DNA of 64,000 bases from Akkermansia muciniphila. GTDB lineage: Bacteria; Verrucomicrobiota; Verrucomicrobiia; Opitutales; Opitutaceae. Below are positions 1-64,000 of this stretch, in pieces. The position numbers were made by a program, and so were the translations under genes. Location: contig CAMCZZ010000010.1 in NCBI GenBank assembly GCA_945888375.1, positions 1 through 64,000 on the forward strand, written 5' to 3'. Under the pieces are notes generated by a model. It saw only the letters and a list, made by a program, of their open reading frames with translations. It made no database searches and was not told the DNA's origin. Numbering within the stretch: position 1 is the first letter of the stretch; every line of letters starts with the position of its first letter.

Positions 1-50
1 GGCGCGGGCGACTTCGTATTTCACTTTTATAAGTAACCGTCATCCCCAGC

Positions 51-2738
51 ATGAGCCTCCCGAATCCGTTTAATACCCTCCGGCAGTTCCAAGCCAACGG
101 CGCCACCCACGCCTTTTACTCGCTTCCTGCGCTGGAGGAGTCCGGGTTCCGGGTCTCGCGTTTGCCGGTCTCCATCCGCCTGGTGCTCGAGTCCCTGCTG
201 CGCAACTGCGACGGCAAACGCGTGGCCGAGCCGGCCATCCGCGATCTCGCCGGCTGGCAGGCCAAGGCGGAGCGCACCGAGGAGATCCCCTTCGTGGTCG
301 CGCGCATCGTGCTGCAGGACTTCACGGGAGTGCCCCTTTTGGTCGATCTCGCCGCGATGCGCTCGGCCGTCACCAAGCTGGGCAAGAACCCGAAGATCAT
401 CGAGCCGCTCGTGCCGGTGGACCTCGTGGTCGATCACTCGGTGCAGGTGGATTTCGCCGGCTCGGCCGACGCCCTCGCCAAGAACCTCGAGCTCGAATTC
501 AGCCGCAATCGCGAGCGTTACCAATTCCTCAAGTGGGGCATGCAGGCCTTTGACACCTTCAAGGTCGTCCCGCCCGGCATCGGTATCGTTCACCAGGTGA
601 ATCTGGAGTATCTCGCCAAGGGCGTGCTGAAGGACGGCAACGGGGTTTATTATCCTGACACCCTCGTCGGCACCGATTCGCACACCACGATGATCAACGG
701 CATCGGCATCGTCGGCTGGGGCGTAGGCGGCATCGAGGCCGAGGCCGGCATGCTGGGCCAACCGGTGTATTTCCTGACGCCCGACGTTGTCGGCGTGCAC
801 CTCACCGGCGCACTCCGCGAGGGCGTGACCGCCACCGATCTCGCGCTCACCTTGACCCAGCTCCTCCGCAAGGCCAAGGTCGTGGGCAAGTTCGTCGAGT
901 TCTACGGCCCCGGCGCCGCCGCCCTGCCCGTGGTGGACCGTGCGACCATCGCCAACATGGCCCCGGAATACGGCGCGACCATGGGCTTTTTCCCCATCGA
1001 CGGCGAGTCCTCCGCCTACCTGCGCGCCACCGGTCGGGCGGACGCCGACGTGGCGGTTTACGAGGCTTACTACAAGGCCCAGAACCTCTGGGGTATTCCC
1101 GAAAAAGGCCAAATCGATTACTCCACCGAGCTCTCGCTCGACCTCGCCACCGTCGTGCCCTCGGTCGCCGGCCCCAAGCGCCCGCAGGACCGCATCGAAC
1201 TCGACGCGCTCAAGCAGGAGTTCACCACCGCCTTCTCCAAGCCCGTCACGGAAAACGGCTTTGGCAAAAACGCCGCCGACTTCGCCGCCGTCACGGCTGA
1301 GGTCCACGGCCACCAGGTCGGCCACGGCAGCGTGCTGATCGCCGCGATCACGAGCTGCACCAACACTTCCAACCCCTCGGTCATGCTCGCCGCCGGCCTG
1401 CTCGCGAAGAAGGCCGTGGCGAAGGGCCTCAAGGTCAATCCGCTGGTCAAATCTTCCCTCGCCCCCGGCTCGCGCGTCGTCACCGACTACCTGGAAAAGA
1501 CCGGCCTCGCGCCCTACCTCGACCAACTCGGTTTCCAGACCGTCGGCTACGGTTGCACCACCTGTATCGGCAACTCCGGCCCGCTCGATCCCGCCATCGA
1601 GGAGGCCGTGGTGAAGAACGACCTCGTCGCCGCTTCCGTGCTCTCCGGCAACCGCAACTTCGAGGCCCGCGTGCACCAGAACATCAAGAGCAACTTCCTG
1701 ATGTCGCCCCCGCTGGTCGTCGCCTTCGCCCTCGCCGGCCGGGTGGACATCAACCTCGCCGCCGAGCCGATCGGCAACGGCTCCGATGGCGCCCCGGTTT
1801 TCCTGAAGGATATCTGGCCCACGCTCCAGGAGGTCCGCGACCAGTTGCAGGCCGCGCTGAAGCCGGAGGTTTTCCGCCGCCTCTACACCGACTTCGCCGC
1901 GCAGAACCCGAAGTGGAATGAGATCCCGTCCACCGCGGGCAATGTTTACGCCTTCGACGCCGCCTCGACCTACATCCAAGAGCCGCCCTTCTTCACCGAC
2001 TTCGCCCTCACCCCCGGCGCCATCCAGCCCATCACCGGCGCGAAGGCCCTCGGCATCTTCGGCGACTCGGTGACGACCGATCACATCTCCCCCGCCGGCG
2101 CCATCAAGAAGAGCTCCCCCGCAGGCAAATACCTGCTGGAAAACGGCGTGGCTTTCGAGGACTTCAACTCCTACGGCAGCCGCCGCGGCAACGACCGCGT
2201 GATGACCCGCGGCACCTTCGCCAACGTCCGCATCAAGAACCTCATGCTCGGCGGCGAGGAGGGCGGCAACACCCTCGGCGCGGACGGCGTGAAGACGTCC
2301 ATCTACGACGCCTCCATGGCCTACCAGAAGGCCGGCGTGCCCCTCATCATCCTCGCCGGCCAGGAATACGGCACCGGCTCGTCCCGCGACTGGGCCGCCA
2401 AGGGCACCAACCTGCTCGGCGTTAAGGTCGTGGTCGCGCAGTCCTTCGAGCGCATCCACCGCTCCAACCTCGTCGGCATGGGCGTGCTCCCGCTCCAGTT
2501 CAAGGACGGCGTCACCGCCCAGACCCTCAAGCTCGTCGGCACCGAGACCTACGATGTCATCGGCCTGGACGCCTCGATCAAGCCGCAGCAAGACCTCGTT
2601 CTCCGCATCACCCGCCAGGATGGTGCGGTGGAAAACGTGTCCGTGCGCTGCCGCATCGATACGCCCATCGAGATCGATTATTACCAGCACGGCGGCATTT
2701 TGCCCTACGTGCTCCGCCAGATTATTGCCCAAAACTGA
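51..2738 (+). CDS. acnA: Aconitate hydratase AcnA
   Basis: Converts citrate to isocitrate via cis-aconitate in the cytosolic TCA cycle. The 895-residue length is typical of the AcnA/IRP1 type. The three [4Fe-4S] ligands are visible as Cys436 in [11 protein letters not shown] and Cys502 and Cys505 in [14 protein letters not shown]. The C-terminal swivel domain carries the substrate-binding [10 protein letters not shown] segment near residue 780. The ATG at 51 sits close to the window edge, and a TATAAG hexamer at 28-33 could be a -10 box, but its -35 region is not convincing. The next gene starts 105 bases downstream in the same direction. A 901-codon open frame on the opposite strand is a composition shadow. 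The identification is firm. Confidence 0.97.
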
Positions 2739-2843
2739 TTCCCCGCCCTCTGCGCCCTACACCAAACCTTCCCCCGGTCGGCGTCCGCCCCGCTTGCGGC
2801 GCCGGCCCGGGGGCTGGTTTTCCGCCCGCTCCTCCTGTTCGCC

Positions 2844-3365
2844 ATGCCTGATCTTGTCCCTTCCGCCTTTCTCGTCGATGCCGCCTGTGATCCGGTGATG
2901 ATCCGCGTCGAGGGCCGGGCCTCATTCCAGAACAGCGCCAGCCTGCGGGATTTCATGGCCGAGATGCGCCGCCAGAGCCGCATCCGCTACGTCATGGATT
3001 TCAAAACCTGCACGAGCATGGACAGCACTTTTCTCGGCGTGCTCGCCGGAGTCGCCCTCGACCTCCGCAAGGTCGTCGGCGGCAGCCTGGTGCTTTGCCG
3101 GGTCGGCGAACGTAATCTGGAGCTCATTCAGAATCTCGGCCTGCATCGTTTGCTCACCGTCGATGCCGAATCCTGCCTGCCCTGCGCGGAGAAACTCGCC
3201 GCCGCCGCCCCCGTCGCGCTCGCGCCCCAGGGTAAGCTCAACGAACTGGAAAACGCCCGCCTCGTCCTCGCCGCGCATGAAAACCTCATCGCCGCCGACG
3301 AGGCCAATCGCGCCAAGTTCCAGGACGTGTTGGCTTTCCTCAAGGGCCGCGTCGAGCAGGGCTAA
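2844..3365 (+). CDS. STAS-domain protein (anti-sigma factor antagonist-like)
   Basis: A 173-residue soluble protein whose first 110 residues form a STAS domain of the SpoIIAA/RsbV kind. In that family the protein binds an anti-sigma factor or switch kinase and is controlled by phosphorylation of a conserved serine. The expected site is visible as Ser61 in SMDSTFLGVLAG. The C-terminal 60 residues are alanine- and glutamate-rich and probably helical, and they go beyond a minimal STAS domain. No anti-sigma kinase, phosphatase or sigma factor lies beside it, so its partner is unknown. The ATG at 2844 was chosen because the domain begins just after it. Confidence 0.8.
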   Translation: MPDLVPSAFLVDAACDPVMIRVEGRASFQNSASLRDFMAEMRRQSRIRYVMDFKTCTSMDSTFLGVLAGVALDLRKVVGGSLVLCRVGERNLELIQNLGLHRLLTVDAESCLPCAEKLAAAAPVALAPQGKLNELENARLVLAAHENLIAADEANRAKFQDVLAFLKGRVEQG

Positions 3366-3449
3366 CCGCTGGCGACCGCTGCGCCTGGCCCGAGCGGTCT
3401 TGAAAACCCGTTTGCCTCCGGCGTCGTAGTGGCGTCCCTTCCTGTCTTC

Positions 3450-4706
3450 ATGAGTTCCGTTGCCGTGCCCCCCGCTCCCGCCGTCAATCCGTCCACCGCC
3501 TCCCTCGCACCCGAGTCGCTGCCCGACGCCGCCGGTCGCTTCGGCGCTTTCGGCGGATGCTACGTGCCGGAGACGCTCATGACCGCGTTGCAGGAAATCA
3601 CCGCCGTTTACGAGGCGGCGCGCCACGACCCCGCCTACGTCGCGGAGCTCGACCGCCATCTCAAGGAGTTTGCCGGCCGCCCCACCGAGCTCTACTTTGC
3701 CGAGCGCCTCACCGCCCACTGCGGCGGCGCGAAGATTTATTTTAAACGCGAGGACCTGCTCCACACCGGCGCGCACAAGATCAACAACGCCCTCGGCCAG
3801 GTGTTGCTGGCCAAGCGCATGGGCAAGCCCCGCATCATCGCCGAGACCGGGGCCGGCCAGCACGGTGTCGCCACCGCCGCGGTGTGTGCGAAATTCGGCT
3901 TAAAGTGCCGCATTTACATGGGCGCCGTGGATATGGAGCGGCAGGCGTTGAACGTCTTCCGCATGCGCCTGATGGGCGCCGAGGTCGTCGGCGTGGAGGC
4001 CGGCCAGAAAACCCTCAAGGACGCGGTCAACGAGGCCATGCGCGATTGGGTGACCAATGTGCGCGACACCCACTACATCCTCGGCTCTGCGCTCGGGGCC
4101 CATCCCTACCCGATGATGGTGCGCGATTTTCACCGCGTGATTGGCAAGGAGGCGCGGGCCCAGCTCCTCGAGCGCGAGGGCCGCCTGCCCGACGAGGTGA
4201 TCGCGTGCGTCGGGGGCGGCTCCAACGCCATGGGTGTTTTCTTCGACTTTCTGAAAGATGAGTCGGTGCGTCTGGTTGGGGTCGAGGCGGGCGGCCACGG
4301 CATCCGGCAGGGCGAGCACGCGGCGCGTTTCGAGGGCGGCAAGCTCGGGGTGCTCCAAGGCAGCAAGACCTACATCCTGCAAAATCCGGACGGCCAGATC
4401 GAGCTGACCCACTCTGTTTCGGCCGGGCTCGACTACGCCGCCATCGGCCCCGAGCACGCCTACTACCGTGATACCGGCCGCATCCGCTACGCCTACGCCT
4501 GCGACGAGGAGGTGATGGAGACCTTCCAGCTGTGCTCGCGCCTCGAGGGCATCATCCCCGCTCTCGAGAGCACCCACGCCATCGTCGAGGGGCTCAAACG
4601 CGCCCCCCGGATGGGCAAAGACGAAATCCTCCTGATCAATCTCAGCGGTCGCGGGGACAAGGACGTCAACCAGGTCGCGAAATTGTTGGGCGTGAAACTT
4701 TTTTAG
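3450..4706 (+). CDS. trpB: Tryptophan synthase beta chain
   Basis: A PLP enzyme that joins indole and L-serine to give tryptophan. From the ATG at 3450 it has 418 residues; a GTG at 3429 would add seven. The PLP lysine is Lys110 in [13 protein letters not shown]. The phosphate-binding glycine loop reads [10 protein letters not shown] and the C-terminal part contains [11 protein letters not shown]. These match the TrpB1 class that pairs with TrpA. No trpA or other trp gene is present nearby, so the pathway is scattered in this genome. A proline/alanine-rich N-terminal extension of about 25 residues precedes the conserved [14 protein letters not shown] start of the fold. Confidence 0.97.
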
Positions 4707-4713
4707 CCCGTCC

Positions 4714-5580
4714 ATGAAGAGCATGACCGGATACGGCCTGGCCCACGGGGAAGTCGCGGGCGCGGGGTTCTCCGTGCAGGTGAACGCGGTGAACCGCAAG
4801 GCGCTCGAGGTGAAGGTGAGCCTGCCCTCGGCCTGGGCGGAAGGCGAAGCAGCGGTCCTCGAGTCGGTTAAAAAAATCGCGCTGCGCGGGACCGTTCAGG
4901 TGAGGGTGGAGCTGGCGGCGGGCGCGGGGGGCGCGGATTTTGATGCGGCGGCTGCGGCCGCCTGGCTGGACCGGCTGGGAGCGTTTGCTACTCAGCGCGG
5001 ACTGGCTTTTGAACCGACACCGGAGGCCCTGGCGCAGGTCGCGCTGCAATTTCGTTCCCGGCAGGAGCCGCCCGCCTTTGAGCTGGCCCGTCCCGTCCTG
5101 GCGGCGGCGCTCGATCAGGCGCTGGGCGCCTTTGCCGCCATGCGCGCCGCCGAGGGCGCGACGCTCCGGGAGGATTTCGAGGCGCGCCTCACCTTGCTGG
5201 CCGGGCACATCGAGGCCATCGCGGCCCGCGCCCCGAGCGTGGTCGTCGCGGCCCGCGAGGCGTTGCTCAAGCGGCTGCGCGAGGCGGGGCTGGAGCTGCG
5301 CGTCGATGACGAGCGCGTGCTCAAAGAGGTGGCCCTTTTTGCCGACCGTTGCGATATCGCCGAGGAGCTGACCCGTTTTCGCAGCCACCATGCGCAGCTC
5401 AAAAAACTCTTTGCCGCCGAGGGCGAGATTGGGCGCAAGGCCGAGTTCATTCTTCAAGAAATGGGCCGCGAGGTGAATACCACCGGGGCCAAGGCCAACG
5501 ACTATGAGATCGCCCGCCTCGTCATCGAGCTGAAGAACGAGCTCGAACGCGTCAAAGAGCAGATTGCCAATGTCGAATGA
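4714..5580 (+). CDS. YicC family protein (putative endoribonuclease)
   Basis: A 288-residue protein with both YicC regions: the N-terminal signature MKSMTGYG followed by NAVNRKALEV, and the C-terminal DUF1732 region (about residues 200-288) with EVALFADRCDIAEELTRF and EMGREVNTTGAKAND. Members of the family have been linked to RNA cleavage and stationary-phase survival. Nothing here shows the substrate. It starts 7 bases after trpB. Its stop codon overlaps the next start as ATGA, so it is probably cotranscribed with the YdbH-like gene. Family assignment is firm; the exact function is less so. Confidence 0.9.
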   Translation: MKSMTGYGLAHGEVAGAGFSVQVNAVNRKALEVKVSLPSAWAEGEAAVLESVKKIALRGTVQVRVELAAGAGGADFDAAAAAAWLDRLGAFATQRGLAFEPTPEALAQVALQFRSRQEPPAFELARPVLAAALDQALGAFAAMRAAEGATLREDFEARLTLLAGHIEAIAARAPSVVVAAREALLKRLREAGLELRVDDERVLKEVALFADRCDIAEELTRFRSHHAQLKKLFAAEGEIGRKAEFILQEMGREVNTTGAKANDYEIARLVIELKNELERVKEQIANVE

Positions 5581-6839
5581 CCGCGTGTTTCCGGCGTCCG
5601 GGTTGGGGACTGGCGTGGCTCGTCATCACGCTGGCGCCCGCCGCCGTTAGCGCCGCCGCCGGTGCACCGGCCGGGGCTTCGCTGGCGGCGCGGGTGCAGG
5701 GTGCTTTGGGGGGAGAGGTGCAGGTCGCGGCCCTGCCGGGGCTCGGCCTCCGCTGGCATTTGGACGCCGGGGCCGCCGGGCCGGGCCTCGGGCTGAGGGC
5801 GGAGGCCGCCGGGGTGCGTCTGCGGGTGGAGGCGGAGCCGGCTCCAGCGGGGGAGTGGCGCTGGCGGATCGCCGAGGGCGCGGTGGATTTGCCCGCCTTT
5901 TGGCCGGTGCTTAAAGCCAAGTTGGGGCCGCCTGCGGGCGATTGGCTGGTCGGCGGCCAACTGGTGCTCAGCGGCAGTGGCGTTTGGTCCCCGACGGGCG
6001 GTCCTGGGGGCTCCGTTCAGCTGGCGTGGCGCGAGGGCTGGGCGCGCTCCGCTGAACTGGGGGTCGAGTTGAGTGGCATCGAGGCGGCTTTGGCCAGCGA
6101 TGCCTTGGCGACCGGCGTGCTGCCGCCCGGCCAGAGTCTGCGGGTGGCGCGCCTGACGGCTGGCGCGGTCACGGCGGAGCGGCTCGAGTTTCGTTTTGGT
6201 CTCACCGCAGCGCGCGTGCTGGAGCTGGCCTGGGCGGAGTTGGACGTGCTGGGGGGCAAGGCCAGGCTCAAACCGCTGGCCCTCCCGCTCAACGCCACGC
6301 AGGTCAAGGCCGGCGTGGAGATCGAAGGGCTGGCCCTTTCCGAGCTGGCCGGGTTGATGCCGACCGCGGTGTCGGCCGCGCGGGGCAAGCTGAACGGCCG
6401 GGTGCAACTGCTTTGGGATGGCGCGGCGGGGCTGCGTATCAACGAGGGTAGTCTGGCCATCGTCCGCTCCGATGAGGCGGTGTTGAGTCTCGCCCCGACG
6501 CCGGGGTTTTTGACCGGCAACCTGCCGGCGCGTTTTTTCTGGTTGCCGAGCTGGCTGGGGCCGCTGGCGCGCTGGACCGCCCCGGAAAACCCCGCCTACG
6601 CTCCGCTGCAGGAGATCGAGCTGGGCCGCACCGGTCTGCGGATCGAGACGCTGGTGGTGAATTTTTACCCGGAAACAGCCGAGGGTGAACGCACCGCCAC
6701 CTTGCGACTCCTGGCCCGACCGGTGGGGGTGGATTTGATCGAGCAAGTTTCCATCGAGGTAAATCTCGCGGGCGCCCTGGCCCGCGTGCTTGAGCTGGGT
6801 CTGGACGAGCGGGTGAAACTCCGTTTCCGCCCCGAATAG
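5577..6839 (+). CDS. YdbH-like intermembrane lipid-transport protein (short form)
   Basis: A 420-residue exported protein. The first 30 residues are a hydrophobic signal or anchor ending in an alanine-rich stretch. The rest is a repetitive, beta-rich, leucine/alanine/glycine sequence like AsmA-type proteins. The part around residues 240-330 (LNATQVKAGVEIEGLALSEL, then LNGRVQLLWDG and GSLAIVRSDEAVLSL) resembles the C-terminal region of E. coli YdbH. In E. coli, YdbH bridges inner and outer membranes with TamB and YhdP and works with the lipoprotein YnbE and the periplasmic YdbL. Genes matching YnbE and YdbL follow directly, which is the main support. It is about half the length of E. coli YdbH, so it is either truncated or a compact family version. 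Confidence 0.7.
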   Translation: MTACFRRPGWGLAWLVITLAPAAVSAAAGAPAGASLAARVQGALGGEVQVAALPGLGLRWHLDAGAAGPGLGLRAEAAGVRLRVEAEPAPAGEWRWRIAEGAVDLPAFWPVLKAKLGPPAGDWLVGGQLVLSGSGVWSPTGGPGGSVQLAWREGWARSAELGVELSGIEAALASDALATGVLPPGQSLRVARLTAGAVTAERLEFRFGLTAARVLELAWAELDVLGGKARLKPLALPLNATQVKAGVEIEGLALSELAGLMPTAVSAARGKLNGRVQLLWDGAAGLRINEGSLAIVRSDEAVLSLAPTPGFLTGNLPARFFWLPSWLGPLARWTAPENPAYAPLQEIELGRTGLRIETLVVNFYPETAEGERTATLRLLARPVGVDLIEQVSIEVNLAGALARVLELGLDERVKLRFRPE

Positions 6840-6859
6840 CCGGGCGCGGGAAACTTTAT

Positions 6860-6893
6860 TTGCACGGCCCGGTCCCAAAGCTAGTCTCTGTCT
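6860..6893 (+). promoter_or_regulatory. Possible promoter before the YnbE-like gene
   Basis: TTGCAC (6860-6865) and TAGTCT (6882-6887) are separated by 16 bases and lie just upstream of the ATG at 6894. This fits a weak sigma-70-type promoter and would let the two small genes be expressed apart from yicC-ydbH. Only the spacing and the -35 match support it. Confidence 0.25.
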
Positions 6894-7067
6894 ATGTTTC
6901 CCCGCCTTTACCTTTTGCTGCCCCTAGCCTTGGCCGGGTGTGTCCACGTGAAAATGGACCCGATCCAAGTCCATGCGATCGTCGATGTGAACGTGAAGGT
7001 GGATCAGGCCCTCACCGACTTCTTCGGCGATCTCGACTCCAAGTCCAAGACGATCAAACCCCTCTAA
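6894..7067 (+). CDS. YnbE-like small outer-membrane lipoprotein
   Basis: A 57-residue reading frame, too short for most gene finders. It starts with a lipoprotein signal: MFPRLYLLLPLALAGC, with a lipobox LALAGC and the acylated Cys at position 16. The mature part contains DPIQVHAIVDVNVKVDQ, which follows the pattern of YnbE (a short segment of alternating hydrophobic residues with NVK near its centre). YnbE is the outer-membrane partner of YdbH in E. coli, thought to extend the YdbH beta-sheet across the periplasm. The position between a YdbH-like and a YdbL-like gene makes the call convincing despite the short length. The stop lies 11 bases before the next start. Confidence 0.78.
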   Translation: MFPRLYLLLPLALAGCVHVKMDPIQVHAIVDVNVKVDQALTDFFGDLDSKSKTIKPL

Positions 7068-7078
7068 CCACCCCTTTT

Positions 7079-7453
7079 ATGAAGACTTTTTTTGCCCGTC
7101 TCTGCTGCTTGCTGGCCCTCGGTTTTATGGTGGCGCCGCTGGGCCGCGCCCAGGACCTCGGTGCCATCAAGCAACGCATGGAGGCCCGTATCGCCACCCT
7201 CGACGCCTTGAAGTCAGCCGGCGCGGTGGGCGAGACCAATGCGGGGCTCGTCGAGGTGCGCGCCGCCCAGGGCGAGGCGGCTGCGGTGGTCGCGGCGGAG
7301 AACGCCGACCGCCTCGCCGTTTACGAAGTCATCGCCCGCAAGACCGGCTCCACGGTCGCCAAGGTCGGCGGCGCTCGCGCCAAACAGATCGCCGCCGGGA
7401 GCAAGGCCGGCGTCTGGGTGCAGCAGGAAGATGGCGCCTGGGCTAGGAAATAA
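7079..7453 (+). CDS. YdbL family periplasmic protein (DUF1318)
   Basis: A 124-residue protein with a Sec signal peptide (about residues 1-24, ending GRAQ). The mature domain matches E. coli YdbL in order: LKSAGAVGETNAGLVE, a middle helix ENADRLAVYEVIARKTG, and the ending GVWVQQEDGAWARK, which parallels YdbL's end (KPGEYVQGINGKWVRK). In E. coli, YdbL is a periplasmic factor acting with YdbH and YnbE. It is the last gene of the rightward group and converges on the leftward cyclotransferase gene 39 bases away. Confidence 0.85.
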   Translation: MKTFFARLCCLLALGFMVAPLGRAQDLGAIKQRMEARIATLDALKSAGAVGETNAGLVEVRAAQGEAAAVVAAENADRLAVYEVIARKTGSTVAKVGGARAKQIAAGSKAGVWVQQEDGAWARK

Positions 7454-7492
7454 CCCGCCGGACGCCGTAGGGCGCGGGTGGCCGGGGAGGCG

Positions 7493-7882
7493 TCAGACCG
7501 CCCAAACCGCGCCCAGCCGGGCCCGGTCCGGCACCGGCCTGAGGTAACGGTAGAAGTGAACGCTCGGGTTCAAGCCGTCATGCGGCGGGGCCAGCGGTGC
7601 GGGTTCCCGCGCGTAGAGCCCTTCTTCGACGCCCTCCAGGATATCCAGGCGGCGGAGACACGCGGCCTCCACCGCCCAGATTTCCCCCGCGACGCCCTCC
7701 GCCGCCGCGGGCTCGGCGACCAGACCGGGGTAGCCGCCCAGCGAGTAAAGGGTGTAGCCCGCGACGGTGCGGGCCGTGCCGAGCAGGGTCTGGCCGGCGA
7801 GGTAATGGTGATTCGAACCCCCTTGTTTCAGGGTGCCGTAAACAAAAACCAGGGTGCGGTCGGCCGGGGCAGGCGGGTTCAT
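7493..7882 (-). CDS. Gamma-glutamylcyclotransferase family protein (AIG2/GGACT-like)
   Basis: A 129-residue protein with the family start FVYGTLKQGGSNHHYL and the downstream GEIWAVEAACLRRLDILEG segment, which supplies the acidic residue of the fold. Family members release 5-oxoproline from gamma-glutamyl amines or related compounds, but many bacterial members have unknown substrates. The start ATG at 7882 overlaps the stop of the PP2C gene by four bases (ATGA), so the two are translationally coupled. Longer upstream extension in this frame runs antisense to the phosphatase gene and was discarded. Confidence 0.82.
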   Translation of the reverse strand: MNPPAPADRTLVFVYGTLKQGGSNHHYLAGQTLLGTARTVAGYTLYSLGGYPGLVAEPAAAEGVAGEIWAVEAACLRRLDILEGVEEGLYAREPAPLAPPHDGLNPSVHFYRYLRPVPDRARLGAVWAV

Positions 7883-8763
7883 TCCGGCAAGGTATCCACG
7901 ACCGGCGCGGAGGGGACGGGCGGCAGAGGGACCGGCGGGGCGATCTCGAAGACCAGCGCGGTGAGGTTGTCGCGGCCGGAGTTTTCCAGGGCCTCCTCGA
8001 CGAGGCGGAAGGCGGGCGGTTGGTGCAAGCGGGCGTCTTCGGGCGCGGTGATGAGGTCGGCGATGCGGTGATCCCAAAGGCCGTCAATGAGGCCATCGGA
8101 GCAGAGAAGAAAACGATCGCCGGCACGATGAGCCAGGGCGCCGATCTGCGGGTCCACAAATTGATGCCCGGCGCCGAGGACTTGTTGCAGGGCGTTTTTA
8201 CCCGGATGCTCGCGGGCTTCGCGTTCCGTGAGGCTACCTTGGCGGCGCAGCCAGCCGACTTGGTTATGATCGTGGCTGAGTTGCCGCAGGCCGCCCTCCC
8301 TGGGCAGGTAGTAGAGGCGGCTGTCGCCGATGTGGGCGAAATAGAGCCAGCGGGGGGTCAGCCAGCCGAGCGTGAGGGTGGCGCCCATCCCGTGGCACTC
8401 GGTGTAGCTGGAGCCCAGGCGCAGCAATTCCTCGTGGATGGCGAGGAAGAGCTCTTGCAGCACGTCGTGAAAACCGGATTCCAGGCCCGAGGCGGAGAGG
8501 CGGTAGGCGCGCGGCAGCAGGCGGGTGATTTTCTCGATGGCGATCCGGCTGGCAAATTCACCCGAACGGGCGCCGCCCATGCCGTCGCTCACCGCGAAGA
8601 CGAAGTCGCCCCCGCCCAGAGTGGCTTCGCCGGTCTTGCCGAGGTAGCGCACCTCGTGGCCGTCGAAATTTAGGGCGAGAAAGGCGTCCTCGTTGTTTTC
8701 CCGGACCTTTCCGCGGTGGGAGAGGCCGGACCAGTGGACGGCGGCGGGGGGCGTGTCGGGCAT
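7879..8763 (-). CDS. PP2C-family serine/threonine protein phosphatase
   Basis: A 294-residue soluble metal-dependent phosphatase. The metal-binding motifs are present: RENNEDAF (Asp26), VSDGMGGARSGE (Asp60, Gly61), LLCSDGLIDGLWDH and SGRDNLTALVF near the C-terminus. No membrane segment or sensor domain is attached, so it resembles Stp/PrpC-type phosphatases that reverse Hanks-type kinases. The start at MPDTPPAAVHWSG (ATG at 8763) fits the fold; an earlier GTG would add an unlikely arginine/proline tail. The gene lies 71 bases after a small kinase-like gene and overlaps the cyclotransferase gene. Confidence 0.92.
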   Translation of the reverse strand: MPDTPPAAVHWSGLSHRGKVRENNEDAFLALNFDGHEVRYLGKTGEATLGGGDFVFAVSDGMGGARSGEFASRIAIEKITRLLPRAYRLSASGLESGFHDVLQELFLAIHEELLRLGSSYTECHGMGATLTLGWLTPRWLYFAHIGDSRLYYLPREGGLRQLSHDHNQVGWLRRQGSLTEREAREHPGKNALQQVLGAGHQFVDPQIGALAHRAGDRFLLCSDGLIDGLWDHRIADLITAPEDARLHQPPAFRLVEEALENSGRDNLTALVFEIAPPVPLPPVPSAPVVDTLPE

Positions 8764-8834
8764 GATGGGGCAGGGAGCCGGGGGCCGGAGGCAGGGGATT
8801 CGGGGAGTGAGCGCAACCGAGCGCCGCTCGGGCG

Positions 8835-9263
8835 TCAATCGCCGCGCGGGCCGTCGGGCTCGGGCTGGACGAGTGCCGGGCCGGGCGGCACGGAGGGGTC
8901 CAGAATGGTCGCGAATTCAAAATCGATCAGGCAGAATGAACCTGCCTCGGTGGAGTAGGTGATGTTGCGGGCGTAGGGATCTTCGTGGCGCACCTGGTAG
9001 CGGGCTTCCAAGTCGGCATATAATTCGCGCACCCGGGTTTCAGCGATATGCTCGACGCGTTTGCCGCAGTTGGTGGTGACTAGGCGCAGCTCCTCCTCGT
9101 GGGCCTCCAGCACCCGGGGGACCACCGGGCAGGCGCGGGTTTCGAGGTAGCGCAGCACGCGCAACTCATTCTGAAAACGCTCCTTCGCTTGGTGCCCCCG
9201 GAAGGTTTTGTGCACCCGCCCGTCGTAGCCGATCCGCACCCAGGCGCGCCGCGTATCTTTCAT
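8835..9263 (-). CDS. Small protein-kinase-like protein (YrbL/LPS-kinase-like)
   Basis: About 142 residues from the ATG at 9263; an ATG at 9272 adds three. It looks like a cut-down kinase fold. A basic residue in GRVHKTFRGHQ may be the ATP-binding lysine. Then come NELRVLRYLE, a catalytic-loop-like HEDPYARNITY (H-x-D then N) and IDFEFA in place of the DFG motif. No glycine-rich loop is obvious and the protein is half the normal kinase size. It could act as a small-molecule kinase or be catalytically weak. Placement immediately before a PP2C phosphatase on the same strand suggests opposing activities, which is inference. Confidence 0.6.
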   Translation of the reverse strand: MKDTRRAWVRIGYDGRVHKTFRGHQAKERFQNELRVLRYLETRACPVVPRVLEAHEEELRLVTTNCGKRVEHIAETRVRELYADLEARYQVRHEDPYARNITYSTEAGSFCLIDFEFATILDPSVPPGPALVQPEPDGPRGD

Positions 9264-9417
9264 CTCCTGCATGAGCAAAATCGGCCAGCTTTCGGGGCAA
9301 AGCGCCAGCGGCAACTCGGTCACGAGTCCGTGACTGGACACTTTTGACCAGTGTAAAGGCGATAAAAGCCGCCCCTGTGTTCGCTCGGGAGCGAAAAATC
9401 GGCGCCGCAGAGGGCTT

Positions 9418-9440
9418 CCAGCAATTTTTTTCATTGCTGG
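9418..9440. promoter_or_regulatory. Palindrome overlapping the -24 element of the glutamine synthetase promoter
   Basis: A perfect 8-bp inverted repeat, CCAGCAAT (9418-9425) and ATTGCTGG (9433-9440), with a T-rich 7-base spacer. The right arm ends on the GG of the predicted -24 box. It could be a protein operator that would interfere with or position sigma-54 polymerase. It lacks a U-run after the stem on either strand, so it is not a terminator. Confidence 0.4.
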
Positions 9441-9453
9441 CACAAACGGTGCT
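9438..9453 (+). promoter_or_regulatory. Predicted sigma-54 (RpoN) -24/-12 promoter of glutamine synthetase
   Basis: TGGCAC (9438-9443), five bases, then GTGCT (9449-9453). The invariant GG (9439-9440) and GC (9451-9452) are exactly 10 bases apart, as sigma-54 promoters require, and the -24 half matches the consensus perfectly. The -12 half has one mismatch (G for T). Transcription would start near 9464, about 85 bases before the start codon. Sigma-54 control of glutamine synthetase is well known in nitrogen-regulated bacteria. No enhancer site was identified with confidence. Confidence 0.65.
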
Positions 9454-9548
9454 AAATTGGTTGTTCCGGGTTCCTTCTGCTCACGGCTGGTGTTTGATTG
9501 CTCCAGTCTCGATCAGCCAAGCCCTTTTTTATCCTAACCTCCACATCC

Positions 9549-10580
9549 ATGGCTAAATACAAACTAGAATATATCTGGCTCGACGGTTACAAACCGGTTG
9601 CGAACCTTCGCGGCAAGACCCAGATCAAGGAATTCGCCAGCTTCCCCAAGCTCGAAGAGCTTCCTCTTTGGGGCTTCGATGGCAGCTCCACCCAGCAGGC
9701 TCCCGGCGGCAGTTCCGACTGCGTGCTGAAGCCCGTCGCGTTGTATCCCGATACCACGCGCAAGAATGGCGTGATCGTCATGTGCGAGGTTTACAACGCC
9801 AACGGCACCCCCCACGTCTCCAACTCCCGTGCCACCATTCTGGATGATGCGGACACCTGGTTCGGTTTCGAGCAGGAGTATTTCCTTTATCAGGACGGTC
9901 GTCCCCTCGGCTTCCCCGAGGGTGGCTATCCTGCCCCCCAAGGCCCCTACTACACGGGCGTGGGCTACAAGAACGTCGGCGATGTCGCCCGCCAGATTGT
10001 CGAGGAGCATCTCGACCTGTGTCTCGATGCCGGCATCAACCACGAGGGTATCAACGCCGAGGTCGCTACCGGCCAGTGGGAATTCCAGATTTTCGGCAAA
10101 GGCTCCAAGAAGGCGGCCGACGATGTCTGGGTGGCCCGCTACCTCCTGATCCGCCTGTGCGAGCAATACGGCATCGACGTCGAGTTCCACTGCAAGCCGA
10201 TCCGCGGCGTTTATAATTCCCCGCTCGATTGGAACGGCTCCGGCATGCACTCGAACTTCTCGACCAAGTTCATGCGTGAAGTCGGCGGCAAAGACTATTT
10301 CGAGAAGCTCATGGCCGCCTTCTCCAAGTTCACCGCCGAGCACGTCGCCGTTTACGGTCCGGACAACCACCTGCGCCTTACCGGTTTGCACGAGACCCAG
10401 TCGATCGACAAGTTCTCCTACGGTATCGCCGACCGCGGCGCCTCCATCCGCGTGCCCCACAGCTTTGCCAATAACGGCTATAAGGGCTACCTCGAGGACC
10501 GTCGTCCCAACTCTGCGGCGAATCCCTACGAGGTCGCTTCGCGCATCCTCAAGACCATCGCCACCGTCCCCACCGCCTGA
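9549..10580 (+). CDS. glnII: Glutamine synthetase, type II (eukaryotic-like, GlnII)
   Basis: ATP-dependent condensation of glutamate and ammonia. At 343 residues it has the size of GSII, not the 440-470 residues of GSI. Family segments in order: LEYIWLDG, LWGFDGSSTQQAPG (beta-grasp/active-site region), GQWEFQIFG, NGSGMHSNFSTK, DNHLRLTGLHET and RGASIRVP. These are the GSII forms of the glutamate, ATP and metal sites. The start is set at MAKYKLEY (ATG 9549); a GTG further upstream lies within the leader. A predicted sigma-54 promoter precedes it and a strong terminator follows, so it is a single-gene unit. No glnB or ntrBC lies nearby. Confidence 0.95.
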   Translation: MAKYKLEYIWLDGYKPVANLRGKTQIKEFASFPKLEELPLWGFDGSSTQQAPGGSSDCVLKPVALYPDTTRKNGVIVMCEVYNANGTPHVSNSRATILDDADTWFGFEQEYFLYQDGRPLGFPEGGYPAPQGPYYTGVGYKNVGDVARQIVEEHLDLCLDAGINHEGINAEVATGQWEFQIFGKGSKKAADDVWVARYLLIRLCEQYGIDVEFHCKPIRGVYNSPLDWNGSGMHSNFSTKFMREVGGKDYFEKLMAAFSKFTAEHVAVYGPDNHLRLTGLHETQSIDKFSYGIADRGASIRVPHSFANNGYKGYLEDRRPNSAANPYEVASRILKTIATVPTA

Positions 10581-10600
10581 AGCGTTCCGGGTTTTAGCAA

Positions 10601-10632
10601 GAGCGGCATCCCTCCGGGGTGCCGCTTTTTTT
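10601..10632 (+). terminator. Rho-independent terminator after glutamine synthetase
   Basis: An 11-bp stem (10602-10612 with 10616-10626, including one T-G pair) and a three-base loop, followed by seven Ts. It begins 21 bases after the stop codon. Stem, loop and U-tract are all close to ideal. Confidence 0.92.
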
Positions 10633-11024
10633 ATGCCCGGCCGGCCTGCTCCCGGCAGGGGTGGGTCGCGGGTGACACGTCGAGCAGCCGGCTAATCGGT
10701 TGCACCAGACGCCCCGCGATGGGCTTTTAATCCTAAATTCCGCAGTTCAACTTTACCACGGATTACACAGATTACACCGATTCAGAGCGTTGCGAGGGCG
10801 ACTAAGGCCTAACATGATTCACCCGCCAAGTGAAGCTCACTGGATTCATAACGCCGTGGTTATCCGTGCTCTCCGTGTAATCCGTGGTTTCAACTGCTTT
10901 TTTAGGTTAATCCACGTTGTGCCCGCTGACGATGCGCGGGAGGGAGGGGGCGGCGGGCCGGGCGGGGAAGGCGGTTTATTTTCCGGCGTGCGTGGGGCGG
11001 GCGGGCTGTTTGCATGGGCTGCGT
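10633..11024. other. Intergenic region carrying repeat copy 1
   Basis: 392 bases between the glutamine synthetase terminator and ispE. No convincing reading frame is present. About 170 bases are the dispersed repeat described separately. The remainder upstream of ispE is very GC-rich (10917-11010) with no recognisable promoter. Confidence 0.7.
10727..10896 (+). repeat. Dispersed palindromic-ended repeat, copy 1
   Basis: 170 bases, nearly identical to the reverse complement of 53714-53874. The two copies differ by a 9-base insertion (ACACCGATT-like, a local duplication) and a few substitutions. The ends are imperfect inverted repeats of each other: GCAGTT plus ACCACGGATTACACAG at the left, and GTGTAATCCGTGGT plus CAACTGC at the right. 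It encodes nothing. It resembles a small non-autonomous mobile or structured intergenic element. Confidence 0.88.
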
Positions 11025-11912
11025 ATGCCGACCGTCACCCTCTTCAGCCCCGCCAAGGTCAATCTCTCGCTTGCGATCACCGGGCGGCGGGCGGATGGGT
11101 TTCACCAGCTCCTCTCGGTGGTGGCGCCGCTGGCTTGGGGGGACACCTTGCACGCGACGTGGCCGGGGGAGACCGGGCCGGCGACGCTGATTTGCGACGC
11201 CCCGTGGGTGCCGACGGACGGGACAAACCTCATCCTGCGGGCGGCGGATGCCTTTGCCGGGGCGACGGGTTGGCGGGGGCGGGTGGTGTTTCAGTTGGAA
11301 AAACGTATCCCCGTCGGGGCGGGTTTAGGCGGGGGGAGCAGCAACGCGGTCGCGGCGCTGCGCGCGCTGGAGGCTTTGAGCGGTATCGCGCTGGGCCTTG
11401 AGCGGAGGCTGGTGCTGGCGGCGGGGCTGGGTTCGGATTGCCCGCTCTTTTGCCATGACGGCCCGGTGCTGATGCGCGGGCGGGGCGAGCACACCCGGCC
11501 GCTCGGAGCGGAGGCGGCGGCGCGGCTGCGGGGCCGCCGGATCTTGCTGTTCAAACCGGTTTTTGGCGTGGCCACGGCGGAGGCCTATGCGGCGCTGGCG
11601 GCCCGGCCCGAGTGGTATGCGGGGGAGGCGGCCGAGGAAGCCCGCTTGGCGGCCTGGGAAGCGTCGGCCGGCGCGCCGGCCGAGGAGTTGCTCGGCAACA
11701 CGCTGGAGCGGCCGGTTTTTGCCAAGTGGCTCGCGCTGCCGGCCATGTTGGCGTGGCTGCGGGAGCGCCACGGCGTCGAGGCCCGGATGAGTGGCAGCGG
11801 CAGCGCGTGTTTCCTCCTGCTTCGTCCCGGTCAGGACGAGGCGCCCTTGGTCCAAACCCTTCGCGAAGGGTGGGGCGCGGAGGCTTTTGTGCATACCGCG
11901 CAATTGGGGTGA
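11025..11912 (+). CDS. ispE: 4-diphosphocytidyl-2-C-methyl-D-erythritol kinase
   Basis: A GHMP-family kinase of the non-mevalonate isoprenoid pathway, phosphorylating the 2-hydroxyl of CDP-methylerythritol. It has 295 residues. Visible are FSPAKVNLSLAITGRRADGFH at the N-terminus, the ATP loop PVGAGLGGGSSNAVAALR at about residues 92-109 and the C-terminal ARMSGSGSACFLL glycine motif. The start at MPTVTLFSPAK is the only one consistent with the family. The isoprenoid role fits the polyprenyl synthase gene about 2 kb downstream. The stop lies 55 bases before ptsI. Confidence 0.95.
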   Translation: MPTVTLFSPAKVNLSLAITGRRADGFHQLLSVVAPLAWGDTLHATWPGETGPATLICDAPWVPTDGTNLILRAADAFAGATGWRGRVVFQLEKRIPVGAGLGGGSSNAVAALRALEALSGIALGLERRLVLAAGLGSDCPLFCHDGPVLMRGRGEHTRPLGAEAAARLRGRRILLFKPVFGVATAEAYAALAARPEWYAGEAAEEARLAAWEASAGAPAEELLGNTLERPVFAKWLALPAMLAWLRERHGVEARMSGSGSACFLLLRPGQDEAPLVQTLREGWGAEAFVHTAQLG

Positions 11913-11967
11913 ACCCGGTGCCGGCGGGTTGGAAAACAGGTTGACCCCGCCAGGCGGGGCGCGCCTC

Positions 11968-13794
11968 ATGATTACTCCCCCGCAGCCGGCGGAAAGCGTG
12001 GTTGTCCGAGTGCCCCGGCCCCTCATGCCTCCCGTCGAACCCATCTCGCGTCCCGAAGTCGTGCTGCCAGGCATTTCCGCCTCGCAGGGCATCGCCTATG
12101 GACCGATTTTCGTCTATCTCCAAAGCGATTTGGAGGTGCCTGAGTATCTGGTCGAAAAGGCGGCCTGGGCGGCGGAAGCGGGGCGTTTTGAGCAGGCCTT
12201 GCTGGTGACGCGCCGGCAGATCCAAAAGATCATGGCGGAGGTGGAGAAAAACCTCGGCGAGCAGGAGGCCCGGATTTTTGACGCGCATCTGCTGGTGCTG
12301 GAGGATCAGGCCTTGATCGCGGAGACCTTGCGCGAGTTTGAGAAGACACGGGTCAATATCGAAACCTGCTTCAATAAGGTGGCGCGGCGCTACATCTCGG
12401 CCTTCGAGCAGATCGACGACGAATACCTGCGCGAGCGCGGCGGCGACATCCGGGACGTCGCCCAGCGGGTGCTCGCGAATCTTCTCGGCCATACCGGCCA
12501 GCGCCTCATCAACCTGGCGGATCAGCGCGTGGTGGTGGCGAACGACATCTCGCCTTCCGACGCGGCCGGGCTCGACCGTTCGTCGGCGCTCGCGATCGTG
12601 ACAGACTCCGGCAGCAAGACGAGCCACGCCGTGATCGTGGCCCGCTCGATGAAGATCCCCTCGGTGGTGGGGCTGCGCGATCTCACCGCCCGCGTGCAGC
12701 CGGGAGATATCATTCTGGTGGATGGTTACGACGGGGTGGTGATTCTCAATCCCAGCGAGGCGACGCTCTTTCGCTACGGCAAAATCCAGCGGGAAAAACG
12801 CACGCGGGAGAACCGTTTGCTCGAGGCCAACCGCCTGCCAGCCGTCACGCAGGACGGGGTGGAGATCGTTTTGCGGGCTAATGTGGAGAAGGCGGAGGAG
12901 GCCGCCCTAGTGCTGCAATACAACGCCGACGGCGTGGGCTTGTTTCGCACTGAATTCCTTTACCTCGGCGTGGACGCCGCGCCGACCGAGGAGGAGCAAT
13001 ACCGTTCCTACCGGCTCCTGGCCGAGGCCCTGGCTCCCCGCCCGGTGACGATCCGCACCCTGGATCTCGGCGGGGATAAACCCATCGCCTCGCAAGCCCA
13101 TCTCTTCCCGAAGGAGAACAACCCTTTCCTCGGCTATCGCGCCATCCGCTTCTGTCTCGACCAAATACCGCTTTTCAAGGAGCAGCTCCGCGCCATCTTG
13201 CGGGCGAGTGCCCACGGCCGGGTGCAGCTGATGTATCCCATGATCAGCGGCAGCGAGGAGATGCGCCGGGCCAATGCCGTGCTGGAGGAGTGCCGGGTCG
13301 AATTGCGCGCGGCGGGCGTGCCTTTCGATCCCGCTATGCCGGTGGGCAGCATGATCGAGGTGCCGAGCGCGGCGCTCTCGGCGGACCTGCTCGCCCGGGA
13401 GTGTGATTTTTTCAGCATCGGGACCAACGACCTCATTCAATACCTGATGGCCATCGACCGGGTGAACGACCGCATCGCCCACCTTTATGAGCCCACGCAC
13501 CCGGCGGTCCTGCGCACGCTGCGACACATCGTCGTCGAGGCGCACCGCGCGCGGATAAAGGTCAGCGTCTGCGGCGAGATGGCTGGCGATCCCAACTATA
13601 CCGCGCTGTTGATCGGCCTGGGTGTGGATGAGTTGAGCATGGCCCCGCCGCTCATCCCGGCGGCCCGCTATGTCTTGCGCAATTTGAAGCTCACCGAGGC
13701 CAAGGAGCTCGCCCAAACTGCGATGGCGATGGAATCCCCCGCGGCGATCCATGCCCTCTGCGCGCGGTTTGCGGAGGAGCGCTTGCGGGCCTGA
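11968..13794 (+). CDS. ptsI: Phosphoenolpyruvate-protein phosphotransferase (PTS enzyme I)
   Basis: The first enzyme of the phosphotransferase system; it moves phosphate from PEP to HPr. It has 608 residues. The phospho-histidine is His220 in GSKTSHAVIVAR. The PEP-binding barrel has LFRTEFLYL, LDLGGDKP, NNPFLGYRAIR, GSMIEVPSAAL, SIGTNDLIQYLMAIDR and VCGEMAGD, so the enzyme is complete and not the nitrogen-type PtsP, which would carry an N-terminal GAF domain. No ptsH or enzyme II gene is in the window, so its phosphate acceptor and role (sugar uptake or regulation) cannot be read here. The ATG at 11968 precedes a 30-residue proline-rich leader. Confidence 0.93.
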   Translation: MITPPQPAESVVVRVPRPLMPPVEPISRPEVVLPGISASQGIAYGPIFVYLQSDLEVPEYLVEKAAWAAEAGRFEQALLVTRRQIQKIMAEVEKNLGEQEARIFDAHLLVLEDQALIAETLREFEKTRVNIETCFNKVARRYISAFEQIDDEYLRERGGDIRDVAQRVLANLLGHTGQRLINLADQRVVVANDISPSDAAGLDRSSALAIVTDSGSKTSHAVIVARSMKIPSVVGLRDLTARVQPGDIILVDGYDGVVILNPSEATLFRYGKIQREKRTRENRLLEANRLPAVTQDGVEIVLRANVEKAEEAALVLQYNADGVGLFRTEFLYLGVDAAPTEEEQYRSYRLLAEALAPRPVTIRTLDLGGDKPIASQAHLFPKENNPFLGYRAIRFCLDQIPLFKEQLRAILRASAHGRVQLMYPMISGSEEMRRANAVLEECRVELRAAGVPFDPAMPVGSMIEVPSAALSADLLARECDFFSIGTNDLIQYLMAIDRVNDRIAHLYEPTHPAVLRTLRHIVVEAHRARIKVSVCGEMAGDPNYTALLIGLGVDELSMAPPLIPAARYVLRNLKLTEAKELAQTAMAMESPAAIHALCARFAEERLRA

Positions 13795-13812
13795 GCACGA
13801 CTCCGGGGTTGC

Positions 13813-14712
13813 TCACCGCTGGCGGGCGAGCATGAGGTCGGCTAGTCCGAGGAGGAGAGCCGGGTCGCCCGGCAGCCCGGCGAGGGCGGCGCGGGCGCGG
13901 GTGGTTTCCTCGGCGGCGGCGCGGGTGGAGGCTTCGAGGCCGTGCAGGGAAACGTAGGTCGCCTTGCCCGCGCGGGCGTCCTTGCCGGCGGTCTTGCCGA
14001 GAGCCTGGCTGTCCGCGGTGGCATCGAGCACGTCATCAATGATCTGGAAGGCGAGGCCGAGGTGGCGTCCGGCGCGGCGGAGTCCGGCAAGGGCGTCCGC
14101 GGGTAATCCGCCGACGAGGCCGCCGCAGACCAGCGAGGCTTCGAGCAGGGCGGCGGTTTTGTTGAGGTGGATAAAATCGAGTTCGCCGGCGGTGGCGGTG
14201 CCGGCGCGTTCCGCCAGCAGATCCTGCATCTGGCCGCCGACCAGGTGCGCGCCGGAGCTGGCGCCCGCCAGCTCGCCCAGCAGGGCGGCGGCGAGGGCGG
14301 GACGGCTCGCGTAGGCCCCGGCGGTGATGACGAAGGCCTGGGCGAGCAGGGCGTCGCCGGCGAGCAGGGCGGTGGCCTCGTCGAAGGCGCGGTGGCAGGT
14401 GGGGCGGCCCCGGCGGAGATCGTCATCATCCATGCAGGGGAGGTCGTCGTGGATCAATGAATACGTGTGGATGCACTCCAGGGCGGCGGCGACGGGGAGG
14501 GCGGCGGTGAGGGCGTCCGGCCCGGCGAGGCCGGCGGCTGCCAGGGCGAGGGCGGGGCGCAGGCGTTTGCCGCCGGCCTGCAGACTGTAGCGCATGGCCG
14601 CGTGGATGCGGGCCGGGCCGGCCGGAGCGCCGGTGGGCAGGGCGGGCACGAGGGTATCGAGGGCGGCCTCGGTCTGGGTGGCCAGGGTTTGCAGTCGGGT
14701 GGAGATGTCCAT
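13813..14712 (-). CDS. ispA: Polyprenyl (farnesyl/geranyl-type) diphosphate synthase
   Basis: A 299-residue trans-prenyltransferase that condenses IPP with allylic diphosphates. Both aspartate-rich motifs are present: the first in HDDLPCMDDDDLRRG and the second in QIIDDVLDATAD. It also has GGKRLRPAL near the N-terminus. Length and the two-residue insertion in the first motif (DDxxxxD) match the short-chain bacterial IspA class, so C15 is the likely product. Chain length is not proven. It converges on ptsI with 18 bases between, and diverges from the next gene. Confidence 0.9.
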   Translation of the reverse strand: MDISTRLQTLATQTEAALDTLVPALPTGAPAGPARIHAAMRYSLQAGGKRLRPALALAAAGLAGPDALTAALPVAAALECIHTYSLIHDDLPCMDDDDLRRGRPTCHRAFDEATALLAGDALLAQAFVITAGAYASRPALAAALLGELAGASSGAHLVGGQMQDLLAERAGTATAGELDFIHLNKTAALLEASLVCGGLVGGLPADALAGLRRAGRHLGLAFQIIDDVLDATADSQALGKTAGKDARAGKATYVSLHGLEASTRAAAEETTRARAALAGLPGDPALLLGLADLMLARQR

Positions 14713-14824
14713 CGGCAGGGGAAGCGTTCGTGAGTATTTCCGCGCCTGCAAGTTTCGCGCGGCCCAGGTTTGCCGCCGGAAACGAGGTTTCGACACGGGC
14801 GGGCCGGTCCTTCACATTCCGGTC

Positions 14825-15490
14825 ATGGCGAAATCCCAAGAGCAAAAGGCATCGGGTCTTCTCGGCGTGATCAGTGGTGCGTTGTGCAGTCTGGGGCTAG
14901 GGGTGCTGCTGGCGGGCGTCTATTTGATTTTAAAACCGGTAGAGATCGTCCGGAGCGTGCCCAAGGACCCGCTCCCCGGGCGGTTTTATTTCGTGCAGGG
15001 CGGCGGCGCGGCGGCGGCGGGCAAGGGCTGGGAGCGCAAGCAGCAGGCCCTGGCTGCGGGGGCAGGCGAGGTGGGGCTGGCGGAGGGTGACCTCAATGCC
15101 TGGGCGCAGGCCGCCTATCCGGCCGATCCCGAGGTGCAGGAGGCGAAAAAAGAGGCCCTGTTTCTTTTTGTGCGGGGCACGCCAAACTTTCGTCTCGCGG
15201 GGGAGGAGCTGCAAGTCGGGGTGGTCGCCGAGCTCATCTGCTTCGGGGCAGTCCACGAGCTGGTTTTACAGGCCCGGGGCGGCTTCGAGCCGGACGGGGC
15301 GGGCTGGCGCTATGCGCCCAAGGAGGTTTACTTCGGATGTCTCCCCGTCCACCGGTTTCCGGCGCTTCTGGCCTCGCTGGCGGGTAGGCTGAAGGCGGAG
15401 GGCGTGCTGCCGCCCGAGGTCGGGCAGGTGCTCGGGCGGGCCTCGGGTTTGACGATCACGGCGGACGAGTTGGTGGTGCGGATGCGGTGA
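14825..15490 (+). CDS. Membrane-anchored protein of unknown function
   Basis: A 221-residue protein with one transmembrane segment (about residues 13-37, GVISGALCSLGLGVLLAGVY) and a C-terminal soluble domain presumably in the periplasm. No catalytic motif or known domain was recognised. The segment EVGLAEGDLNAWAQAAY looks like a lipid-binding or SRPBCC-type surface but this is weak. Its last codons overlap the GTG of the next gene (GTGA), so the two are probably translated together and may act together. Confidence 0.65.
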   Translation: MAKSQEQKASGLLGVISGALCSLGLGVLLAGVYLILKPVEIVRSVPKDPLPGRFYFVQGGGAAAAGKGWERKQQALAAGAGEVGLAEGDLNAWAQAAYPADPEVQEAKKEALFLFVRGTPNFRLAGEELQVGVVAELICFGAVHELVLQARGGFEPDGAGWRYAPKEVYFGCLPVHRFPALLASLAGRLKAEGVLPPEVGQVLGRASGLTITADELVVRMR

Positions 15491-16668
15491 GCGCGGGGCG
15501 TTTCAGTCTGTGGGCGGGAGTGGTGGCGGCCTTGTGGCTCGGGGCGCGCTTGCCGGCCGGGCCGGAGGCGGAGGCGGAGGTGCGTTTTTTTCCGGGCTCG
15601 GGCGGGCGTTTCGAGGTGGCGGCCCGGGCTGGTGAAGCGGGGGTGCGGCTGGAGCGCGTGGCCGAGACGGCTTGGGCGGTCTGGCGCGGGCCGCTTGGTT
15701 TGCCGGAGCGGTTGGGGGCCGGAATCACGGTGCGCCTGACGCCGCCGGAGCACTGGGGGTTTGCGGAGCCGGCGTGGCGGATCTCGGTCGAGCCCACCGG
15801 GCTGGTGAGTCTTTGGATACGTGACGGGGGCGAGCCGGGCGTGGAACGCGAGCGGCACTGGGCGGCAGCGCTCGCCGCGGCGGTCTTGCAGCGCATGGCC
15901 ATCCTGCAAGGCGTCGGGGCAGCAGAGCGGCCGGCGCCGGACTGGCTGTGCGCCGCGGCGGCGGAGGCGGTGGCCATCGAGCTGCAGCCAGCCCTGGCCG
16001 ATGCGTGGCGCCAGGCGGCCGGGCGGCCGGGCGGGGCGGCGGGTCTGGAGGCGATTTTGAAGTGGTCGGGTGCGCAAACCGCGGCGGGGGAAGCGCCGTC
16101 TTGGGTCGGAGCCTTTGGCCTGTGGCGCTGGCTCGGCGCGGGCCCGGGCCGGGGGGAGGCGTGGCCTCGTTTCGTCGTGGCTTTGCTGGCAGGCGAGGCC
16201 CCCGGGGTGGCGTTGACGCGGATTTATGGTCCGGCGTTGGCGCGGCCGGAGAAGGCTGAACTCGAGCTGGCCTGGCGGACGGCCCTGGCGGCTTTGGCAC
16301 GGCAGCAGGCGACCCCGCTGCTCGGGGTGGAGGAGTCCCGGCGGCAACTGGAGCGGCTGGCCCGGCTGGTCGTCAATCCGGTCGGGGGCGGGATCGATCA
16401 GCGGCTGGAGCTGGGCGCCTTGACGGCGACGGAGGCGCGGGGCTATCCGGCGGCGGAGCGCGAGGAGCGGGCGGCGTGGTTAACGGCCAACTTCCCGAGG
16501 CTGCATCCCTTTTATCGCAACGCCGGGGGTTCCCTCGGGCGTTGCTGGCTGGCCCAGCGCGAGGGCGATGAGGCGGCGCGGGCGGCCGCGTGGGAGGAAT
16601 GGCGCTCCGACCTCGCGGTCGGGCTGGAGCTGGAGCGCGGCAGCCGGGCGGCGCTGGATAATCGCTAG
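15487..16668 (+). CDS. Exported protein of unknown function
   Basis: 393 residues with an N-terminal signal-like segment (FSLWAGVVAALWLGARLPAG). The body is alanine-, glycine- and arginine-rich. The architecture (a beta-rich first 120 residues, then helices with a paired DWLCAAAAEAVAIE segment) recalls surface peptidases of the gluzincin kind, but there is no HExxH zinc site, so a peptidase function is not supported. The GTG start overlaps the upstream membrane protein, and the stop overlaps the end of ferrochelatase on the other strand by four bases. Confidence 0.55.
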   Translation: MSAGRFSLWAGVVAALWLGARLPAGPEAEAEVRFFPGSGGRFEVAARAGEAGVRLERVAETAWAVWRGPLGLPERLGAGITVRLTPPEHWGFAEPAWRISVEPTGLVSLWIRDGGEPGVERERHWAAALAAAVLQRMAILQGVGAAERPAPDWLCAAAAEAVAIELQPALADAWRQAAGRPGGAAGLEAILKWSGAQTAAGEAPSWVGAFGLWRWLGAGPGRGEAWPRFVVALLAGEAPGVALTRIYGPALARPEKAELELAWRTALAALARQQATPLLGVEESRRQLERLARLVVNPVGGGIDQRLELGALTATEARGYPAAEREERAAWLTANFPRLHPFYRNAGGSLGRCWLAQREGDEAARAAAWEEWRSDLAVGLELERGSRAALDNR

Positions 16669-17753
16669 GCCGCGTGTGTGCGGGCCGAGGCGAGGCGCGT
16701 GGTCGCGGTGGGGTTTTCTCCGCCCAGCCAGCGGTGGACGCGCCCGGCGAGGAAATCGATGTAGGGCGCCTGGTCGTTCAGACAGGGCACATGGTGGAAA
16801 AACTCGCCGCCGGCGTGGAGGAAGTCCTCTTTCCCCTCGCCCGCGATTTCCTCGAGCGTCTCCAGGCAGTCGGAGACGAAGGCGGGGGTGAACACCATGA
16901 GGCGTTTTTTACCCTCGGCGGGCAGGCGTTTGAACTCGAAGTCGGTGTAGGGGGAGAGCCAGGGCTCGCCGGCGAGGCGGGACTGGAAGGAGATGGACCA
17001 CTTGCCGTCGGGGATGCCGGCGCGTTTCACAAAGGCCTGCGTGGTCTTCACGCACTGGGCCTTATAACAGGTGGCGTGCGCGGCGGAGCAGGAGTTGCAG
17101 CAGTCCGGCGTGATCGTGCAGTGGGCATGCGAGGAATCGCCCTTCTGCAGGTGGCGCACGGGGATGCCGTGGTAGGAGAACAGAACGTAATCGTGGGGAT
17201 GGGCGTCGAGGTGGGGCCGGGACACGGCGTGGAGGGCCTCGATGTAATCGGCGTCCTCGTAGAAGGGCTGCACGCAGGTGATTTTGGTTTTCGGCGCATG
17301 CGTGGTGGCCTCGGCGTAAACCTTGACCACCACCGTTTCCCACGAGGACATCGCGTAGTGGGGGTATTGCGGGATGAGGAGCACTTCCTCGATCCCGGCG
17401 TCGTGGATGGCCTGCAACACGGACGGGATGGACGGCGAGCCGTAGCGCATGGCGAGAAACACCGGCGTCTCGGGGCCGAGGTGGGCGACGAGTTTGCGCT
17501 GCACGCTGCGCGAGGTCAGCACCAGCGGCGAGCCCTCCGGTTGCCAGATCTCGCGGTAGGCCTGGGCGGACTTCGGCGCGCGGGTGGGGACGATGATGCA
17601 GTTGACCAGAAACTTGGCGAGAAAGCGGGGCTTCAGGTCGATGACGCGTTCGTCGCCGAGAAACTCCCGCAGGTAGCGGCCGACGTCGGGGACGTCGGTG
17701 GAGTCGGGGGAGCCGAGATTGACGAGGAGGACGGCGCGCTTGGGCGAAGACAT
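16665..17753 (-). CDS. hemH: Ferrochelatase with an internal cysteine cluster
   Basis: Inserts Fe2+ into protoporphyrin IX in the last step of haem synthesis. It has 362 residues. The catalytic histidine is His195 in FSYHGIPVRHL. The conserved acidic face is in SDCLETLEEI (around Glu298-Glu302). Between them lies a cysteine-rich segment with Cys212, Cys218, Cys219, Cys222, Cys229 and Cys234. Some bacterial ferrochelatases carry an internal [2Fe-2S] cluster in this place, so an iron-sulfur cluster is likely. No other hem gene is adjacent. Confidence 0.95.
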   Translation of the reverse strand: MSSPKRAVLLVNLGSPDSTDVPDVGRYLREFLGDERVIDLKPRFLAKFLVNCIIVPTRAPKSAQAYREIWQPEGSPLVLTSRSVQRKLVAHLGPETPVFLAMRYGSPSIPSVLQAIHDAGIEEVLLIPQYPHYAMSSWETVVVKVYAEATTHAPKTKITCVQPFYEDADYIEALHAVSRPHLDAHPHDYVLFSYHGIPVRHLQKGDSSHAHCTITPDCCNSCSAAHATCYKAQCVKTTQAFVKRAGIPDGKWSISFQSRLAGEPWLSPYTDFEFKRLPAEGKKRLMVFTPAFVSDCLETLEEIAGEGKEDFLHAGGEFFHHVPCLNDQAPYIDFLAGRVHRWLGGENPTATTRLASARTHAA

Positions 17754-17868
17754 GATTGAACACTACGAGGGAACGCGCCGGCGGGCTTGTCAAACGGTGT
17801 CACCAATCGAAGCGCACCGATCCACGCGGGTCTTGCGGCTCGGCGGGTGGTCCAGTAGCGCTAAGGGC

Positions 17869-18555
17869 ATGAGCAAGGCCATCGACGAACTGCGCGCCAC
17901 CATCGCCCGCCTGCGGGCCCCGGACGGGTGCCCCTGGGACATCGAGCAGACCCACCAATCCCTCGTGCGCTGCCTGATCGATGAGGTCAGCGAGCTCATC
18001 GACACCATCGACCGGACGGATTACCCCCACATGCGCGAGGAGCTGGGCGACGTGCTCATCCAGGTGGTTTTCCACGCGCAGATCGCCTCCGAGCGCGGCG
18101 CCTTTGATCTCGATGCGGTGGCCCGGGAGGTGAATGAAAAACTCATCCGCCGCCACCCGCATGTCTTTGGCGAAGGGGCCAAGCTCGGCGACTCGGCGGC
18201 CGTGCTGGTCAAATGGGAGGAGATCAAAGCCCAGGAAAAGAAAAACGGTCCGGTCCAGGCCGGGGTTTTTAAGGACCAACCGCCCCGGCTCCCCGCCACC
18301 ATGCTGGCCGAGGCCGTCTGGAAGCAGATCGAGAAAAAGTCTCTGCCGGTGGCCGATGCCGTCGCTACCGATCGGGTGGCGCAACTGGCCGGCGGTCTGG
18401 ACGACGCCACTCTCGGACGGGCCTTGTTCGAGCTTTGTGCGGCGGCGCGGAGCCGCGGCCTCGATGCCGAAGGCGCGCTCCGGCGCGAAAGCGACCGGGT
18501 GATGCGCGCGGTCGAGGCCCGGGTGGCGGCCACGCCCGCCGGTTGCGAAGTCTGA
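17869..18555 (+). CDS. mazG: Nucleoside triphosphate pyrophosphohydrolase MazG
   Basis: Hydrolyses NTPs and dNTPs to NMP plus pyrophosphate, acting as a house-cleaning enzyme. It has 228 residues, shorter than the about 263 of E. coli MazG. The N-terminal domain is complete: LRAPDGCPWDIEQTH, IDEVSELIDTID and REELGDVLIQVVFHAQ, which carry the magnesium ligands. The C-terminal MazG repeat is degenerate and shortened. The ATG at 17869 gives the standard start. It is followed 16 bases later by the recombinase gene. Confidence 0.93.
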   Translation: MSKAIDELRATIARLRAPDGCPWDIEQTHQSLVRCLIDEVSELIDTIDRTDYPHMREELGDVLIQVVFHAQIASERGAFDLDAVAREVNEKLIRRHPHVFGEGAKLGDSAAVLVKWEEIKAQEKKNGPVQAGVFKDQPPRLPATMLAEAVWKQIEKKSLPVADAVATDRVAQLAGGLDDATLGRALFELCAAARSRGLDAEGALRRESDRVMRAVEARVAATPAGCEV

Positions 18556-18571
18556 ACGCGTCGCCATCGCC

Positions 18572-19579
18572 ATGGGTGCCAAGACGCAACGCGGGCGCCG
18601 TCCGGGTGCGGCAGCAGGGGAGGCCGCTTCGGCGGAGCCAACCGGCGCCGAGTCCGAGGCCGCCTTGATCGAGCAATGGTGGACGCCCTTTGGCGCGTAT
18701 CTCACTCACGAGCGCCGCTACTCCGCCTACACCCTGCGCAACTACCGGCGGGCCTTTGAGGACTTTGTGGCTTGGCGCCGGCGCGCGCCCGGGGTGGGTG
18801 GGGCAGGACGGGAATTCAGCGGGCTCAGCACGCGCGTCATGCGGGATTTCGTCATCGAGGCCCAGCACCGTTACGGTCGCCGCACCTTGCACAACCACGC
18901 CTCGGGCTTGCGAGCGTTTTTTAAGTTTTGGCAGCGCCAGGGACGGGTGGAGAAAAACCCCCTCGTGGGCCTCGCTCTGCCCAAGCTGGAGAAACGTCTC
19001 CCCCAGTTTCTCACCGAGGGCCAGATGAAGGAGCTCCTGGCGGCGCCGTTGCGGCTGCTCGAAAACGGCGGCGTGGACGCCTTCACTGCGTGGCGTGACC
19101 GGCTGGCGATGGAGTTGCTCTACGGGGCGGGCTTACGCGTCAGCGAGCTGACCGGTCTGAACTACGGTGCGCTCGAAGCCGACGGCACGATCGCGCGCGT
19201 GCTGGGCAAGGGGCAAAAAGAACGTCTCTGCCCGCTGGGGCGGGTGGCGGCCGAAGTGCTGGCCAAGTGGCGTCGGGACTTTGCGCCCGATACCGGCTCG
19301 GAGGCCTCGGTGTTGGTCGATGCAAAAGGCCAACGCATGACGGACCGGGCGGTGCAGCTCATGTTGAAAAAATACCTCGCGCTGGCCGGCCTGCCACTCG
19401 ATCTGACCCCGCACAAGCTGCGGCACAGCTATGCCACCCACTTGCTCAACGCCGGCGCGGACTTGCGCCTCGTCCAGGAGCTGCTCGGCCACGCCTCGCT
19501 CAACACCACCCAAGTTTACACCCACGTGACCGTGGCCCGCCTCCGCGAGGTCTACGCCAAGGCGCATCCGCGGGCATGA
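18572..19579 (+). CDS. xerC: Tyrosine recombinase XerC/XerD
   Basis: A site-specific recombinase for chromosome-dimer resolution at dif. It has 335 residues. An N-terminal SAM-like core-binding domain (about 35-135, including YSAYTLRNYRRAFEDF) precedes the catalytic domain. Catalytic residues are visible in GAGLRVSELTGL (Arg), PHKLRHSYATHL (His-x-x-Arg), LLGHASLNTTQ (His) and VYTHV (Tyr). A 35-residue Ala/Gly/Glu-rich leader precedes the fold. XerC versus XerD cannot be decided without alignment. No dif-like site was found next to it. The repeat array starts 18 bases after the stop codon. Confidence 0.9.
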   Translation: MGAKTQRGRRPGAAAGEAASAEPTGAESEAALIEQWWTPFGAYLTHERRYSAYTLRNYRRAFEDFVAWRRRAPGVGGAGREFSGLSTRVMRDFVIEAQHRYGRRTLHNHASGLRAFFKFWQRQGRVEKNPLVGLALPKLEKRLPQFLTEGQMKELLAAPLRLLENGGVDAFTAWRDRLAMELLYGAGLRVSELTGLNYGALEADGTIARVLGKGQKERLCPLGRVAAEVLAKWRRDFAPDTGSEASVLVDAKGQRMTDRAVQLMLKKYLALAGLPLDLTPHKLRHSYATHLLNAGADLRLVQELLGHASLNTTQVYTHVTVARLREVYAKAHPRA

Positions 19580-19597
19580 GAGATCGTTGCAGTGGCC

Positions 19598-19996
19598 GGC
19601 AAGAACGATGCACCCGCCGACAGGAACGATGCACTCGCCGGCTACAACGATGCACCCGCCGACAGGAACGATGCACCGGCCGACTACAACGATGCACCGG
19701 CCGGCTACAACGATGCACTCGCCGGCTACAACGATGCACTCGCCGATAGGAACGATGCACCCGCCGGCAAGAACGATGCACTCGCCGATAGGAACGATGC
19801 ACCGGCCGACAGGAACGATGCACCCGCCAGCAGGAACGATGCACTCGCCGGCAGGAACGATGCACTCGCCGACAGGAACGATGCACTCGCCAGCTACAAC
19901 GATGCACCCGCCGATAGGAACGATGCACCCGCCGACAGGAACGATGCACTCGCCGATAGGAACGATGCACCGGCCGACAGCAATGATGCGTCCATC
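19598..19996. repeat. 21-bp tandem repeat array, 19 units
   Basis: Nineteen head-to-tail 21-base units, the last degenerate. Each has an invariant core AACGATGCAC and two variable blocks: a six-base block (GGCAAG, GACAGG, GATAGG, GGCTAC, GACTAC, AGCAGG, GGCAGG or AGCTAC) and a three-base block (CCC, CTC or CCG). Because 21 is a multiple of three, several frames stay open across it, including a GTG-started 155-codon frame (19592-20059) giving a seven-residue repeat of the type DRNDAPA. No frame has an independent sign of translation. Units are directly adjacent, so this is not a CRISPR array. Confidence 0.95.
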
Positions 19997-20217
19997 GCGC
20001 GCAACTTTTCGGCGATTTACACGGGATTGAGTCGAGTTAAAATAATAGCCAACAGTTGATTAGGCTAAATCTTCAATTTGTCTGACGCTCTGTTCGCACC
20101 CTACGATGAGCGGGGAATGGAGCGGAGCCCGACGCAGTCTGGGTGAGCCTGGGTTACTTTTTCGCGTCTTCAGTTCAAAATGAATTGAAATCAACGGAGC
20201 GCTGTGAATGATCCGCC

Positions 20218-20841
20218 GTGTTGAAAAGCGAGCCCGCCTATTCCAAGACCGCCTTAGCCCCGAGTATACCTCCCTTCGCGGTGTCGGTGGAGGGACTTAC
20301 CGCGTTTGAGAAGGAAATCGTGGCTGTTTTTGTGGATCTAGTGCTTTTACTCGGTCTTCCCAAGTCGGTGGGGGAAATATATGGTCTGCTTTTTGCCTCG
20401 GCGGAGCCGCTGAGCTTTGTTGAGGTCGAAGGTAAGTTGGGTTTGAGCAAGGGTTCGGTAAGCCAAGGGCTCAGGACTTTGCGCGATCTCGGGGCGGTTC
20501 GGGAGGTCGGCAACGAAGACCTGGGGCAAAATGATCCGGAGGGTGCCGCTGAGCCTGGCCGTGCACGACCGGAGTCGACTCCTTTGGTTAAAGAGCGTGG
20601 CGCGCGTTGGGTGGCGGCGGTGGAACTGCGCAAGTTGATCGGCAGTCTATTGCGTGAACGGCTTACGCCCTACCTGGAACGGCAGGACCAGCGGGTAGTG
20701 GCGGCAGGCGCGGCGCTTGATCAACTTCTCACGGAGTCGAAATCGAAACACCTTGGGCTCCTGGCCGGGCGCCTCGAAAAGCTGCAAACCTGGCAGTCCC
20801 GCACTCGCACGGTGCTTCCGGTGATCGGAAAATTGTTATGA
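20218..20841 (+). CDS. GbsR/MarR-family transcriptional regulator
   Basis: A 207-residue DNA-binding protein. The winged-helix domain spans about residues 40-100, with VGEIYGLLFASAEPLSF, a recognition helix KGSVSQGLRTLRDLGAV and a wing after it. The C-terminal half is helical with QDQRVVAAGAALDQLL, probably for dimerisation. Family members regulate by binding near their own operon. It precedes the polysaccharide gene series on the same strand, so local control is likely. The start codon is GTG at 20218 or TTG at 20221, with no clear ribosome-binding site. The upstream 160 bases hold no gene. Confidence 0.8.
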   Translation: MLKSEPAYSKTALAPSIPPFAVSVEGLTAFEKEIVAVFVDLVLLLGLPKSVGEIYGLLFASAEPLSFVEVEGKLGLSKGSVSQGLRTLRDLGAVREVGNEDLGQNDPEGAAEPGRARPESTPLVKERGARWVAAVELRKLIGSLLRERLTPYLERQDQRVVAAGAALDQLLTESKSKHLGLLAGRLEKLQTWQSRTRTVLPVIGKLL

Positions 20842-21076
20842 TCCTAGCTCACTATCGTCGACTCCGAAAAAACGTTGAAAGCGTATGGTTCACTTCAGCT
20901 TATAACCCACAACCGGTCATAAATAGCTCAAATCTTTGGTCATGATCTATACTGGATCAGCAGCTATGATTCTAAGCTAAGCTTATAGATAAAACTAGCC
21001 CCCGCATTAGCGTCATCGACACCCGGTAACGAACAACAAACCATCATCGACTCACTATTCCGGGCAACGAGCCATC
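20842..21076. other. AT-rich intergenic region before the polysaccharide operon
   Basis: Part of a 287-base gap between the regulator and the first operon gene. It is much AT-richer than the flanks and has no open frame worth noting. A TTGAAA hexamer at 20875 lacks a good -10 partner. The short inverted motif TAAGCTAAGCTTA near 20976 could be an operator for the GbsR-type protein, but this rests on sequence symmetry alone. Confidence 0.4.
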
Positions 21077-21105
21077 CTGACCTTAATCGATAAACCGATT
21101 ATATT
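21077..21105 (+). promoter_or_regulatory. Predicted sigma-70-type promoter of the polysaccharide operon
   Basis: CTGACC (21077-21082) and TATATT (21100-21105) with an ideal 17-base spacer; four of six and five of six consensus bases match. Transcription would begin near 21112, giving a leader of under 20 bases before the ATG at 21129. Confidence 0.45.
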
Positions 21106-21128
21106 AGCCACGACCACTCCTCCTCCGT

Positions 21129-21914
21129 ATGAATAAAGCCTATCCGCTTGGCCAAACCGGCTACCTCTTCGACTTAAACGGCCTAAGGGTGGTGGTAGAT
21201 CCCTATCTCACCGATAGTGTTGCCGATCAATTTGGTGAAGCGCTTCGACGCCAAAGCCGGCCGACACTGGAAGCCGAGGAGTTAACCGAGGTTTCCTGGG
21301 TGCTTGTGACTCATGCTCACCTTGATCACGCGGATCCTGCCAGCTTGGCGGCGGTGGCAAAAGCCTCTTCAGCCGCTGTTTTCGTGATTCCCTATGAATG
21401 TGAATCGATTCTTTTGGATACGGGAATAACCGCTTCCCGTATCCGCATAGTGACCGCCGGGGACGTTATTGAGCTTGGCGGCGGTGCCACTCTGACCGTT
21501 ATTCCGGCCGCCCATACCGAAAGGGAACGGGACGAGTTGGGCCGCGATCGCTACCTAGGTTTCTATCTAAAGACGGCCGAAGTTGCTATATATCATGCGG
21601 GTGACACTATTCCGCACGAAGACCTATTTCGCTCACTCGAGGGTTTGGTCGTCGATTTTGCGTTTCTGCCGGTGAATGAGCGCAATTTCTTCAGGCACAA
21701 GGCGGGTATCGTGGGCAACATGACGCCCAGAGAGGCGTTCGCTTTTGCGGAAGAAATCAAGGCGCGGGTCCTGGTCCCCACGCACTGGGATTTGTTCGCC
21801 CCTAACTCGACTTTTCCGTGGGAGGTGGAATGCCTTTATGGCGTTCAGCGGCCCTCCTTCACTCTTACATTCATGCCAAGTGGAGCATGTTACGCTCTTT
21901 CCGCAGGTAAATGA
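21129..21914 (+). CDS. UlaG-like MBL-fold metallo-hydrolase
   Basis: A 261-residue soluble metallo-beta-lactamase-fold protein. The metal site is THAHLDHAD (His62, His64, Asp66, His67), with further ligands in PAAHTER, YHAGDT and PTHWD. The sequence fits the UlaG branch (L-ascorbate-6-phosphate lactonase and relatives), whose members open sugar lactones or cleave phosphoesters. Its substrate here is unknown, but its place at the head of the polysaccharide operon suggests a sugar or sugar-acid derivative. The stop overlaps the flippase start (ATGA). Confidence 0.82.
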   Translation: MNKAYPLGQTGYLFDLNGLRVVVDPYLTDSVADQFGEALRRQSRPTLEAEELTEVSWVLVTHAHLDHADPASLAAVAKASSAAVFVIPYECESILLDTGITASRIRIVTAGDVIELGGGATLTVIPAAHTERERDELGRDRYLGFYLKTAEVAIYHAGDTIPHEDLFRSLEGLVVDFAFLPVNERNFFRHKAGIVGNMTPREAFAFAEEIKARVLVPTHWDLFAPNSTFPWEVECLYGVQRPSFTLTFMPSGACYALSAGK

Positions 21915-23368
21915 TGTCCGCCGGGTCAAAGTTGATGAGCCTGTGGGCTTCGCCCACTTTGATGACTTGGTTAAACCTGGGGGCGCGGGTGTCCTCGCTG
22001 CTGTTGGTGCTGCCCCTGATTCTGCGTCAGTTTACGCCCGGGGATATTTCGCTCTATTATCTCTTTTCGAGTATTATCGGGCTGCAGCTGATGTGCGGGA
22101 CCGGGTTTGTTCCAACTTTGGCCCGCTTCGTCTCCTTTGTCCTCTCCGGTGCCAAACTTGAGGATTTAGAGGCGAATAAAGTAGGCGGTCAAAATGTGCC
22201 CATGGCCGGCCGAACCTTGGATCCCGCCACCTTGGTGGCCTTGGTTAGCACGATGAGGAATACCTTCGTGGGTGTGGTTTTGGTGTCCACTCCGCTTGCC
22301 GCGCTGATCGGGACAATCTTTTTGGTAAAACCGGTGGGTTTGTCGTCCGATGTTGAAGCTTCTTGGATCGCCTGGGCGGTTGTCCTCGGAACGACGCCGT
22401 TTGTTCTGCTCGGCGGCCGATACAGCGCATTGCTTCAGGGATCGGGTCGTATCGCCCTGGATCAACGGTGGAGCGCCTTGTTTGTGATTTTCGGCGCACT
22501 AAGCGGGCTGGCGGTGATCACCATGGGAGGAGGATTGCTCGCCTTGGTGTTTGCGAACCAGATTTGGCAGGTGGCGGGTTTTTACCGATTACGTTGGCTC
22601 GCTCATAAAACGATCCGCGACTTGGTGGGCGAGTGGCCGGCTGTTCAGACCGACGTGCGTTTCTTCAGGGCCTTATGGCCGGCGGCTTGGCGTTCGATCG
22701 TTGGAATCCTCGCTTCGAACGGGGTCACGGCCGCCATCGGTCTGGTATTCGCTCAGTTCCTGGAAGCTAGACCGCTTGCGGAACTTCTTTTTGGCGTGAG
22801 AATTATGTCCTTGATCGCCGAGTTTTCACGAGCGCCGTTTTATAGCCGAATACCCCATTTCAACTCCTTAAGAGCGGAGAACAGGATCCCGGAGTTAACC
22901 TTGGTCGCGGGGAAGGCGATGCGGCTTTCGTATGCGGCGTTTATCTTCCTTGCGCTGGCCGCGCCTTGGGTGGCGGAAGAAGTTTTGACCCAGATCGGAA
23001 GTCAAATTGGGTTCCCGTCATCGTCCTTTTGGTTTTGGTTGGCGGCCGCCCACCTGATTGAGCGAATGGGGGCGATGCATGTGCAATTGTATAGCACTAC
23101 GAATCATATTATTTGGCATTGGTTGAACGGAATTTCCGGCCTTCTTTGGATCGCTTTGCTCGCTCTGCTCCTTCCCCGAGTGGGCTTGATGGCCTACCCG
23201 TGGGCGATGATCGCGGCGTATTCCTTGAGCTATTCTCCTGTGGCGGCCTATTACTCCGTGAGATCCTTGAAGATCGGTTATCTGGAGTTTGAACAGCGAA
23301 CTTTTTTCCCTGCCTTGGTTGGTTTTTCTGCGGGGGCCGTCGCTCTTGGCGCCTTATTGCAACGATGA
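21911..23368 (+). CDS. Polysaccharide flippase (Wzx/MATE-like)
   Basis: A 485-residue integral membrane protein with about 12 predicted hydrophobic segments spread through its length and short polar loops. It fits the polysaccharide-export branch of the MVF/MATE superfamily, which flips undecaprenyl-linked oligosaccharide units. No specific motif proves the substrate. It overlaps both neighbours by four bases, so it is tightly coupled to the metallo-hydrolase upstream and the glycosyltransferase downstream. Confidence 0.8.
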   Translation: MMSAGSKLMSLWASPTLMTWLNLGARVSSLLLVLPLILRQFTPGDISLYYLFSSIIGLQLMCGTGFVPTLARFVSFVLSGAKLEDLEANKVGGQNVPMAGRTLDPATLVALVSTMRNTFVGVVLVSTPLAALIGTIFLVKPVGLSSDVEASWIAWAVVLGTTPFVLLGGRYSALLQGSGRIALDQRWSALFVIFGALSGLAVITMGGGLLALVFANQIWQVAGFYRLRWLAHKTIRDLVGEWPAVQTDVRFFRALWPAAWRSIVGILASNGVTAAIGLVFAQFLEARPLAELLFGVRIMSLIAEFSRAPFYSRIPHFNSLRAENRIPELTLVAGKAMRLSYAAFIFLALAAPWVAEEVLTQIGSQIGFPSSSFWFWLAAAHLIERMGAMHVQLYSTTNHIIWHWLNGISGLLWIALLALLLPRVGLMAYPWAMIAAYSLSYSPVAAYYSVRSLKIGYLEFEQRTFFPALVGFSAGAVALGALLQR

Positions 23369-24255
23369 CTCCGAACTGCTCGATTGTAATTCGAACGCTG
23401 AACGAAGCCCGCTACCTTGGAGCGGCCCTCGAGGCGGTCGCAGCCCAAGATTATCCCGCCCCTTGCCGGGAGGTGGTGGTGGTGGACTCTGGTTCGACGG
23501 ATGCGACACTGCAAATCGCTCAAAAATATGGCTGCCGGATCGTGCATATCCGGCGAGAGGACTTTTCGTTTGGCCGTTCACTGAACGTGGGATGTGATGC
23601 TACCCAGGGAGATTTCCTGGTGTTTATCAGTGGTCACTGCGTGCCCACGGATTCTTCGTGGTTATGGAACCTGTTGCTACCCTTTCGGTATGAGCAAGTG
23701 GCGATCACTTACGGCCGTCAACAGGGCGGGCCGGAGACGAAATTCAGCGAGCATTGCCTCTTCGAGAAATATTTCCCGGCGGCGGGCGATGGTGGGCACC
23801 AGGCGCCTTTCTTTTGCAACAATGCAAACTCGGCCTTCCGGCGAACCGCGTGGGCGGGTCTCCGTTTCGACGAAACGCTGACGGGTTTGGAAGACATGCA
23901 CTTAGCACGACGTCTCTGGGACGGAGGCGCGCGGGTCGCCTATGTGCCGGGTGCATCGGTTTATCATTATCACCATGAAACCTGGCGCCAGGTGCGACGC
24001 CGCTATGAGCGGGAAGCGCTTGCGCTGCAAAAAATCATGCCGGAGATCGCGGTTCATTGGCACGACGCTTTTCGCTATTTTCTTGCAGGCGTGCTTGGAG
24101 ATGCGAGTCGTGCCTTGGCCCAGAAAAGACTGATGTCTTGTTTTGCCGAGATTGTCGCTTTTCGCTACTGCCAGTATGAGGGAGCATGGCGGGGCAATCA
24201 CCAGCAACGCCAGCTCTCCCGTCGGGAAAAAGAGAAGTATTTTTATCCCAATTAA
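23365..24255 (+). CDS. Family 2 glycosyltransferase
   Basis: 296 residues with a GT-A fold. NCSIVIRTLNEARYL starts the nucleotide-binding domain, VVVDSGSTDATLQIA follows, and the metal motif is replaced by FISGHCVPTDSSW. The acceptor half has TGLEDMHLARRLWDGG (the ED acidic motif) and YHYHHETWRQVRRRYERE. There is no membrane domain, so it works at the cytosolic face. The start overlaps the flippase stop. Confidence 0.88.
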   Translation: MTPNCSIVIRTLNEARYLGAALEAVAAQDYPAPCREVVVVDSGSTDATLQIAQKYGCRIVHIRREDFSFGRSLNVGCDATQGDFLVFISGHCVPTDSSWLWNLLLPFRYEQVAITYGRQQGGPETKFSEHCLFEKYFPAAGDGGHQAPFFCNNANSAFRRTAWAGLRFDETLTGLEDMHLARRLWDGGARVAYVPGASVYHYHHETWRQVRRRYEREALALQKIMPEIAVHWHDAFRYFLAGVLGDASRALAQKRLMSCFAEIVAFRYCQYEGAWRGNHQQRQLSRREKEKYFYPN

Positions 24256-24264
24256 CTTTTCGCC

Positions 24265-24957
24265 ATGAACACCTACCGCACCGTTGCCCTGCTGCCCATG
24301 AAAGCGCATAGCGCTCGCGTATCTGGAAAAAACTTCCGACTTTTCGCGGGTAAGCCTCTGTTTCGTTGGATTCTCGACACATTGCTCGAGGTGTCTGAGA
24401 TCGATAAAATCGTGATCAACACCGATGCCCGGGAGATTCTCGCCGCGAATGGCTTGGTGGACACGGACCGGGTGCTCATCCGTGATCGCAAGCCGGAGAT
24501 CTGCGGAGATTTTGTCAGTATGAATCTGGTTCTCGCCGACGACGTGGCGGCGGTCGATAGCGGCGCCTACCTCATGACGCATACGACCAATCCGCTGTTG
24601 GGGGCGGAAAGCATCCGTGGGGCGCTCGCGGCGTATCGGAATGGTCTGGCGGCTGGAACTTGCGATAGTCTGTTCACGGTGAATCGCTTCCAAACGCGAT
24701 TCTATCGGACGGACGTATCGGCGGTGAATCACGATCCGAAAAATTTGATTCGCACCCAGGACCTCGAACCCTGGTTTGAGGAAAACTCCAATCTCTACCT
24801 CTTTAATCGGGAGAGCTTCGCCGCGTCAAACGCCCGGATCGGGCGGAAGCCTGCCATGTTTGAAACGCCTAGACGTGAATCCGCCGACATCGACGACCAA
24901 GAGGGATGGGACATCGCCGAAGCGATGGCCAAGGCGAAATTGAACGGTCTAATTTGA
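24265..24957 (+). CDS. CMP-sugar synthetase (acylneuraminate cytidylyltransferase family)
   Basis: 230 residues of the NeuA/KdsB type, which activate an acidic sugar with CTP to a CMP-sugar. The nucleotide-binding start is VALLPMKAHSARVSGKNF (R-x-x-GKN), followed by DKIVINTD and the metal-site region TTNPLLG. The substrate is not evident. No NeuB-type synthase, KdsA or KdsC is in the window, so a standard sialic acid or Kdo pathway is not encoded here. The next two genes are oxidoreductases, which suggests a modified acidic sugar. Confidence 0.82.
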   Translation: MNTYRTVALLPMKAHSARVSGKNFRLFAGKPLFRWILDTLLEVSEIDKIVINTDAREILAANGLVDTDRVLIRDRKPEICGDFVSMNLVLADDVAAVDSGAYLMTHTTNPLLGAESIRGALAAYRNGLAAGTCDSLFTVNRFQTRFYRTDVSAVNHDPKNLIRTQDLEPWFEENSNLYLFNRESFAASNARIGRKPAMFETPRRESADIDDQEGWDIAEAMAKAKLNGLI

Positions 24958-24999
24958 GTCTCGCTTTCCCCCCCAGCTCTCCCCCCAGCTTATCTCTCC

Positions 25000-25941
25000 A
25001 TGAAAGTCCTGATCACTTGCCCGCCCATGTTGCGCGCCATCGAGCGGTTCCGGCCTTTGTTTGCCGCACGCGGGATCGAAATCACCACGCCAGATGTGGT
25101 GCAAATTCTTTCCGAGGAAGAACTTGTGACCTTGGTGCCACAGTTTGACGGCTGGATTATCGGCGACGATCCGGCCACCGCGCGTGTTTTTGAAGCGGGG
25201 CAGGCCGGACGACTGAAGGCGGCGGTAAAATGGGGGGTAGGGGTGGATAACGTCGACTTTGCCGCGTGCAAACGATTGGGCATTCCGATAAGCAACACTC
25301 CCGGTATGTTTGGACGCGAAGTGGCTGACATCGCGTTGGGTTATGTGATCGCACTCGCCCGGGAGACCTTTTCGATCGACCGGGCCGTGAAGGCGGGAGG
25401 TTGGATCAAGCCTGCCGGGATTTCTCTCGCCGGGAAGACCGTCGCGCTGGCGGGGTTCGGCGATATCGGTCGCAACACCGCCAAGAGGTTGCTCGCCGCC
25501 GAAATGAAGGTCATCGCATACGATCCCTTCTTCAAGCCGGCGCCTGGTCTTGAGGCGGTCGAATCGGCCGTCTGGCCCGAAAGGTTGGAGGAGGCGGATT
25601 TTATCGTCATCACCTGCGCGCTTACCAAGGAGAACCGCCACATGCTCGGACAGCGGTCGCTTTTCCAGGCCAAACCGGGCGTCCGGGTGGTCAACGTGGC
25701 TCGCGGCCCGCTGGTGGATGAAGGCGCACTGGTCGAGGCCCTGGCTTCCGGCAAGGTCCACTCCGCCGCTCTGGACGTGTTCGAGGTCGAACCCTTGCCG
25801 GCAGAATCGTTGCTACTTGCCTTCGGTGATCGATGCCTCTTCGGCTCACATAACTCGTCCAACACGATAGACGCGGTGGAACGGACTTCCCTCAAGGCAA
25901 TTGATCTTATGACCGGCTTTCTCGGTCTTCCGACCTCCTGA
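25000..25941 (+). CDS. D-3-phosphoglycerate dehydrogenase-like 2-hydroxyacid dehydrogenase
   Basis: 313 residues of the D-2-hydroxyacid dehydrogenase family. The NAD-binding motif is ALAGFGDIGRNTAKRL. Catalytic residues are the Arg in NVARGPLVDEGAL, the Glu in DVFEVEPLPAE and the His in LFGSHNSSNTIDAVE. It lacks the C-terminal ACT domain of serine-pathway SerA. Between a CMP-sugar synthetase and an SDR it probably oxidises or reduces a 2-hydroxy (or 2-keto) acid used in the polysaccharide, which is inference. Confidence 0.85.
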   Translation: MKVLITCPPMLRAIERFRPLFAARGIEITTPDVVQILSEEELVTLVPQFDGWIIGDDPATARVFEAGQAGRLKAAVKWGVGVDNVDFAACKRLGIPISNTPGMFGREVADIALGYVIALARETFSIDRAVKAGGWIKPAGISLAGKTVALAGFGDIGRNTAKRLLAAEMKVIAYDPFFKPAPGLEAVESAVWPERLEEADFIVITCALTKENRHMLGQRSLFQAKPGVRVVNVARGPLVDEGALVEALASGKVHSAALDVFEVEPLPAESLLLAFGDRCLFGSHNSSNTIDAVERTSLKAIDLMTGFLGLPTS

Positions 25942-25966
25942 TTTCGGGCTTCGAGGACCTTCAATC

Positions 25967-26701
25967 ATGAAAACCGCCTTAATCACCGGTGCCCTTGGAG
26001 GCATCGGCCAAGCTCTTTGTTCAGAGTTTCAGCGCGCTGGCTATTTTGTGATCGGCACCGATAAACGAGACGGTAAGTGCGCATGCGATGCCTTCCTTAA
26101 TATTGACGTTAGAGAACTTTATAGCAGCGCCGCCGCCCGGGATAAGCTCGTCACCGATGTGCGTGCCATTCTTGGCACGCATGGTTTGACGGTCTTGGTC
26201 AATAATGCCGCCACTCAAGTGCTGAATAAGACCGACGACATCAAGCTCGAGGACTGGGATGCCACTCTAGAGACAAATCTCATCGCGCCCTTTCTTCTTC
26301 TCCAAGCATTCCTTTCCGATCTGGAAAAGGCGAAGGGTTCGTGCGTGAATATCGCAAGCATTCACTCGGTTGCCACCAAACCCGGATTTGTCTGCTATGC
26401 AACAAGCAAGGCAGCGCTCGTGGGCATGACGCGCGCCCTCGCCGTGGACCTCGGACCGCGCGTGCGGGTGAACGCGATCAACCCTGCCGCGACCGCCACG
26501 CCGATGCTCCTGGCCGGCTTTGAGGGTAGATCCAAGGAGTTTGACGAACTGGCCAAAAAGCACCCGCTCGAGCGGATCGCACAGCCGTGGGAAGTGGCCA
26601 AGACCGCCATTTTCCTGGCCTCCGAAGACGCGGCGTTCATAAGTGGCGCCTGCCTTCACATTGATGGAGGCATCGGCGGACGTTTGCATGACCCCGTATA
26701 A
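25967..26701 (+). CDS. SDR-family oxidoreductase
   Basis: 244 residues of a classical short-chain dehydrogenase/reductase. The cofactor loop is ITGALGGIGQAL, then NNAAT and the catalytic Ser in NIASIHSVATKPG with Tyr and Lys in CYATSKAAL. The C-terminus has FLASEDAAFISGACLHIDGG, the usual FabG-like ending. It lies 25 bases after the PGDH-like gene and overlaps or abuts the next frame. The substrate is unknown; likely a sugar or keto-acid intermediate of the neighbouring pathway. Confidence 0.88.
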   Translation: MKTALITGALGGIGQALCSEFQRAGYFVIGTDKRDGKCACDAFLNIDVRELYSSAAARDKLVTDVRAILGTHGLTVLVNNAATQVLNKTDDIKLEDWDATLETNLIAPFLLLQAFLSDLEKAKGSCVNIASIHSVATKPGFVCYATSKAALVGMTRALAVDLGPRVRVNAINPAATATPMLLAGFEGRSKEFDELAKKHPLERIAQPWEVAKTAIFLASEDAAFISGACLHIDGGIGGRLHDPV

Positions 26702-27800
26702 GCGATCGAATTCGATGCTCAATATCTTCCGACAGATTATACGATTCAGACAGAAAACGGGAAAGACGGTTTTCTTGCTGGGACCGGTGGGCGAAGCGCA
26801 CGGAGACGTGCTTAAACAGAAGTTCTTTTTTCCCGAGGCCGCCTTTAAGCGCATAAAGGGCGCCCTGGGTTTCCTTGACGCCTTTACCTCATCCTCGGTG
26901 ATTCTCTACAAGGGCGTTTCGGCTCCGTTTGCCCTTCGCGTTCGGGGCCTTTCTTATAATTGCTCCGAGATCAACAACCCGGGCGAAGGTTGGGACTGGA
27001 TCTATGCCGCCGCGGCTGCGGGAAACCATCGTGTGGATCGGGAGCGCGCTAGGGAAAATTTTGAAAGACTCAGGGATCGAATCGCCGCCAGAGATTCCTC
27101 CGCGATTGTTTACGGCACCGGCCCAAGTCTTTCCTCACCGCACATTCCTGCGCCATCCGACTGCATTCGGATCGTGTGCAATACCGCGGGCAAAGATCCG
27201 AATCTTTGGGAACGGCTAAGCCCAGATGTGATTGTCGCGGGTGATGGAATCTACCATTTTGGACCGTCGCGTTTCGCGGAATCTTTTCGCCGGGATCTCA
27301 AGTTACGCTTGGCAGAGCGGCCCGCCTTCTTTGCTTATCCATCCGCATTTGATTATATTGTTCAGCGCGAGTTTCAATCGTTTCGTGATCTTTTGATCCC
27401 TTTGGATATCGGTAACGCGGCGTCACTTACGAGTTTGAGAGAAACCTTCACCTTGCCTCCAGTCGACAACGTGCTGAATCTGCTCCTGCTGCCGATGGCG
27501 TGCGCGCTTTCCAAACGTGTGAAGCTGTGGGGATTTGACGGCCGAGCCCCGGGAGACAAGGACTTCTGGAAGAATTCGAGCGCCCATTTTTATAGCGAGC
27601 ACGTCGATGAGCTCAAGGCGCTCCATCCGGCCTTTTTTTCCGCCAAGATTCCGAAAGGCTCGGAAAACAGCTATGTGAAAGCCGTCCATGGAGAAGTCCT
27701 CGAAACCCTTTTGAGCCAAGCCGAGGGAAGCGGTTGGGAATTCGAGATGCTCCATCCAACCTACACCGAAACGCTTCTTAAGAGATACCGAGGTGAATAA
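26688..27800 (+). CDS. MptE-like (DUF115) protein, possible glycosyltransferase
   Basis: 370 residues from the ATG at 26688, which overlaps the SDR gene by 14 bases; an ATG at 26715 gives 361. A Rossmann-like segment with SAIVYGTGPSLSSP resembles the NGPSL motif of MptE/DUF115 proteins and of some CMP-sialate-dependent transferases (GT42). It is followed by PDVIVAGDGIYHFG and VKLWGFDGRAP, which are also in the family's style. Next to a CMP-sugar synthetase, a role in transferring the CMP-activated sugar is plausible but unproven. Nothing suggests membrane insertion. Confidence 0.6.
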   Translation: MTPYKRSNSMLNIFRQIIRFRQKTGKTVFLLGPVGEAHGDVLKQKFFFPEAAFKRIKGALGFLDAFTSSSVILYKGVSAPFALRVRGLSYNCSEINNPGEGWDWIYAAAAAGNHRVDRERARENFERLRDRIAARDSSAIVYGTGPSLSSPHIPAPSDCIRIVCNTAGKDPNLWERLSPDVIVAGDGIYHFGPSRFAESFRRDLKLRLAERPAFFAYPSAFDYIVQREFQSFRDLLIPLDIGNAASLTSLRETFTLPPVDNVLNLLLLPMACALSKRVKLWGFDGRAPGDKDFWKNSSAHFYSEHVDELKALHPAFFSAKIPKGSENSYVKAVHGEVLETLLSQAEGSGWEFEMLHPTYTETLLKRYRGE

Positions 27801-27802
27801 TC

Positions 27803-29146
27803 ATGAAGCCATTTTCCAAAAACGTGCAACCCGGTCGGTCGTATTTAATCATTTTCGGATTCGCATGGTCCTTTGTTGTCGTGATTGGCCATCTAAAAGC
27901 ACTCGTTGGCCTAAATCCGTTCCCAATGCTCGGAACGTTAATCATTTCTATCTGGCTAACCGGCTTCTTCGGCGGCGTTCTTGTCTCCTCAAACTCAGGT
28001 AAGCCAATACTGGCTCCGGCCCAAAGAAGTCTCCTACCCCCTTCCGGTGCGTTCATGGACTTGTTGATTTTTGGAATGTTTGTCTTTGCTTTCATCGGTC
28101 ACTTTGTTTGGAATCGCTATGCGGCTGATACCTCTGGAATGTCTCTTGCCGAAGTTCGCTCAAATCGGCTTGCAACCATGGAGACCTCTCGGCCGACCGC
28201 AGTAAATTATCTATTTTATCTCGCGGATTTATCACTCTATCTTGGTGTTATAGGGTGCGTCGCCCTAAAGCTTAAACGTTTGACTCGCGTAGGTTGTGGA
28301 CTCGTTTTCATGGTAATTGCGGTGGTGATTTTTAGGAAGACTGGTTCCAGGTTCCCATTTATCTCAATTTTTTCACTTATTGCAGCGTCGTATCTTATCT
28401 TCCACGCAGAGCTCATCTTTCGGAAACTCCGGTCTCATGTTGCCGCAGCGGTCTTGTTGGTCATCTTGATGTTTTCAGTGAATTCGATCTTGAACATTAT
28501 CCGCTTTGAGGGAGGCGCTCAGGGGCGCGAAGCGGGCCTGTATGAGGTGAAAGGTGGGTTTATTCTCGAGAAGTTTGGCGTTATCGATACCATCTCGCCG
28601 TTGAACGCCGCGTTTGGTCTCCTTGACGAATATACAGGTAATGTTGTCAATTATTTTGAATCTTATGTGACTGAGAATAATTTAGATCCGCAAAACGGCC
28701 GTTTTTTGTTTCGGTTTATTTTTCAGCGTTTTGGCGCCTTCGACTGGTTTGAAATTAAGGCTGCATCCGACGACGTATTATACGCAATCGGCATTACCTA
28801 CAATGTTTGGTGCACAGGATTACGTGAAATCTGGGTCGACTTTGGCTGGGCAACGCTGGCAACAGGGCCGCTACTTGGCATCGCTGTAACTCGTGCGTAT
28901 AGAAAGCGTCACGTTTCCAGCGGTTCCGGAGTTCTCGCGGCACTTCTTTGCGCTTGGCTGCTTTTCTCTCCTTTTACGAGCATCCACAAAAATATAGGAT
29001 TCGAGTTAGGTTTGTATGCCGGCCTAGTGATTATGGTAGTCGAACGCATTTGTGGTCGTTCGCTTTTGGATTTTACCTCTGGGGGCACCTTCCTTAATTA
29101 TACAGACCAACCGCGCTTCAAGTCGGTTTACTCAAAAACAAAATGA
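27803..29146 (+). CDS. Oligosaccharide repeat-unit polymerase (Wzy-like)
   Basis: A 447-residue integral membrane protein with about 10-12 hydrophobic segments and one longer polar loop between roughly residues 235 and 335, the pattern of O-antigen/EPS polymerases. Sequence motifs in this family are not conserved, so the call rests on topology and position between the flippase and glycosyltransferase genes. The DNA is AT-richer than the flanks. The stop overlaps the next start (ATGA). Confidence 0.7.
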   Translation: MKPFSKNVQPGRSYLIIFGFAWSFVVVIGHLKALVGLNPFPMLGTLIISIWLTGFFGGVLVSSNSGKPILAPAQRSLLPPSGAFMDLLIFGMFVFAFIGHFVWNRYAADTSGMSLAEVRSNRLATMETSRPTAVNYLFYLADLSLYLGVIGCVALKLKRLTRVGCGLVFMVIAVVIFRKTGSRFPFISIFSLIAASYLIFHAELIFRKLRSHVAAAVLLVILMFSVNSILNIIRFEGGAQGREAGLYEVKGGFILEKFGVIDTISPLNAAFGLLDEYTGNVVNYFESYVTENNLDPQNGRFLFRFIFQRFGAFDWFEIKAASDDVLYAIGITYNVWCTGLREIWVDFGWATLATGPLLGIAVTRAYRKRHVSSGSGVLAALLCAWLLFSPFTSIHKNIGFELGLYAGLVIMVVERICGRSLLDFTSGGTFLNYTDQPRFKSVYSKTK

Positions 29147-30204
29147 AGGTGTTATACGATCATCAAGCCTTCGTCCTTCAGTCAAACGGAGGGATTTCGC
29201 GCTATATTGTTGAAGTGGCTTCTCGAATCAAGGCCTTTGAATTGGCTGAGGTCACGGTTTTTGGTGGCTTGCATGTTAACAATCACTTGAGATACGCCGA
29301 AAAATCTATTTCTCCTTTTGGTTTTTATTTCAATCGTCCATGGCGTGGTCAGCGACTTATAAATGATCTTATTTGGAATCTCGGGGCCCTTTCTGCATCT
29401 GCAGACATCTATCACGCCACCTATTACCATCCTTTGACGCCGCCACGCGGAGCAAAGGTATTTTTAACGGTTCATGATTTAATTGATGAGAAATTTAGAA
29501 GGGATGATCCTCGTTACGTAAGTCTACTAAAGAGAAAAGCTAAGGTAATCTCTGACTCTGACTTTATACTTTGTAATTCAAATTCGACCAGAAGAGACCT
29601 GCTCGACTATTATCAAGTCAGCGCCGAAAAGGTAGGCGTCACCCATCTTGCTGCTTCCGAGGTGTTTCGCCCGGCTCGCCCGGATACGGAAAGAAGGAAT
29701 TTTCTGCTTTTTGTTGGAAGTAGGGCAAGTTACAAGAACTACACATTGCTCCGGCAGGCCTACGAATCTTTCGATTTTCTTTACAAGGAATACGAAATAT
29801 TGTGCTTTGGCGGAGGTCCGTTAGTCGCAAATGAAATTCCTTGTAGGGGCGTGGCAAGGCATATGACTGGTAATGACGAGGATCTTGCGCGATTATATAA
29901 TGAGGCCGCCGTTTTCGTTTATCCCTCAATTTATGAGGGCTTCGGTATCCCTGTCCTCGAGGCATTGAGGTGTAATTGCCCCGTTGTCAGCGGTTCGACG
30001 AGTTCACTGCCGGAGGTCGGAGGCAATTTTGTAAATTATTTCGACTGCATGTCGATTGAATCGTTGGCTGAGGTCTTGGAGTCGGTGCTAAAGTTGGGTA
30101 ACGCCGCAACGATGAACGACGGTTTATTCGATTGGACGAACTCATTCTCGTGGGACGCCTGTGCGAAGGCTACGACTGTGTTTTATCGAAAGGTGCTTTC
30201 TTGA
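29143..30204 (+). CDS. Family 4 glycosyltransferase
   Basis: 353 residues of a GT-B enzyme. N-terminal QSNGGISRYIVEVASRI is the GG-x-SRY acceptor-domain start. The C-terminal nucleotide-sugar domain has GSRASYKNYTLL and YPSIYEGFGIPVLEALRC with the E-x7-E motif, then SGSTSSLPEVGG. It has no membrane segment. The start overlaps the polymerase gene and its stop overlaps the next start, within a run of four-base overlaps that implies one transcript. Confidence 0.9.
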   Translation: MKVLYDHQAFVLQSNGGISRYIVEVASRIKAFELAEVTVFGGLHVNNHLRYAEKSISPFGFYFNRPWRGQRLINDLIWNLGALSASADIYHATYYHPLTPPRGAKVFLTVHDLIDEKFRRDDPRYVSLLKRKAKVISDSDFILCNSNSTRRDLLDYYQVSAEKVGVTHLAASEVFRPARPDTERRNFLLFVGSRASYKNYTLLRQAYESFDFLYKEYEILCFGGGPLVANEIPCRGVARHMTGNDEDLARLYNEAAVFVYPSIYEGFGIPVLEALRCNCPVVSGSTSSLPEVGGNFVNYFDCMSIESLAEVLESVLKLGNAATMNDGLFDWTNSFSWDACAKATTVFYRKVLS

Positions 30205-30971
30205 AACTTCTTATAATAGTGCCGACGCTGGGACGCGCGCCAACTCTTGGGAATACTATTGAGTCCATCAGGCAGAATTGTGGCGGGACCTATCGGATCT
30301 CGTTGGTGTGTCCAGGACAAGAGACCCAGCGCCTTAGTTTGCTCTATCCTGACCTCACGATTGTTGCGGACAGTGGTGGTGGGTTGTATTCAGCGCTTAA
30401 TGAAGCGATCAATCAGACACAAGCAGATTGGAGCCATTTCACATATATTAATGATGATGATCTTTTGCTATCTGGGTTTGGAGACTTGGTGGGACGTGAC
30501 GTGGATATCGCTTATGGAAAATGCATGATTCACAGCCGCAGATCCAACGCCCTCTGGTTTCCGCTTGAGCGCAATCCTAAAGCTGTGCCTGTTCTTTTCG
30601 TTTATGGTGTGACCGGAATACAGCAACCAGGAACAATTTTTTCAAAGCATGTCTGGATTGGGTGTGGGCCTTTTGATGTGCGATTGCGTTTGAATGCGGA
30701 TATGTATTTTATACTCTTAGCCTGTAGTTCGGCGAGAAGCTACTATGTGTCTCATGGAGAGGTTGCGGCATTCACCTTTACGCCGGGCCAGCTGTCTTCA
30801 AATCGGGTGCGAGTCGATGATGAGAATCGACTAATCCTCGAGAGGTTAAGTCTTCGGAAAACCCTCAGTTCACGTTATTGTCTCCTACGGTTTCGTTTAT
30901 CAAATTTCAGTTTGTATTTTAAACGGGCACTTGCCGGAGTTGTTTTGCAGCGGAGCTTTTACTACGAATGA
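30201..30971 (+). CDS. Family 2 glycosyltransferase
   Basis: 256 residues. The GT-A start KLLIIVPTLGRAPTLGNTIESI is followed by SGGGLYSALNEAINQ and the metal motif TYINDDDLLLSG. The start is set at TTG 30201, which overlaps the previous stop (TTGA) and has AGGTG five bases upstream. The alternative upstream ATG would add 23 residues antithetical to the family start and lie inside the previous gene. Confidence 0.82.
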   Translation: MKLLIIVPTLGRAPTLGNTIESIRQNCGGTYRISLVCPGQETQRLSLLYPDLTIVADSGGGLYSALNEAINQTQADWSHFTYINDDDLLLSGFGDLVGRDVDIAYGKCMIHSRRSNALWFPLERNPKAVPVLFVYGVTGIQQPGTIFSKHVWIGCGPFDVRLRLNADMYFILLACSSARSYYVSHGEVAAFTFTPGQLSSNRVRVDDENRLILERLSLRKTLSSRYCLLRFRLSNFSLYFKRALAGVVLQRSFYYE

Positions 30972-31456
30972 AAAGCACTCAATATACGCTTCTTAAAGAT
31001 GACCTCATCAGGCTTAGGTCGATTTCCATCGACCGGAGCTCTTTTTTACTTTCACTAATTGATGTGGGTTTTATAAGCGTATTCTTTTATCGATGTTTCC
31101 GGGCATGGCGCCTTTCTGCATTAAATCTGACTGTCCTACGCGCTTTTTTGGAAAAACTAGTTGAACTTTTTTTGAAGGTCCATTTGCCGTCGGGACTTGA
31201 TTGCGGAGGTGGTTTGGTGCTTATTCATGGCCATGGGACTATTATCAATAGCAAGGCTAGGATTGGCGAAAACGCTACAATATACCATCGCGTCACGGTT
31301 GGAGTCCGTTTCCCGGGTGACCAGTGTCCTGTTCTTGGGAACAATGTCGTCTTGGCATCCGGTTGCGGCGTGTTCGGCCCGGTGGTTTTGGCTGATAACA
31401 CCATAGTAAAGGCCAATCAGATTCTGGCTCCTAGGAACTTTGATGAGTCAAAATGA
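30968..31456 (+). CDS. Hexapeptide-repeat acetyltransferase (serine-acetyltransferase-like)
   Basis: 162 residues. The C-terminal half has left-handed beta-helix hexapeptides: GLVLIHGHGTIINSKARIG, NATIYHRVTVG and PVLGNNVVLASGCGVFGPV. The helical N-terminus with FYRCFRAWRL resembles WcaB/CysE-type O-acetyltransferases. It probably adds acetyl groups to a sugar in the polymer. Part of the overlapping gene run. Confidence 0.82.
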   Translation: MKSTQYTLLKDDLIRLRSISIDRSSFLLSLIDVGFISVFFYRCFRAWRLSALNLTVLRAFLEKLVELFLKVHLPSGLDCGGGLVLIHGHGTIINSKARIGENATIYHRVTVGVRFPGDQCPVLGNNVVLASGCGVFGPVVLADNTIVKANQILAPRNFDESK

Positions 31457-32598
31457 ACGATATGTATTTGCTTCACATAGTTGAGAACCTTGCAGGTTCG
31501 CATGGCGGTTCGACAAGTGCGGCCTTTGCGATTGCGAATCTTCCGTGCCGTAGATTGAGACCCATGATTCTAGGTCTAGACTTTGGCGGGAAGATTACCT
31601 CATATGTTAGTCCTGATCTTGTAGTTAAGCGTGTAACTGCGCGACCGGGTAAACTCGGCAAGTTTTTGGGTATGGTAAAGTTGGTCTCATGGGTCATCTT
31701 CAACCGGCACAGGATTGGAGTCATCGAATTTCATAACGTGTTCAATCCGCTGTTTCTGGTGGGCGGGGCAATATCCATTCTCCTTAGCATTCCCGTAGTG
31801 CTGAATCCCCATAACTCGCTAGATGAGTGGGATCTTCGGAAGCGTTATTGGCTGAAGCGATTAATTGGGTATCTTCACTTAGGCTCTCTGCTATCCTCCT
31901 GTGCGCTAGTTCGGTGTGCAACGCGCCGGGAGCAGCAGCGGCTAGTGTCATTTGGTTATAAAACCCGAATAACGTGGGCGTTACTTCCGATCGCAGTCGA
32001 GTCTGGGGTCCATACATCGCAAATGGTCAAAGGTCCGGGATTGAGGGTTTTGTTTTGTTCGAGGATTGATCGAAAAAAGAGAGTCGACCTTATACTACGG
32101 GCTGTGTCGATTACAATTCAACGCGGCACGAGGGTCGAGTTGACAGTGGCAGGCACTGGCGATACGGACTACATGGCGGAAATGTTCAAGTTAGCGGATA
32201 ACCTCGGAATTGGGACATTAGTTCAATGGGTCGGGTTCGTCAGTGGAGTTGAGAAATCGAAGCAATTTCAATGTGCCGACGTTTTTATTCTCCCATCTTT
32301 GTATGAAAATTTCGGAATTGTTGTTATTGAGGCGATTTGCAATGGCCTTCGTCCGGTGCTGACTCCAAACGTCTTCATTGCGGACCATTTACCGGTAGAT
32401 TGCCGGGCTTTAATAATCTCTGACGTCGAAGGTTTGGTCAAGGTGTTAGAGGATGTAAATTTGGATAGAGCGCTTGGGAGGTTGCCGCCTTCCGCGACGG
32501 AAAGCGTCAGAGACTTGCTTTTTGGTGGGGCAGGAGCAGAAAGAATTCTTGGGCTTTATGACGGTTTGCTTGATGAGGTCCAGAAGGAGACTATATGA
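31453..32598 (+). CDS. Glycosyltransferase, GT-B fold (family 4-like)
   Basis: 381 residues. The acceptor domain opens with HIVENLAGSHGGSTSAAFAI. The nucleotide-sugar domain has VLFCSRIDRKKRVDLILRAV, then LPSLYENFGIVVIEAICNG with the E-x7-E motif. A short hydrophobic stretch near residues 95-115 may associate with the membrane, as in many such enzymes. It overlaps its neighbours by four bases on both sides. Confidence 0.87.
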   Translation: MNDMYLLHIVENLAGSHGGSTSAAFAIANLPCRRLRPMILGLDFGGKITSYVSPDLVVKRVTARPGKLGKFLGMVKLVSWVIFNRHRIGVIEFHNVFNPLFLVGGAISILLSIPVVLNPHNSLDEWDLRKRYWLKRLIGYLHLGSLLSSCALVRCATRREQQRLVSFGYKTRITWALLPIAVESGVHTSQMVKGPGLRVLFCSRIDRKKRVDLILRAVSITIQRGTRVELTVAGTGDTDYMAEMFKLADNLGIGTLVQWVGFVSGVEKSKQFQCADVFILPSLYENFGIVVIEAICNGLRPVLTPNVFIADHLPVDCRALIISDVEGLVKVLEDVNLDRALGRLPPSATESVRDLLFGGAGAERILGLYDGLLDEVQKETI

Positions 32599-33557
32599 AA
32601 GAGGCAGTCGCTATCACCGGGGCATCAGGGTTTTTGGGGAAGAATCTGTTGAGCGTCATCGACGCTTTGAAGATGACGCGCTTTGCATCGGATAAAATCG
32701 GAGAACCTTCGACTGGGGTGGAGTCGGTGGATCTTACCCAACGGAGCGACTTAAAAAGTTGGCTGGATCGAGGTTCGCCTACGGTGATTGTTCACTTGGG
32801 CGCGCGAACCGACTTGGTGGGCCGGACGCTTGAGGACTATGCCGCCAACACGGTGGGAGTGGAGAATCTTTTATCCGCCGCCCGTTCTTTACCAAATCTT
32901 AGGCGCGTCATCTTCGCCTCGAGTCGAATGGTCTGTCGCATTGATGACATACCCACGTCGTATGAGCACTATTCGCCGCCCAATCCCTATGGGGCAAGCA
33001 AGGTTCAAGGAGAACGTCTGGTGAAGTCGGCGGATTTACCGTTCGAGTGGGTGATTGTGAGGCCTACTTCCATTTGGGGCCCGGGCTTCGGTATTCCTTA
33101 TCGCAACTTCTTCGATCAGGTGCGGAAACGCAGATATTTTCACCAAGCGGGATACAATCCTCTCAAATCGTTTGGTTATGTCGAAAACACGGTGTTTCAG
33201 TTAATGAAGTTAATCGAGGCTCCAGCGCAGCAAGTCAACCGCCACACTTTTTACTTGGGCGATTACGCCCCGATAGTGGTTCGGCAGTGGGCGAACGAGA
33301 TTCATCGGGCATTCGGGCTTCCCGGCAAGATCATCGAGGTTCCGATCGGCGTTTTGCGAGTATCCGCCAAAGTTGGGGATGTGGTTAACCGGATTTCGGG
33401 TCGGGACAAGGCTCCCCTGACGACGTTCCGGCTTCAGAATCTGATCACAAACATGGTTTACCCTCAACTCTCCGAACTCGAAGCGGTTACCGGGCCCTTG
33501 CCGTTTGGTTGGCGGGAGGGAACGGCAAAGACTGTTGAATGGCTAAAGTCGGCATAA
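32595..33557 (+). CDS. NAD-dependent sugar epimerase/dehydratase
   Basis: 320 residues of the extended SDR family. The cofactor loop is ITGASGFLGKNLLS; the active site has FASSRMVCR (Ser region) and NPYGASKVQGE (Tyr-x3-Lys). It resembles GalE/RmlD-type nucleotide-sugar epimerases. The exact sugar cannot be told from sequence. It is the second-last gene of the polysaccharide run. Confidence 0.87.
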   Translation: MKEAVAITGASGFLGKNLLSVIDALKMTRFASDKIGEPSTGVESVDLTQRSDLKSWLDRGSPTVIVHLGARTDLVGRTLEDYAANTVGVENLLSAARSLPNLRRVIFASSRMVCRIDDIPTSYEHYSPPNPYGASKVQGERLVKSADLPFEWVIVRPTSIWGPGFGIPYRNFFDQVRKRRYFHQAGYNPLKSFGYVENTVFQLMKLIEAPAQQVNRHTFYLGDYAPIVVRQWANEIHRAFGLPGKIIEVPIGVLRVSAKVGDVVNRISGRDKAPLTTFRLQNLITNMVYPQLSELEAVTGPLPFGWREGTAKTVEWLKSA

Positions 33558-33572
33558 AACAACGATTATTCT

Positions 33573-34979
33573 ATGTTTGCTTATCGTCAGCGTGGATTGG
33601 TCTCTTTGCATGCGATGGCCGTTACGGTCATCGTAACCGCGGTATTGCCGCTTTACGCCGAGGTTTTGCCCGTATTGCCCCGCGTAAGGCTCGATAAGGC
33701 GGTGGATCTTTTGCCCTACGTAGTGGTGACATTCCTTGCTATGTTGGTGAGTAGCTCGGCGATTAAACAATACACGGGGAGCCTGCACATACTCGGTTTC
33801 GCCGGCGCGGTGGGTCTGGCCGCCCGTCAGGTATCGCACGTGGCGGCGGCGGTCTTCGCGGTGGTGTTTGTCCTGAAGGACCAGGCGATCAGCCGTCTCT
33901 TTCTGGCCACTTTTCTGCTCATGGCGTTTGTGCTGTTGATATATCTTCATGCCAATCTGCCTGCCATGCTTTCTCGTTTGCTTTTCCCCGAGCGCGCCAA
34001 GCTGCCCACCATCTTTGTGGGAACCGGGGCTAGCATGGAGGACATAGACAGTTGGGTGAGCTCACGGGGTCACATCGGCATCCGGCCAATCGGCGTTTTG
34101 TGCGACGAGCCTGCGTCCCGCGTGGATAACGTTCTGGCCCCGCATTTGGGTAGAGTGGATGCTTTGGCACGGGTTCTCAAGGAGATGGAAATAGCCCAAG
34201 TGATCCTGCTAGACTGGCACATGCCCAATGAGCGGATTGAATCGATTGTTGAGCTATGTGAGCAAGAGGGGGTGCGTTTCCTGATCCATAATAATTATGC
34301 CGCAAGGTTCGCGCGCCAGATGACCCCGGTTGAGGAAGGGGGGCGTCATTTTCTTGTTTTGCAGACGGAACCCCTTGAAGACCCGATCAACGGCGCGCTC
34401 AAACGCGCGCTGGATATCTCGATCGCCTTGCCGGTTTGTGTATTTGTGCTTCCCTCTTTGTGTCTTATCGTCTGGCTAATGCAGAGGCTCCAGGCACCGG
34501 GTCCGCTGTTTTTTAATCGGCCCAGAGGCGGGCGCAACCGGCAGCCCTTCAACATGTTTAAGTTTCGGTCGATGTATGCCACCGATCACGACATCAATCA
34601 GCAGGCGACACGTGGCGATTCCAGGGTCTTCCCCTTTGGTCAATTTATGAGGAAGGCGAGTTTGGATGAATTTCCGCAGTTTTATAACGTGCTACGCGGA
34701 GACATGAGCGTCGTGGGCCCTCGCCCTCACCTGCCGAAGCACGACGAGGAATTCAGTAGGATAACTCGCACCTACCACGGTCGATCCTTTGTGAAGCCGG
34801 GTATCACCGGTCTTGCGCAAATTCGGGGATACCGTGGAGAGATCACCGAGCCACATAAACTTCACCGTCGCGTCTATTGGGATCTCTATTACGTTTCCCG
34901 ATGGTCTCTTTGGCTGGATATTCGCATAATCATCACGACTGGCTGGCATGTTTTTTTCCCGCCGGATAGCGCCTACTAA
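33573..34979 (+). CDS. Polyprenyl-phosphate glycosylphosphotransferase (WbaP/EpsE-type)
   Basis: 468 residues. The initiating enzyme that loads the first sugar phosphate onto undecaprenyl phosphate. Four to five membrane segments fill the first 135 residues, followed by a Rossmann-like (CoA-binding-like) middle region. The C-terminal bacterial sugar-transferase domain has LKRALDISIALPVCVF (membrane re-entrant helix), FNMFKFRSMYA, FMRKASLDEFPQF, VVGPRPHLPKHD and KPGITGLAQIRGY. All are standard. It ends the long rightward operon. Confidence 0.94.
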   Translation: MFAYRQRGLVSLHAMAVTVIVTAVLPLYAEVLPVLPRVRLDKAVDLLPYVVVTFLAMLVSSSAIKQYTGSLHILGFAGAVGLAARQVSHVAAAVFAVVFVLKDQAISRLFLATFLLMAFVLLIYLHANLPAMLSRLLFPERAKLPTIFVGTGASMEDIDSWVSSRGHIGIRPIGVLCDEPASRVDNVLAPHLGRVDALARVLKEMEIAQVILLDWHMPNERIESIVELCEQEGVRFLIHNNYAARFARQMTPVEEGGRHFLVLQTEPLEDPINGALKRALDISIALPVCVFVLPSLCLIVWLMQRLQAPGPLFFNRPRGGRNRQPFNMFKFRSMYATDHDINQQATRGDSRVFPFGQFMRKASLDEFPQFYNVLRGDMSVVGPRPHLPKHDEEFSRITRTYHGRSFVKPGITGLAQIRGYRGEITEPHKLHRRVYWDLYYVSRWSLWLDIRIIITTGWHVFFPPDSAY

Positions 34980-35004
34980 TACCATACACCCCAAGCTATC
35001 AGAC

Positions 35005-35090
35005 TTTAAACACGGATGGCGCAAATGGGCACAGATCCATACAAAGTCCTTTTTATCCGTGACATCCGTGATATACGTGGTCGAAAAATC
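35005..35090. repeat. Degenerate member of the ACGGAT repeat family
   Basis: About 85 bases with inverted ends: AACACGGATGGC at the left and GTGACATCCGTGATATACGTGG at the right. The motif is like the ends of the two better-conserved copies, though the centre differs. A separate hairpin at 35109-35128 (ATACCAA/TTGGTAT) may be a weak bidirectional terminator between the converging genes. Confidence 0.5.
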
Positions 35091-35177
35091 TGGCTGATGG
35101 AGAGTCTAGATACCAAAGAGGCTTGGTATAAGAGCCTAGCGGTTTTATCCTCCGAGCGTCGGTGATACCGGTGTCGA

Positions 35178-35876
35178 TTAAAGCTCGCTTATTGGTTTAT
35201 TTATGGGCCAGGGAATTTTAGCGAATAGATGGGGAATGATTTCGCCGTGCTGAAAGGTGGAAAGCGGGCGGTTGGAGGAAAGCCGTATAAAGAATTGCTC
35301 CTCACGTTGGTTAAGTCCCTTGCAAAAAAGGTCGGACAGGGCGGCATGCCAGGGCGGATTCGAGCCGGTGTCGTAGCTCTTCGACTCATCGCCGACCAAG
35401 TGCCAAAACCACACGTGCTCCGGGGCGCCATTCGCCATAAAAATTCGGCTCTCGCCAGTGGGAATTTCGTTTCCCGAAGTGGTATTCAATCCTGTGACCT
35501 TTGCTTCGGCTTCTTTTTTCCAACCTGCGCCCACCCAGCAGACGTCGGGCGTGTGAGTGGCCACCAGACGGTGCGACATTTTTCCTGGCGTCCAATAGGC
35601 AATATAGACGGAAATACGGTCTCCGTCGGTGCTTGTATATTCAACAAAAGTCCCATCGTCGAAATTGAGTAGTTCCCCTACAGCCTGTTTTAACTCCTCG
35701 GATTCAGCGATGGGTTTTTCCTTAATGGACCAGCCTGCGGGGGACGGAGGCAGCAAGTCGCTCACTCTAGCGGTAAACCTCGCCTCGGGGATTTGGGATG
35801 ATCCATAAAGGATTAGCCCCGAGGCGGCGATCAAGAGAGCGAAGCAGGTGGGTATGGTGGCGCGTTTGAGTTTCAC
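35178..35876 (-). CDS. EpsI-like exosortase-associated protein (orphan)
   Basis: 232 residues with one N-terminal membrane segment (about 8-26) and a periplasmic EpsI/methanolan-type domain. The family signature is seen in THTPDVCWVGAGWKKE (Cys113). Usually this domain is fused to or next to an exosortase; no exosortase or PEP-CTERM protein is in the window. Transcribed toward the polysaccharide operon, so it may still serve the same exopolysaccharide. GTG start at 35876. Confidence 0.75.
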   Translation of the reverse strand: MKLKRATIPTCFALLIAASGLILYGSSQIPEARFTARVSDLLPPSPAGWSIKEKPIAESEELKQAVGELLNFDDGTFVEYTSTDGDRISVYIAYWTPGKMSHRLVATHTPDVCWVGAGWKKEAEAKVTGLNTTSGNEIPTGESRIFMANGAPEHVWFWHLVGDESKSYDTGSNPPWHAALSDLFCKGLNQREEQFFIRLSSNRPLSTFQHGEIIPHLFAKIPWPINKPISEL

Positions 35877-35968
35877 GGCGGAATGGTAAAGAGGTGTGTG
35901 CGGGCGGATTTATTAGACCGATTGATTGAGAAAGTCGGCTACTTTATAAGTTCCTTAAATCCAGCTTT

Positions 35969-36745
35969 TTAAGGGTGCGTCTTATGCGATGGTAGCCGCT
36001 CGCGGTATCGGTAAAGAATAGGTGCGAGGCGCAGCGCAATCCAGTAACGTTTCCAGAATTTACGAGGAGAGGAAATGAGGCGGAGCAGCCATCCTAGAAA
36101 AAGTCGGTCGGCCCAGGGCGGGATGTTGGCCTGACCTCCGGTTAGAAAGGCTATGGCGGCACCCAGGCAAAGAATGGCTGGTCGGTAAGGCAGGTGCTCG
36201 CGCAGGCTGGAGCCCAGCCTTTCCTGCACGCCGCCGCCGATGGCGAGCATGACAACGCGAGGACGTTTTTCGGCCAGGCGGGCGAGGAGCGCCGCATCGT
36301 GGATCGGGCCCGGTGCATAGTGCGGAGCTATGTAGGTGTCGGCTTCCGTGACAGGAAACCCTTGGGTTTGAAGCCAAGCCAAGTTGCGATCGCGCTCCTC
36401 CGGGGAAGGCATTACCCAAAAAAGAGCCTGCGGTTGCTTAATATCGTTTCGGTCGAGCACCGCACGAATAAGTTTCAGCCCGGAGTGCCTGGGAAGTTTT
36501 TCGCCCGTGAAACAACGCCACAATAGAATCATCCAACCCGAATCCGTGATGGCGAGATCGGCCGAGGTTACCGCTTCGCAGTAGGCGGCCGACTCCAGCA
36601 AATCAAGGGCAAGACCCGGGCCGGAGGGTGCGACCACCAAACCGCCTGCAAAGGCGGCGGAGGTCACTTCCTCGATCGTGCCAACAAAAAAATTTACGCC
36701 AAGGATTCGTCTTGTCGTTTGTGATTCGTGGGACGGAGAGGACAC
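35969..36745 (-). CDS. WecG/TagA/CpsF-family glycosyltransferase
   Basis: 258 residues of the GT26 family, which adds N-acetylmannosaminuronate or a related sugar to a lipid-linked acceptor. Seen are SADLAITDSGWMILLWR, RHSGLKLIRAVLD, VVMLAIGGGVQERLGSSL and FLTGGQANIPPWADRLFLGWLLRL. The basic C-terminal tail (RKFWKRYWIALRLAP) probably binds the membrane. GTG start at 36745. It is upstream of and codirectional with the EpsI-like gene, 92 bases apart. Confidence 0.9.
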   Translation of the reverse strand: MSSPSHESQTTRRILGVNFFVGTIEEVTSAAFAGGLVVAPSGPGLALDLLESAAYCEAVTSADLAITDSGWMILLWRCFTGEKLPRHSGLKLIRAVLDRNDIKQPQALFWVMPSPEERDRNLAWLQTQGFPVTEADTYIAPHYAPGPIHDAALLARLAEKRPRVVMLAIGGGVQERLGSSLREHLPYRPAILCLGAAIAFLTGGQANIPPWADRLFLGWLLRLISSPRKFWKRYWIALRLAPILYRYRERLPSHKTHP

Positions 36746-36896
36746 GGGCGGTTATCGTGCCGACTTTCCCAATCCTAGGCAAGCGCGGGCTGGCGGTGAT
36801 TCCACGGCGGTCACCCGGGGAAGCGTGGGTTCTTCTGGAAGCGGTAGCGCTTCCCCGTTCGCTTGTGTTTCCCCGGCCGCGCTAGACACTCCCGTG

Positions 36897-39077
36897 ATGC
36901 TGAGATGGATTCTCCTTTCGACTTTGGTTTGCCTGGCGGGCACTCTGGGGCTGCGCGCGACCAGCGGGCTGGATAGCGCGTGGATGTTCCACACCGCCGA
37001 CGCTCCCGCGCTGGCCGAGGGGCCGGCGGTGGCGTGGCTACGCATTCAAGCCAATTCTTTCGGGCAGCCTCGCGATCCGGGCCACGCGACCGATCCGGCC
37101 AAAGTGGAGCAAAACAGGGCTGCCCTTCGGGCGCTCCGGGAGGCGGGTCGAGGCCTGGTGTGCATGATCCGGTGGTCCCCGCCCGCGTGGTCTGCCGTTC
37201 GACCCGGCGGGGGCGCAGGAAATCGGGCGCCGCTGGATCTGCGCGAGGCCTTTGCGAACGGAAAGGCGCTGGCGGAGGCCTATGGCGATTTGGTGGATGC
37301 GTGGGAAATCGAAAACGAGCCCGACATCGCCTTCTTCGCCGACAACGCAAACGTATTTGCCGCGTTTCACAAAGCGGTCGCGCTGGGGCTGGGAGCAGGG
37401 AGCGCGGAGCAGAAAGCAGGGACCGGGGAGCGGGGGGCGGGGAAGGCCCTGGTCTTAATGGCGGCGCCGGGCTTGCCGCCGGGGCCGCATTTCGAGCAGC
37501 TCGGGCGGAATGGGTATTTTTCTTATACGGAAGGCTTTAACTTTCATTATTACGGCTTCGCCCGGGACTTTGGCGGGGTTTACGAGCAGTTCCGGGACGC
37601 GGTGGGGGCCTCGGGCGCGGGGGGCTCGGTGGTGCCGCGCGGGCCGACGGCCGTGACGCGGCGCTGGCCGGTGTTTATCACCGAGTGGGGCTACAGCCTG
37701 CTGGACGGGGTCGAGGCACGGACAACGGAGGGGCGGGTGCGGCAGTGGCGGTTTTTTCAGGACGTGGCGCGGCAAACCGAGCGACTCGGCGTGGCGGCGC
37801 CGATGGCGTTTTTGCTGCCGCCCTACTTTGAGCACAACATGAAGGAGTTCGGCCTCACCCTGAAGCCGGTGGCAGGTTTGAATTTTCGGCCGGAGCATTT
37901 TGGGGCGAAAAAGGCCGAGCCTTGGATGGCGGGCATCGGGGCGAAGTGGGGGGCGGAGGGCTGGGTGGCTTCGCCGGCGCTGGCCTGGCTGGAATCCCGC
38001 TCCAGCGTCGCGGCCAAGACGCGCACGCGGGATTGGGTGGTGAAGACGGAGGCGCCCTCGCCGGTGGTGCTGGATTTCATCGCGGAAACAACCACCACGC
38101 GTGCGGTGAAGGCGTGTGACGGGTATTTCTTGTGCGACATGGCTTATCTCGATGGGCCGGCGCTGCCGCGGCGGCTCGGGCGCGGGACCATGGTGCTGTA
38201 TAATTTCGGGACCGAGGCGGCGGACGTAAAGCTGGCCTGGCCGACGGAACTCCTGCCGCTCGAGGCGGAAGGGCCGGTCATGGGGTGTTGGCGGCTGGAG
38301 CCGGGGGAGCGACGCGAGGTGCCGGTGGTGGCCTCGGTCGAAGGCGATGGCTATAGGCCGACGGAGGTAGCGTTGGCGGCGGAGGTGCAGGTGGGGGCGG
38401 CACGCACGCTGGCGCGGTGGGCGAGCCGATTTTATCCCAATCCGGCGGGGATGCTGGAGGCGGGGCGGCGGGATTTTCGTTTCGGGCTGGAGGAGACTAC
38501 GGCAAACCGGCGAGTGGTGGAACAGCGTTCGCTCGCACCCGAGGAGCCCGCGCTGCGGCGGGACGGGCGCTGGCTGGTGACGGATGGCGTGGCGGTGGAG
38601 GAGATCGACGGCGGCTGGCGGTTTCACGTGACCCGCTTTCCCGGGGTGGGCATGCGCCCGGCGGTGGCCGAGCTACCCTTGCCGGCCCGGTGGCATTTCG
38701 AGGCTGATGAGGTGTTCTCCTTTAACTTTCGGCTGCTGGATGGGCCGGGGGCGGTGGAGCTGCGCTGGGATCATCCGGACGCCACGCGGCGTCGGCAGAC
38801 GGGTAATTTTAGCACGATCGCGGAGCCGTATTTCCGGACGACCGATGGGAAACTCTTCTCGGCGGGCGCGCGCCTCTCCCCGGGCCTGCGCTGGGGGCGG
38901 TTTCAACATGGGGCGGAGGCCTTTGGTATGCGTTTCCTCGGGCGGACCGTCCCGCCGTGGCGGTTTGAAGAAAACCAGCCGGCGGCGCTGGTATTTTTTA
39001 TGAGGCCAAGCCGTCTGCCCGCGGTTTTCGAGGTGCAGGATCCGCACCTAGCACGCTGGACCGTGGGCGGGCGTTGA
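36897..39077 (+). CDS. Secreted glycoside-hydrolase-like protein (clan GH-A/GH39-like)
   Basis: 726 residues with a signal peptide (MLRWILLSTLVCLAGTLGLRA). A (beta/alpha)8 barrel covers about residues 30-420. The likely acid/base is Glu141 in EIENEPDIAFF and the nucleophile Glu263 in VFITEWGYSLLDG. Two beta-rich domains follow (about 430-726). It may trim or degrade an exported polysaccharide, fitting its place beside the polysaccharide locus. A low-complexity, G-rich segment at 37393-37445 inserts a Gly/Ala/Glu stretch (about residues 166-183) into the barrel. An earlier in-frame start would lie over the divergent gene and was rejected. Confidence 0.72.
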   Translation: MLRWILLSTLVCLAGTLGLRATSGLDSAWMFHTADAPALAEGPAVAWLRIQANSFGQPRDPGHATDPAKVEQNRAALRALREAGRGLVCMIRWSPPAWSAVRPGGGAGNRAPLDLREAFANGKALAEAYGDLVDAWEIENEPDIAFFADNANVFAAFHKAVALGLGAGSAEQKAGTGERGAGKALVLMAAPGLPPGPHFEQLGRNGYFSYTEGFNFHYYGFARDFGGVYEQFRDAVGASGAGGSVVPRGPTAVTRRWPVFITEWGYSLLDGVEARTTEGRVRQWRFFQDVARQTERLGVAAPMAFLLPPYFEHNMKEFGLTLKPVAGLNFRPEHFGAKKAEPWMAGIGAKWGAEGWVASPALAWLESRSSVAAKTRTRDWVVKTEAPSPVVLDFIAETTTTRAVKACDGYFLCDMAYLDGPALPRRLGRGTMVLYNFGTEAADVKLAWPTELLPLEAEGPVMGCWRLEPGERREVPVVASVEGDGYRPTEVALAAEVQVGAARTLARWASRFYPNPAGMLEAGRRDFRFGLEETTANRRVVEQRSLAPEEPALRRDGRWLVTDGVAVEEIDGGWRFHVTRFPGVGMRPAVAELPLPARWHFEADEVFSFNFRLLDGPGAVELRWDHPDATRRRQTGNFSTIAEPYFRTTDGKLFSAGARLSPGLRWGRFQHGAEAFGMRFLGRTVPPWRFEENQPAALVFFMRPSRLPAVFEVQDPHLARWTVGGR

Positions 39078-39499
39078 ACCCGGATACTGCGGTTATCGCG
39101 GGTCGCCACCCGCGACCAGTCGGCCGTCAGCTTGTCGCGACACCCGCGCAGAGTCCCTTCTGGGTGCAGGCCGGGGTTTCCTCGACTACCTGTCGGCTCC
39201 CCATCTTGCGCGATACTCTGCCGGGATGATCGCGGTATCCGGGGTAAACCCGAAAACCGCGATTGCTCGCCGCGATCCGCCGGAATCTCGCGGGCATCTA
39301 GCGAATTGCAAAACCACCTCGATACACCTTCTGGTGCACCTCGGATTTCGCGCATCGCAATCTGCTCCCCGATCTTACGGCAGCTCATCGACTCCAATCC
39401 CGGTTTTCGGGTTAAAAATGATTCCGGCCCGGGATTCACTCCAAAGGCGGGAACAGTCCGGGACCACCGGACTCGGGGTGGCGGCGGACGGGCCCCCGC
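39078..39499. other. Non-coding region with several hairpins
   Basis: 422 bases without a believable gene between two convergent genes. Several self-complementary pieces are visible, among them GCGGGT/ACCCGC near 39100, ATCGCGGT/ACCGCGAT around 39228-39265, and GTCCGG/CCGGAC near 39450. It might be a structured RNA, a decayed gene or a bidirectional terminator region. No known RNA family was recognised. Confidence 0.4.
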
Positions 39500-41716
39500 T
39501 TACTTTTCGCCTGCTACCCGCGGCGGGGAACGCAGGGCGCGCAGGTCCTCGAGAATGCGCAGGCTCTCGCGGAGATAGACGTCCATTTTGGCGTAGCGGG
39601 TGTCGCTGTCGGCCTCGGCCTCTTCTTCGTCGAGATTCTCTTCGCTGGCGGGGTCGTCGGGGTTTTTTTCCGCTTTGATCCGCGGGGCGGGAGGGGGGGA
39701 GACGAAGAACTCGGTGAACGGGTAGGCTTCGGTGGTTTCGAGGGTCTTGCGGGTGGCGGTGCTCTCGTCGCGGAAGGCCTTGTCGGCGACCTTGCCGGCC
39801 CGGCGTTGCTCGAGGTTAAGCGAAATGGACTTCTCGGCCTGGCGGTCCTTAAAACGGGCGATGGATTTTTTCAGCAGGGCAAACTCGGGCAGGTGTTCGA
39901 GGCGGTCGGCCAAGCGGGCGCGGAGGACGGCGAGGGCTTCGGGGGGGAGTTTGGTGGCCTCGTAGAGACTGGGGGAGATCTCATCCCAGACGAGGGCGTG
40001 GGGCAGGTCTTGTTCGCCGATGGGGAGGAACTCATCCACGGAGGGGATGACGAGGTCGGGCACGACGCCCTTCAGCTGGGTGGAGGCGCCGCTGGGGAGG
40101 TAAAACTTTTGCACGGTGACCTTGGTGGCGCCGGCGATTTGGCCCTTGCGGGCGAGTTGGGGGATGACGTTGCCCATCTCGATCACGGTCTGGACGGTGC
40201 CTTTGCCGTGGGTGGAGGTGTCGCCGATCACGACGGCACGACCGTAATTCTGAAGGGCTCCGGCGACGATCTCCGAGGCGGAGGCGCTGAAGCGCGAGGT
40301 CAGCACAACGAGCGGGCCGGCGTAGGCGACGGCGGGGTCGCGGTCTTCCTCGATCTTCACTTCTCCGGCATAGTTTTTTACCTGCACCACGGGGCCGGAG
40401 GAGATGAACAGGCCGGTCAGGGAGACGGCTTCGCCGAGCAGGCCGCCGCCATTGCGCCGGAGGTCGAGCACGAGGCCCTCGATTTTTTGCTCCTTTAGTT
40501 TGGCGATCAAGGTCTTGATGTCCTCGGTGGCGGAGTTCTGGTCCTGGGAGTCGCGGCTGTCGCGCCCGTAAAAGGTCGGCAGGGTGATGACGCCGAGGGA
40601 GCGGGCTTGGCCGTCGATACTGGGGACTTGGAAAACGGCGGCGTGGGCGCGGGCCGAGTCGAGGTTGATCAGGTCGCGCACGATCACGATCTCCTTGCGC
40701 ACGGCGGCGTCCTCGGCGTCGGCGGGCTGGATGAGGAGGCGGACCTTGGTGCCTTTTTCGCCGCGGATCATCTGGACGATGCGGCGCAGCTTCATGCCGA
40801 CTACTTCCACGAACTCGGAATCAGCCTGGGCGACGGCGAGGATTTTATCGTTGGGCTTGAGGGCGCGGGAGAGATCGGCGGGGCCGCCGGGGATGATCTC
40901 TTTGAGCACGCACACATCCTCGTCGATGCTCAGGAGGGCGCCGATGCCGAAGAGCTGCAGGCGCATGTTTATGCTGAAATCGTCGTAGGAGTCGGGGGAG
41001 TAATAGTTCGAGTGGGGATCGTAGATCCCGGCGATGGCGGTGAGGAAGATCTCGGCGACGTCGCCGGACTCGATATCGTCGAGGTTTTTTTGCAGGCGGT
41101 CGTAGCGTTTGCTGATTTTCGTGCGCGCTTCGTCGAGGGTCTTTTTGTTCAGGATTTCCTGGAGCAGCTCGAATTTTAGGCGTTGTTCCCAGAGCGTATC
41201 GGCGGCCGAGGCGTCGGCGGGCCAGGGGAGTTCGCGCCGGTCGATTTCGTAGGCATCGGCTGCGGTGAAATCAAAGTCCCCCGGCAGGCGGCGGTGGATC
41301 CACTCGATGCGTTCGCGCACGCGTTTTTCGTGGCGGGCGTGGAGGGTGAAGGCGGCGTCGAGGCGTCCGAGGGTCGCGAGATTCCAGTAGAGTGAATCGG
41401 GCGGGAACTGGTCCTGAAACTCCTGCAAATCGGAGGCGAGGAGGAAGAGGCGCTGGCCATCGAGGGCCTTGAAGGTGTTCGGGATCACCTCGGCGTAGCT
41501 GGCGGGGGTGACTTTATCCCGGTTGAAATGGACCTCCTCGAGCAGGCGGATGAGGCCACGTAGTTCCAGCGACAGCCCCGGGGTGGGTTTGAGTTCACGC
41601 GCTTTGGATGGGGCTGTGGGGGCGGCGGCCTCCGCCGGGCTGGAGGGGCCCGGTTGCGCAAGGGCCAGCAACGGGGCCAAAAGCAGGGAAAGGAGCAAAC
41701 GGGAGCGAAAACGCAT
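39500..41716 (-). CDS. prc: Carboxy-terminal processing protease (tail-specific, Prc)
   Basis: 738 residues with a signal peptide (RLLLSLLLAPLLALA). A periplasmic S41 protease. The order is a helical N-domain, a PDZ domain (about 235-320) with FGIGALLSIDEDVCVLKEI, then the protease domain with the serine in SRFSASASEIVAGAL and the lysine in STHGKGTVQTV. A C-terminal DUF3340-like domain follows. The C-terminal tail has an acidic low-complexity stretch (ASEENLDEEEAEADSD). In E. coli, Prc trims penicillin-binding protein 3 and controls peptidoglycan hydrolases. Confidence 0.94.
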   Translation of the reverse strand: MRFRSRLLLSLLLAPLLALAQPGPSSPAEAAAPTAPSKARELKPTPGLSLELRGLIRLLEEVHFNRDKVTPASYAEVIPNTFKALDGQRLFLLASDLQEFQDQFPPDSLYWNLATLGRLDAAFTLHARHEKRVRERIEWIHRRLPGDFDFTAADAYEIDRRELPWPADASAADTLWEQRLKFELLQEILNKKTLDEARTKISKRYDRLQKNLDDIESGDVAEIFLTAIAGIYDPHSNYYSPDSYDDFSINMRLQLFGIGALLSIDEDVCVLKEIIPGGPADLSRALKPNDKILAVAQADSEFVEVVGMKLRRIVQMIRGEKGTKVRLLIQPADAEDAAVRKEIVIVRDLINLDSARAHAAVFQVPSIDGQARSLGVITLPTFYGRDSRDSQDQNSATEDIKTLIAKLKEQKIEGLVLDLRRNGGGLLGEAVSLTGLFISSGPVVQVKNYAGEVKIEEDRDPAVAYAGPLVVLTSRFSASASEIVAGALQNYGRAVVIGDTSTHGKGTVQTVIEMGNVIPQLARKGQIAGATKVTVQKFYLPSGASTQLKGVVPDLVIPSVDEFLPIGEQDLPHALVWDEISPSLYEATKLPPEALAVLRARLADRLEHLPEFALLKKSIARFKDRQAEKSISLNLEQRRAGKVADKAFRDESTATRKTLETTEAYPFTEFFVSPPPAPRIKAEKNPDDPASEENLDEEEAEADSDTRYAKMDVYLRESLRILEDLRALRSPPRVAGEK

Positions 41717-41773
41717 GGAAAATTAGAAACGAAGCGGTGGGGAAAGTTGCCTGAAGGCAAGGAAGCGCTCGCG

Positions 41774-42661
41774 TTAGGGTGACTTTGCCCTGCGCCCCGC
41801 CTCGGCCAGAAAGGCGCGCTCGGCGGCGCTGAGGGAGTCGTAGCCGTGTTTGCCGATGCGATCGAGCAGGCGATCTACCTCGGCGCGTTGGCCGGCAGGG
41901 GCGACCGGGGGGGGCGCGGGCGGGTCGAGATCAACCCGGCAAACGGTCGCCGGGCGCCGTGCGCCGCGGGTGGCCCACCGGGGCGGCTCCACTCTCGGGC
42001 GGAGGGCGCCATACAACAGGGAGCGGGGGGCTAGAAACAGCCGGTGGCAAAGCCAGCCGCTGGCCAGGCCGCCGAGGTGGGCCGAGTGGGCGATGCCGGA
42101 GCTGGCGTCCAGGCCGGCGAAGGCCCGCAGCGCCAGACCGGCGAGATCCAAGGCGCCCACTCCCGCGACCAGCCACCAAGCGGGCACGGTTTCTTGCCAA
42201 AAAGGAATAGTGAGCGGGCGGCGCGGGTCCAGGGCGACAAACGCGGCCATGTAGGCCATGCCGACACCGGAGGCGCCGATCATGTAGCCGGGCCGGGCGC
42301 CGTTTACAGCCAGCCAGACGAGGCCGGCGCCGAGGGCACCCAGCAAGCTCAGCGCAGCCAAACGGCGGGGGCCGATGATTTCCTCGAGCGGGCGGCCCAC
42401 ATAATACAGCCCGGTGAGATTGCAGAGCAGGTGGAGGACGCCGCCGTGCAGGAGGACGTGGCTGACCGGGGTCCAAAAGTATCCGGCGCGCAGGCGGGCT
42501 AGCGACAAGGCGCCGGCTTCGAGCGCGAGGTTGGAGCCAAACCAGATCTCCAAGACTTTTTGTGCGACAAAAACCGCGCCCAAAGTAACCAGCAAGCCGC
42601 GCAGGAAGGAGGCGGGGCCGCGGCCGGCGGGGCGGTTTGGGGTGGGACGAAAAGGGGGCAT
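41774..42661 (-). CDS. Rhomboid-family intramembrane serine protease
   Basis: 295 residues from the ATG at 42661. Six to seven membrane segments. The catalytic dyad is Ser131 in IGASGVGMAY and His195 in AHSAHLGGLASG. The first loop helix has HVLLHGGVLHLLCNLTGLYYVG, including the conserved His and Asn. The C-terminal cytosolic tail (about 215-295) is proline/arginine-rich and ends in a short helical segment (DRLLDRIGKHGYDSLSAAER) that many verrucomicrobial and other rhomboids share. Substrates unknown. Confidence 0.92.
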   Translation of the reverse strand: MPPFRPTPNRPAGRGPASFLRGLLVTLGAVFVAQKVLEIWFGSNLALEAGALSLARLRAGYFWTPVSHVLLHGGVLHLLCNLTGLYYVGRPLEEIIGPRRLAALSLLGALGAGLVWLAVNGARPGYMIGASGVGMAYMAAFVALDPRRPLTIPFWQETVPAWWLVAGVGALDLAGLALRAFAGLDASSGIAHSAHLGGLASGWLCHRLFLAPRSLLYGALRPRVEPPRWATRGARRPATVCRVDLDPPAPPPVAPAGQRAEVDRLLDRIGKHGYDSLSAAERAFLAEAGRRAKSP

Positions 42662-42828
42662 GGGGCCGGACAATTAACTTGGGGGGTATTTTTCAAAATA
42701 AACCAAAAAGCCGGTCCTGCCACGCGAGAAATTCGCCAAAGCGGGTGGGCGCTCCGGCCTGAAGCGCGGGCGGAAGCGACGGGTGGGCTTTGGTGCGGCC
42801 CGCATCCGCGGGCATCCGACGTGGCCGC

Positions 42829-42857
42829 TTGACAGCCAAGGGCGTAGGGTTTTGCTG
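42829..42857 (+). promoter_or_regulatory. Likely promoter of the ferredoxin gene
   Basis: A perfect -35 TTGACA (42829-42834) ends 32 bases before the ATG at 42867. A 17-base spacer leads to TTGCTG (42852-42857), a poor -10 match. The same layout (TTGAC[AG] then a weak -10) occurs at rpsU and the HNH gene. Confidence 0.35.
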
Positions 42858-42866
42858 CGCCTTTCC

Positions 42867-43103
42867 ATGGCAAATAAATCCGACAAGTGGGATCAAAACA
42901 GCGGCGGTAAATTCTATGTCGATCAGCAGTGCATCGATTGCGATCTCTGCCGCGAGACCGCCCCCGCGTTTTTCACGCGCCACGATGAGGGCGGCTACTC
43001 CTTCGTCCACAAGCAGCCGACCACCGAAGAGGAAATCGCGCTCTGTAACGAGGCCCTCGAAGGCTGCCCGGTGGAGGCCATCGGCGACGACGGCGACGCC
43101 TGA
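42867..43103 (+). CDS. Single-cluster ferredoxin
   Basis: A 78-residue electron carrier. One [4Fe-4S] cluster is expected on Cys22, Cys25 and Cys28 (QCIDCDLCRE) plus Cys67 in EGCPVEAI. An additional Cys60 is present. It resembles the short low-potential ferredoxins with one lost cluster. The acidic tail (GDDGDA) is typical. It is a one-gene unit with its own terminator. Confidence 0.92.
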   Translation: MANKSDKWDQNSGGKFYVDQQCIDCDLCRETAPAFFTRHDEGGYSFVHKQPTTEEEIALCNEALEGCPVEAIGDDGDA

Positions 43104-43143
43104 GTCCGGCAGGTCCCGGCCAGTCCGCTTACCTGAAAGCTTT

Positions 43144-43173
43144 TCCCGCGCCTTTGCCGGCGCGGGATTTTTT
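43144..43173 (+). terminator. Rho-independent terminator after ferredoxin
   Basis: A 9-bp stem TCCCGCGCC/GGCGCGGGA (43144-43152 with 43159-43167), six-base loop, then six Ts. Confidence 0.93.
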
Positions 43174-43285
43174 GTAGCCCCCGGCCCGGGTGCCCTTGCC
43201 ACCAAGGGAATGGTTAAGCCAAGTAGTCATGTTTATTAACTAAGCGCTTGCTTTGCTTTGGTCGCACGGAGTTGGCTGCGGGATC

Positions 43286-45130
43286 ATGCGTGCCCGCCTT
43301 TGCCTTGCCTCTCTGCTCCTCTTGCTTGTCCGGCCTTCGCCCACCTCGGCGTCCGGGATGGTGGAACTCGACGCCATCACGGTATTTTCCAGCCGCGTGG
43401 CCTTGCAGGAGCCGGCTGGCACTTTCGCCGCGCCGGTCTCGGCCCTGCGTTTCGAGCCGCAGGTGGACGTGCAGGCCCGCGGTTTTGCCGAGGGGCAGGC
43501 GGACGTCTCGATCCGGGGCGGCACCTTTGAAAACACCGGTTTCGCGGTCGGCGCGTTGCCGATCTACGATCCGCAGACGGGGCATTACTCGGCGGAGTTG
43601 CCGGTTTCACCCTACTTGCTGGGCGCGCCCGAGGTCAGGGTGGGCGCGGAGCAGGCGGCGGCGGGGTTCAACGCGACGGCGGGCGGTGTTGCCTACGGCT
43701 GGCGGCCGATCCGCACGGGCGGGACGGTGAGCGGTGGTTTCGGCTCGGACGAGCTGGTGCGCGGCGAACTCTACACCGGGTTTCTCGCCGCGGAAAAAGT
43801 CGCGGGTTTCGCGGTCGGCGGGGATGTCTCCCTGGCGGCCTCGGGGGGCGACGGCACGCTGACCGGGGCCGATCACGATTTCGGACGGGGCAACGCCCGG
43901 GTCCAGCTCGCTAACGCCGTGAGCCAGACCGATGTTTTCGCGGGTTATCAGGCCAAGAACTTCGCCTGGCCCAATCTCTATGCGGCCCGGAACAAGACCA
44001 CGGGGTTGCGGGACGAGCGTGAGCGGCTGCAGACCCAATTGTTTCTGGTGAACAACCGCACCGAGTTCGGCAGCGACGGCGACTATGTGCAGGCCGGCGC
44101 CTACTACCGGGGAAATCGCGACCACTATGCCATTCCGGTCTTCGGCTACAATGCCCACCACGAGACGGTGGTCCGGGGGGCCGCGATCGAAGGACGCCAT
44201 GCCCTGTTCGGATCTACCGCACTGCTTCACAATGCTGGCGTGGTTGCGGACGAGCTCGAGTCCACCGCGCTGACCTTCGGCCCCTTTTCCAGCCGCACCC
44301 AAGTCTATGGCACGCTGCAAGGCGAGCAGACGGTGGATCTGGCCGAGGAGAGCGAACTGCTCTTCACGGGCGGTGCCCGCCTGGACGGCAGCGACCGGGA
44401 TGCGTCCGAGGTTTCCCCGTTGGCCTCCATCGGGTGGCGCCGCACGGGCGCCCTGTTACGACGGCTCTACATCAGTTACGCCGAGTCCACCCAGTTACCC
44501 ACTTATCAGGCGCTCAACGCGGCGCCCGGCGGGCTCTTCGGGGGCGATCCCGCTTTGGCCCGCGCCACGGCCGCCAATCACGAACTCGGCGTGGAGCTGG
44601 GTGCGGGTGCGTGGAGCGCGCAGGCGGCGGGGTTTTACCGCGCCCAGGACAATCTGCTCGACTACGTCTATGATCCGTCGAATCCCGCCTCGGCCCGCAA
44701 GGCGACCACCGTCGATCTCGACACCTGGGGCGCGGAGCTGTTTGTCCGCCGGAGCTGGGAGGCCTTCGATCTCTTCGCGGGCTACACCTTTCTGGATAAA
44801 GACGATACCTACACGGGCGACACGGTGGCGAGTTTCTACGCGCTCAACTACGCCGAGCATCGTCTCACGGCCGGCGCGATCGCGCGCCTTGGCGCGGGCT
44901 TTGAGCTGCGCATCGACAACGAATACCGCCACCAAGCCGAGAACTCGCTGCGCCGCTTCGGCCGCGACAACATCGACACCGCGCTCGGACTCTTTTACCG
45001 AGTGCCCGGCTCGAAGGGCCTCACGCTCAGCGCGCAGGTGGATAATCTCTGGGACACGGCCTACGAGGAGGTGCCGTTGGTGCCGGCGGCGCGCCACTCC
45101 TGGAGCATGGGCGCGGCCTATGCTTGGTGA
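43286..45130 (+). CDS. TonB-dependent outer-membrane receptor
   Basis: 614 residues. A signal peptide (ARLCLASLLLLLVRPSPTSA) is followed by a plug domain with DVSIRGGTFENTGFAVGALPI and a long beta-barrel. The C-terminus ends in aromatic Trp (MGAAYAW), as outer-membrane barrels do. Size is like BtuB or small siderophore receptors. No cobalamin riboswitch, Fur box or transport neighbours were seen, so the ligand is unknown. A classical TonB box is not clear; VELDAITVFSS just after the signal peptide may serve. Confidence 0.88.
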   Translation: MRARLCLASLLLLLVRPSPTSASGMVELDAITVFSSRVALQEPAGTFAAPVSALRFEPQVDVQARGFAEGQADVSIRGGTFENTGFAVGALPIYDPQTGHYSAELPVSPYLLGAPEVRVGAEQAAAGFNATAGGVAYGWRPIRTGGTVSGGFGSDELVRGELYTGFLAAEKVAGFAVGGDVSLAASGGDGTLTGADHDFGRGNARVQLANAVSQTDVFAGYQAKNFAWPNLYAARNKTTGLRDERERLQTQLFLVNNRTEFGSDGDYVQAGAYYRGNRDHYAIPVFGYNAHHETVVRGAAIEGRHALFGSTALLHNAGVVADELESTALTFGPFSSRTQVYGTLQGEQTVDLAEESELLFTGGARLDGSDRDASEVSPLASIGWRRTGALLRRLYISYAESTQLPTYQALNAAPGGLFGGDPALARATAANHELGVELGAGAWSAQAAGFYRAQDNLLDYVYDPSNPASARKATTVDLDTWGAELFVRRSWEAFDLFAGYTFLDKDDTYTGDTVASFYALNYAEHRLTAGAIARLGAGFELRIDNEYRHQAENSLRRFGRDNIDTALGLFYRVPGSKGLTLSAQVDNLWDTAYEEVPLVPAARHSWSMGAAYAW

Positions 45131-45195
45131 CGCCGGGCGGGCGGGAGCGGTCCTCACGGATTGACCCGGTGCGTTTGCCTGCGGAATCTCGCGGC

Positions 45196-47310
45196 ATGGT
45201 TGCCGACAACTCTCTCCCTGCCTCGCCTGACGCCGGTTCCACGGTGAATCCCTTCCTGGACCGGACTTTTCGCATCCGCTGGTCCGCGCATACTCCCGAG
45301 CAGGTCGCTCCGGCCATCCGCACGGCTCTTGCTCAGGCCGAGGCGGCGCTGCAGGCGATCGCCACCTCGGTGGAGCCGGCTAACTTCACCAATACTTTTC
45401 TCGCTCTGGAGCGTGCCACCGAGTTGCTGACCTATGCTTGGGGCAAGGTCACCCACCTCCAGTCGGTGGCGGACGCTCCCGCCCTGCGCGAGGCGCAGAA
45501 CGCCATGTTGCCCGAGGTTTCGGCTTTTCTGGCCAAGATCCCGCTCAATCCGGAGCTTTGGGCGCGGCTGAAGGCCGGCGCGGCCTCGGCCGAGGGGCGC
45601 GCGGTCTCTGGGGTGTGGGTGCGCTTGCGCGATGAGACGATGGCGGGCTTTGTCGAGGCCGGTGCCGATCTGCCTGCGGAAAAACGGGCGCGGCTCGAAG
45701 CGCTGGAGGGCGAACTCGCCCAGCTCACCCAGAAGTATTCGGAAAACACCCTCGATGCCACGAATGCCTGGCAACTCCTGATCGAGGACGAGGCACGTTT
45801 GCGGGGCTTGCCCGCCCACGCGATCGCGGCGGCCCTCGACTCGGCCCGGCGCAAGGGGCTGGGTTCCGGGGAGAAACCGGTTTGGCGTTTCACTTTGCAC
45901 GGACCTTCGCTCGAGCCGGTCATGCTCTACGCCGAGGACGAGGCCCTGCGCCGGGAAGTCTGGGCCGGCTCGGTGGCGGTGGGTGCCGAGGCGGAGGGGG
46001 GGAAGTGGGACAATGGTCCGCTCGTCCAGCGCATCCTCGCCCTCCGATCCGAAAAGGCCGCGCTTTTGGGCAAAGCCAGTTTTGCCGATCTCGTGCTCAC
46101 CCGGCGCATGGCGCGCGACGGCGCGCGCGCCCTGGCCTTTGTGACGGATTTTGAGACGCGTTGCCGCGCGGCCTTCGCGCGCGAATGTGCCGGTTTGGAA
46201 GCGTTCAAGGCGGTCCGCACCGGCGAGGCGGCCGGTCCGCTCAAGGCGTGGGAAGTCTCGTTCTGGGCGGAGAAAATGCGTCGTGAGCAGCATGCCTTTG
46301 ATGACGAGGAGCTGCGTCCCTACTTCGAGGTCGGGCGCGTGCAGGCCGGACTGTGGGAGCTGGCCCGGCGCGTCTTTGGACTGCGCATCACGGAGCTCGG
46401 CATCGCTCCGGAAGAGAAGTGGTGCGACGAGGTGAAGTATTACGAAATGCACGACGAGGCCGGCCGGCAGCTGGGGTCGTTCTACGCCGACTGGCACCCG
46501 CGCGAGGCCAAGCGCGGCGGCGCCTGGATGGGCTACCTCGTGACCGGCGGCCCCGGGCTGGACGGCGGCCGTGCGCCCCATTTGGGCTATATCTGCGGCA
46601 ACATGTCCCCCCCCACGCCGGGGCGTGCCGCGCTGCTGACCCACCGCGAGGTCGAGACGATTTTCCACGAATTCGGCCATTTGCTGCACCACCTCCTCGG
46701 CGAGGTGCCGGTCAAGTCACTCAATGGCGTCAACGTGGCGTGGGACTTTGTCGAGCTGCCCTCGCAGATCATGGAAAACTGGTGCTGGGAGCGTGAGTCC
46801 CTCGACCTCTTTGCCCGCCACCACGAAACCGGTGCGCCCATCCCGGAGGGCCTGTTTGCCAAGATGCTCGGGGCGCGAAACTACCGCTCGGCCTGCGCCT
46901 CGATGCGCCAGGTGCAGTTCGCCAAGATGGATCTTCTGCTGCACACCCGCACGGCGGAGTTTCTTGACGGGGACCTGGAGGCAAAGACCCGCGCCCTCGT
47001 GGCGGAGAACATGATCCCCACCGTGCCGCCCGCGCGCACCATCGTGCGGCGCTTCGGGCATCTCTTCTCGGATCCGGTCGGCTATGCGGCCGGTTACTAC
47101 TCCTACAAGTGGGCGGAGGTGCTGGAGGCGGACGCCTTTACGCGGTGGAAGGCAGCCGGAGTCTTCTCCCGCAAGGTCGGAGCCGAGTTCGTCGAACACA
47201 TCCTGAGCAAGGGGAACAGTGAGGATGCCGACGTGCTCTTCCGCCGGTTCATGGGCCGGGATGCCGACCCGGCGGCGCTGCTCGAGCGCAGCGGACTCGC
47301 GTCGGCTTGA
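45196..47310 (+). CDS. prlC: M3-family oligopeptidase (OpdA/PrlC-like)
   Basis: 704 residues. A zinc metallopeptidase that cleaves short peptides in the cytosol. The zinc site is HEFGH (His491, Glu492, His495) within TIFHEFGHLLHHLLGE. The third ligand lies in ELPSQIMENW about 28 residues on. The family's MRREQ and AGYYSYKWAEVLEADAF segments are present. An upstream ATG at 45124 overlaps the TonB gene by seven bases and is less likely than 45196. Confidence 0.94.
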   Translation: MVADNSLPASPDAGSTVNPFLDRTFRIRWSAHTPEQVAPAIRTALAQAEAALQAIATSVEPANFTNTFLALERATELLTYAWGKVTHLQSVADAPALREAQNAMLPEVSAFLAKIPLNPELWARLKAGAASAEGRAVSGVWVRLRDETMAGFVEAGADLPAEKRARLEALEGELAQLTQKYSENTLDATNAWQLLIEDEARLRGLPAHAIAAALDSARRKGLGSGEKPVWRFTLHGPSLEPVMLYAEDEALRREVWAGSVAVGAEAEGGKWDNGPLVQRILALRSEKAALLGKASFADLVLTRRMARDGARALAFVTDFETRCRAAFARECAGLEAFKAVRTGEAAGPLKAWEVSFWAEKMRREQHAFDDEELRPYFEVGRVQAGLWELARRVFGLRITELGIAPEEKWCDEVKYYEMHDEAGRQLGSFYADWHPREAKRGGAWMGYLVTGGPGLDGGRAPHLGYICGNMSPPTPGRAALLTHREVETIFHEFGHLLHHLLGEVPVKSLNGVNVAWDFVELPSQIMENWCWERESLDLFARHHETGAPIPEGLFAKMLGARNYRSACASMRQVQFAKMDLLLHTRTAEFLDGDLEAKTRALVAENMIPTVPPARTIVRRFGHLFSDPVGYAAGYYSYKWAEVLEADAFTRWKAAGVFSRKVGAEFVEHILSKGNSEDADVLFRRFMGRDADPAALLERSGLASA

Positions 47311-47413
47311 TTCCCTTTCCCGGACCCCTCCTAGCATGGAACCGCTCGGTGCGTGCGTGCCCGGGCGAAAGAGGTGGCCAGACCGGGAGGCGGGCGGCTA
47401 GGCCTGCGGTTCT

Positions 47414-47878
47414 ATGATTATCGCCGATCTAGCCAAGATTCCGGGTGGAACTTTCCCTGCGCAGCGTTGGGGCCGCGGCCTGGTGGGCCAGGCCACCCAG
47501 CCCATCCAGGCCAAGGGTTTTTCCATGGGTTTTTCCGTGCTCGCGCCCAAGGGAGGCCAAGTGCCCTGGCACAACCAGGAGCAGGAGGAGGTTTACTTTA
47601 TCGTGCAGGGCGAGGGTGAGATCTGTGTTCACAACGAGCGCTCCCCGATCAAGGCCGGCCAGGCGGTCTATATGCCTCCGGGGCAATTTCATCAGCTCAC
47701 CAACACGGGTGACGAGCCCATGCACATGATCTACGTGTATTGCCCCGGCGGTGACGTCGCCCACTGGCGGCAAGAGCTGAACGGCACCCTGCCTGCGGCG
47801 GGCACCGGGGACATCCCTCCGCTGCCCGAGGGGGCGCAGCCGCAGTGGACGGCCATCACGCCGAAGCCCTTGGTTTAA
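47414..47878 (+). CDS. Cupin-domain protein
   Basis: 154 residues with one cupin barrel: motif 1 is PWHNQEQEEVYFIVQGEGEI and motif 2 is MPPGQFHQLTNTG. Metal ligands would be the His and Glu of motif 1 and the His of motif 2. Cupins of this kind bind sugars, organic acids or metals; the substrate is not shown. It converges on the creatininase gene. Confidence 0.87.
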   Translation: MIIADLAKIPGGTFPAQRWGRGLVGQATQPIQAKGFSMGFSVLAPKGGQVPWHNQEQEEVYFIVQGEGEICVHNERSPIKAGQAVYMPPGQFHQLTNTGDEPMHMIYVYCPGGDVAHWRQELNGTLPAAGTGDIPPLPEGAQPQWTAITPKPLV

Positions 47879-47910
47879 TGCCTTCGGTGGTGGAGCGAGC
47901 CGACCGCCTG

Positions 47911-49470
47911 TTACGCCTCGGCCGTCAACTGGCGGACGGTCTCGGCCAGTGACACGGCGGCCCCGTGCGCCCAGAGCTCGCCTTTTTCGGTGGTGGCGAT
48001 GGTGGCGTCGCCCATTACGCCTTCAGGTGCCAGATCCCGGGTGGACCAGGCCAGGTTCAACGCGGCGCCTTCGGGCCGCAGTTCGCCGGGTGCGTGGAGA
48101 TCGGCCGGATGGTGGCAGACGGCCAGTGAGCGGCGCACCAAGCCGGGGGCGAGGGCGAGCATGATCGAGGTTTCCCACTCCCCGGCGTGGAAGCCGTAGG
48201 CCGCCTCCTGCGCGGTTTGGGCGGGCTTGTAGGTGCTTTGCAGCATGCCCAAGCGCAAGCCCGGCAAGGGTTGCAACTCGCGGATCAACGCCACCAGCAC
48301 GGCGCTGTTGCCACCGTGGGTATTGAACAGGGCGATGCGGCGAAAACCCAGTTGGCGCAGTTGCTCGATCTGGGTGCGCACCAACCGGGCGAAGGTGCGG
48401 TAAGTGAGGGTCAGGGTGCCGGTCCAGTCGGCGTGTTCGTTGCTCTTGCCAATGGTCACGGGCGGGGCGACGTAGGCCGGTATGCCGTCGGCCAGCAAGG
48501 CGAGGGCGCGGGCGAGGAGGCCTTGGCCGATGATCGCATCGACGCCCACGGGCAGATGGGGGCCGTGCTGCTCGATGGCGCCGGTCGGCAAAAGGGCGAC
48601 GGCTCCGGGGCGGCGGGCGGCGGCGCGCAGGGCCTCCGGGGTGAGGCCGCCGAGGTAGCGGTCGCCAAAGGGACGCCACTGCGGAGTGACGATGGAGGCG
48701 GTTTGGGCGGGCGTGGCGGGCGCACCGGCGTCGGGCCGGGTGTGGCCATGCCAAGCGGCCTCCTCGAGAATACGACCGAGGCGGGCGGCGGCCTGGCGGT
48801 GCGTCAAATGGGCGGACTGGGCGCGGGCGTCTTCCACCGGACCGCCGGGAAGAGGCGGAGCCTGGCGCCAGTTGCCGGGGCGGAAATGCTCGTCACTGGA
48901 TCGCTGGGGGGCGGAAGGCACGGGCACCACGCCGAGGAGCGTGGCGGCGAGGGCCTGGGTTTCCCGGCGGACAGCAAGGGCGGCGGCGGGGTGAAAATCC
49001 AGGCCCAGCGAGGCGAGGTGCACCCGGTAAACCCCAAGCCCGAGCTCGACCCGCACGTCCCGGGCGGCGGCATCGAGCCATTCACGGTGCCAGGGGCTGC
49101 TGGAGAAAATCAGCAGTTTTGCGAAACCGGCGAAATGAACGCCGCGCGCGACCTCGAGCACGAGATCCCGCCCGTCCACGGCGTCCAGGCCGAACCAAGT
49201 GGAGTCGGGGTGAGGCGAGGGCCCGAAGCGGAGCGGGGGCAGGATGCACGGTGCGCAGGAGGCGAGAGCGTCGCCGCAGGCTGCGGCCAGCAAATCCGTC
49301 AGCACGACTTCCTCGGCGTTGATCGGAAGGCCCATCCCATGGTCGGCGTGACCGCATACGGGCAGCACGGCGAGCGCTCCGGGCCGGGTGGCGGCGGCGG
49401 GAAATTCGTTGGTGGTCAGGTGTGCCCAGCAGCAATCGGGATGGGCCCGGGCGAGCCAGGTCATAGTCAT
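47911..49470 (-). CDS. Double-domain creatininase-family protein (first domain degenerate)
   Basis: 519 residues from MTMTW (ATG 49470). The C-terminal half (about 265-519) is a standard creatininase-family amidohydrolase with metal ligands Glu300, His302 and Asp311 in GAIEQHGPHLPVGVDA, His385 in NTHGGN, and Glu431 in HAGEWETS. The N-terminal half (about 10-185) aligns with it (LPVCGHADHGMGLPINAEE) but Ala42 replaces the first Glu and NTHGGN becomes FSSSPWH, so it can hardly bind zinc. A 75-residue linker separates them. Such enzymes cleave cyclic or linear amides (creatinine, formamides in flavin synthesis). Substrate unknown. The frame continues upstream to 50466 over the photolyase gene, which was rejected. 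Confidence 0.8.
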   Translation of the reverse strand: MTMTWLARAHPDCCWAHLTTNEFPAAATRPGALAVLPVCGHADHGMGLPINAEEVVLTDLLAAACGDALASCAPCILPPLRFGPSPHPDSTWFGLDAVDGRDLVLEVARGVHFAGFAKLLIFSSSPWHREWLDAAARDVRVELGLGVYRVHLASLGLDFHPAAALAVRRETQALAATLLGVVPVPSAPQRSSDEHFRPGNWRQAPPLPGGPVEDARAQSAHLTHRQAAARLGRILEEAAWHGHTRPDAGAPATPAQTASIVTPQWRPFGDRYLGGLTPEALRAAARRPGAVALLPTGAIEQHGPHLPVGVDAIIGQGLLARALALLADGIPAYVAPPVTIGKSNEHADWTGTLTLTYRTFARLVRTQIEQLRQLGFRRIALFNTHGGNSAVLVALIRELQPLPGLRLGMLQSTYKPAQTAQEAAYGFHAGEWETSIMLALAPGLVRRSLAVCHHPADLHAPGELRPEGAALNLAWSTRDLAPEGVMGDATIATTEKGELWAHGAAVSLAETVRQLTAEA

Positions 49471-49572
49471 GCCGCCTAGTGTGAAAGCCCCGGCGGAGCG
49501 CGCGAGGGTTTTTCGTGCACCCAGCCTGACTGTGCGGCTTGCAAACCCGGGCGCGGGAGGCTTTTTGCGGGC

Positions 49573-51069
49573 GTGACCGCTGTCGCCCCCACGCCTGCCC
49601 TGCTCTGGTTTCGCCAAGATCTCCGTCTGGCCGACAATGCCGCGCTCGCGGCGGCCCTGGCGCGGGGCGGGCCGGTTTTGCCCGTCTTCGTGCTGGATGA
49701 GGCGGGCGAGGGCGGCTGGCCCCTGGGCGGGGCCTCCCGCTGGTGGCTCCATCATTCGCTGGCCTCGCTCGGGGCGGATCTGCGAGCGCGCGGGGTGGGT
49801 TTGATCCTGGCCCGGGGAGACTCTGGGGCGGAGCTGGAACGGTTGGTCGCGGCGACGGGTGCGGGCGCGGTGTATTGGAACCGGCGTTATGAGCCGGCGG
49901 TGCGGGAGCGGGACGCGCGCATAAAGGCGCGGCTGACGGCCGCCGGGATCGAGGCGAAGAGCTTTAACAGCTCCCTGCTCTTCGAGCCGCACACGATCCG
50001 CAACAAGCAGGACCGGCCCTTTCAAGTGTTCACTCCTTTCTGGCGGCATTGCTCCGCGCTGGGCTGGCCCGAGCCGGTCGCCAGCGGGCAAGGGTGGCTC
50101 CGGCCCGCCGGGGCGGCGGGAATGCCGGGCGGGCCCGGAGTCGCGCTGGCGGACTTGGGACTGCTCCCGGCCCGCCCTTGGGATGCGGGTTTCGGGGCGG
50201 TCTGGACGCCGGGCGAGGCGGGGGCGGCGGCACGCTTGCAGCGGTTTCTCCAGGCCGAGGCGGTGCATCGTTACGACGAGGAGCGCAACCGGCCCGACTT
50301 GGAGGGCACTTCCGGGCTTTCGCCGCATTTGCACTGGGGGGAGATCGGGCCGAGGCAGATCGTGGCGGCGGTCCGGGCGCTCGGCCGAGAGGCGGGCACA
50401 GACCCGGCCAGCAACGGCGCGCGGGTCTTTCTCAGCGAGGTGGGCTGGCGGGAGTTCGCCCACCATCTACTCTTTCATTTCCCACACACCCCGGAGCGGC
50501 CGTTGCGGGAAGACTTTGCGCGTTTTCCCTGGGCCGCGGATCCGGATGGGGCAAAACTGCGGGCCTGGTGCCGTGGCCGCACCGGCTATCCCATCGTGGA
50601 TGCGGGTCTGCGCCAACTCTGGGCGACGGGCTGGATGCACAACCGGGTGCGTATGATCGCGGCCTCGTTTTTGGTGAAGCACCTGCGCCTGCCTTGGACA
50701 GGCGGGGCGGCGTGGTTCTGGGACACTCTGGTCGATGCCGACCTGGCGGCGAATACCCTCGGCTGGCAGTGGTCGGCGGGCTGTGGTGCGGACGCGGCGC
50801 CGTATTTCCGGATTTTCGCGCCGGTCACGCAGGGTGAGCGTTTTGATGCGGCGGGCGATTATGTGCGCCGCTGGGTGCCGGAGTTAGCGGCCTTGCCGGA
50901 CAAATTTATCCACGCGCCCTGGACCGCGCCGGTCGGGGTGCTGACCGCCGCGCGCGTCGAACTCGGTGCCACTTATCCGCGTCCGCTGGTGGATCACGCG
51001 GAGGCACGGGCGGAGGCCCTGGCGGCTTTTCAGGCGCTGCGCGGCCAAGCCAAGGAGGGCGACGCATGA
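49573..51069 (+). CDS. phrB: Deoxyribodipyrimidine photolyase (class I CPD)
   Basis: 498 residues. Light-driven repair of cyclobutane pyrimidine dimers. The antenna domain opens with LLWFRQDLRLADNAAL. The FAD domain has GEIGPRQIVAAVR, VGWREFAHHLLFHFPHTP, TGYPIVDAGLRQLWATGWMHN and LGWQWSAGCGADAAPYFRIF. In the last region the usual FNPV is FAPV, a small departure. GTG start at 49573. The stop overlaps the next gene (ATGA), giving a repair operon with a second photolyase. It diverges from the creatininase gene. Confidence 0.93.
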   Translation: MTAVAPTPALLWFRQDLRLADNAALAAALARGGPVLPVFVLDEAGEGGWPLGGASRWWLHHSLASLGADLRARGVGLILARGDSGAELERLVAATGAGAVYWNRRYEPAVRERDARIKARLTAAGIEAKSFNSSLLFEPHTIRNKQDRPFQVFTPFWRHCSALGWPEPVASGQGWLRPAGAAGMPGGPGVALADLGLLPARPWDAGFGAVWTPGEAGAAARLQRFLQAEAVHRYDEERNRPDLEGTSGLSPHLHWGEIGPRQIVAAVRALGREAGTDPASNGARVFLSEVGWREFAHHLLFHFPHTPERPLREDFARFPWAADPDGAKLRAWCRGRTGYPIVDAGLRQLWATGWMHNRVRMIAASFLVKHLRLPWTGGAAWFWDTLVDADLAANTLGWQWSAGCGADAAPYFRIFAPVTQGERFDAAGDYVRRWVPELAALPDKFIHAPWTAPVGVLTAARVELGATYPRPLVDHAEARAEALAAFQALRGQAKEGDA

Positions 51070-52658
51070 GCACGCCGCTCCGCCACTTGGTGCTGGTGCT
51101 CGGCGATCAGTTAAATGCGGATGCCTCCGCTTTCGACGGTTTCGAGCCGGGGTGCGACGCGGTGTGGATGGCGGAGGTGCGGGAGGAGTCCGAGCATGTC
51201 TGGTCCAGCCAGCCCCGCACCGCGCTCTTCCTGGCGGCCATGCGCCACTTTCGCGACGAGCGGCGCGCGGCGGGCCAGACGGTGCACTACTCGGAGCTCG
51301 GGCAAGCGGCCAATACGGGCACCCTGGCCGGGGAACTGGCGCGGGCGGTGGCGGAGCTGCGGCCGGCCCGGCTGGTTTTGACCGAGCCGGGCGACTGGCG
51401 GGTCTGGCGTGCTTTGGAACAGGCGGCGGAGGGGCTAGGCCTCGTGCTGGAGGTGCGGCCGGACCGGCATTTTTTCGCGAGTCTGGAGGAGTTTCGTCTC
51501 CACGCGCTCGGTCGCAAGCAGCTGCGGCTGGAATACTATTACCGCGAGCTGAGGCGGCGGCATCGGGTTTTGCTCGATGCGTCCGGCGGACCCGAGGGCG
51601 GCGAGTGGAACTATGATCAGGAAAACCGGGAAGGATTTCCCAAGGCGGGTCCGGGCGTTTTGCCCGCGCCGACGGCTTTCCCTCCCGATGCAACCACGCG
51701 GGAGGTGCTGGCGCTGGTGGCGCGCGTTTTGGCCGGTCATCCGGGTCGCCTGGAGGCCTTTGACTGGCCGGTGACGGCGGCGGAGGCGCGCCGGGCCTTG
51801 GCTGATTTTATCGAGCATCGGCTGCCGTCTTTTGGCCGGCATCAGGATGCGATGTGGGCGGGCGAGCCCTGGCTCTACCACTCGCGGCTGGCGGCTGCGC
51901 TCAATCTCAAGTTGCTCGATCCTCGCGACGTGGTCGCGGCGGCGGAGGCTGCCTACCGGGCGGGGCGCGCGCCGCTCGCGAGCGTGGAGGGTTTTATCCG
52001 CCAGATTCTGGGGTGGCGGGAATACATCCGCGGCGTTTACTGGTTGCGCATGCCGGAATACGCCGGGGTCAATGCGCTCGGGGCGCAGGGTGCACTCCCG
52101 GGTTTTTATTGGACGGGTGACACCGAGATGGCCTGTTTGCGCGAAGCCATCGGCCAGACGCTCGCGCTGGGTTACGCGCACCACATCCAGCGGCTCATGG
52201 TTACGGGGCTTTACACCTTGATGCTCGGGGTCGAGCCGAAGCGGGTGCACGAATGGTATCTGGCGGTTTATGTCGATGCGGTGGAGTGGGTCGAACTGCC
52301 CAACGTCATCGGCATGTCGCAGCACGCGGACGGGGGCTTTCTTGCGTCCAAACCCTATGTTGCCACCGGCAAATACATCCAGCGCATGAGCAATCACTGC
52401 GCTGGTTGCCGTTTCGATCCGGCCAAAGCGGCGGGGGAGGACGCCTGCCCTTTTACCACGCTTTACTGGGATTTTCTAGAGCGCCACGAGGCGCGCCTGG
52501 CGGCCAATCCGCGCATGGCGCTGCAGGTAAAAAATCTGGCCCGGCTCGATGCCGGTGCGCGGCAGGCGATCCGGGAACGAGCGGCGTCCATCCGCGCCAA
52601 CGACGGCAGCCCTCCGTGCCGGCCGGACAGCCCGCGGCAGGCGTCGCTCTTTACCTGA
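51066..52658 (+). CDS. Iron-sulfur (6-4) photolyase / FeS-BCP cryptochrome
   Basis: 530 residues. The N-terminus is HLVLVLGDQLNADASAF, the typical start of bacterial (6-4) photolyases (FeS-BCP family, Agrobacterium PhrB type). The four [4Fe-4S] ligands are Cys357, Cys445, Cys448 and Cys461: spacing 88-3-13, exactly as in PhrB. The FAD region has GWREYIRGVYWL and SNHCAGCRFDP. The enzyme repairs (6-4) photoproducts and complements the CPD enzyme encoded just before it. The C-terminal 40 residues are variable. Confidence 0.94.
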   Translation: MSTPLRHLVLVLGDQLNADASAFDGFEPGCDAVWMAEVREESEHVWSSQPRTALFLAAMRHFRDERRAAGQTVHYSELGQAANTGTLAGELARAVAELRPARLVLTEPGDWRVWRALEQAAEGLGLVLEVRPDRHFFASLEEFRLHALGRKQLRLEYYYRELRRRHRVLLDASGGPEGGEWNYDQENREGFPKAGPGVLPAPTAFPPDATTREVLALVARVLAGHPGRLEAFDWPVTAAEARRALADFIEHRLPSFGRHQDAMWAGEPWLYHSRLAAALNLKLLDPRDVVAAAEAAYRAGRAPLASVEGFIRQILGWREYIRGVYWLRMPEYAGVNALGAQGALPGFYWTGDTEMACLREAIGQTLALGYAHHIQRLMVTGLYTLMLGVEPKRVHEWYLAVYVDAVEWVELPNVIGMSQHADGGFLASKPYVATGKYIQRMSNHCAGCRFDPAKAAGEDACPFTTLYWDFLERHEARLAANPRMALQVKNLARLDAGARQAIRERAASIRANDGSPPCRPDSPRQASLFT

Positions 52659-52679
52659 AGGCTGGCGCGCGGGGGCGCG

Positions 52680-52934
52680 TTATTGTTTCGCAGCGAGCAG
52701 GGCGGCGAGGGCGGCCTCGTCCACGGTGCCCTGCACGGCGTGCAGGTGGTGCAGCACGCCCATGCGGTCCTCGGGGGCGGAGGTGGAGATATCGAGCATC
52801 CAGTCCTCGGTCTTGGCGGCGGCGACGATCACTTCGTCGGCCCAGGCGATGACCTCGGCGGCTTCGATGCGGCCCTCGGTGAGGCCGCGAATGTAGTATT
52901 CGGCTTGGGTGCGGAGATTGGCGGGAGTGGACAT
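52680..52934 (-). CDS. Small conserved-looking protein of unknown function
   Basis: 84 residues, acidic and helical, without signal peptide or membrane segment. Seen are AEYYIRGLTEGRIEAAEVI and DWMLDISTSAPEDRMGV. The codon usage looks coding and it sits 54 bases downstream of engB, with which it is probably cotranscribed. No family recognised. Confidence 0.65.
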   Translation of the reverse strand: MSTPANLRTQAEYYIRGLTEGRIEAAEVIAWADEVIVAAAKTEDWMLDISTSAPEDRMGVLHHLHAVQGTVDEAALAALLAAKQ

Positions 52935-52988
52935 GGAAGCGGCACTTTCGGGGCGGGGCGGGGCGGCGGCGAGCCGTAAGTGGCGGGC

Positions 52989-53594
52989 TTATTCGCCGCT
53001 GGGGGCGGCGAGCACGGCGGCGATATGGGCGAGGATTTCCTTTTCCCCGGTTTTGGCTACGGCGGAACTGGTGAAAACCGGCGGGGGCTCGGGCAGGAAA
53101 TCGGCGATCACGGCCAGAAAGGCGTCGATCCGGGTGCGGGTCTGGGCGGCGGAGTGTTTGTCGGTCTTGGTGAAAACTAGATTGAAATCGACTTCGCACC
53201 CGGCGAGCCAGCGCAGGAAATCGAGGTCGATGCGCTGAGGCTCTAGGCGCGAATCGATCAGCACGAAGACCGCGGCGAGGTTGCGGCGTTTCTCCAGGTA
53301 GTTACCGACGGCGCGGTTGAACTCGTGTTTGTCCTGGGTGGCGACCTTGGCGAAGCCGTAGCCGGGCAGATCGACGAGGGCCCAGTTCCCGTTGATCTGG
53401 AAGAAATTCATCAGCTTGGTCTTGCCGGGAATATCGGAAGCCACGGCGAGGGCGCGGCGGCCGGTCAGCAGGTTGACCAGGGAGGACTTGCCTACGTTGG
53501 AGCGGCCGATGAGGGCGAATTCGGGCAGGTTCCACGCCGGGCAGGCGCGCAGGTCGGGGGCGCTGGTCACGAAGTCGGCGGTTTTGATTTTCAT
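52989..53594 (-). CDS. engB: Ribosome-biogenesis GTPase EngB/YsxC
   Basis: 201 residues of the TrmE-Era-EngA-EngB GTPase group, needed for 50S assembly. G1 is GRSNVGKSSL, G2/switch I SDIPGKTKLMNFF, G3 DLPGYGFAK, G4 TKTDK and G5 TSSAVAKTG. The ATG at 53594 fits; the frame extends upstream without homology. Confidence 0.96.
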   Translation of the reverse strand: MKIKTADFVTSAPDLRACPAWNLPEFALIGRSNVGKSSLVNLLTGRRALAVASDIPGKTKLMNFFQINGNWALVDLPGYGFAKVATQDKHEFNRAVGNYLEKRRNLAAVFVLIDSRLEPQRIDLDFLRWLAGCEVDFNLVFTKTDKHSAAQTRTRIDAFLAVIADFLPEPPPVFTSSAVAKTGEKEILAHIAAVLAAPSGE

Positions 53595-53913
53595 GCAGTT
53601 CGTGCGGTAAACCAAGAAGGCGGGGGCGGAACGATCGGTAGCGAGCCTAAACCAGCGGGTTTCGACGGGCGGGGCCGAGAGGATTCGGGTTTTTCGTATT
53701 AAACTATTAAACGCAGTTGAAACCACGGATTACACGGAGAGCACGGATAACCAGGGCGTTATGAATCCAGTGATCTTCACTTGGCGGGTGAATCATTTTA
53801 GGCCTTTGTCTCCCTCGCAACGCTCTGAATCTGTGTAATTCGTGGTAAAGTTGAACTGCGGAATTTAGGATTAAGTGCTTTTCGCGGCCGCCTTCTCCTC
53901 ATGGATTCAAGGT
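53595..53913. other. Intergenic region carrying repeat copy 2
   Basis: 319 bases between the diverging engB and menC genes. It holds the inverted repeat copy 2 and otherwise nothing recognisable; the 120 bases next to engB would contain its promoter. Confidence 0.6.
53714..53874 (-). repeat. Dispersed palindromic-ended repeat, copy 2
   Basis: 161 bases whose reverse complement matches 10727-10896 with a 9-base deletion and a few substitutions. Ends again read GCAGTT ... ACCACG outward. It lies just before menC; a GTG one base beyond it starts a longer menC frame that was not used. Confidence 0.88.
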
Positions 53914-54975
53914 ATGTGGAAGCTCGAGCACCGCGCCTATCGCCTGCCTTTTCGGGCGGTGGTGCGCACCGCGCATGGACCATGGGGTGAGCGCGAGGGT
54001 TTTTTGATCCGGTTGGCACGGGCGGACGCAGAGGCGCGGCCGGATGTGGGCTGGGGCGAGGTGGCGCCGCTGCCGTGGTTTGGCACCGAGAGCGTCGCCG
54101 AGGCCGGGGCGGCGTTGGCCGGGCTGCGCGGGGAGGCGCGGGATCTGGGGGATGCGCTCGCCCGGGTGCCGGGGGCCTGTGGAGCCACGCGGGCGGGTTT
54201 GGTGGCCGCGTGGGCCCAGGCCATGGAGGCGGACGGCCACGGGGCGGACCTGCCGGCGGTGAGGTCTTTGCCGGTGGCGGCTTTGCTGCCGGCGGGGCGG
54301 GGGGCGCTCGAAGCGGCGGGATCGGCCCTTGAGCTGGGTTATCGCGTTTTCAAATGGAAGGTCGGTGTCGCGGCGGCGGCGGAGGAGCTCCCGTTGCTCG
54401 ATGACTTGCTTGGGTGTTTGCCGTCGGGCGCCAAGCTGCGGCTCGATGCCAACGGGGCCTGGGATCGGCGCACCGCTGAGCGCTGGCTGGCGGCGGCGAC
54501 GGAGCGGCCCATCGAGTATGTTGAGCAACCGGTCGCGGCGGACACGCGGGGGGCGGAGGATCTCTTGCGCGGGCTGGCGGAGGATTATCCGGTGACTCTG
54601 GCGCTGGACGAATCGCTCGGCGGGGCGGGGGATATCGACCGCTGGCTGGCGGCGGGCTGGCGGGGGGTCTGGGTCATCAAGCCCGCCCTGCTCGGCGAAC
54701 CCGGGGCGGTGCTGGCGAGACTGGTGGCGGCCGGGGCGGATCTGGTCTTTGGCTCCGCTCTGGAGACCCGCGTCGGGGCGCGGGCGGGCTTGCGTCTGGC
54801 TTTTGAGCACGCCGAGCGCTGGGCGGCGTCGGGCGGAAAGGCCCGCGCGCTTGGCTACGGGGTCTGGCCGCTCTTCGCGGAGGCGCGGGCGGACGGACCG
54901 GCGACGGGGCCCTTTGTGCGACGCGAGGACGTGGCGCGGATCAACGCGGAGGAATTATGGAACGTGCTCGGTTGA
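53914..54975 (+). CDS. menC: o-Succinylbenzoate synthase (MenC, enolase superfamily)
   Basis: 353 residues. Dehydrates SHCHC to o-succinylbenzoate in menaquinone synthesis. The enolase-superfamily residues are visible: KxK in FKWKVGV, metal ligands Asp in LRLDANGAWD, Glu in YVEQPVA and Asp in LALDESLGG, and the last Lys in WVIKPALLG. The adjacent MenE-like gene overlaps by 19 bases, supporting MenC over other enolase-superfamily members. The start codon is less certain (ATG 53914 or GTG 53875). Confidence 0.88.
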   Translation: MWKLEHRAYRLPFRAVVRTAHGPWGEREGFLIRLARADAEARPDVGWGEVAPLPWFGTESVAEAGAALAGLRGEARDLGDALARVPGACGATRAGLVAAWAQAMEADGHGADLPAVRSLPVAALLPAGRGALEAAGSALELGYRVFKWKVGVAAAAEELPLLDDLLGCLPSGAKLRLDANGAWDRRTAERWLAAATERPIEYVEQPVAADTRGAEDLLRGLAEDYPVTLALDESLGGAGDIDRWLAAGWRGVWVIKPALLGEPGAVLARLVAAGADLVFGSALETRVGARAGLRLAFEHAERWAASGGKARALGYGVWPLFAEARADGPATGPFVRREDVARINAEELWNVLG

Positions 54976-56120
54976 TCGCGGGGCTGCGGGAGTTCGCGGG
55001 GGCTGCGCTCGTCGAGCGCGACGGCGCCTGTTTCCTGATCGATCCTGGCTGGGGTGAACGCGAGCGCGCCCAATGGGCGGTGCTGGCGGCCCGCCGTCCG
55101 GCGGACTGGGACGGGCGGCGCGGCTGGCTCTGTGTGCCGACCGGTGGTTCGTCGGGCGCGATGAAACTCGCGCGCCACGACGAATTGACGCTCGGAGCGG
55201 CGGCGGCGGGCTTTGCCGCGCACTTCGGGGTGGGGCGGGTGGATGCGCTCGGCGTGCTCCCGCCCTGGCATGTGAGCGGGTTGCTGGCCTGGGCGCGCTG
55301 CGCGTGGACCGGCGGGGTGTATCGGGCGGCGCGCTGGAAGGACGTCGAGGCGGGCGGGGCGCGGCCGCCGGGCGCGGGCGGGTTTGTCTCGCTCGTGCCG
55401 ACCCAGCTGGCGCGTTTGCTGGGCGATGCCGAGGCAGAGGCGTGGTTGCGGGGCTTTGGGGCGGTGTTGATCGGCGGCGGGCCGGTGTGGCCGGACCTGC
55501 TGGCGCGGGCGCGAGCGGCGGGCATCCCGGGGGCCTTGGGCTACGGCTCGACCGAGACGGCCGCGATGGTGGCCTCGCAGCGGCCGGAGGAATTTTTAGC
55601 GGGCGACGACACGGCGGGGCGGACGCTGCCGCACGTGAACGTCGCGGTGGGTGACGACGGCCGGCTCACGGTGGCGGGGGCGAGTGTGTTTCGCGGCTAC
55701 TGGCCGGACGAGCGGGCGGGGGCGGAGGGAGCGTGGAGGACGGATGATCTGGGCGAGATCGACTCGCTCGGGCGGGTGCGGGTGTCGGGGCGAGCGGATG
55801 CGTTGATCATCACCGGCGGCGAAAAAGTGAATCCGAACGAGGTGGAGGAGGCGTTGCGACTGGCGGCGGGCGCGGCGTGGACGGAGGTCGCGGTGGTGGG
55901 CGTGCCGCACCCGGAGTGGGGCGAGGAGGTGGTCGCGCTCTTTGTGCCAGCGCCTGGGTGGCGGGATTTCGAGGCCGAGGTGCGGGCGTGGTTGGCCCAG
56001 GGTCTGGCGGTGGCGAAGCATCCCAAGCGCTACGTCGCGGTCGCGGTTGAGCACTGGCCGGTCAATGCCAGCGGCAAACGGGACCGGGCGGCCTTGCGGG
56101 ACCTGGCGAGGGTTGGGTGA
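54957..56120 (+). CDS. menE: o-Succinylbenzoate-CoA ligase-like (MenE)
   Basis: 387 residues of the acyl-adenylate family, shorter than the usual 450-490 at the N-terminus. P-loop VPTGGSSGAMK, then GYGSTETAAM, RTDDLGEID, ADALIITGGEKVNPNEVEEA and the adenylating Lys in NASGKRDRAAL. Charges o-succinylbenzoate with CoA. It overlaps menC and is likely translated with it. The other men genes are not in the window. Confidence 0.88.
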   Translation: MERARLIAGLREFAGAALVERDGACFLIDPGWGERERAQWAVLAARRPADWDGRRGWLCVPTGGSSGAMKLARHDELTLGAAAAGFAAHFGVGRVDALGVLPPWHVSGLLAWARCAWTGGVYRAARWKDVEAGGARPPGAGGFVSLVPTQLARLLGDAEAEAWLRGFGAVLIGGGPVWPDLLARARAAGIPGALGYGSTETAAMVASQRPEEFLAGDDTAGRTLPHVNVAVGDDGRLTVAGASVFRGYWPDERAGAEGAWRTDDLGEIDSLGRVRVSGRADALIITGGEKVNPNEVEEALRLAAGAAWTEVAVVGVPHPEWGEEVVALFVPAPGWRDFEAEVRAWLAQGLAVAKHPKRYVAVAVEHWPVNASGKRDRAALRDLARVG

Positions 56121-56135
56121 AGCGGGCGGCGGGGT

Positions 56136-59100
56136 TCAGTTGCGCTTCGGGCCCCACTTGCGGTCGTTTTTAAGTTCCAGCCGCTTGGTCTCGACTTGGA
56201 GTCCGGCGACGGCGGGGTGGCGACGGAGGAGCTTATAGGCGTCGGGGTGGAAACGGAAGCCGAGCGCGGAGCTGGCCTCGCCGATGGCGGCGACGCGGTC
56301 GGCGAACAGAAAGCCGAGGTCGATCCGGGTGTCGCCGGGGTGCCGGTCGAGGGTCTCGCGCAGCAGCCGCACAAACTCAGTCGTGCCGGCTTGGCCGGGG
56401 TGGAGCAACCAGCGGATGCGGCGCACGTGGGACTGGGTGTAAGCGGGTAGCGGATACGCCTCCTTCACGTTGATGCGCGGGCCCTCCTGACCGACGATGA
56501 TGGTGCCCAGGACGCAAATCAGGGCGTTCTCCGCCAGAACGGTCCCGTGGGCGGCGAAGGCGTCGGCGAACATATTTAGCCCGATGGTGGCGTGGCGGGT
56601 CTGGAGGGTGAAGGCCATCCACGGGCGGTTGTCCTTTTTGGCCAGTTTCTTCTGGAGTGATCCGGCGATGCCGCAGAGGCGGAACTCGGTGCGGTCGTCC
56701 TGCTCCAGCAACTCGGAAACGGGGAAGGTGTCCATGGCCTCGATCAGGCCGGCGTAGGCGTCGAGGGGGTGGCCGGAGACGTAAAAGCCAAGGAGCTCCT
56801 TCTCGAACTGGAGAAGGGTGGAGGCGTTGAAGGCCAGGGTGGTGGTCGGGCCTTTGTTTTTGGGGGAGAGGGCCGGAGCGGGCGCTGCCTTTGCACTTGA
56901 AGCAGCCGGGGCGGGCGCGAGGAGATCGCCGAAGCCGCCGTCGGCAGGCTGGCCGCCCGCGGGGGCAGGCGCAGCGGGGGTGGAGGGGCGGAAATGCTTC
57001 AGGATCTGGTCAAACTCCGCGGCGAGTTTCTCGGGAGGGGGAGGCGGCTGGGCGGTGAGTTCTACCCCGAAATCAAAGGCGAGGGTCTCGGCGCGAGGGG
57101 CGGTCTCGACGGGTTTGCCGGCGGGGGCGTCCTTGCGGAGGGAGGGGTATTTGCGAACGAGGTCGGCGAGGGCCTCGAGATGGGCGTCGATGGAAGCGTA
57201 GAGTTCTTCGCGCGGGGCCCCGGAGAAATCGAAGGCGCCGGTGGCGACGAGGCACTCGACCACGCGTTTGTTCAAGGCGCGGCTATCAACGCGCAGGAGG
57301 AAGTCGCGGAAATCGCGGAAGGGACCGCGGGCCTCGCGCTCGGCGAGGATCTTTTGCCCGGCCTGCTCGCCGACGCCCTTGATGCCGGCGAGCCCGAAGC
57401 GGATCCATGCGGATGGAGCGGACGAGGATGGAGCCCCGGGCGGGACACCCTGGGCGGCACCCCCGAAGGCTGCGCTCGCCGTAGCGGCGGAGGCGGTCTT
57501 GAAGACCGGCGTGAAGGTCTCGCGGCTTTCGTTGATATCGGGGCCGAGCACGGTGATGCCCATGGCCTCGGCCTCGGCGATGAAGTGGGCCACCTTCTCG
57601 GCGTTGCCCAGCTCGGCCGTCAGCACGGCGGCCATGAACTGCACCGGGTAGTTGGCCTTCAGATACGCGGTGTGGTAGGCGATGACGGCGTAGGCGGCGG
57701 AGTGGGACTTGTTGAAGCCGTATTGGGCGAACTTGTTCAGGAGGTCAAAGATCTCGTTGGACTTGGCCTCGGCGATGCCGTGGAGCTTTTTGGCGCCATC
57801 GACGAACTTCACGCGTTCCTTGGCCATGGCGTCGGCGTCCTTCTTGCCCATGGCGCGGCGCAACATGTCGGCGCCGCCGAGGGTGTAGCCTCCGATCACG
57901 CGGGCGCACTCCATCACCTGTTCCTGGTAAACGATCACGCCAAACGTTTCCTGCAGGACGGGCTCGAGCAGCGGGTGGGGATAGGTGATGGCGGCGGGAT
58001 CTTTTTTGCCGCGGGCGTAGTCGGGGATGAAGGCCATCGGGCCCGGGCGGTAGAGGGCGGAGATGGCGTTGATGTCGTCGATGGTCGAGATGCCGACCTG
58101 GCGGGCGGCGCCCTGCATGCCGCCGGACTCGAGCTGGAAGACGCCGATGGTCTTGCCGGCGTTGAGCAGCTCGTAGGTCTTGGGGTCGTCGAGCCCCAGC
58201 TTTTCGAGGTCGAAGGCGGGAGCGGCGGTCAGGCGGACGTTCTCGACCGCGTCGGCGAGCACGGTGAGCGTCTTGAGACCGAGAAAGTCCATCTTCAGCA
58301 GGCCGAGTTTGCCGACCGCGTTCATATCGAACTGCACGGTCACATCGCCTTCTTGCGAGGTGAGCGGGACGAAGTTTTCCAGGGGCTGGTCCGTGATGAT
58401 GATGCCGGCAGCGTGTTTGCCGGTATTGCGCACCATGCCCTCGAGCACGAGGCCCTGGTCGATGATTTTTTTGGCGACGGGGTTGCGGTCGTATTCGCCC
58501 TTTAGCTCGGCGGATTTTTTCAACGAATCCTCGAGGGAGATGTTCAGCTCGTCGGGGATCATCTTCGCGAGGCGGTCGGCCTCGGCGAAGGGCAGATCGT
58601 GGACGCGGGCGACGTCGCGCACGACCATCTTGGCGCCGAGGGTGCCGTAGGTGATGATATTGGCGACGCAGGCGTTGCCGTATTTCTGGCGGACGTAATC
58701 AATCACCTCGCCGCGGCGGCGCATGCAGAAATCGATGTCGAAGTCGGGCGGCGACACGCGTTCGGGGTTGAGGAAGCGCTCGAAGAGCAGGCCAAAGCGG
58801 ATGGGGTCGATGTTGGTGATGCCGAGCAGGTAGGCGACGAGGCAACCGGCGCCGGAGCCGCGGCCGGGGCCGACGGGGATGGCGTGTTCGCGGGCCCAGT
58901 TGATAAAATCCCACACGACCAGGAAATAGTCGTCGAAGCCGGTCACGTGGATGATGGCCAGTTCGTAGCCGGTGCGCAGCACGAGCAGTTCGTCGGCGGC
59001 GAGGCCGGAGTAATCGGGCGGGGCGGGTTTCTGGCCGGCGGGCAGGTTTTGCAGTTTCGCGAGGCGTTCGGCGACGATGGCGCGCGCGGCAACGGCCGCG

Positions 59101-60092
59101 TAATCGTGACCGTAGCGGCTGTTCAGGCCTTTGACGCAGAGTTGAAGCAGGTAGGCGGAGGCGGCATCCTTCGGCTCGGCGTGGGCGGATAACAACTCGG
59201 GCGGGAGCGGGTAACGCGGGTAGCGTTCGGACCCCTTCGGGAAGGGGATTTTCACGTCGCACATCTCGGCGACGAGGCGGGTGTTGGTCAGTGACTCGGG
59301 GACCTCGCCGAACAATTTCAGCATCTCGTCGGCGGACTTCAGGTAAAAGGCCGAGGAGTCGAAGCGCATGCGTTTCGCCTCGGCGACCTTCGAGCCGGTC
59401 TGGATGCAGAGGAGGGTATCGTGGGAGGCGGCGTCGGCCTCGCGGACGTAGTGAACGTCGTTGGAGCAGATTACCTTCAAGTTGAACTCCTCGGCAAGGG
59501 CGAGGAGGCCGGGAATGATCTGGCGCTGCTCGGGGATGCCGTGGTCCTGAATCTCGACGAAGTAGTTCTCGCGGCCGAAGATCTCAACATAGCGGGCGCA
59601 GGCGGAGCGGGACTCGGCCTCGCGGCCGTGCATCAGGTGTTGCGGCACCTCGGCGGCCAGGCAGCCGGTGAAGCCGATCAGGCCGCCCGCGTATTTCGCG
59701 AGGGTGGGCAGGTCGGTGCGCGGCTTGTAATAAAAGCCCTGGAGGTGCGAATCGGAGACGAGTTTGAGCAGGTTCTCGTAGCCCTTCAGATCCTTGGCGA
59801 GGACGCCCAGGTGGAAGTAGTTTTTGCCGTCCTCGGATTTGCCGGTTTTTTCCAGACGGGAGCCGGGGGCGACATAGAGTTCGCAGCCGACGAGCGGTTT
59901 GAGGTTGGCGGCTTTGGCGGCATTGAAAAATTCGATGGTGCCAAAAAGGTTCCCGTGGTCGGTAAGCGCGACGGCGCTTTGGCCGAGCTCGGTCGTGCGC
60001 TTCATCAGCCGGTCGATTTTGCAGGCTCCGTCGAGCAGGCTGTAATCGGAATGGACGTGGAGGTGGACGAAATCGGAGGCGGCGATCGACAC
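56136..60092 (-). CDS. dnaE: DNA polymerase III alpha subunit
   Basis: 1318 residues, somewhat longer than the about 1160 of E. coli DnaE. The PHP domain opens with DFVHLHVHSDYSLLDGACKI. The palm has GPGRGSGAGCLVAYLLGI and the catalytic aspartates Asp450 and Asp452 in PPDFDIDFCMRRR. RYPLPPEL and KSHSAAYAVIAYHTAYLKANYP follow. The extra length is mostly an Ala/Pro-rich linker between the helix-hairpin-helix region and the OB domain (PSTPAAPAPAGGQPADGG). The GTG at 60092 gives the family start; the open frame to 60341 runs antisense to rpsU. Confidence 0.96.
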   Translation of the reverse strand: MSIAASDFVHLHVHSDYSLLDGACKIDRLMKRTTELGQSAVALTDHGNLFGTIEFFNAAKAANLKPLVGCELYVAPGSRLEKTGKSEDGKNYFHLGVLAKDLKGYENLLKLVSDSHLQGFYYKPRTDLPTLAKYAGGLIGFTGCLAAEVPQHLMHGREAESRSACARYVEIFGRENYFVEIQDHGIPEQRQIIPGLLALAEEFNLKVICSNDVHYVREADAASHDTLLCIQTGSKVAEAKRMRFDSSAFYLKSADEMLKLFGEVPESLTNTRLVAEMCDVKIPFPKGSERYPRYPLPPELLSAHAEPKDAASAYLLQLCVKGLNSRYGHDYAAVAARAIVAERLAKLQNLPAGQKPAPPDYSGLAADELLVLRTGYELAIIHVTGFDDYFLVVWDFINWAREHAIPVGPGRGSGAGCLVAYLLGITNIDPIRFGLLFERFLNPERVSPPDFDIDFCMRRRGEVIDYVRQKYGNACVANIITYGTLGAKMVVRDVARVHDLPFAEADRLAKMIPDELNISLEDSLKKSAELKGEYDRNPVAKKIIDQGLVLEGMVRNTGKHAAGIIITDQPLENFVPLTSQEGDVTVQFDMNAVGKLGLLKMDFLGLKTLTVLADAVENVRLTAAPAFDLEKLGLDDPKTYELLNAGKTIGVFQLESGGMQGAARQVGISTIDDINAISALYRPGPMAFIPDYARGKKDPAAITYPHPLLEPVLQETFGVIVYQEQVMECARVIGGYTLGGADMLRRAMGKKDADAMAKERVKFVDGAKKLHGIAEAKSNEIFDLLNKFAQYGFNKSHSAAYAVIAYHTAYLKANYPVQFMAAVLTAELGNAEKVAHFIAEAEAMGITVLGPDINESRETFTPVFKTASAATASAAFGGAAQGVPPGAPSSSAPSAWIRFGLAGIKGVGEQAGQKILAEREARGPFRDFRDFLLRVDSRALNKRVVECLVATGAFDFSGAPREELYASIDAHLEALADLVRKYPSLRKDAPAGKPVETAPRAETLAFDFGVELTAQPPPPPEKLAAEFDQILKHFRPSTPAAPAPAGGQPADGGFGDLLAPAPAASSAKAAPAPALSPKNKGPTTTLAFNASTLLQFEKELLGFYVSGHPLDAYAGLIEAMDTFPVSELLEQDDRTEFRLCGIAGSLQKKLAKKDNRPWMAFTLQTRHATIGLNMFADAFAAHGTVLAENALICVLGTIIVGQEGPRINVKEAYPLPAYTQSHVRRIRWLLHPGQAGTTEFVRLLRETLDRHPGDTRIDLGFLFADRVAAIGEASSALGFRFHPDAYKLLRRHPAVAGLQVETKRLELKNDRKWGPKRN

Positions 60093-60169
60093 GTGGGCAA
60101 GGCAAGGGGTGTGGGCGGCGGCGGCAAGCGTCCGGGTGGAAGGAAGCGAAGTTTGCTTTAAAAATGCCG

Positions 60170-60198
60170 TTGACGTGCGGAGGTGCGGCCGGTTGTTT
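60170..60198 (+). promoter_or_regulatory. Possible promoter of rpsU
   Basis: TTGACG (60170-60175), 17 bases, then TTGTTT (60193-60198), a weak -10. The start codon of rpsU follows at 60235. Confidence 0.3.
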
Positions 60199-60234
60199 CT
60201 CAATTTTTTCCAAAACCCTGCCGTCACCTTTCCC

Positions 60235-60432
60235 ATGTCCATCGAGATCAAAATCCGCAAAAACGAGCCCGTCGACCGCGCCTTGCGTCGCATGAAGAAG
60301 AAGCTGGAGCGCGAGAACATCATTAAAGACGTGCGCGCCAAGCGTTACTACGAGAAGCCCACCGAGCGTCGCCGCCGCAAGGAGAAGGTCATGGCCTTCA
60401 CCAACATGCTGCGCCGCCGTTACGCCGAGTGA
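60235..60432 (+). CDS. rpsU: Small ribosomal subunit protein bS21
   Basis: 65 residues, strongly basic. Family features: VDRALRRMKKKLERENI, KRYYEKPTERRRRKE and the ending MLRRRYAE. Binds 16S rRNA near the 3' end and helps initiation. Single gene with a strong terminator, diverging from dnaE. Confidence 0.97.
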   Translation: MSIEIKIRKNEPVDRALRRMKKKLERENIIKDVRAKRYYEKPTERRRRKEKVMAFTNMLRRRYAE

Positions 60433-60472
60433 TTCTCGCGGGCCTTTGCCCGCCCTGGCAGTTTTTTTACTT

Positions 60473-60520
60473 AAATCCGTGGGGGCGAACGATTCGCCTT
60501 CACGGATTTTTTTATTTTTT
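60473..60520 (+). terminator. Rho-independent terminator after rpsU
   Basis: A 9-bp outer stem AAATCCGTG/CACGGATTT (60473-60481 with 60501-60509) continues in a 6-bp inner stem GGCGAA/TTCGCC (60484-60489 with 60493-60498), with a T-rich tail to 60520. Confidence 0.93.
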
Positions 60521-60583
60521 ACGGGTTGCAATGCGACTTTTGTTCTCTGGGTTTTGAGTGTCCCTTTTGTTTAACCGCTCCGC

Positions 60584-61537
60584 GTGAAGCCCCTTCTTGC
60601 CTTATCGACCTGCTGGAACTCGTTCCGTCACCATGACGGATACCAGATGCTACGTGAGATCGCCGATCTCGGTTTCACTCATGCGGAGCTGAGTCACGGC
60701 ATACGTATCGTATTGGTTCCGGGGATATTGCGGGCAGTCGAAGAGGGGTTTATCAAGATCAGCTCGACCCACAATTTCTGCCCCTTGCCGGCGGGGATCA
60801 CGCAAGCGGCGCCGAATCTCTTCGAGCCTTCGGCCGACGATCCCAAGGAGCACTCGCAATGGTTGCGGCAGTCGAAGCGATCCTTGGATTTCGCGGCGCA
60901 GGTGGGGGCCAAGGCCTGTGTTTTCCACCTAGGGAGCGTGCATTTCTGGTTTTGGCGACCCTCGGTTCGGTTGCATGACTACCTGCAAAAGCACCCCGGT
61001 GCGACGGTGCAGAGCGATCCGGACTATGCCCGCCGCCTAAATAAGGCCGTGACGACTTTGCGGGGGCGGATGCCGGACTTTTGGCACCAAACGATCAAGA
61101 GCTTGCAGGAGGTGCATGCCTATGCGCTCGAGCGGGGCATTCGCATCGGCTGCGAGAATCGGGAGAAGCTGGAGGAGTTGCCGATGGATGCCGATTTCCC
61201 CGCGCTCTTCGAGGCCTTGGGCGCGGAGACGGCGTGCGGCTACTGGCACGACACCGGCCATGCCCACATCAAACATGGTCTGGGCCTGCTCAATCACCGG
61301 GAGCATCTGGCGCAAAATGCTTCGCGCGCGCTGGGCTTTCACCTCCATGATGTGAACGATAAAGCCAAGGATCACCAAGCCGTGGGCGCGGGCGAGGTGG
61401 ATTTCGAAATGGTGAGTTCCTTCTGGCGTCCCGAGCATCTTTTGACTCTCGAGTTGAGTCCCTGTGTGACGGTGGAGGAGGTGGTGGACTCGAAGCTGCG
61501 CATCGAGGCGCTGATCGCCCGGCGTTTTCCGGCCTGA
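60584..61537 (+). CDS. Sugar phosphate isomerase/epimerase-like TIM-barrel protein
   Basis: 317 residues of the AP-endonuclease-2 superfamily (COG1082). Metal-site candidates: HLGSVHFW, GCENREKLEEL, GYWHDTGHAH and LGFHLHDVNDK, then LLTLELSPCV. Related enzymes isomerise or epimerise sugars and inositols. Substrate unknown. GTG start at 60584. It converges on the ABC exporter gene. Confidence 0.85.
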   Translation: MKPLLALSTCWNSFRHHDGYQMLREIADLGFTHAELSHGIRIVLVPGILRAVEEGFIKISSTHNFCPLPAGITQAAPNLFEPSADDPKEHSQWLRQSKRSLDFAAQVGAKACVFHLGSVHFWFWRPSVRLHDYLQKHPGATVQSDPDYARRLNKAVTTLRGRMPDFWHQTIKSLQEVHAYALERGIRIGCENREKLEELPMDADFPALFEALGAETACGYWHDTGHAHIKHGLGLLNHREHLAQNASRALGFHLHDVNDKAKDHQAVGAGEVDFEMVSSFWRPEHLLTLELSPCVTVEEVVDSKLRIEALIARRFPA

Positions 61538-61567
61538 GGCGGCCTGGCCGCTGGGGCGGAAGCGACC

Positions 61568-63439
61568 TTAGGTCGGTGGAATGGGCGGCGTGCGGTCCTC
61601 GCGCAGCGTCAGGGAGCCGTCGCCGGAATGTTCGATTTTGAAGTGCCGGGTGTGCACGTTGCGCAGGCTGCTGCGGTGGGCGATGGTCACGCAGGTGAGG
61701 CCGGGCAGGGCGGCGTGCAGCCGGTGGTAAAAGGCCAGCTCGGCGTTTTCGTCGATCGCGGCGGTGGCTTCGTCGAGAAACAGCCACGCCGGGCGGTGCA
61801 GGAACACGCGGGTGAGGGCGAGGCGTTGTTGTTCGCCGCCGGAGAGAATCTGGGCCCAGTGGGCCTCCTCGTCGAGGCGGGTGGCGAGGGCGGGCAACTC
61901 GCACAGCTCTAGGGCGCGGATGCAGGTGGCGTCGTCGTAGTCCCCCGGGGGGCGCGGATAGGCGAGGGCGGCCCGGAGCGTGCCGATGGGCAGGTAGGGC
62001 TTTTGCGGCATGACCATGCAATCGAAGGGCACGGGGAGGAGCACGCGGCCGCGCTCATAGGGCCAGAGGCCGACGAGGGCGCGCAGGATGGTGCTCTTGC
62101 CGCTGCCGGAGGGGCCGGTGATGAGCACGGAATCGCCGGGGCGCACGGTGAAGCTGAAGGGCGCCAGCAATAACCGGCCGTCGGGCCGGAAGAGGGCGAG
62201 ATCGGAGACCTCCAGCCGGTCCTCGCTGCGCCCGGTGGTGTAGACCGCGCTCTGGGTTTCGCGCAGGCGGCGGGAGTGCTCAATGCCACGCATGAAGCCG
62301 TCCAGCCGCTCGGTGATGGCCCACCACTGAGCGATGGTCTCGTAGGAATTGACGAAAAAATTCAGACTGCTCTGCACCCGCCCGAAGGCACCGGTCAGCT
62401 GGGTGAGTTGCCCGAGGGAGATCGCGCCGGCGAAGAAACGCGGGGCCGAGAGAAACAGGGGCACGACGTCGGAGAGGCGGTAGTAAACGGATTTGAAGGC
62501 GTTGAGATGGAGGCGGCGGATCAGGGTAGCGTTGAAATTACCCACGATGCGGGTGAAGCTCAGCCCAAGGGTGCGGCGCTCGGCGGTCTCGCCCTGGACC
62601 AGGGCGGTGCTCTCGCTGTTCTCACGCAGCCGGACCAGCCCGAAGCGAAAATCGGCCTCGAGTTTCTGCATCTCGTAATTGAGCCCGATGATCGGTCGGC
62701 CGACCCTTCCCACCAACCACATCCCGGCCAGGGAGTAGGCGAGGCACATCCAGACGAGGTGACCGGGGATGCCGGCCAGGGCCGCGGTGAACCCAGCGTA
62801 GAGCGACCAGGCCAGCTCCACGGGACCGGTGAGCCACACGAGGTGGTCTGGCAGGGCGGGGAAAGGCGAAGCCGGCGGGGCGTGCTCGGGCAGGCCGGAG
62901 GAGAGGGACCAGAGGATGACGACGAACGATACCAGCGCGGCGATCGCGGCAAAAAGCTGCATGGCGAGGTCGAGGCCGGTGAAAACGAAGGCGCGGATGT
63001 CTTCGCTGATGCGCTGGTCGGGGTTGTCGCCCTGATAGCCGCCGAGCTGGCCGAGGTAGTGGGCGCGGTCGCCCAGCCAGTCGCGCAGGAAGCGGTCCGT
63101 CATCCAGCGGCGCCAGCGGATTTTCAGCGACGAGAACAGGTAGTCCTCGGCCAGCCAGAAGGTGATCGAGCAGACCACCAGACCAAGCATGGCGACGCCC
63201 AGGTGCACGAAATAGGCGTAGTCGCCCTTCTGGACGGTATCGAAGAAGGCCCGGTTCCAGTAGGAGAGCCGGACGGCGATCCAGTTTTGCGCCAGCGTGA
63301 GCAAGAGCACGGCGCCCAGCAACAGGCGGGCGGGCCAGCGCTCCTCCGAGACCCAGAAGGGCCGGACGAGGGCGAGCAGGAGGCGGCTTTGGGCGAGGAG
63401 CGGGCGGGAGCGGGGCACGGGCGACAAGGAAGAGCGCAA
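61568..63439 (-). CDS. ABC exporter, fused permease and ATPase (SbmA/BacA-like, YddA type)
   Basis: 623 residues. The N-terminal membrane domain (about 1-390; ABC_membrane_2/SbmA-BacA type) has YWNRAFFDTVQKGDY and RWRRWMTDRFLRDWL, which characterise this group. The ATPase domain has Walker A ITGPSGSGKSTIL, signature LSGGEQQRLALTR and Walker B WLFLDEATAAID. Relatives move peptides, vitamin B12 or long-chain acyl compounds. Substrate unknown. Confidence 0.92.
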   Translation of the reverse strand: MRSSLSPVPRSRPLLAQSRLLLALVRPFWVSEERWPARLLLGAVLLLTLAQNWIAVRLSYWNRAFFDTVQKGDYAYFVHLGVAMLGLVVCSITFWLAEDYLFSSLKIRWRRWMTDRFLRDWLGDRAHYLGQLGGYQGDNPDQRISEDIRAFVFTGLDLAMQLFAAIAALVSFVVILWSLSSGLPEHAPPASPFPALPDHLVWLTGPVELAWSLYAGFTAALAGIPGHLVWMCLAYSLAGMWLVGRVGRPIIGLNYEMQKLEADFRFGLVRLRENSESTALVQGETAERRTLGLSFTRIVGNFNATLIRRLHLNAFKSVYYRLSDVVPLFLSAPRFFAGAISLGQLTQLTGAFGRVQSSLNFFVNSYETIAQWWAITERLDGFMRGIEHSRRLRETQSAVYTTGRSEDRLEVSDLALFRPDGRLLLAPFSFTVRPGDSVLITGPSGSGKSTILRALVGLWPYERGRVLLPVPFDCMVMPQKPYLPIGTLRAALAYPRPPGDYDDATCIRALELCELPALATRLDEEAHWAQILSGGEQQRLALTRVFLHRPAWLFLDEATAAIDENAELAFYHRLHAALPGLTCVTIAHRSSLRNVHTRHFKIEHSGDGSLTLREDRTPPIPPT

Positions 63440-63509
63440 GGCCTAAGCCCGCCCGGCGCAAGGAGGCAGGCGGGCCGGGCGGTGTCACCTCGTCTTTACG
63501 GTGCGCGCC

Positions 63510-63538
63510 TTGACAGGGGCCCGGGCGAGCCCTACCCG
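63510..63538 (+). promoter_or_regulatory. Possible promoter of the HNH nuclease gene
   Basis: A perfect TTGACA (63510-63515) lies 35 bases before the ATG. A 17-base spacer leads to TACCCG (63533-63538), a weak -10. Confidence 0.35.
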
Positions 63539-63550
63539 ATAGGGCCCAAC

Positions 63551-64000
63551 ATGGAGCTTGTCCTTGATCAGCCGGTGTTGGTCCTGAATCGCCTCTGGCA
63601 GGCGGTGAACGTCATCTGCGCCAAGCGTGCCTTTGCGCTTCTGGCCCGCGGCCATGCGGCCGTGATCCATCATTATCAGGATGATTTTCGCGTGTTCTCA
63701 TTTTTGGACTGGATGGATTTTTCCCGGGTAAATCCGCCGGTCGAGGCGCTCGACACCGTGCACACTCCGCGCACGACGATCCGCCTCCCGCGGGTGATCC
63801 TGCTGACTTTTTTTGACCGGCTGCCCACGAAGGAGCTGAAGCTTACCCGCAGCAATGTCTTCACCCGCGACAAGGATACCTGCCAGTATTGCGGCCGGAT
63901 TTTTCCCCGCGAGGAGCTGAATCTCGACCACGTGATCCCCCGGGATCGCGGAGGCCGGACGACTTGGGAAAACATCGTCTGCTCCTGCATCAAGTGCAAT
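63551..64000 (+). CDS. HNH endonuclease (cut off by the window edge)
   Basis: The first 150 residues of a protein open at the window end, so it has no stop here. The N-terminus MELVLDQPVLVLNRLWQAVN leads to a zinc-associated HNH domain: TCQYCGRIFPREELNLDHV, the RDRGGRTTWENIV segment and CSCIKC. The DHVIPRDRGG form is that of McrA-like/HNH proteins common in Verrucomicrobiota and Planctomycetota. Role unknown; no defence genes are visible before it. Confidence 0.87.
   Translation, partial: MELVLDQPVLVLNRLWQAVNVICAKRAFALLARGHAAVIHHYQDDFRVFSFLDWMDFSRVNPPVEALDTVHTPRTTIRLPRVILLTFFDRLPTKELKLTRSNVFTRDKDTCQYCGRIFPREELNLDHVIPRDRGGRTTWENIVCSCIKCN

Follow-up and report, generated by a model that had tools for sequence, protein, structure and literature searches.

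The window analyzed here, a stretch of 64,000 nucleotides from a draft genome of 39 contigs (3.22 Mb), carries a tandem array of 20 units of 21 bp in a single register at 19583-19990 on the plus strand. Upstream lies a xerC-type tyrosine recombinase gene (18572-19579, plus strand; Phage_integrase 6.7e-41, Phage_int_SAM_1 1.5e-9), whose stop codon is separated by 3 bp from the first core of the array at 19583. Downstream lies a 207-amino-acid ORF (20218-20841, plus strand) with a weak IclR-type HTH match (21.1 bits, under the 22-bit cut-off); we treat both as neighbors only. A 155-codon open frame with DRNDAPA-like repeats (19592-20059, plus strand) runs through the array and was judged not to be a gene. 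A promoter and terminator scan of 19400-20300 gave two matches of each kind, none of them within the array, and phage records held no match to the array.

Units of the window array

The units read roughly WRS-AWCGWT-GCA-CYSGCCRRY. Each consists of an almost invariant core, AACGATGCA, and a 12-nt variable part, C[CT][CG]GCC[GA][GA][CT] and then, ahead of the next core, a triplet that is mostly AGG or TAC. Expressed as blocks, the variable part runs CCC, CTC or CCG, then GCC, then GAC, GGC, GAT or AGC followed by AGG, TAC or AAG, and linkage from block to block among the window units was not significant (p = 0.08, 0.23 and 0.47). Exact cores, 18 in all and 21 bp apart, occupy 19604-19969 on the plus strand, with the diverged first and last units lying outside them; the last core, a degenerate AATGATGCG, is at 19982-19990. 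Tandem Repeats Finder reported 19595-19989 with period 21, 18.8 copies, 83% matches, 0% indels and a score of 475, the highest of its five rows for the window, and the pattern AACGATGCAYYBGCC occurs 18 times in the array and 25 times genome-wide, against no genome-wide occurrence of the reversed-pattern control.

These results confirm the original prediction of a regular 21-bp array with a near-fixed core and two variable blocks. Its repeat and spacing hold, but its count of 19 units becomes 20 in register, and the bounds that it gave to the array, 19592-20059, are those of the ORF. The first unit, ATCGTTGCA, had been set apart as an inverted copy upstream of the array; its distance to the next core is exactly 21 bp, which makes it the opening unit of the same register, with the core half-sites exchanged. 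Because the genome is a 39-contig draft, the exact copy number is to be taken with care.

Distribution within and beyond the genus

Arrays of this kind are found at three places in the same genome, namely in the window (contig C10), at C14:34839-35162 and at C37:480-803, and together these hold 39 of the 49 genomic occurrences of AACGATGCA. Four of the 14 other genomes of the genus (G001, G007, G011, G014) also carry arrays, for a total of five of 15, several of the other 10 being incomplete; single core pairs with two mismatches were seen in G003, G005 and G012. The exact pair pattern was present in four of 57 related genomes, all of the same genus (the window's own, G007, G011, G014), and in two of 387 genomes of an unselected Verrucomicrobiota sample (its own and G011, thus the same genus again), where the control matched in one genome. 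We made a sequence profile out of 35 pieces and ran it on 160 genomes of the family, a search that named seven of the 15 genus genomes (four with matches); it matched five of the 160: the window's own, G001, G011, G014 and, with a weak single match, G369, in which inspection of the sequence revealed no array. The profile also matches the arrays on the reverse strand, in line with the approximate dyad described below.

We compiled 13 arrays in the genus, 10 of them with 13-20 units. Their cores shift in G014, G011 and G001 (AACGTTCTA, AACGGAGCG, TCCGGAGTA), units at the array ends are decayed, and no shared neighboring gene was noticed across the arrays. Public contigs matching the G011, G014 and G007 arrays come from metagenome-assembled genomes. 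One contig labeled Akkermansia muciniphila, CAMCHD010000096.1 (L116), has the same array as G007 at the same positions, and its label is probably wrong.

Several other features were observed around these arrays. Short-period repeats, of the type CCACGAAGGCACGAAG, lie immediately beside the C37 and C14 arrays (L026:360-460, L019:1770-1800), and a short-period repeat of the CCACGGATTTCGCGGATT type lies about 900 bp further along in C37. In G011 and G014, a stretch of about 840 bp with 81% identity (reverse strand of L316:402-1238 and L070:313-1131) sits beside differing array types, and is perhaps one locus at which the array was replaced. The last 88 bp of a 1243-amino-acid ORF without a Pfam match (L027:1002-4733) recur on C37 together with the array downstream of it.

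Among the readable xerC orthologs, an array beside the gene is peculiar to the window. The closest xerC ortholog, that of G011 (XerC 93% identical), is followed after about 180 bp by a 57% identical homolog of the 207-amino-acid ORF and has no array. It is one of 11 orthologs, besides the window's own, whose downstream DNA was readable (208 to 1500 bases each), and no array lies downstream of any of the 11. The longest chain of cores after any of these is two, against 20 in the window (step 21, at most three mismatches), and a homolog of the downstream gene was not found in the searched stretch of the other ten. A XerC-like match exists in all 15 genus genomes, the best in G008 and G014 being less than 40% identical and the G001 ortholog running off its contig. 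None of the contigs that carry the arrays elsewhere in the window's own genome or in G001, G007, G011 and G014 has a XerC-like match at E<=1e-30. Gain of the xerC-side array in this lineage is, on this comparison, the most economical reading.

Across genome contigs, a scan for exact AACGATG pairs returned 56 stretches from many phyla. Twenty of these contain a chain of at least four cores at a step of 21 or 42 with at most two mismatches, although some may be coding; the window's genus supplies two of the 20, and a further two come from a single different verrucomicrobial metagenome-assembled genome. Arrays with a similar core occur in cyanobacteria, Geomonas, Plasticicumulans, a planctomycete, Flavobacterium and Acidobacteriota, but agreement of the core across phyla proves nothing because all were found by searching for it. 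In 20 genomes chosen from those matches, AACGATG pairs numbered 216 against 13 for the reversed control, 131 of the 216 in a single genome. In unselected samples, besides the chosen center, the pattern occurred in one of 145 cyanobacterial genomes (control 0 of 146) and three of 198 Acidobacteriota genomes, two of these with 7-bp-type repeats (control 1 of 199), and in viral contigs six stretches had the pattern against 56 with its reverse. A single universal AACGATG family is therefore not supported, since unselected samples contain few arrays and the reversed control is commoner in viral contigs.

Individual look-alikes differ among themselves. Two 21-bp arrays in the Verrucomicrobiaceae genome D1_MAG_00050 (L100 and L134) have a AACGATGCAC core with spacers TTGCTCATCCA and TGGCGAATCCA; they do not share the dyad axis of the genus arrays described below, and their folding is inconsistent (z -2.6 to +0.5). 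Oscillatoria princeps RMCB-10 has 21-bp arrays of AACGATGGAGCTCNGAGCTCG on at least 12 contigs (L085, for example), with 89 three-core matches against none for the control, and the center of the palindrome there takes all four bases. In G629, from the Acidobacteriota sample, AACGATG recurs every 7 bp at several loci (L292 and the range L294-L308).

Order, register and constraint in homologous arrays

Comparison of arrays within the genus suggests how they arise. The arrays on C14 and C37 lie in paralogous segments (572 alignment columns, 83% identical) and have 16 units each in identical order. In a unit-order test of 55 array pairs, C14/C37, C85/C191 of G014 and C8b/C28 of G011 passed the cut-off of p<0.004, and C28 of G011 with C97 of G001 gave p=0.007; the other 51 pairs shared no order at p<=0.007, and the window array had no ordered match among the ten others with which it was compared (lowest p 0.12). 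Adjacent units are about as different from each other as distant ones. Kept order together with unlike neighbors argues that the arrays were inherited and copied as already diverse wholes rather than built by recent one-unit slippage.

Register is strictly kept. Over their 908 columns, the arrays in three homologous alignments contain three gaps of exactly 21 bp, which fall in two of the alignments and not in C14/C37, and a single gap of 1 bp, located in an end unit that has decayed. The 457 flank columns contain 11 small gaps, a rate at which about 22 would be expected in the arrays. We set the array bounds by hand, and of the 11 gaps counted to the flanks one (L324:1460) is within a decayed outer unit; two of the three alignments have one array in common. 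The fixed helical phase of the units is thus upheld, with one small gap against 11, and unit-wise exchange that removes small indels could contribute to it. Copy number, compared across homologous arrays of the genus, changes by whole units. The original prediction had named changes other than multiples of 21 as a test against coding. What we found was the opposite, changes of 21 or twice 21 bp, which noncoding gain and loss of units predicts just as well.

Constraint on the core is most evident in C14/C37, the best pair, where differences number 9 of 144 core sites, 48 of 192 other unit sites and 39 of 228 flank sites (core against rest, p=3e-6; core against flank, p=0.002; rest against flank, p=0.05), which puts the rate of change at the other unit sites at four times that of the core. 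The 39/228 supersedes an earlier flank figure for this pair, 60/277, that had taken in tail sequence without homology. A weaker contrast is seen for C8b/C28 of G011 (core 15/135 against rest 41/180, p=0.007), and none for C85/C191 of G014 (11/72 against 19/96, p=0.54) or for C28 of G011 with C97 of G001 (26/117 against 35/156, p=1.0). Extra constraint on the core is therefore present in two of the four homologous pairs and missing from two.

The unit also has an approximate dyad, centered between AWC and GWT, with loosely mirrored flanking bases. Of 21 axes compared, this one ranks first in all 11 genus arrays with at least 11 units, which do not amount to 11 independent tests because the arrays share ancestry. 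Per-array support ranges from 0 of 500 shuffles to p=0.19; the latter, the weakest, is the window array, whose dyad taken alone is not significant, and that of C28 in G011 (p=0.09) is not significant either. Complementary pairs at mirrored positions within units are not in excess, with or without G-U pairs (-2.7 to +1.7 sd of the shuffled mean), so half-sites read apart by a dimer fit better than a hairpin in each unit, and on this ground we rejected an RNA hairpin per unit. Among 18 hand-picked units from elsewhere, the same axis was best or tied in seven (5.3 expected), and five of the 18 had P<0.025 at it, which is no more than suggestive of a dyad axis shared beyond the genus.

Comparison with known systems and interpretation

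Minisatellites, or VNTRs, are tandem repeats outside genes with units of roughly 10-100 bp and copy numbers that vary by whole units. The window array, with its period of 21, head-to-tail units, 18.8 copies and 0% indels, fits this description, and the genus arrays resemble minisatellites in having a 21-bp tandem unit outside genes and whole-unit length differences. They are unlike them in their kept unit order, in neighbors as different as distant units, in strict register and in a near-fixed core with an approximate dyad. The iteron arrays of plasmid origins are direct repeats about two helical turns apart to which protein binds side by side. That spacing is shared here, side-by-side binding being a feature of the iterons, whereas the arrays of the window's genome lie at three loci on different contigs, the units are far more diverse, and no replication initiator was found among seven proteins scanned with Pfam. 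A CRISPR array, in which near-identical repeats of at least about 21 bp alternate with unrelated spacers, was considered and rejected, since only 9-10 bp are constant here and the parts that vary come from a small set of recurring sequences; no cas gene was found among six window ORFs scanned with Pfam.

REP and BIME elements are described as palindromic repeats tagged with GTAG and CGTC (PMC3733652). Like them, the genus arrays are extragenic, dispersed and partly palindromic, and most fold well as RNA, but they are long direct repeats rather than scattered palindromes. They lack a constant GTAG or CGTC tag because the triplet before the core varies (AGG, TAC or AAG in the window). In place of a tagged palindrome of 20-40 bp there is an approximate dyad only, and in place of many dispersed single or paired copies most AACGATGCA occurrences lie within the three arrays. 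The Y1_Tnp domain is present in 14 of the 15 genus genomes, whether or not these have arrays, in domain-level matches that do not separate RAYT subtypes; this distribution does not track the arrays and gives no support to a transposase link. Heptamer TAACTGA repeats, reported from Beggiatoaceae, Cyanobacteria and Bacteroidetes (PMC4679880), are likewise direct repeats between genes in which a heptamer is fixed; they occur patchily among lineages, and the function proposed for them is unproven. There, going by the abstract, the heptamer itself repeats, whereas the genus arrays have a 21-bp unit with a variable part. Among the papers listed by our literature search, none describes these 21-bp arrays.

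Twenty-one base pairs correspond to two turns of B-DNA. A phase fixed at 21 bp, a dyad whose center hardly varies, the lack of any coding sign and spread to unrelated sites together fit protein-binding arrays, and we tentatively favor, at a probability of roughly 0.45, the view that these are dispersed, helically phased noncoding arrays of putative binding sites for a DNA-binding protein in a verrucomicrobial genus. The units would be sites for a putative dimeric protein, copies of which could bind side by side because the sites fall on one face of the helix, and the arrays might have an architectural, silencing or anchoring role. New arrays would arise by copying of whole, already diverse arrays, and the copy beside xerC would be a recent gain with no special tie to XerC. 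The step from constraint to protein binding is one that we infer. Of the three readings in the original prediction, it is thus the phased binding array that is favored, short of proof; neither the repeat protein nor the recombinase-associated minisatellite is supported.

A coding repeat would specify heptapeptides, DRNDAPA-like on the plus strand or RRVHRSx on the minus strand, in a protein that is disordered or secreted. Consistent with this are the 155-codon frame that stays open across the array, length changes in multiples of three and a minus-strand frame, rev2, that is stop-free in 11 of the 13 genus arrays. Against this, stops in the six frames of those arrays fall broadly as column composition predicts (five observed and 6.7 expected in rev2, the least interrupted frame), with more than predicted in rev0 (35 against 21.9). 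Substitutions in the four homologous pairs have no codon phase (55/70/79, p=0.12), and the frame that is open on the plus strand of the window has one stop in C14, three in C37 and 19 in C406 of G014. The GAC/GAT and CCC/CCG changes, which the original prediction took as synonymous and weakly in favor of coding, belong to variation that also yields those same-frame stops in C14 and C37, and in a Pfam scan that covered the plus strand the two ORFs found there had no match. The window array is, judged by its sequence, most likely not a gene, and a protein-coding role is highly improbable. The array is most probably one copy of a noncoding dispersed element, with no coding sign, three places in the genome and length changes by whole units. 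A recombination site linked to XerC, or a minisatellite made by the adjoining recombinase, would account for the 3 bp between the xerC stop codon and the first core, but we regard either as barely credible given the 11 other readable orthologs without an array and the array-bearing contigs without a XerC-like match.

Two noncoding alternatives deserve more weight. Were the arrays transcribed, in the window likeliest from the minus strand, they could form a chain of hairpins with a REP-like effect on mRNA stability or act as a protein sponge. Folding of the window minus strand (z -4.76 and -4.89 against shuffles), z values of -2.2 to -9.7 on both strands of six other genus arrays and the approximate dyad are consistent with this, and strong folding in most genus arrays therefore keeps an RNA role under consideration. 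We nonetheless consider it unlikely, as the plus strand of the window reaches z values of only -1.18 and -0.75, mirrored positions within units show no excess of complementary pairs, no Rfam family was found at the gathering threshold in 18000-21500, and the array has the same orientation as the adjoining xerC at C10 and the opposite one to the adjoining ORF at C14. The main rival is a neutral or selfish intergenic minisatellite, copied about and changing length by recombination between units with no host function, in which unit exchange would purge odd units and so keep register and core regular. Presence in only five of 15 genus genomes, gain at one locus, whole-unit length changes, decayed end units and the two homologous pairs without extra core constraint make this a real, if lesser, possibility. 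It accords poorly with the kept order of several pairs and the unlikeness of adjacent units, from which it follows that exchange has not homogenized the arrays, with a core in C14/C37 that changes more slowly than either the remaining unit sites or the flank, and with the near absence of small gaps from the arrays relative to their flanks.

Going beyond the favored reading of phased binding sites, and as a long shot, the arrays may be a lineage-specific chromosome-organizing element, in which mobile phased arrays with mixed-and-matched half-sites (AAC, ATC or TCC with GTT, GAT or GGA) would serve a putative dimeric reader; those 21-bp arrays elsewhere whose axis lies between AWC and GWT (three cyanobacterial units, the planctomycete and Plasticicumulans) would then follow the same principle, whether inherited or independent.

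Intergenic tandem repeats in bacteria are usually dismissed as neutral minisatellites. The homologous arrays of this genus permit a direct test of that view, and in them the phase of 21 bp is held against drift with no sign of coding, as is the core in two of four pairs. Should some protein read these arrays, they would offer bait for a DNA-organizing factor of Verrucomicrobiota; if there is no such reader, they would be a case of regularity that persists without function.
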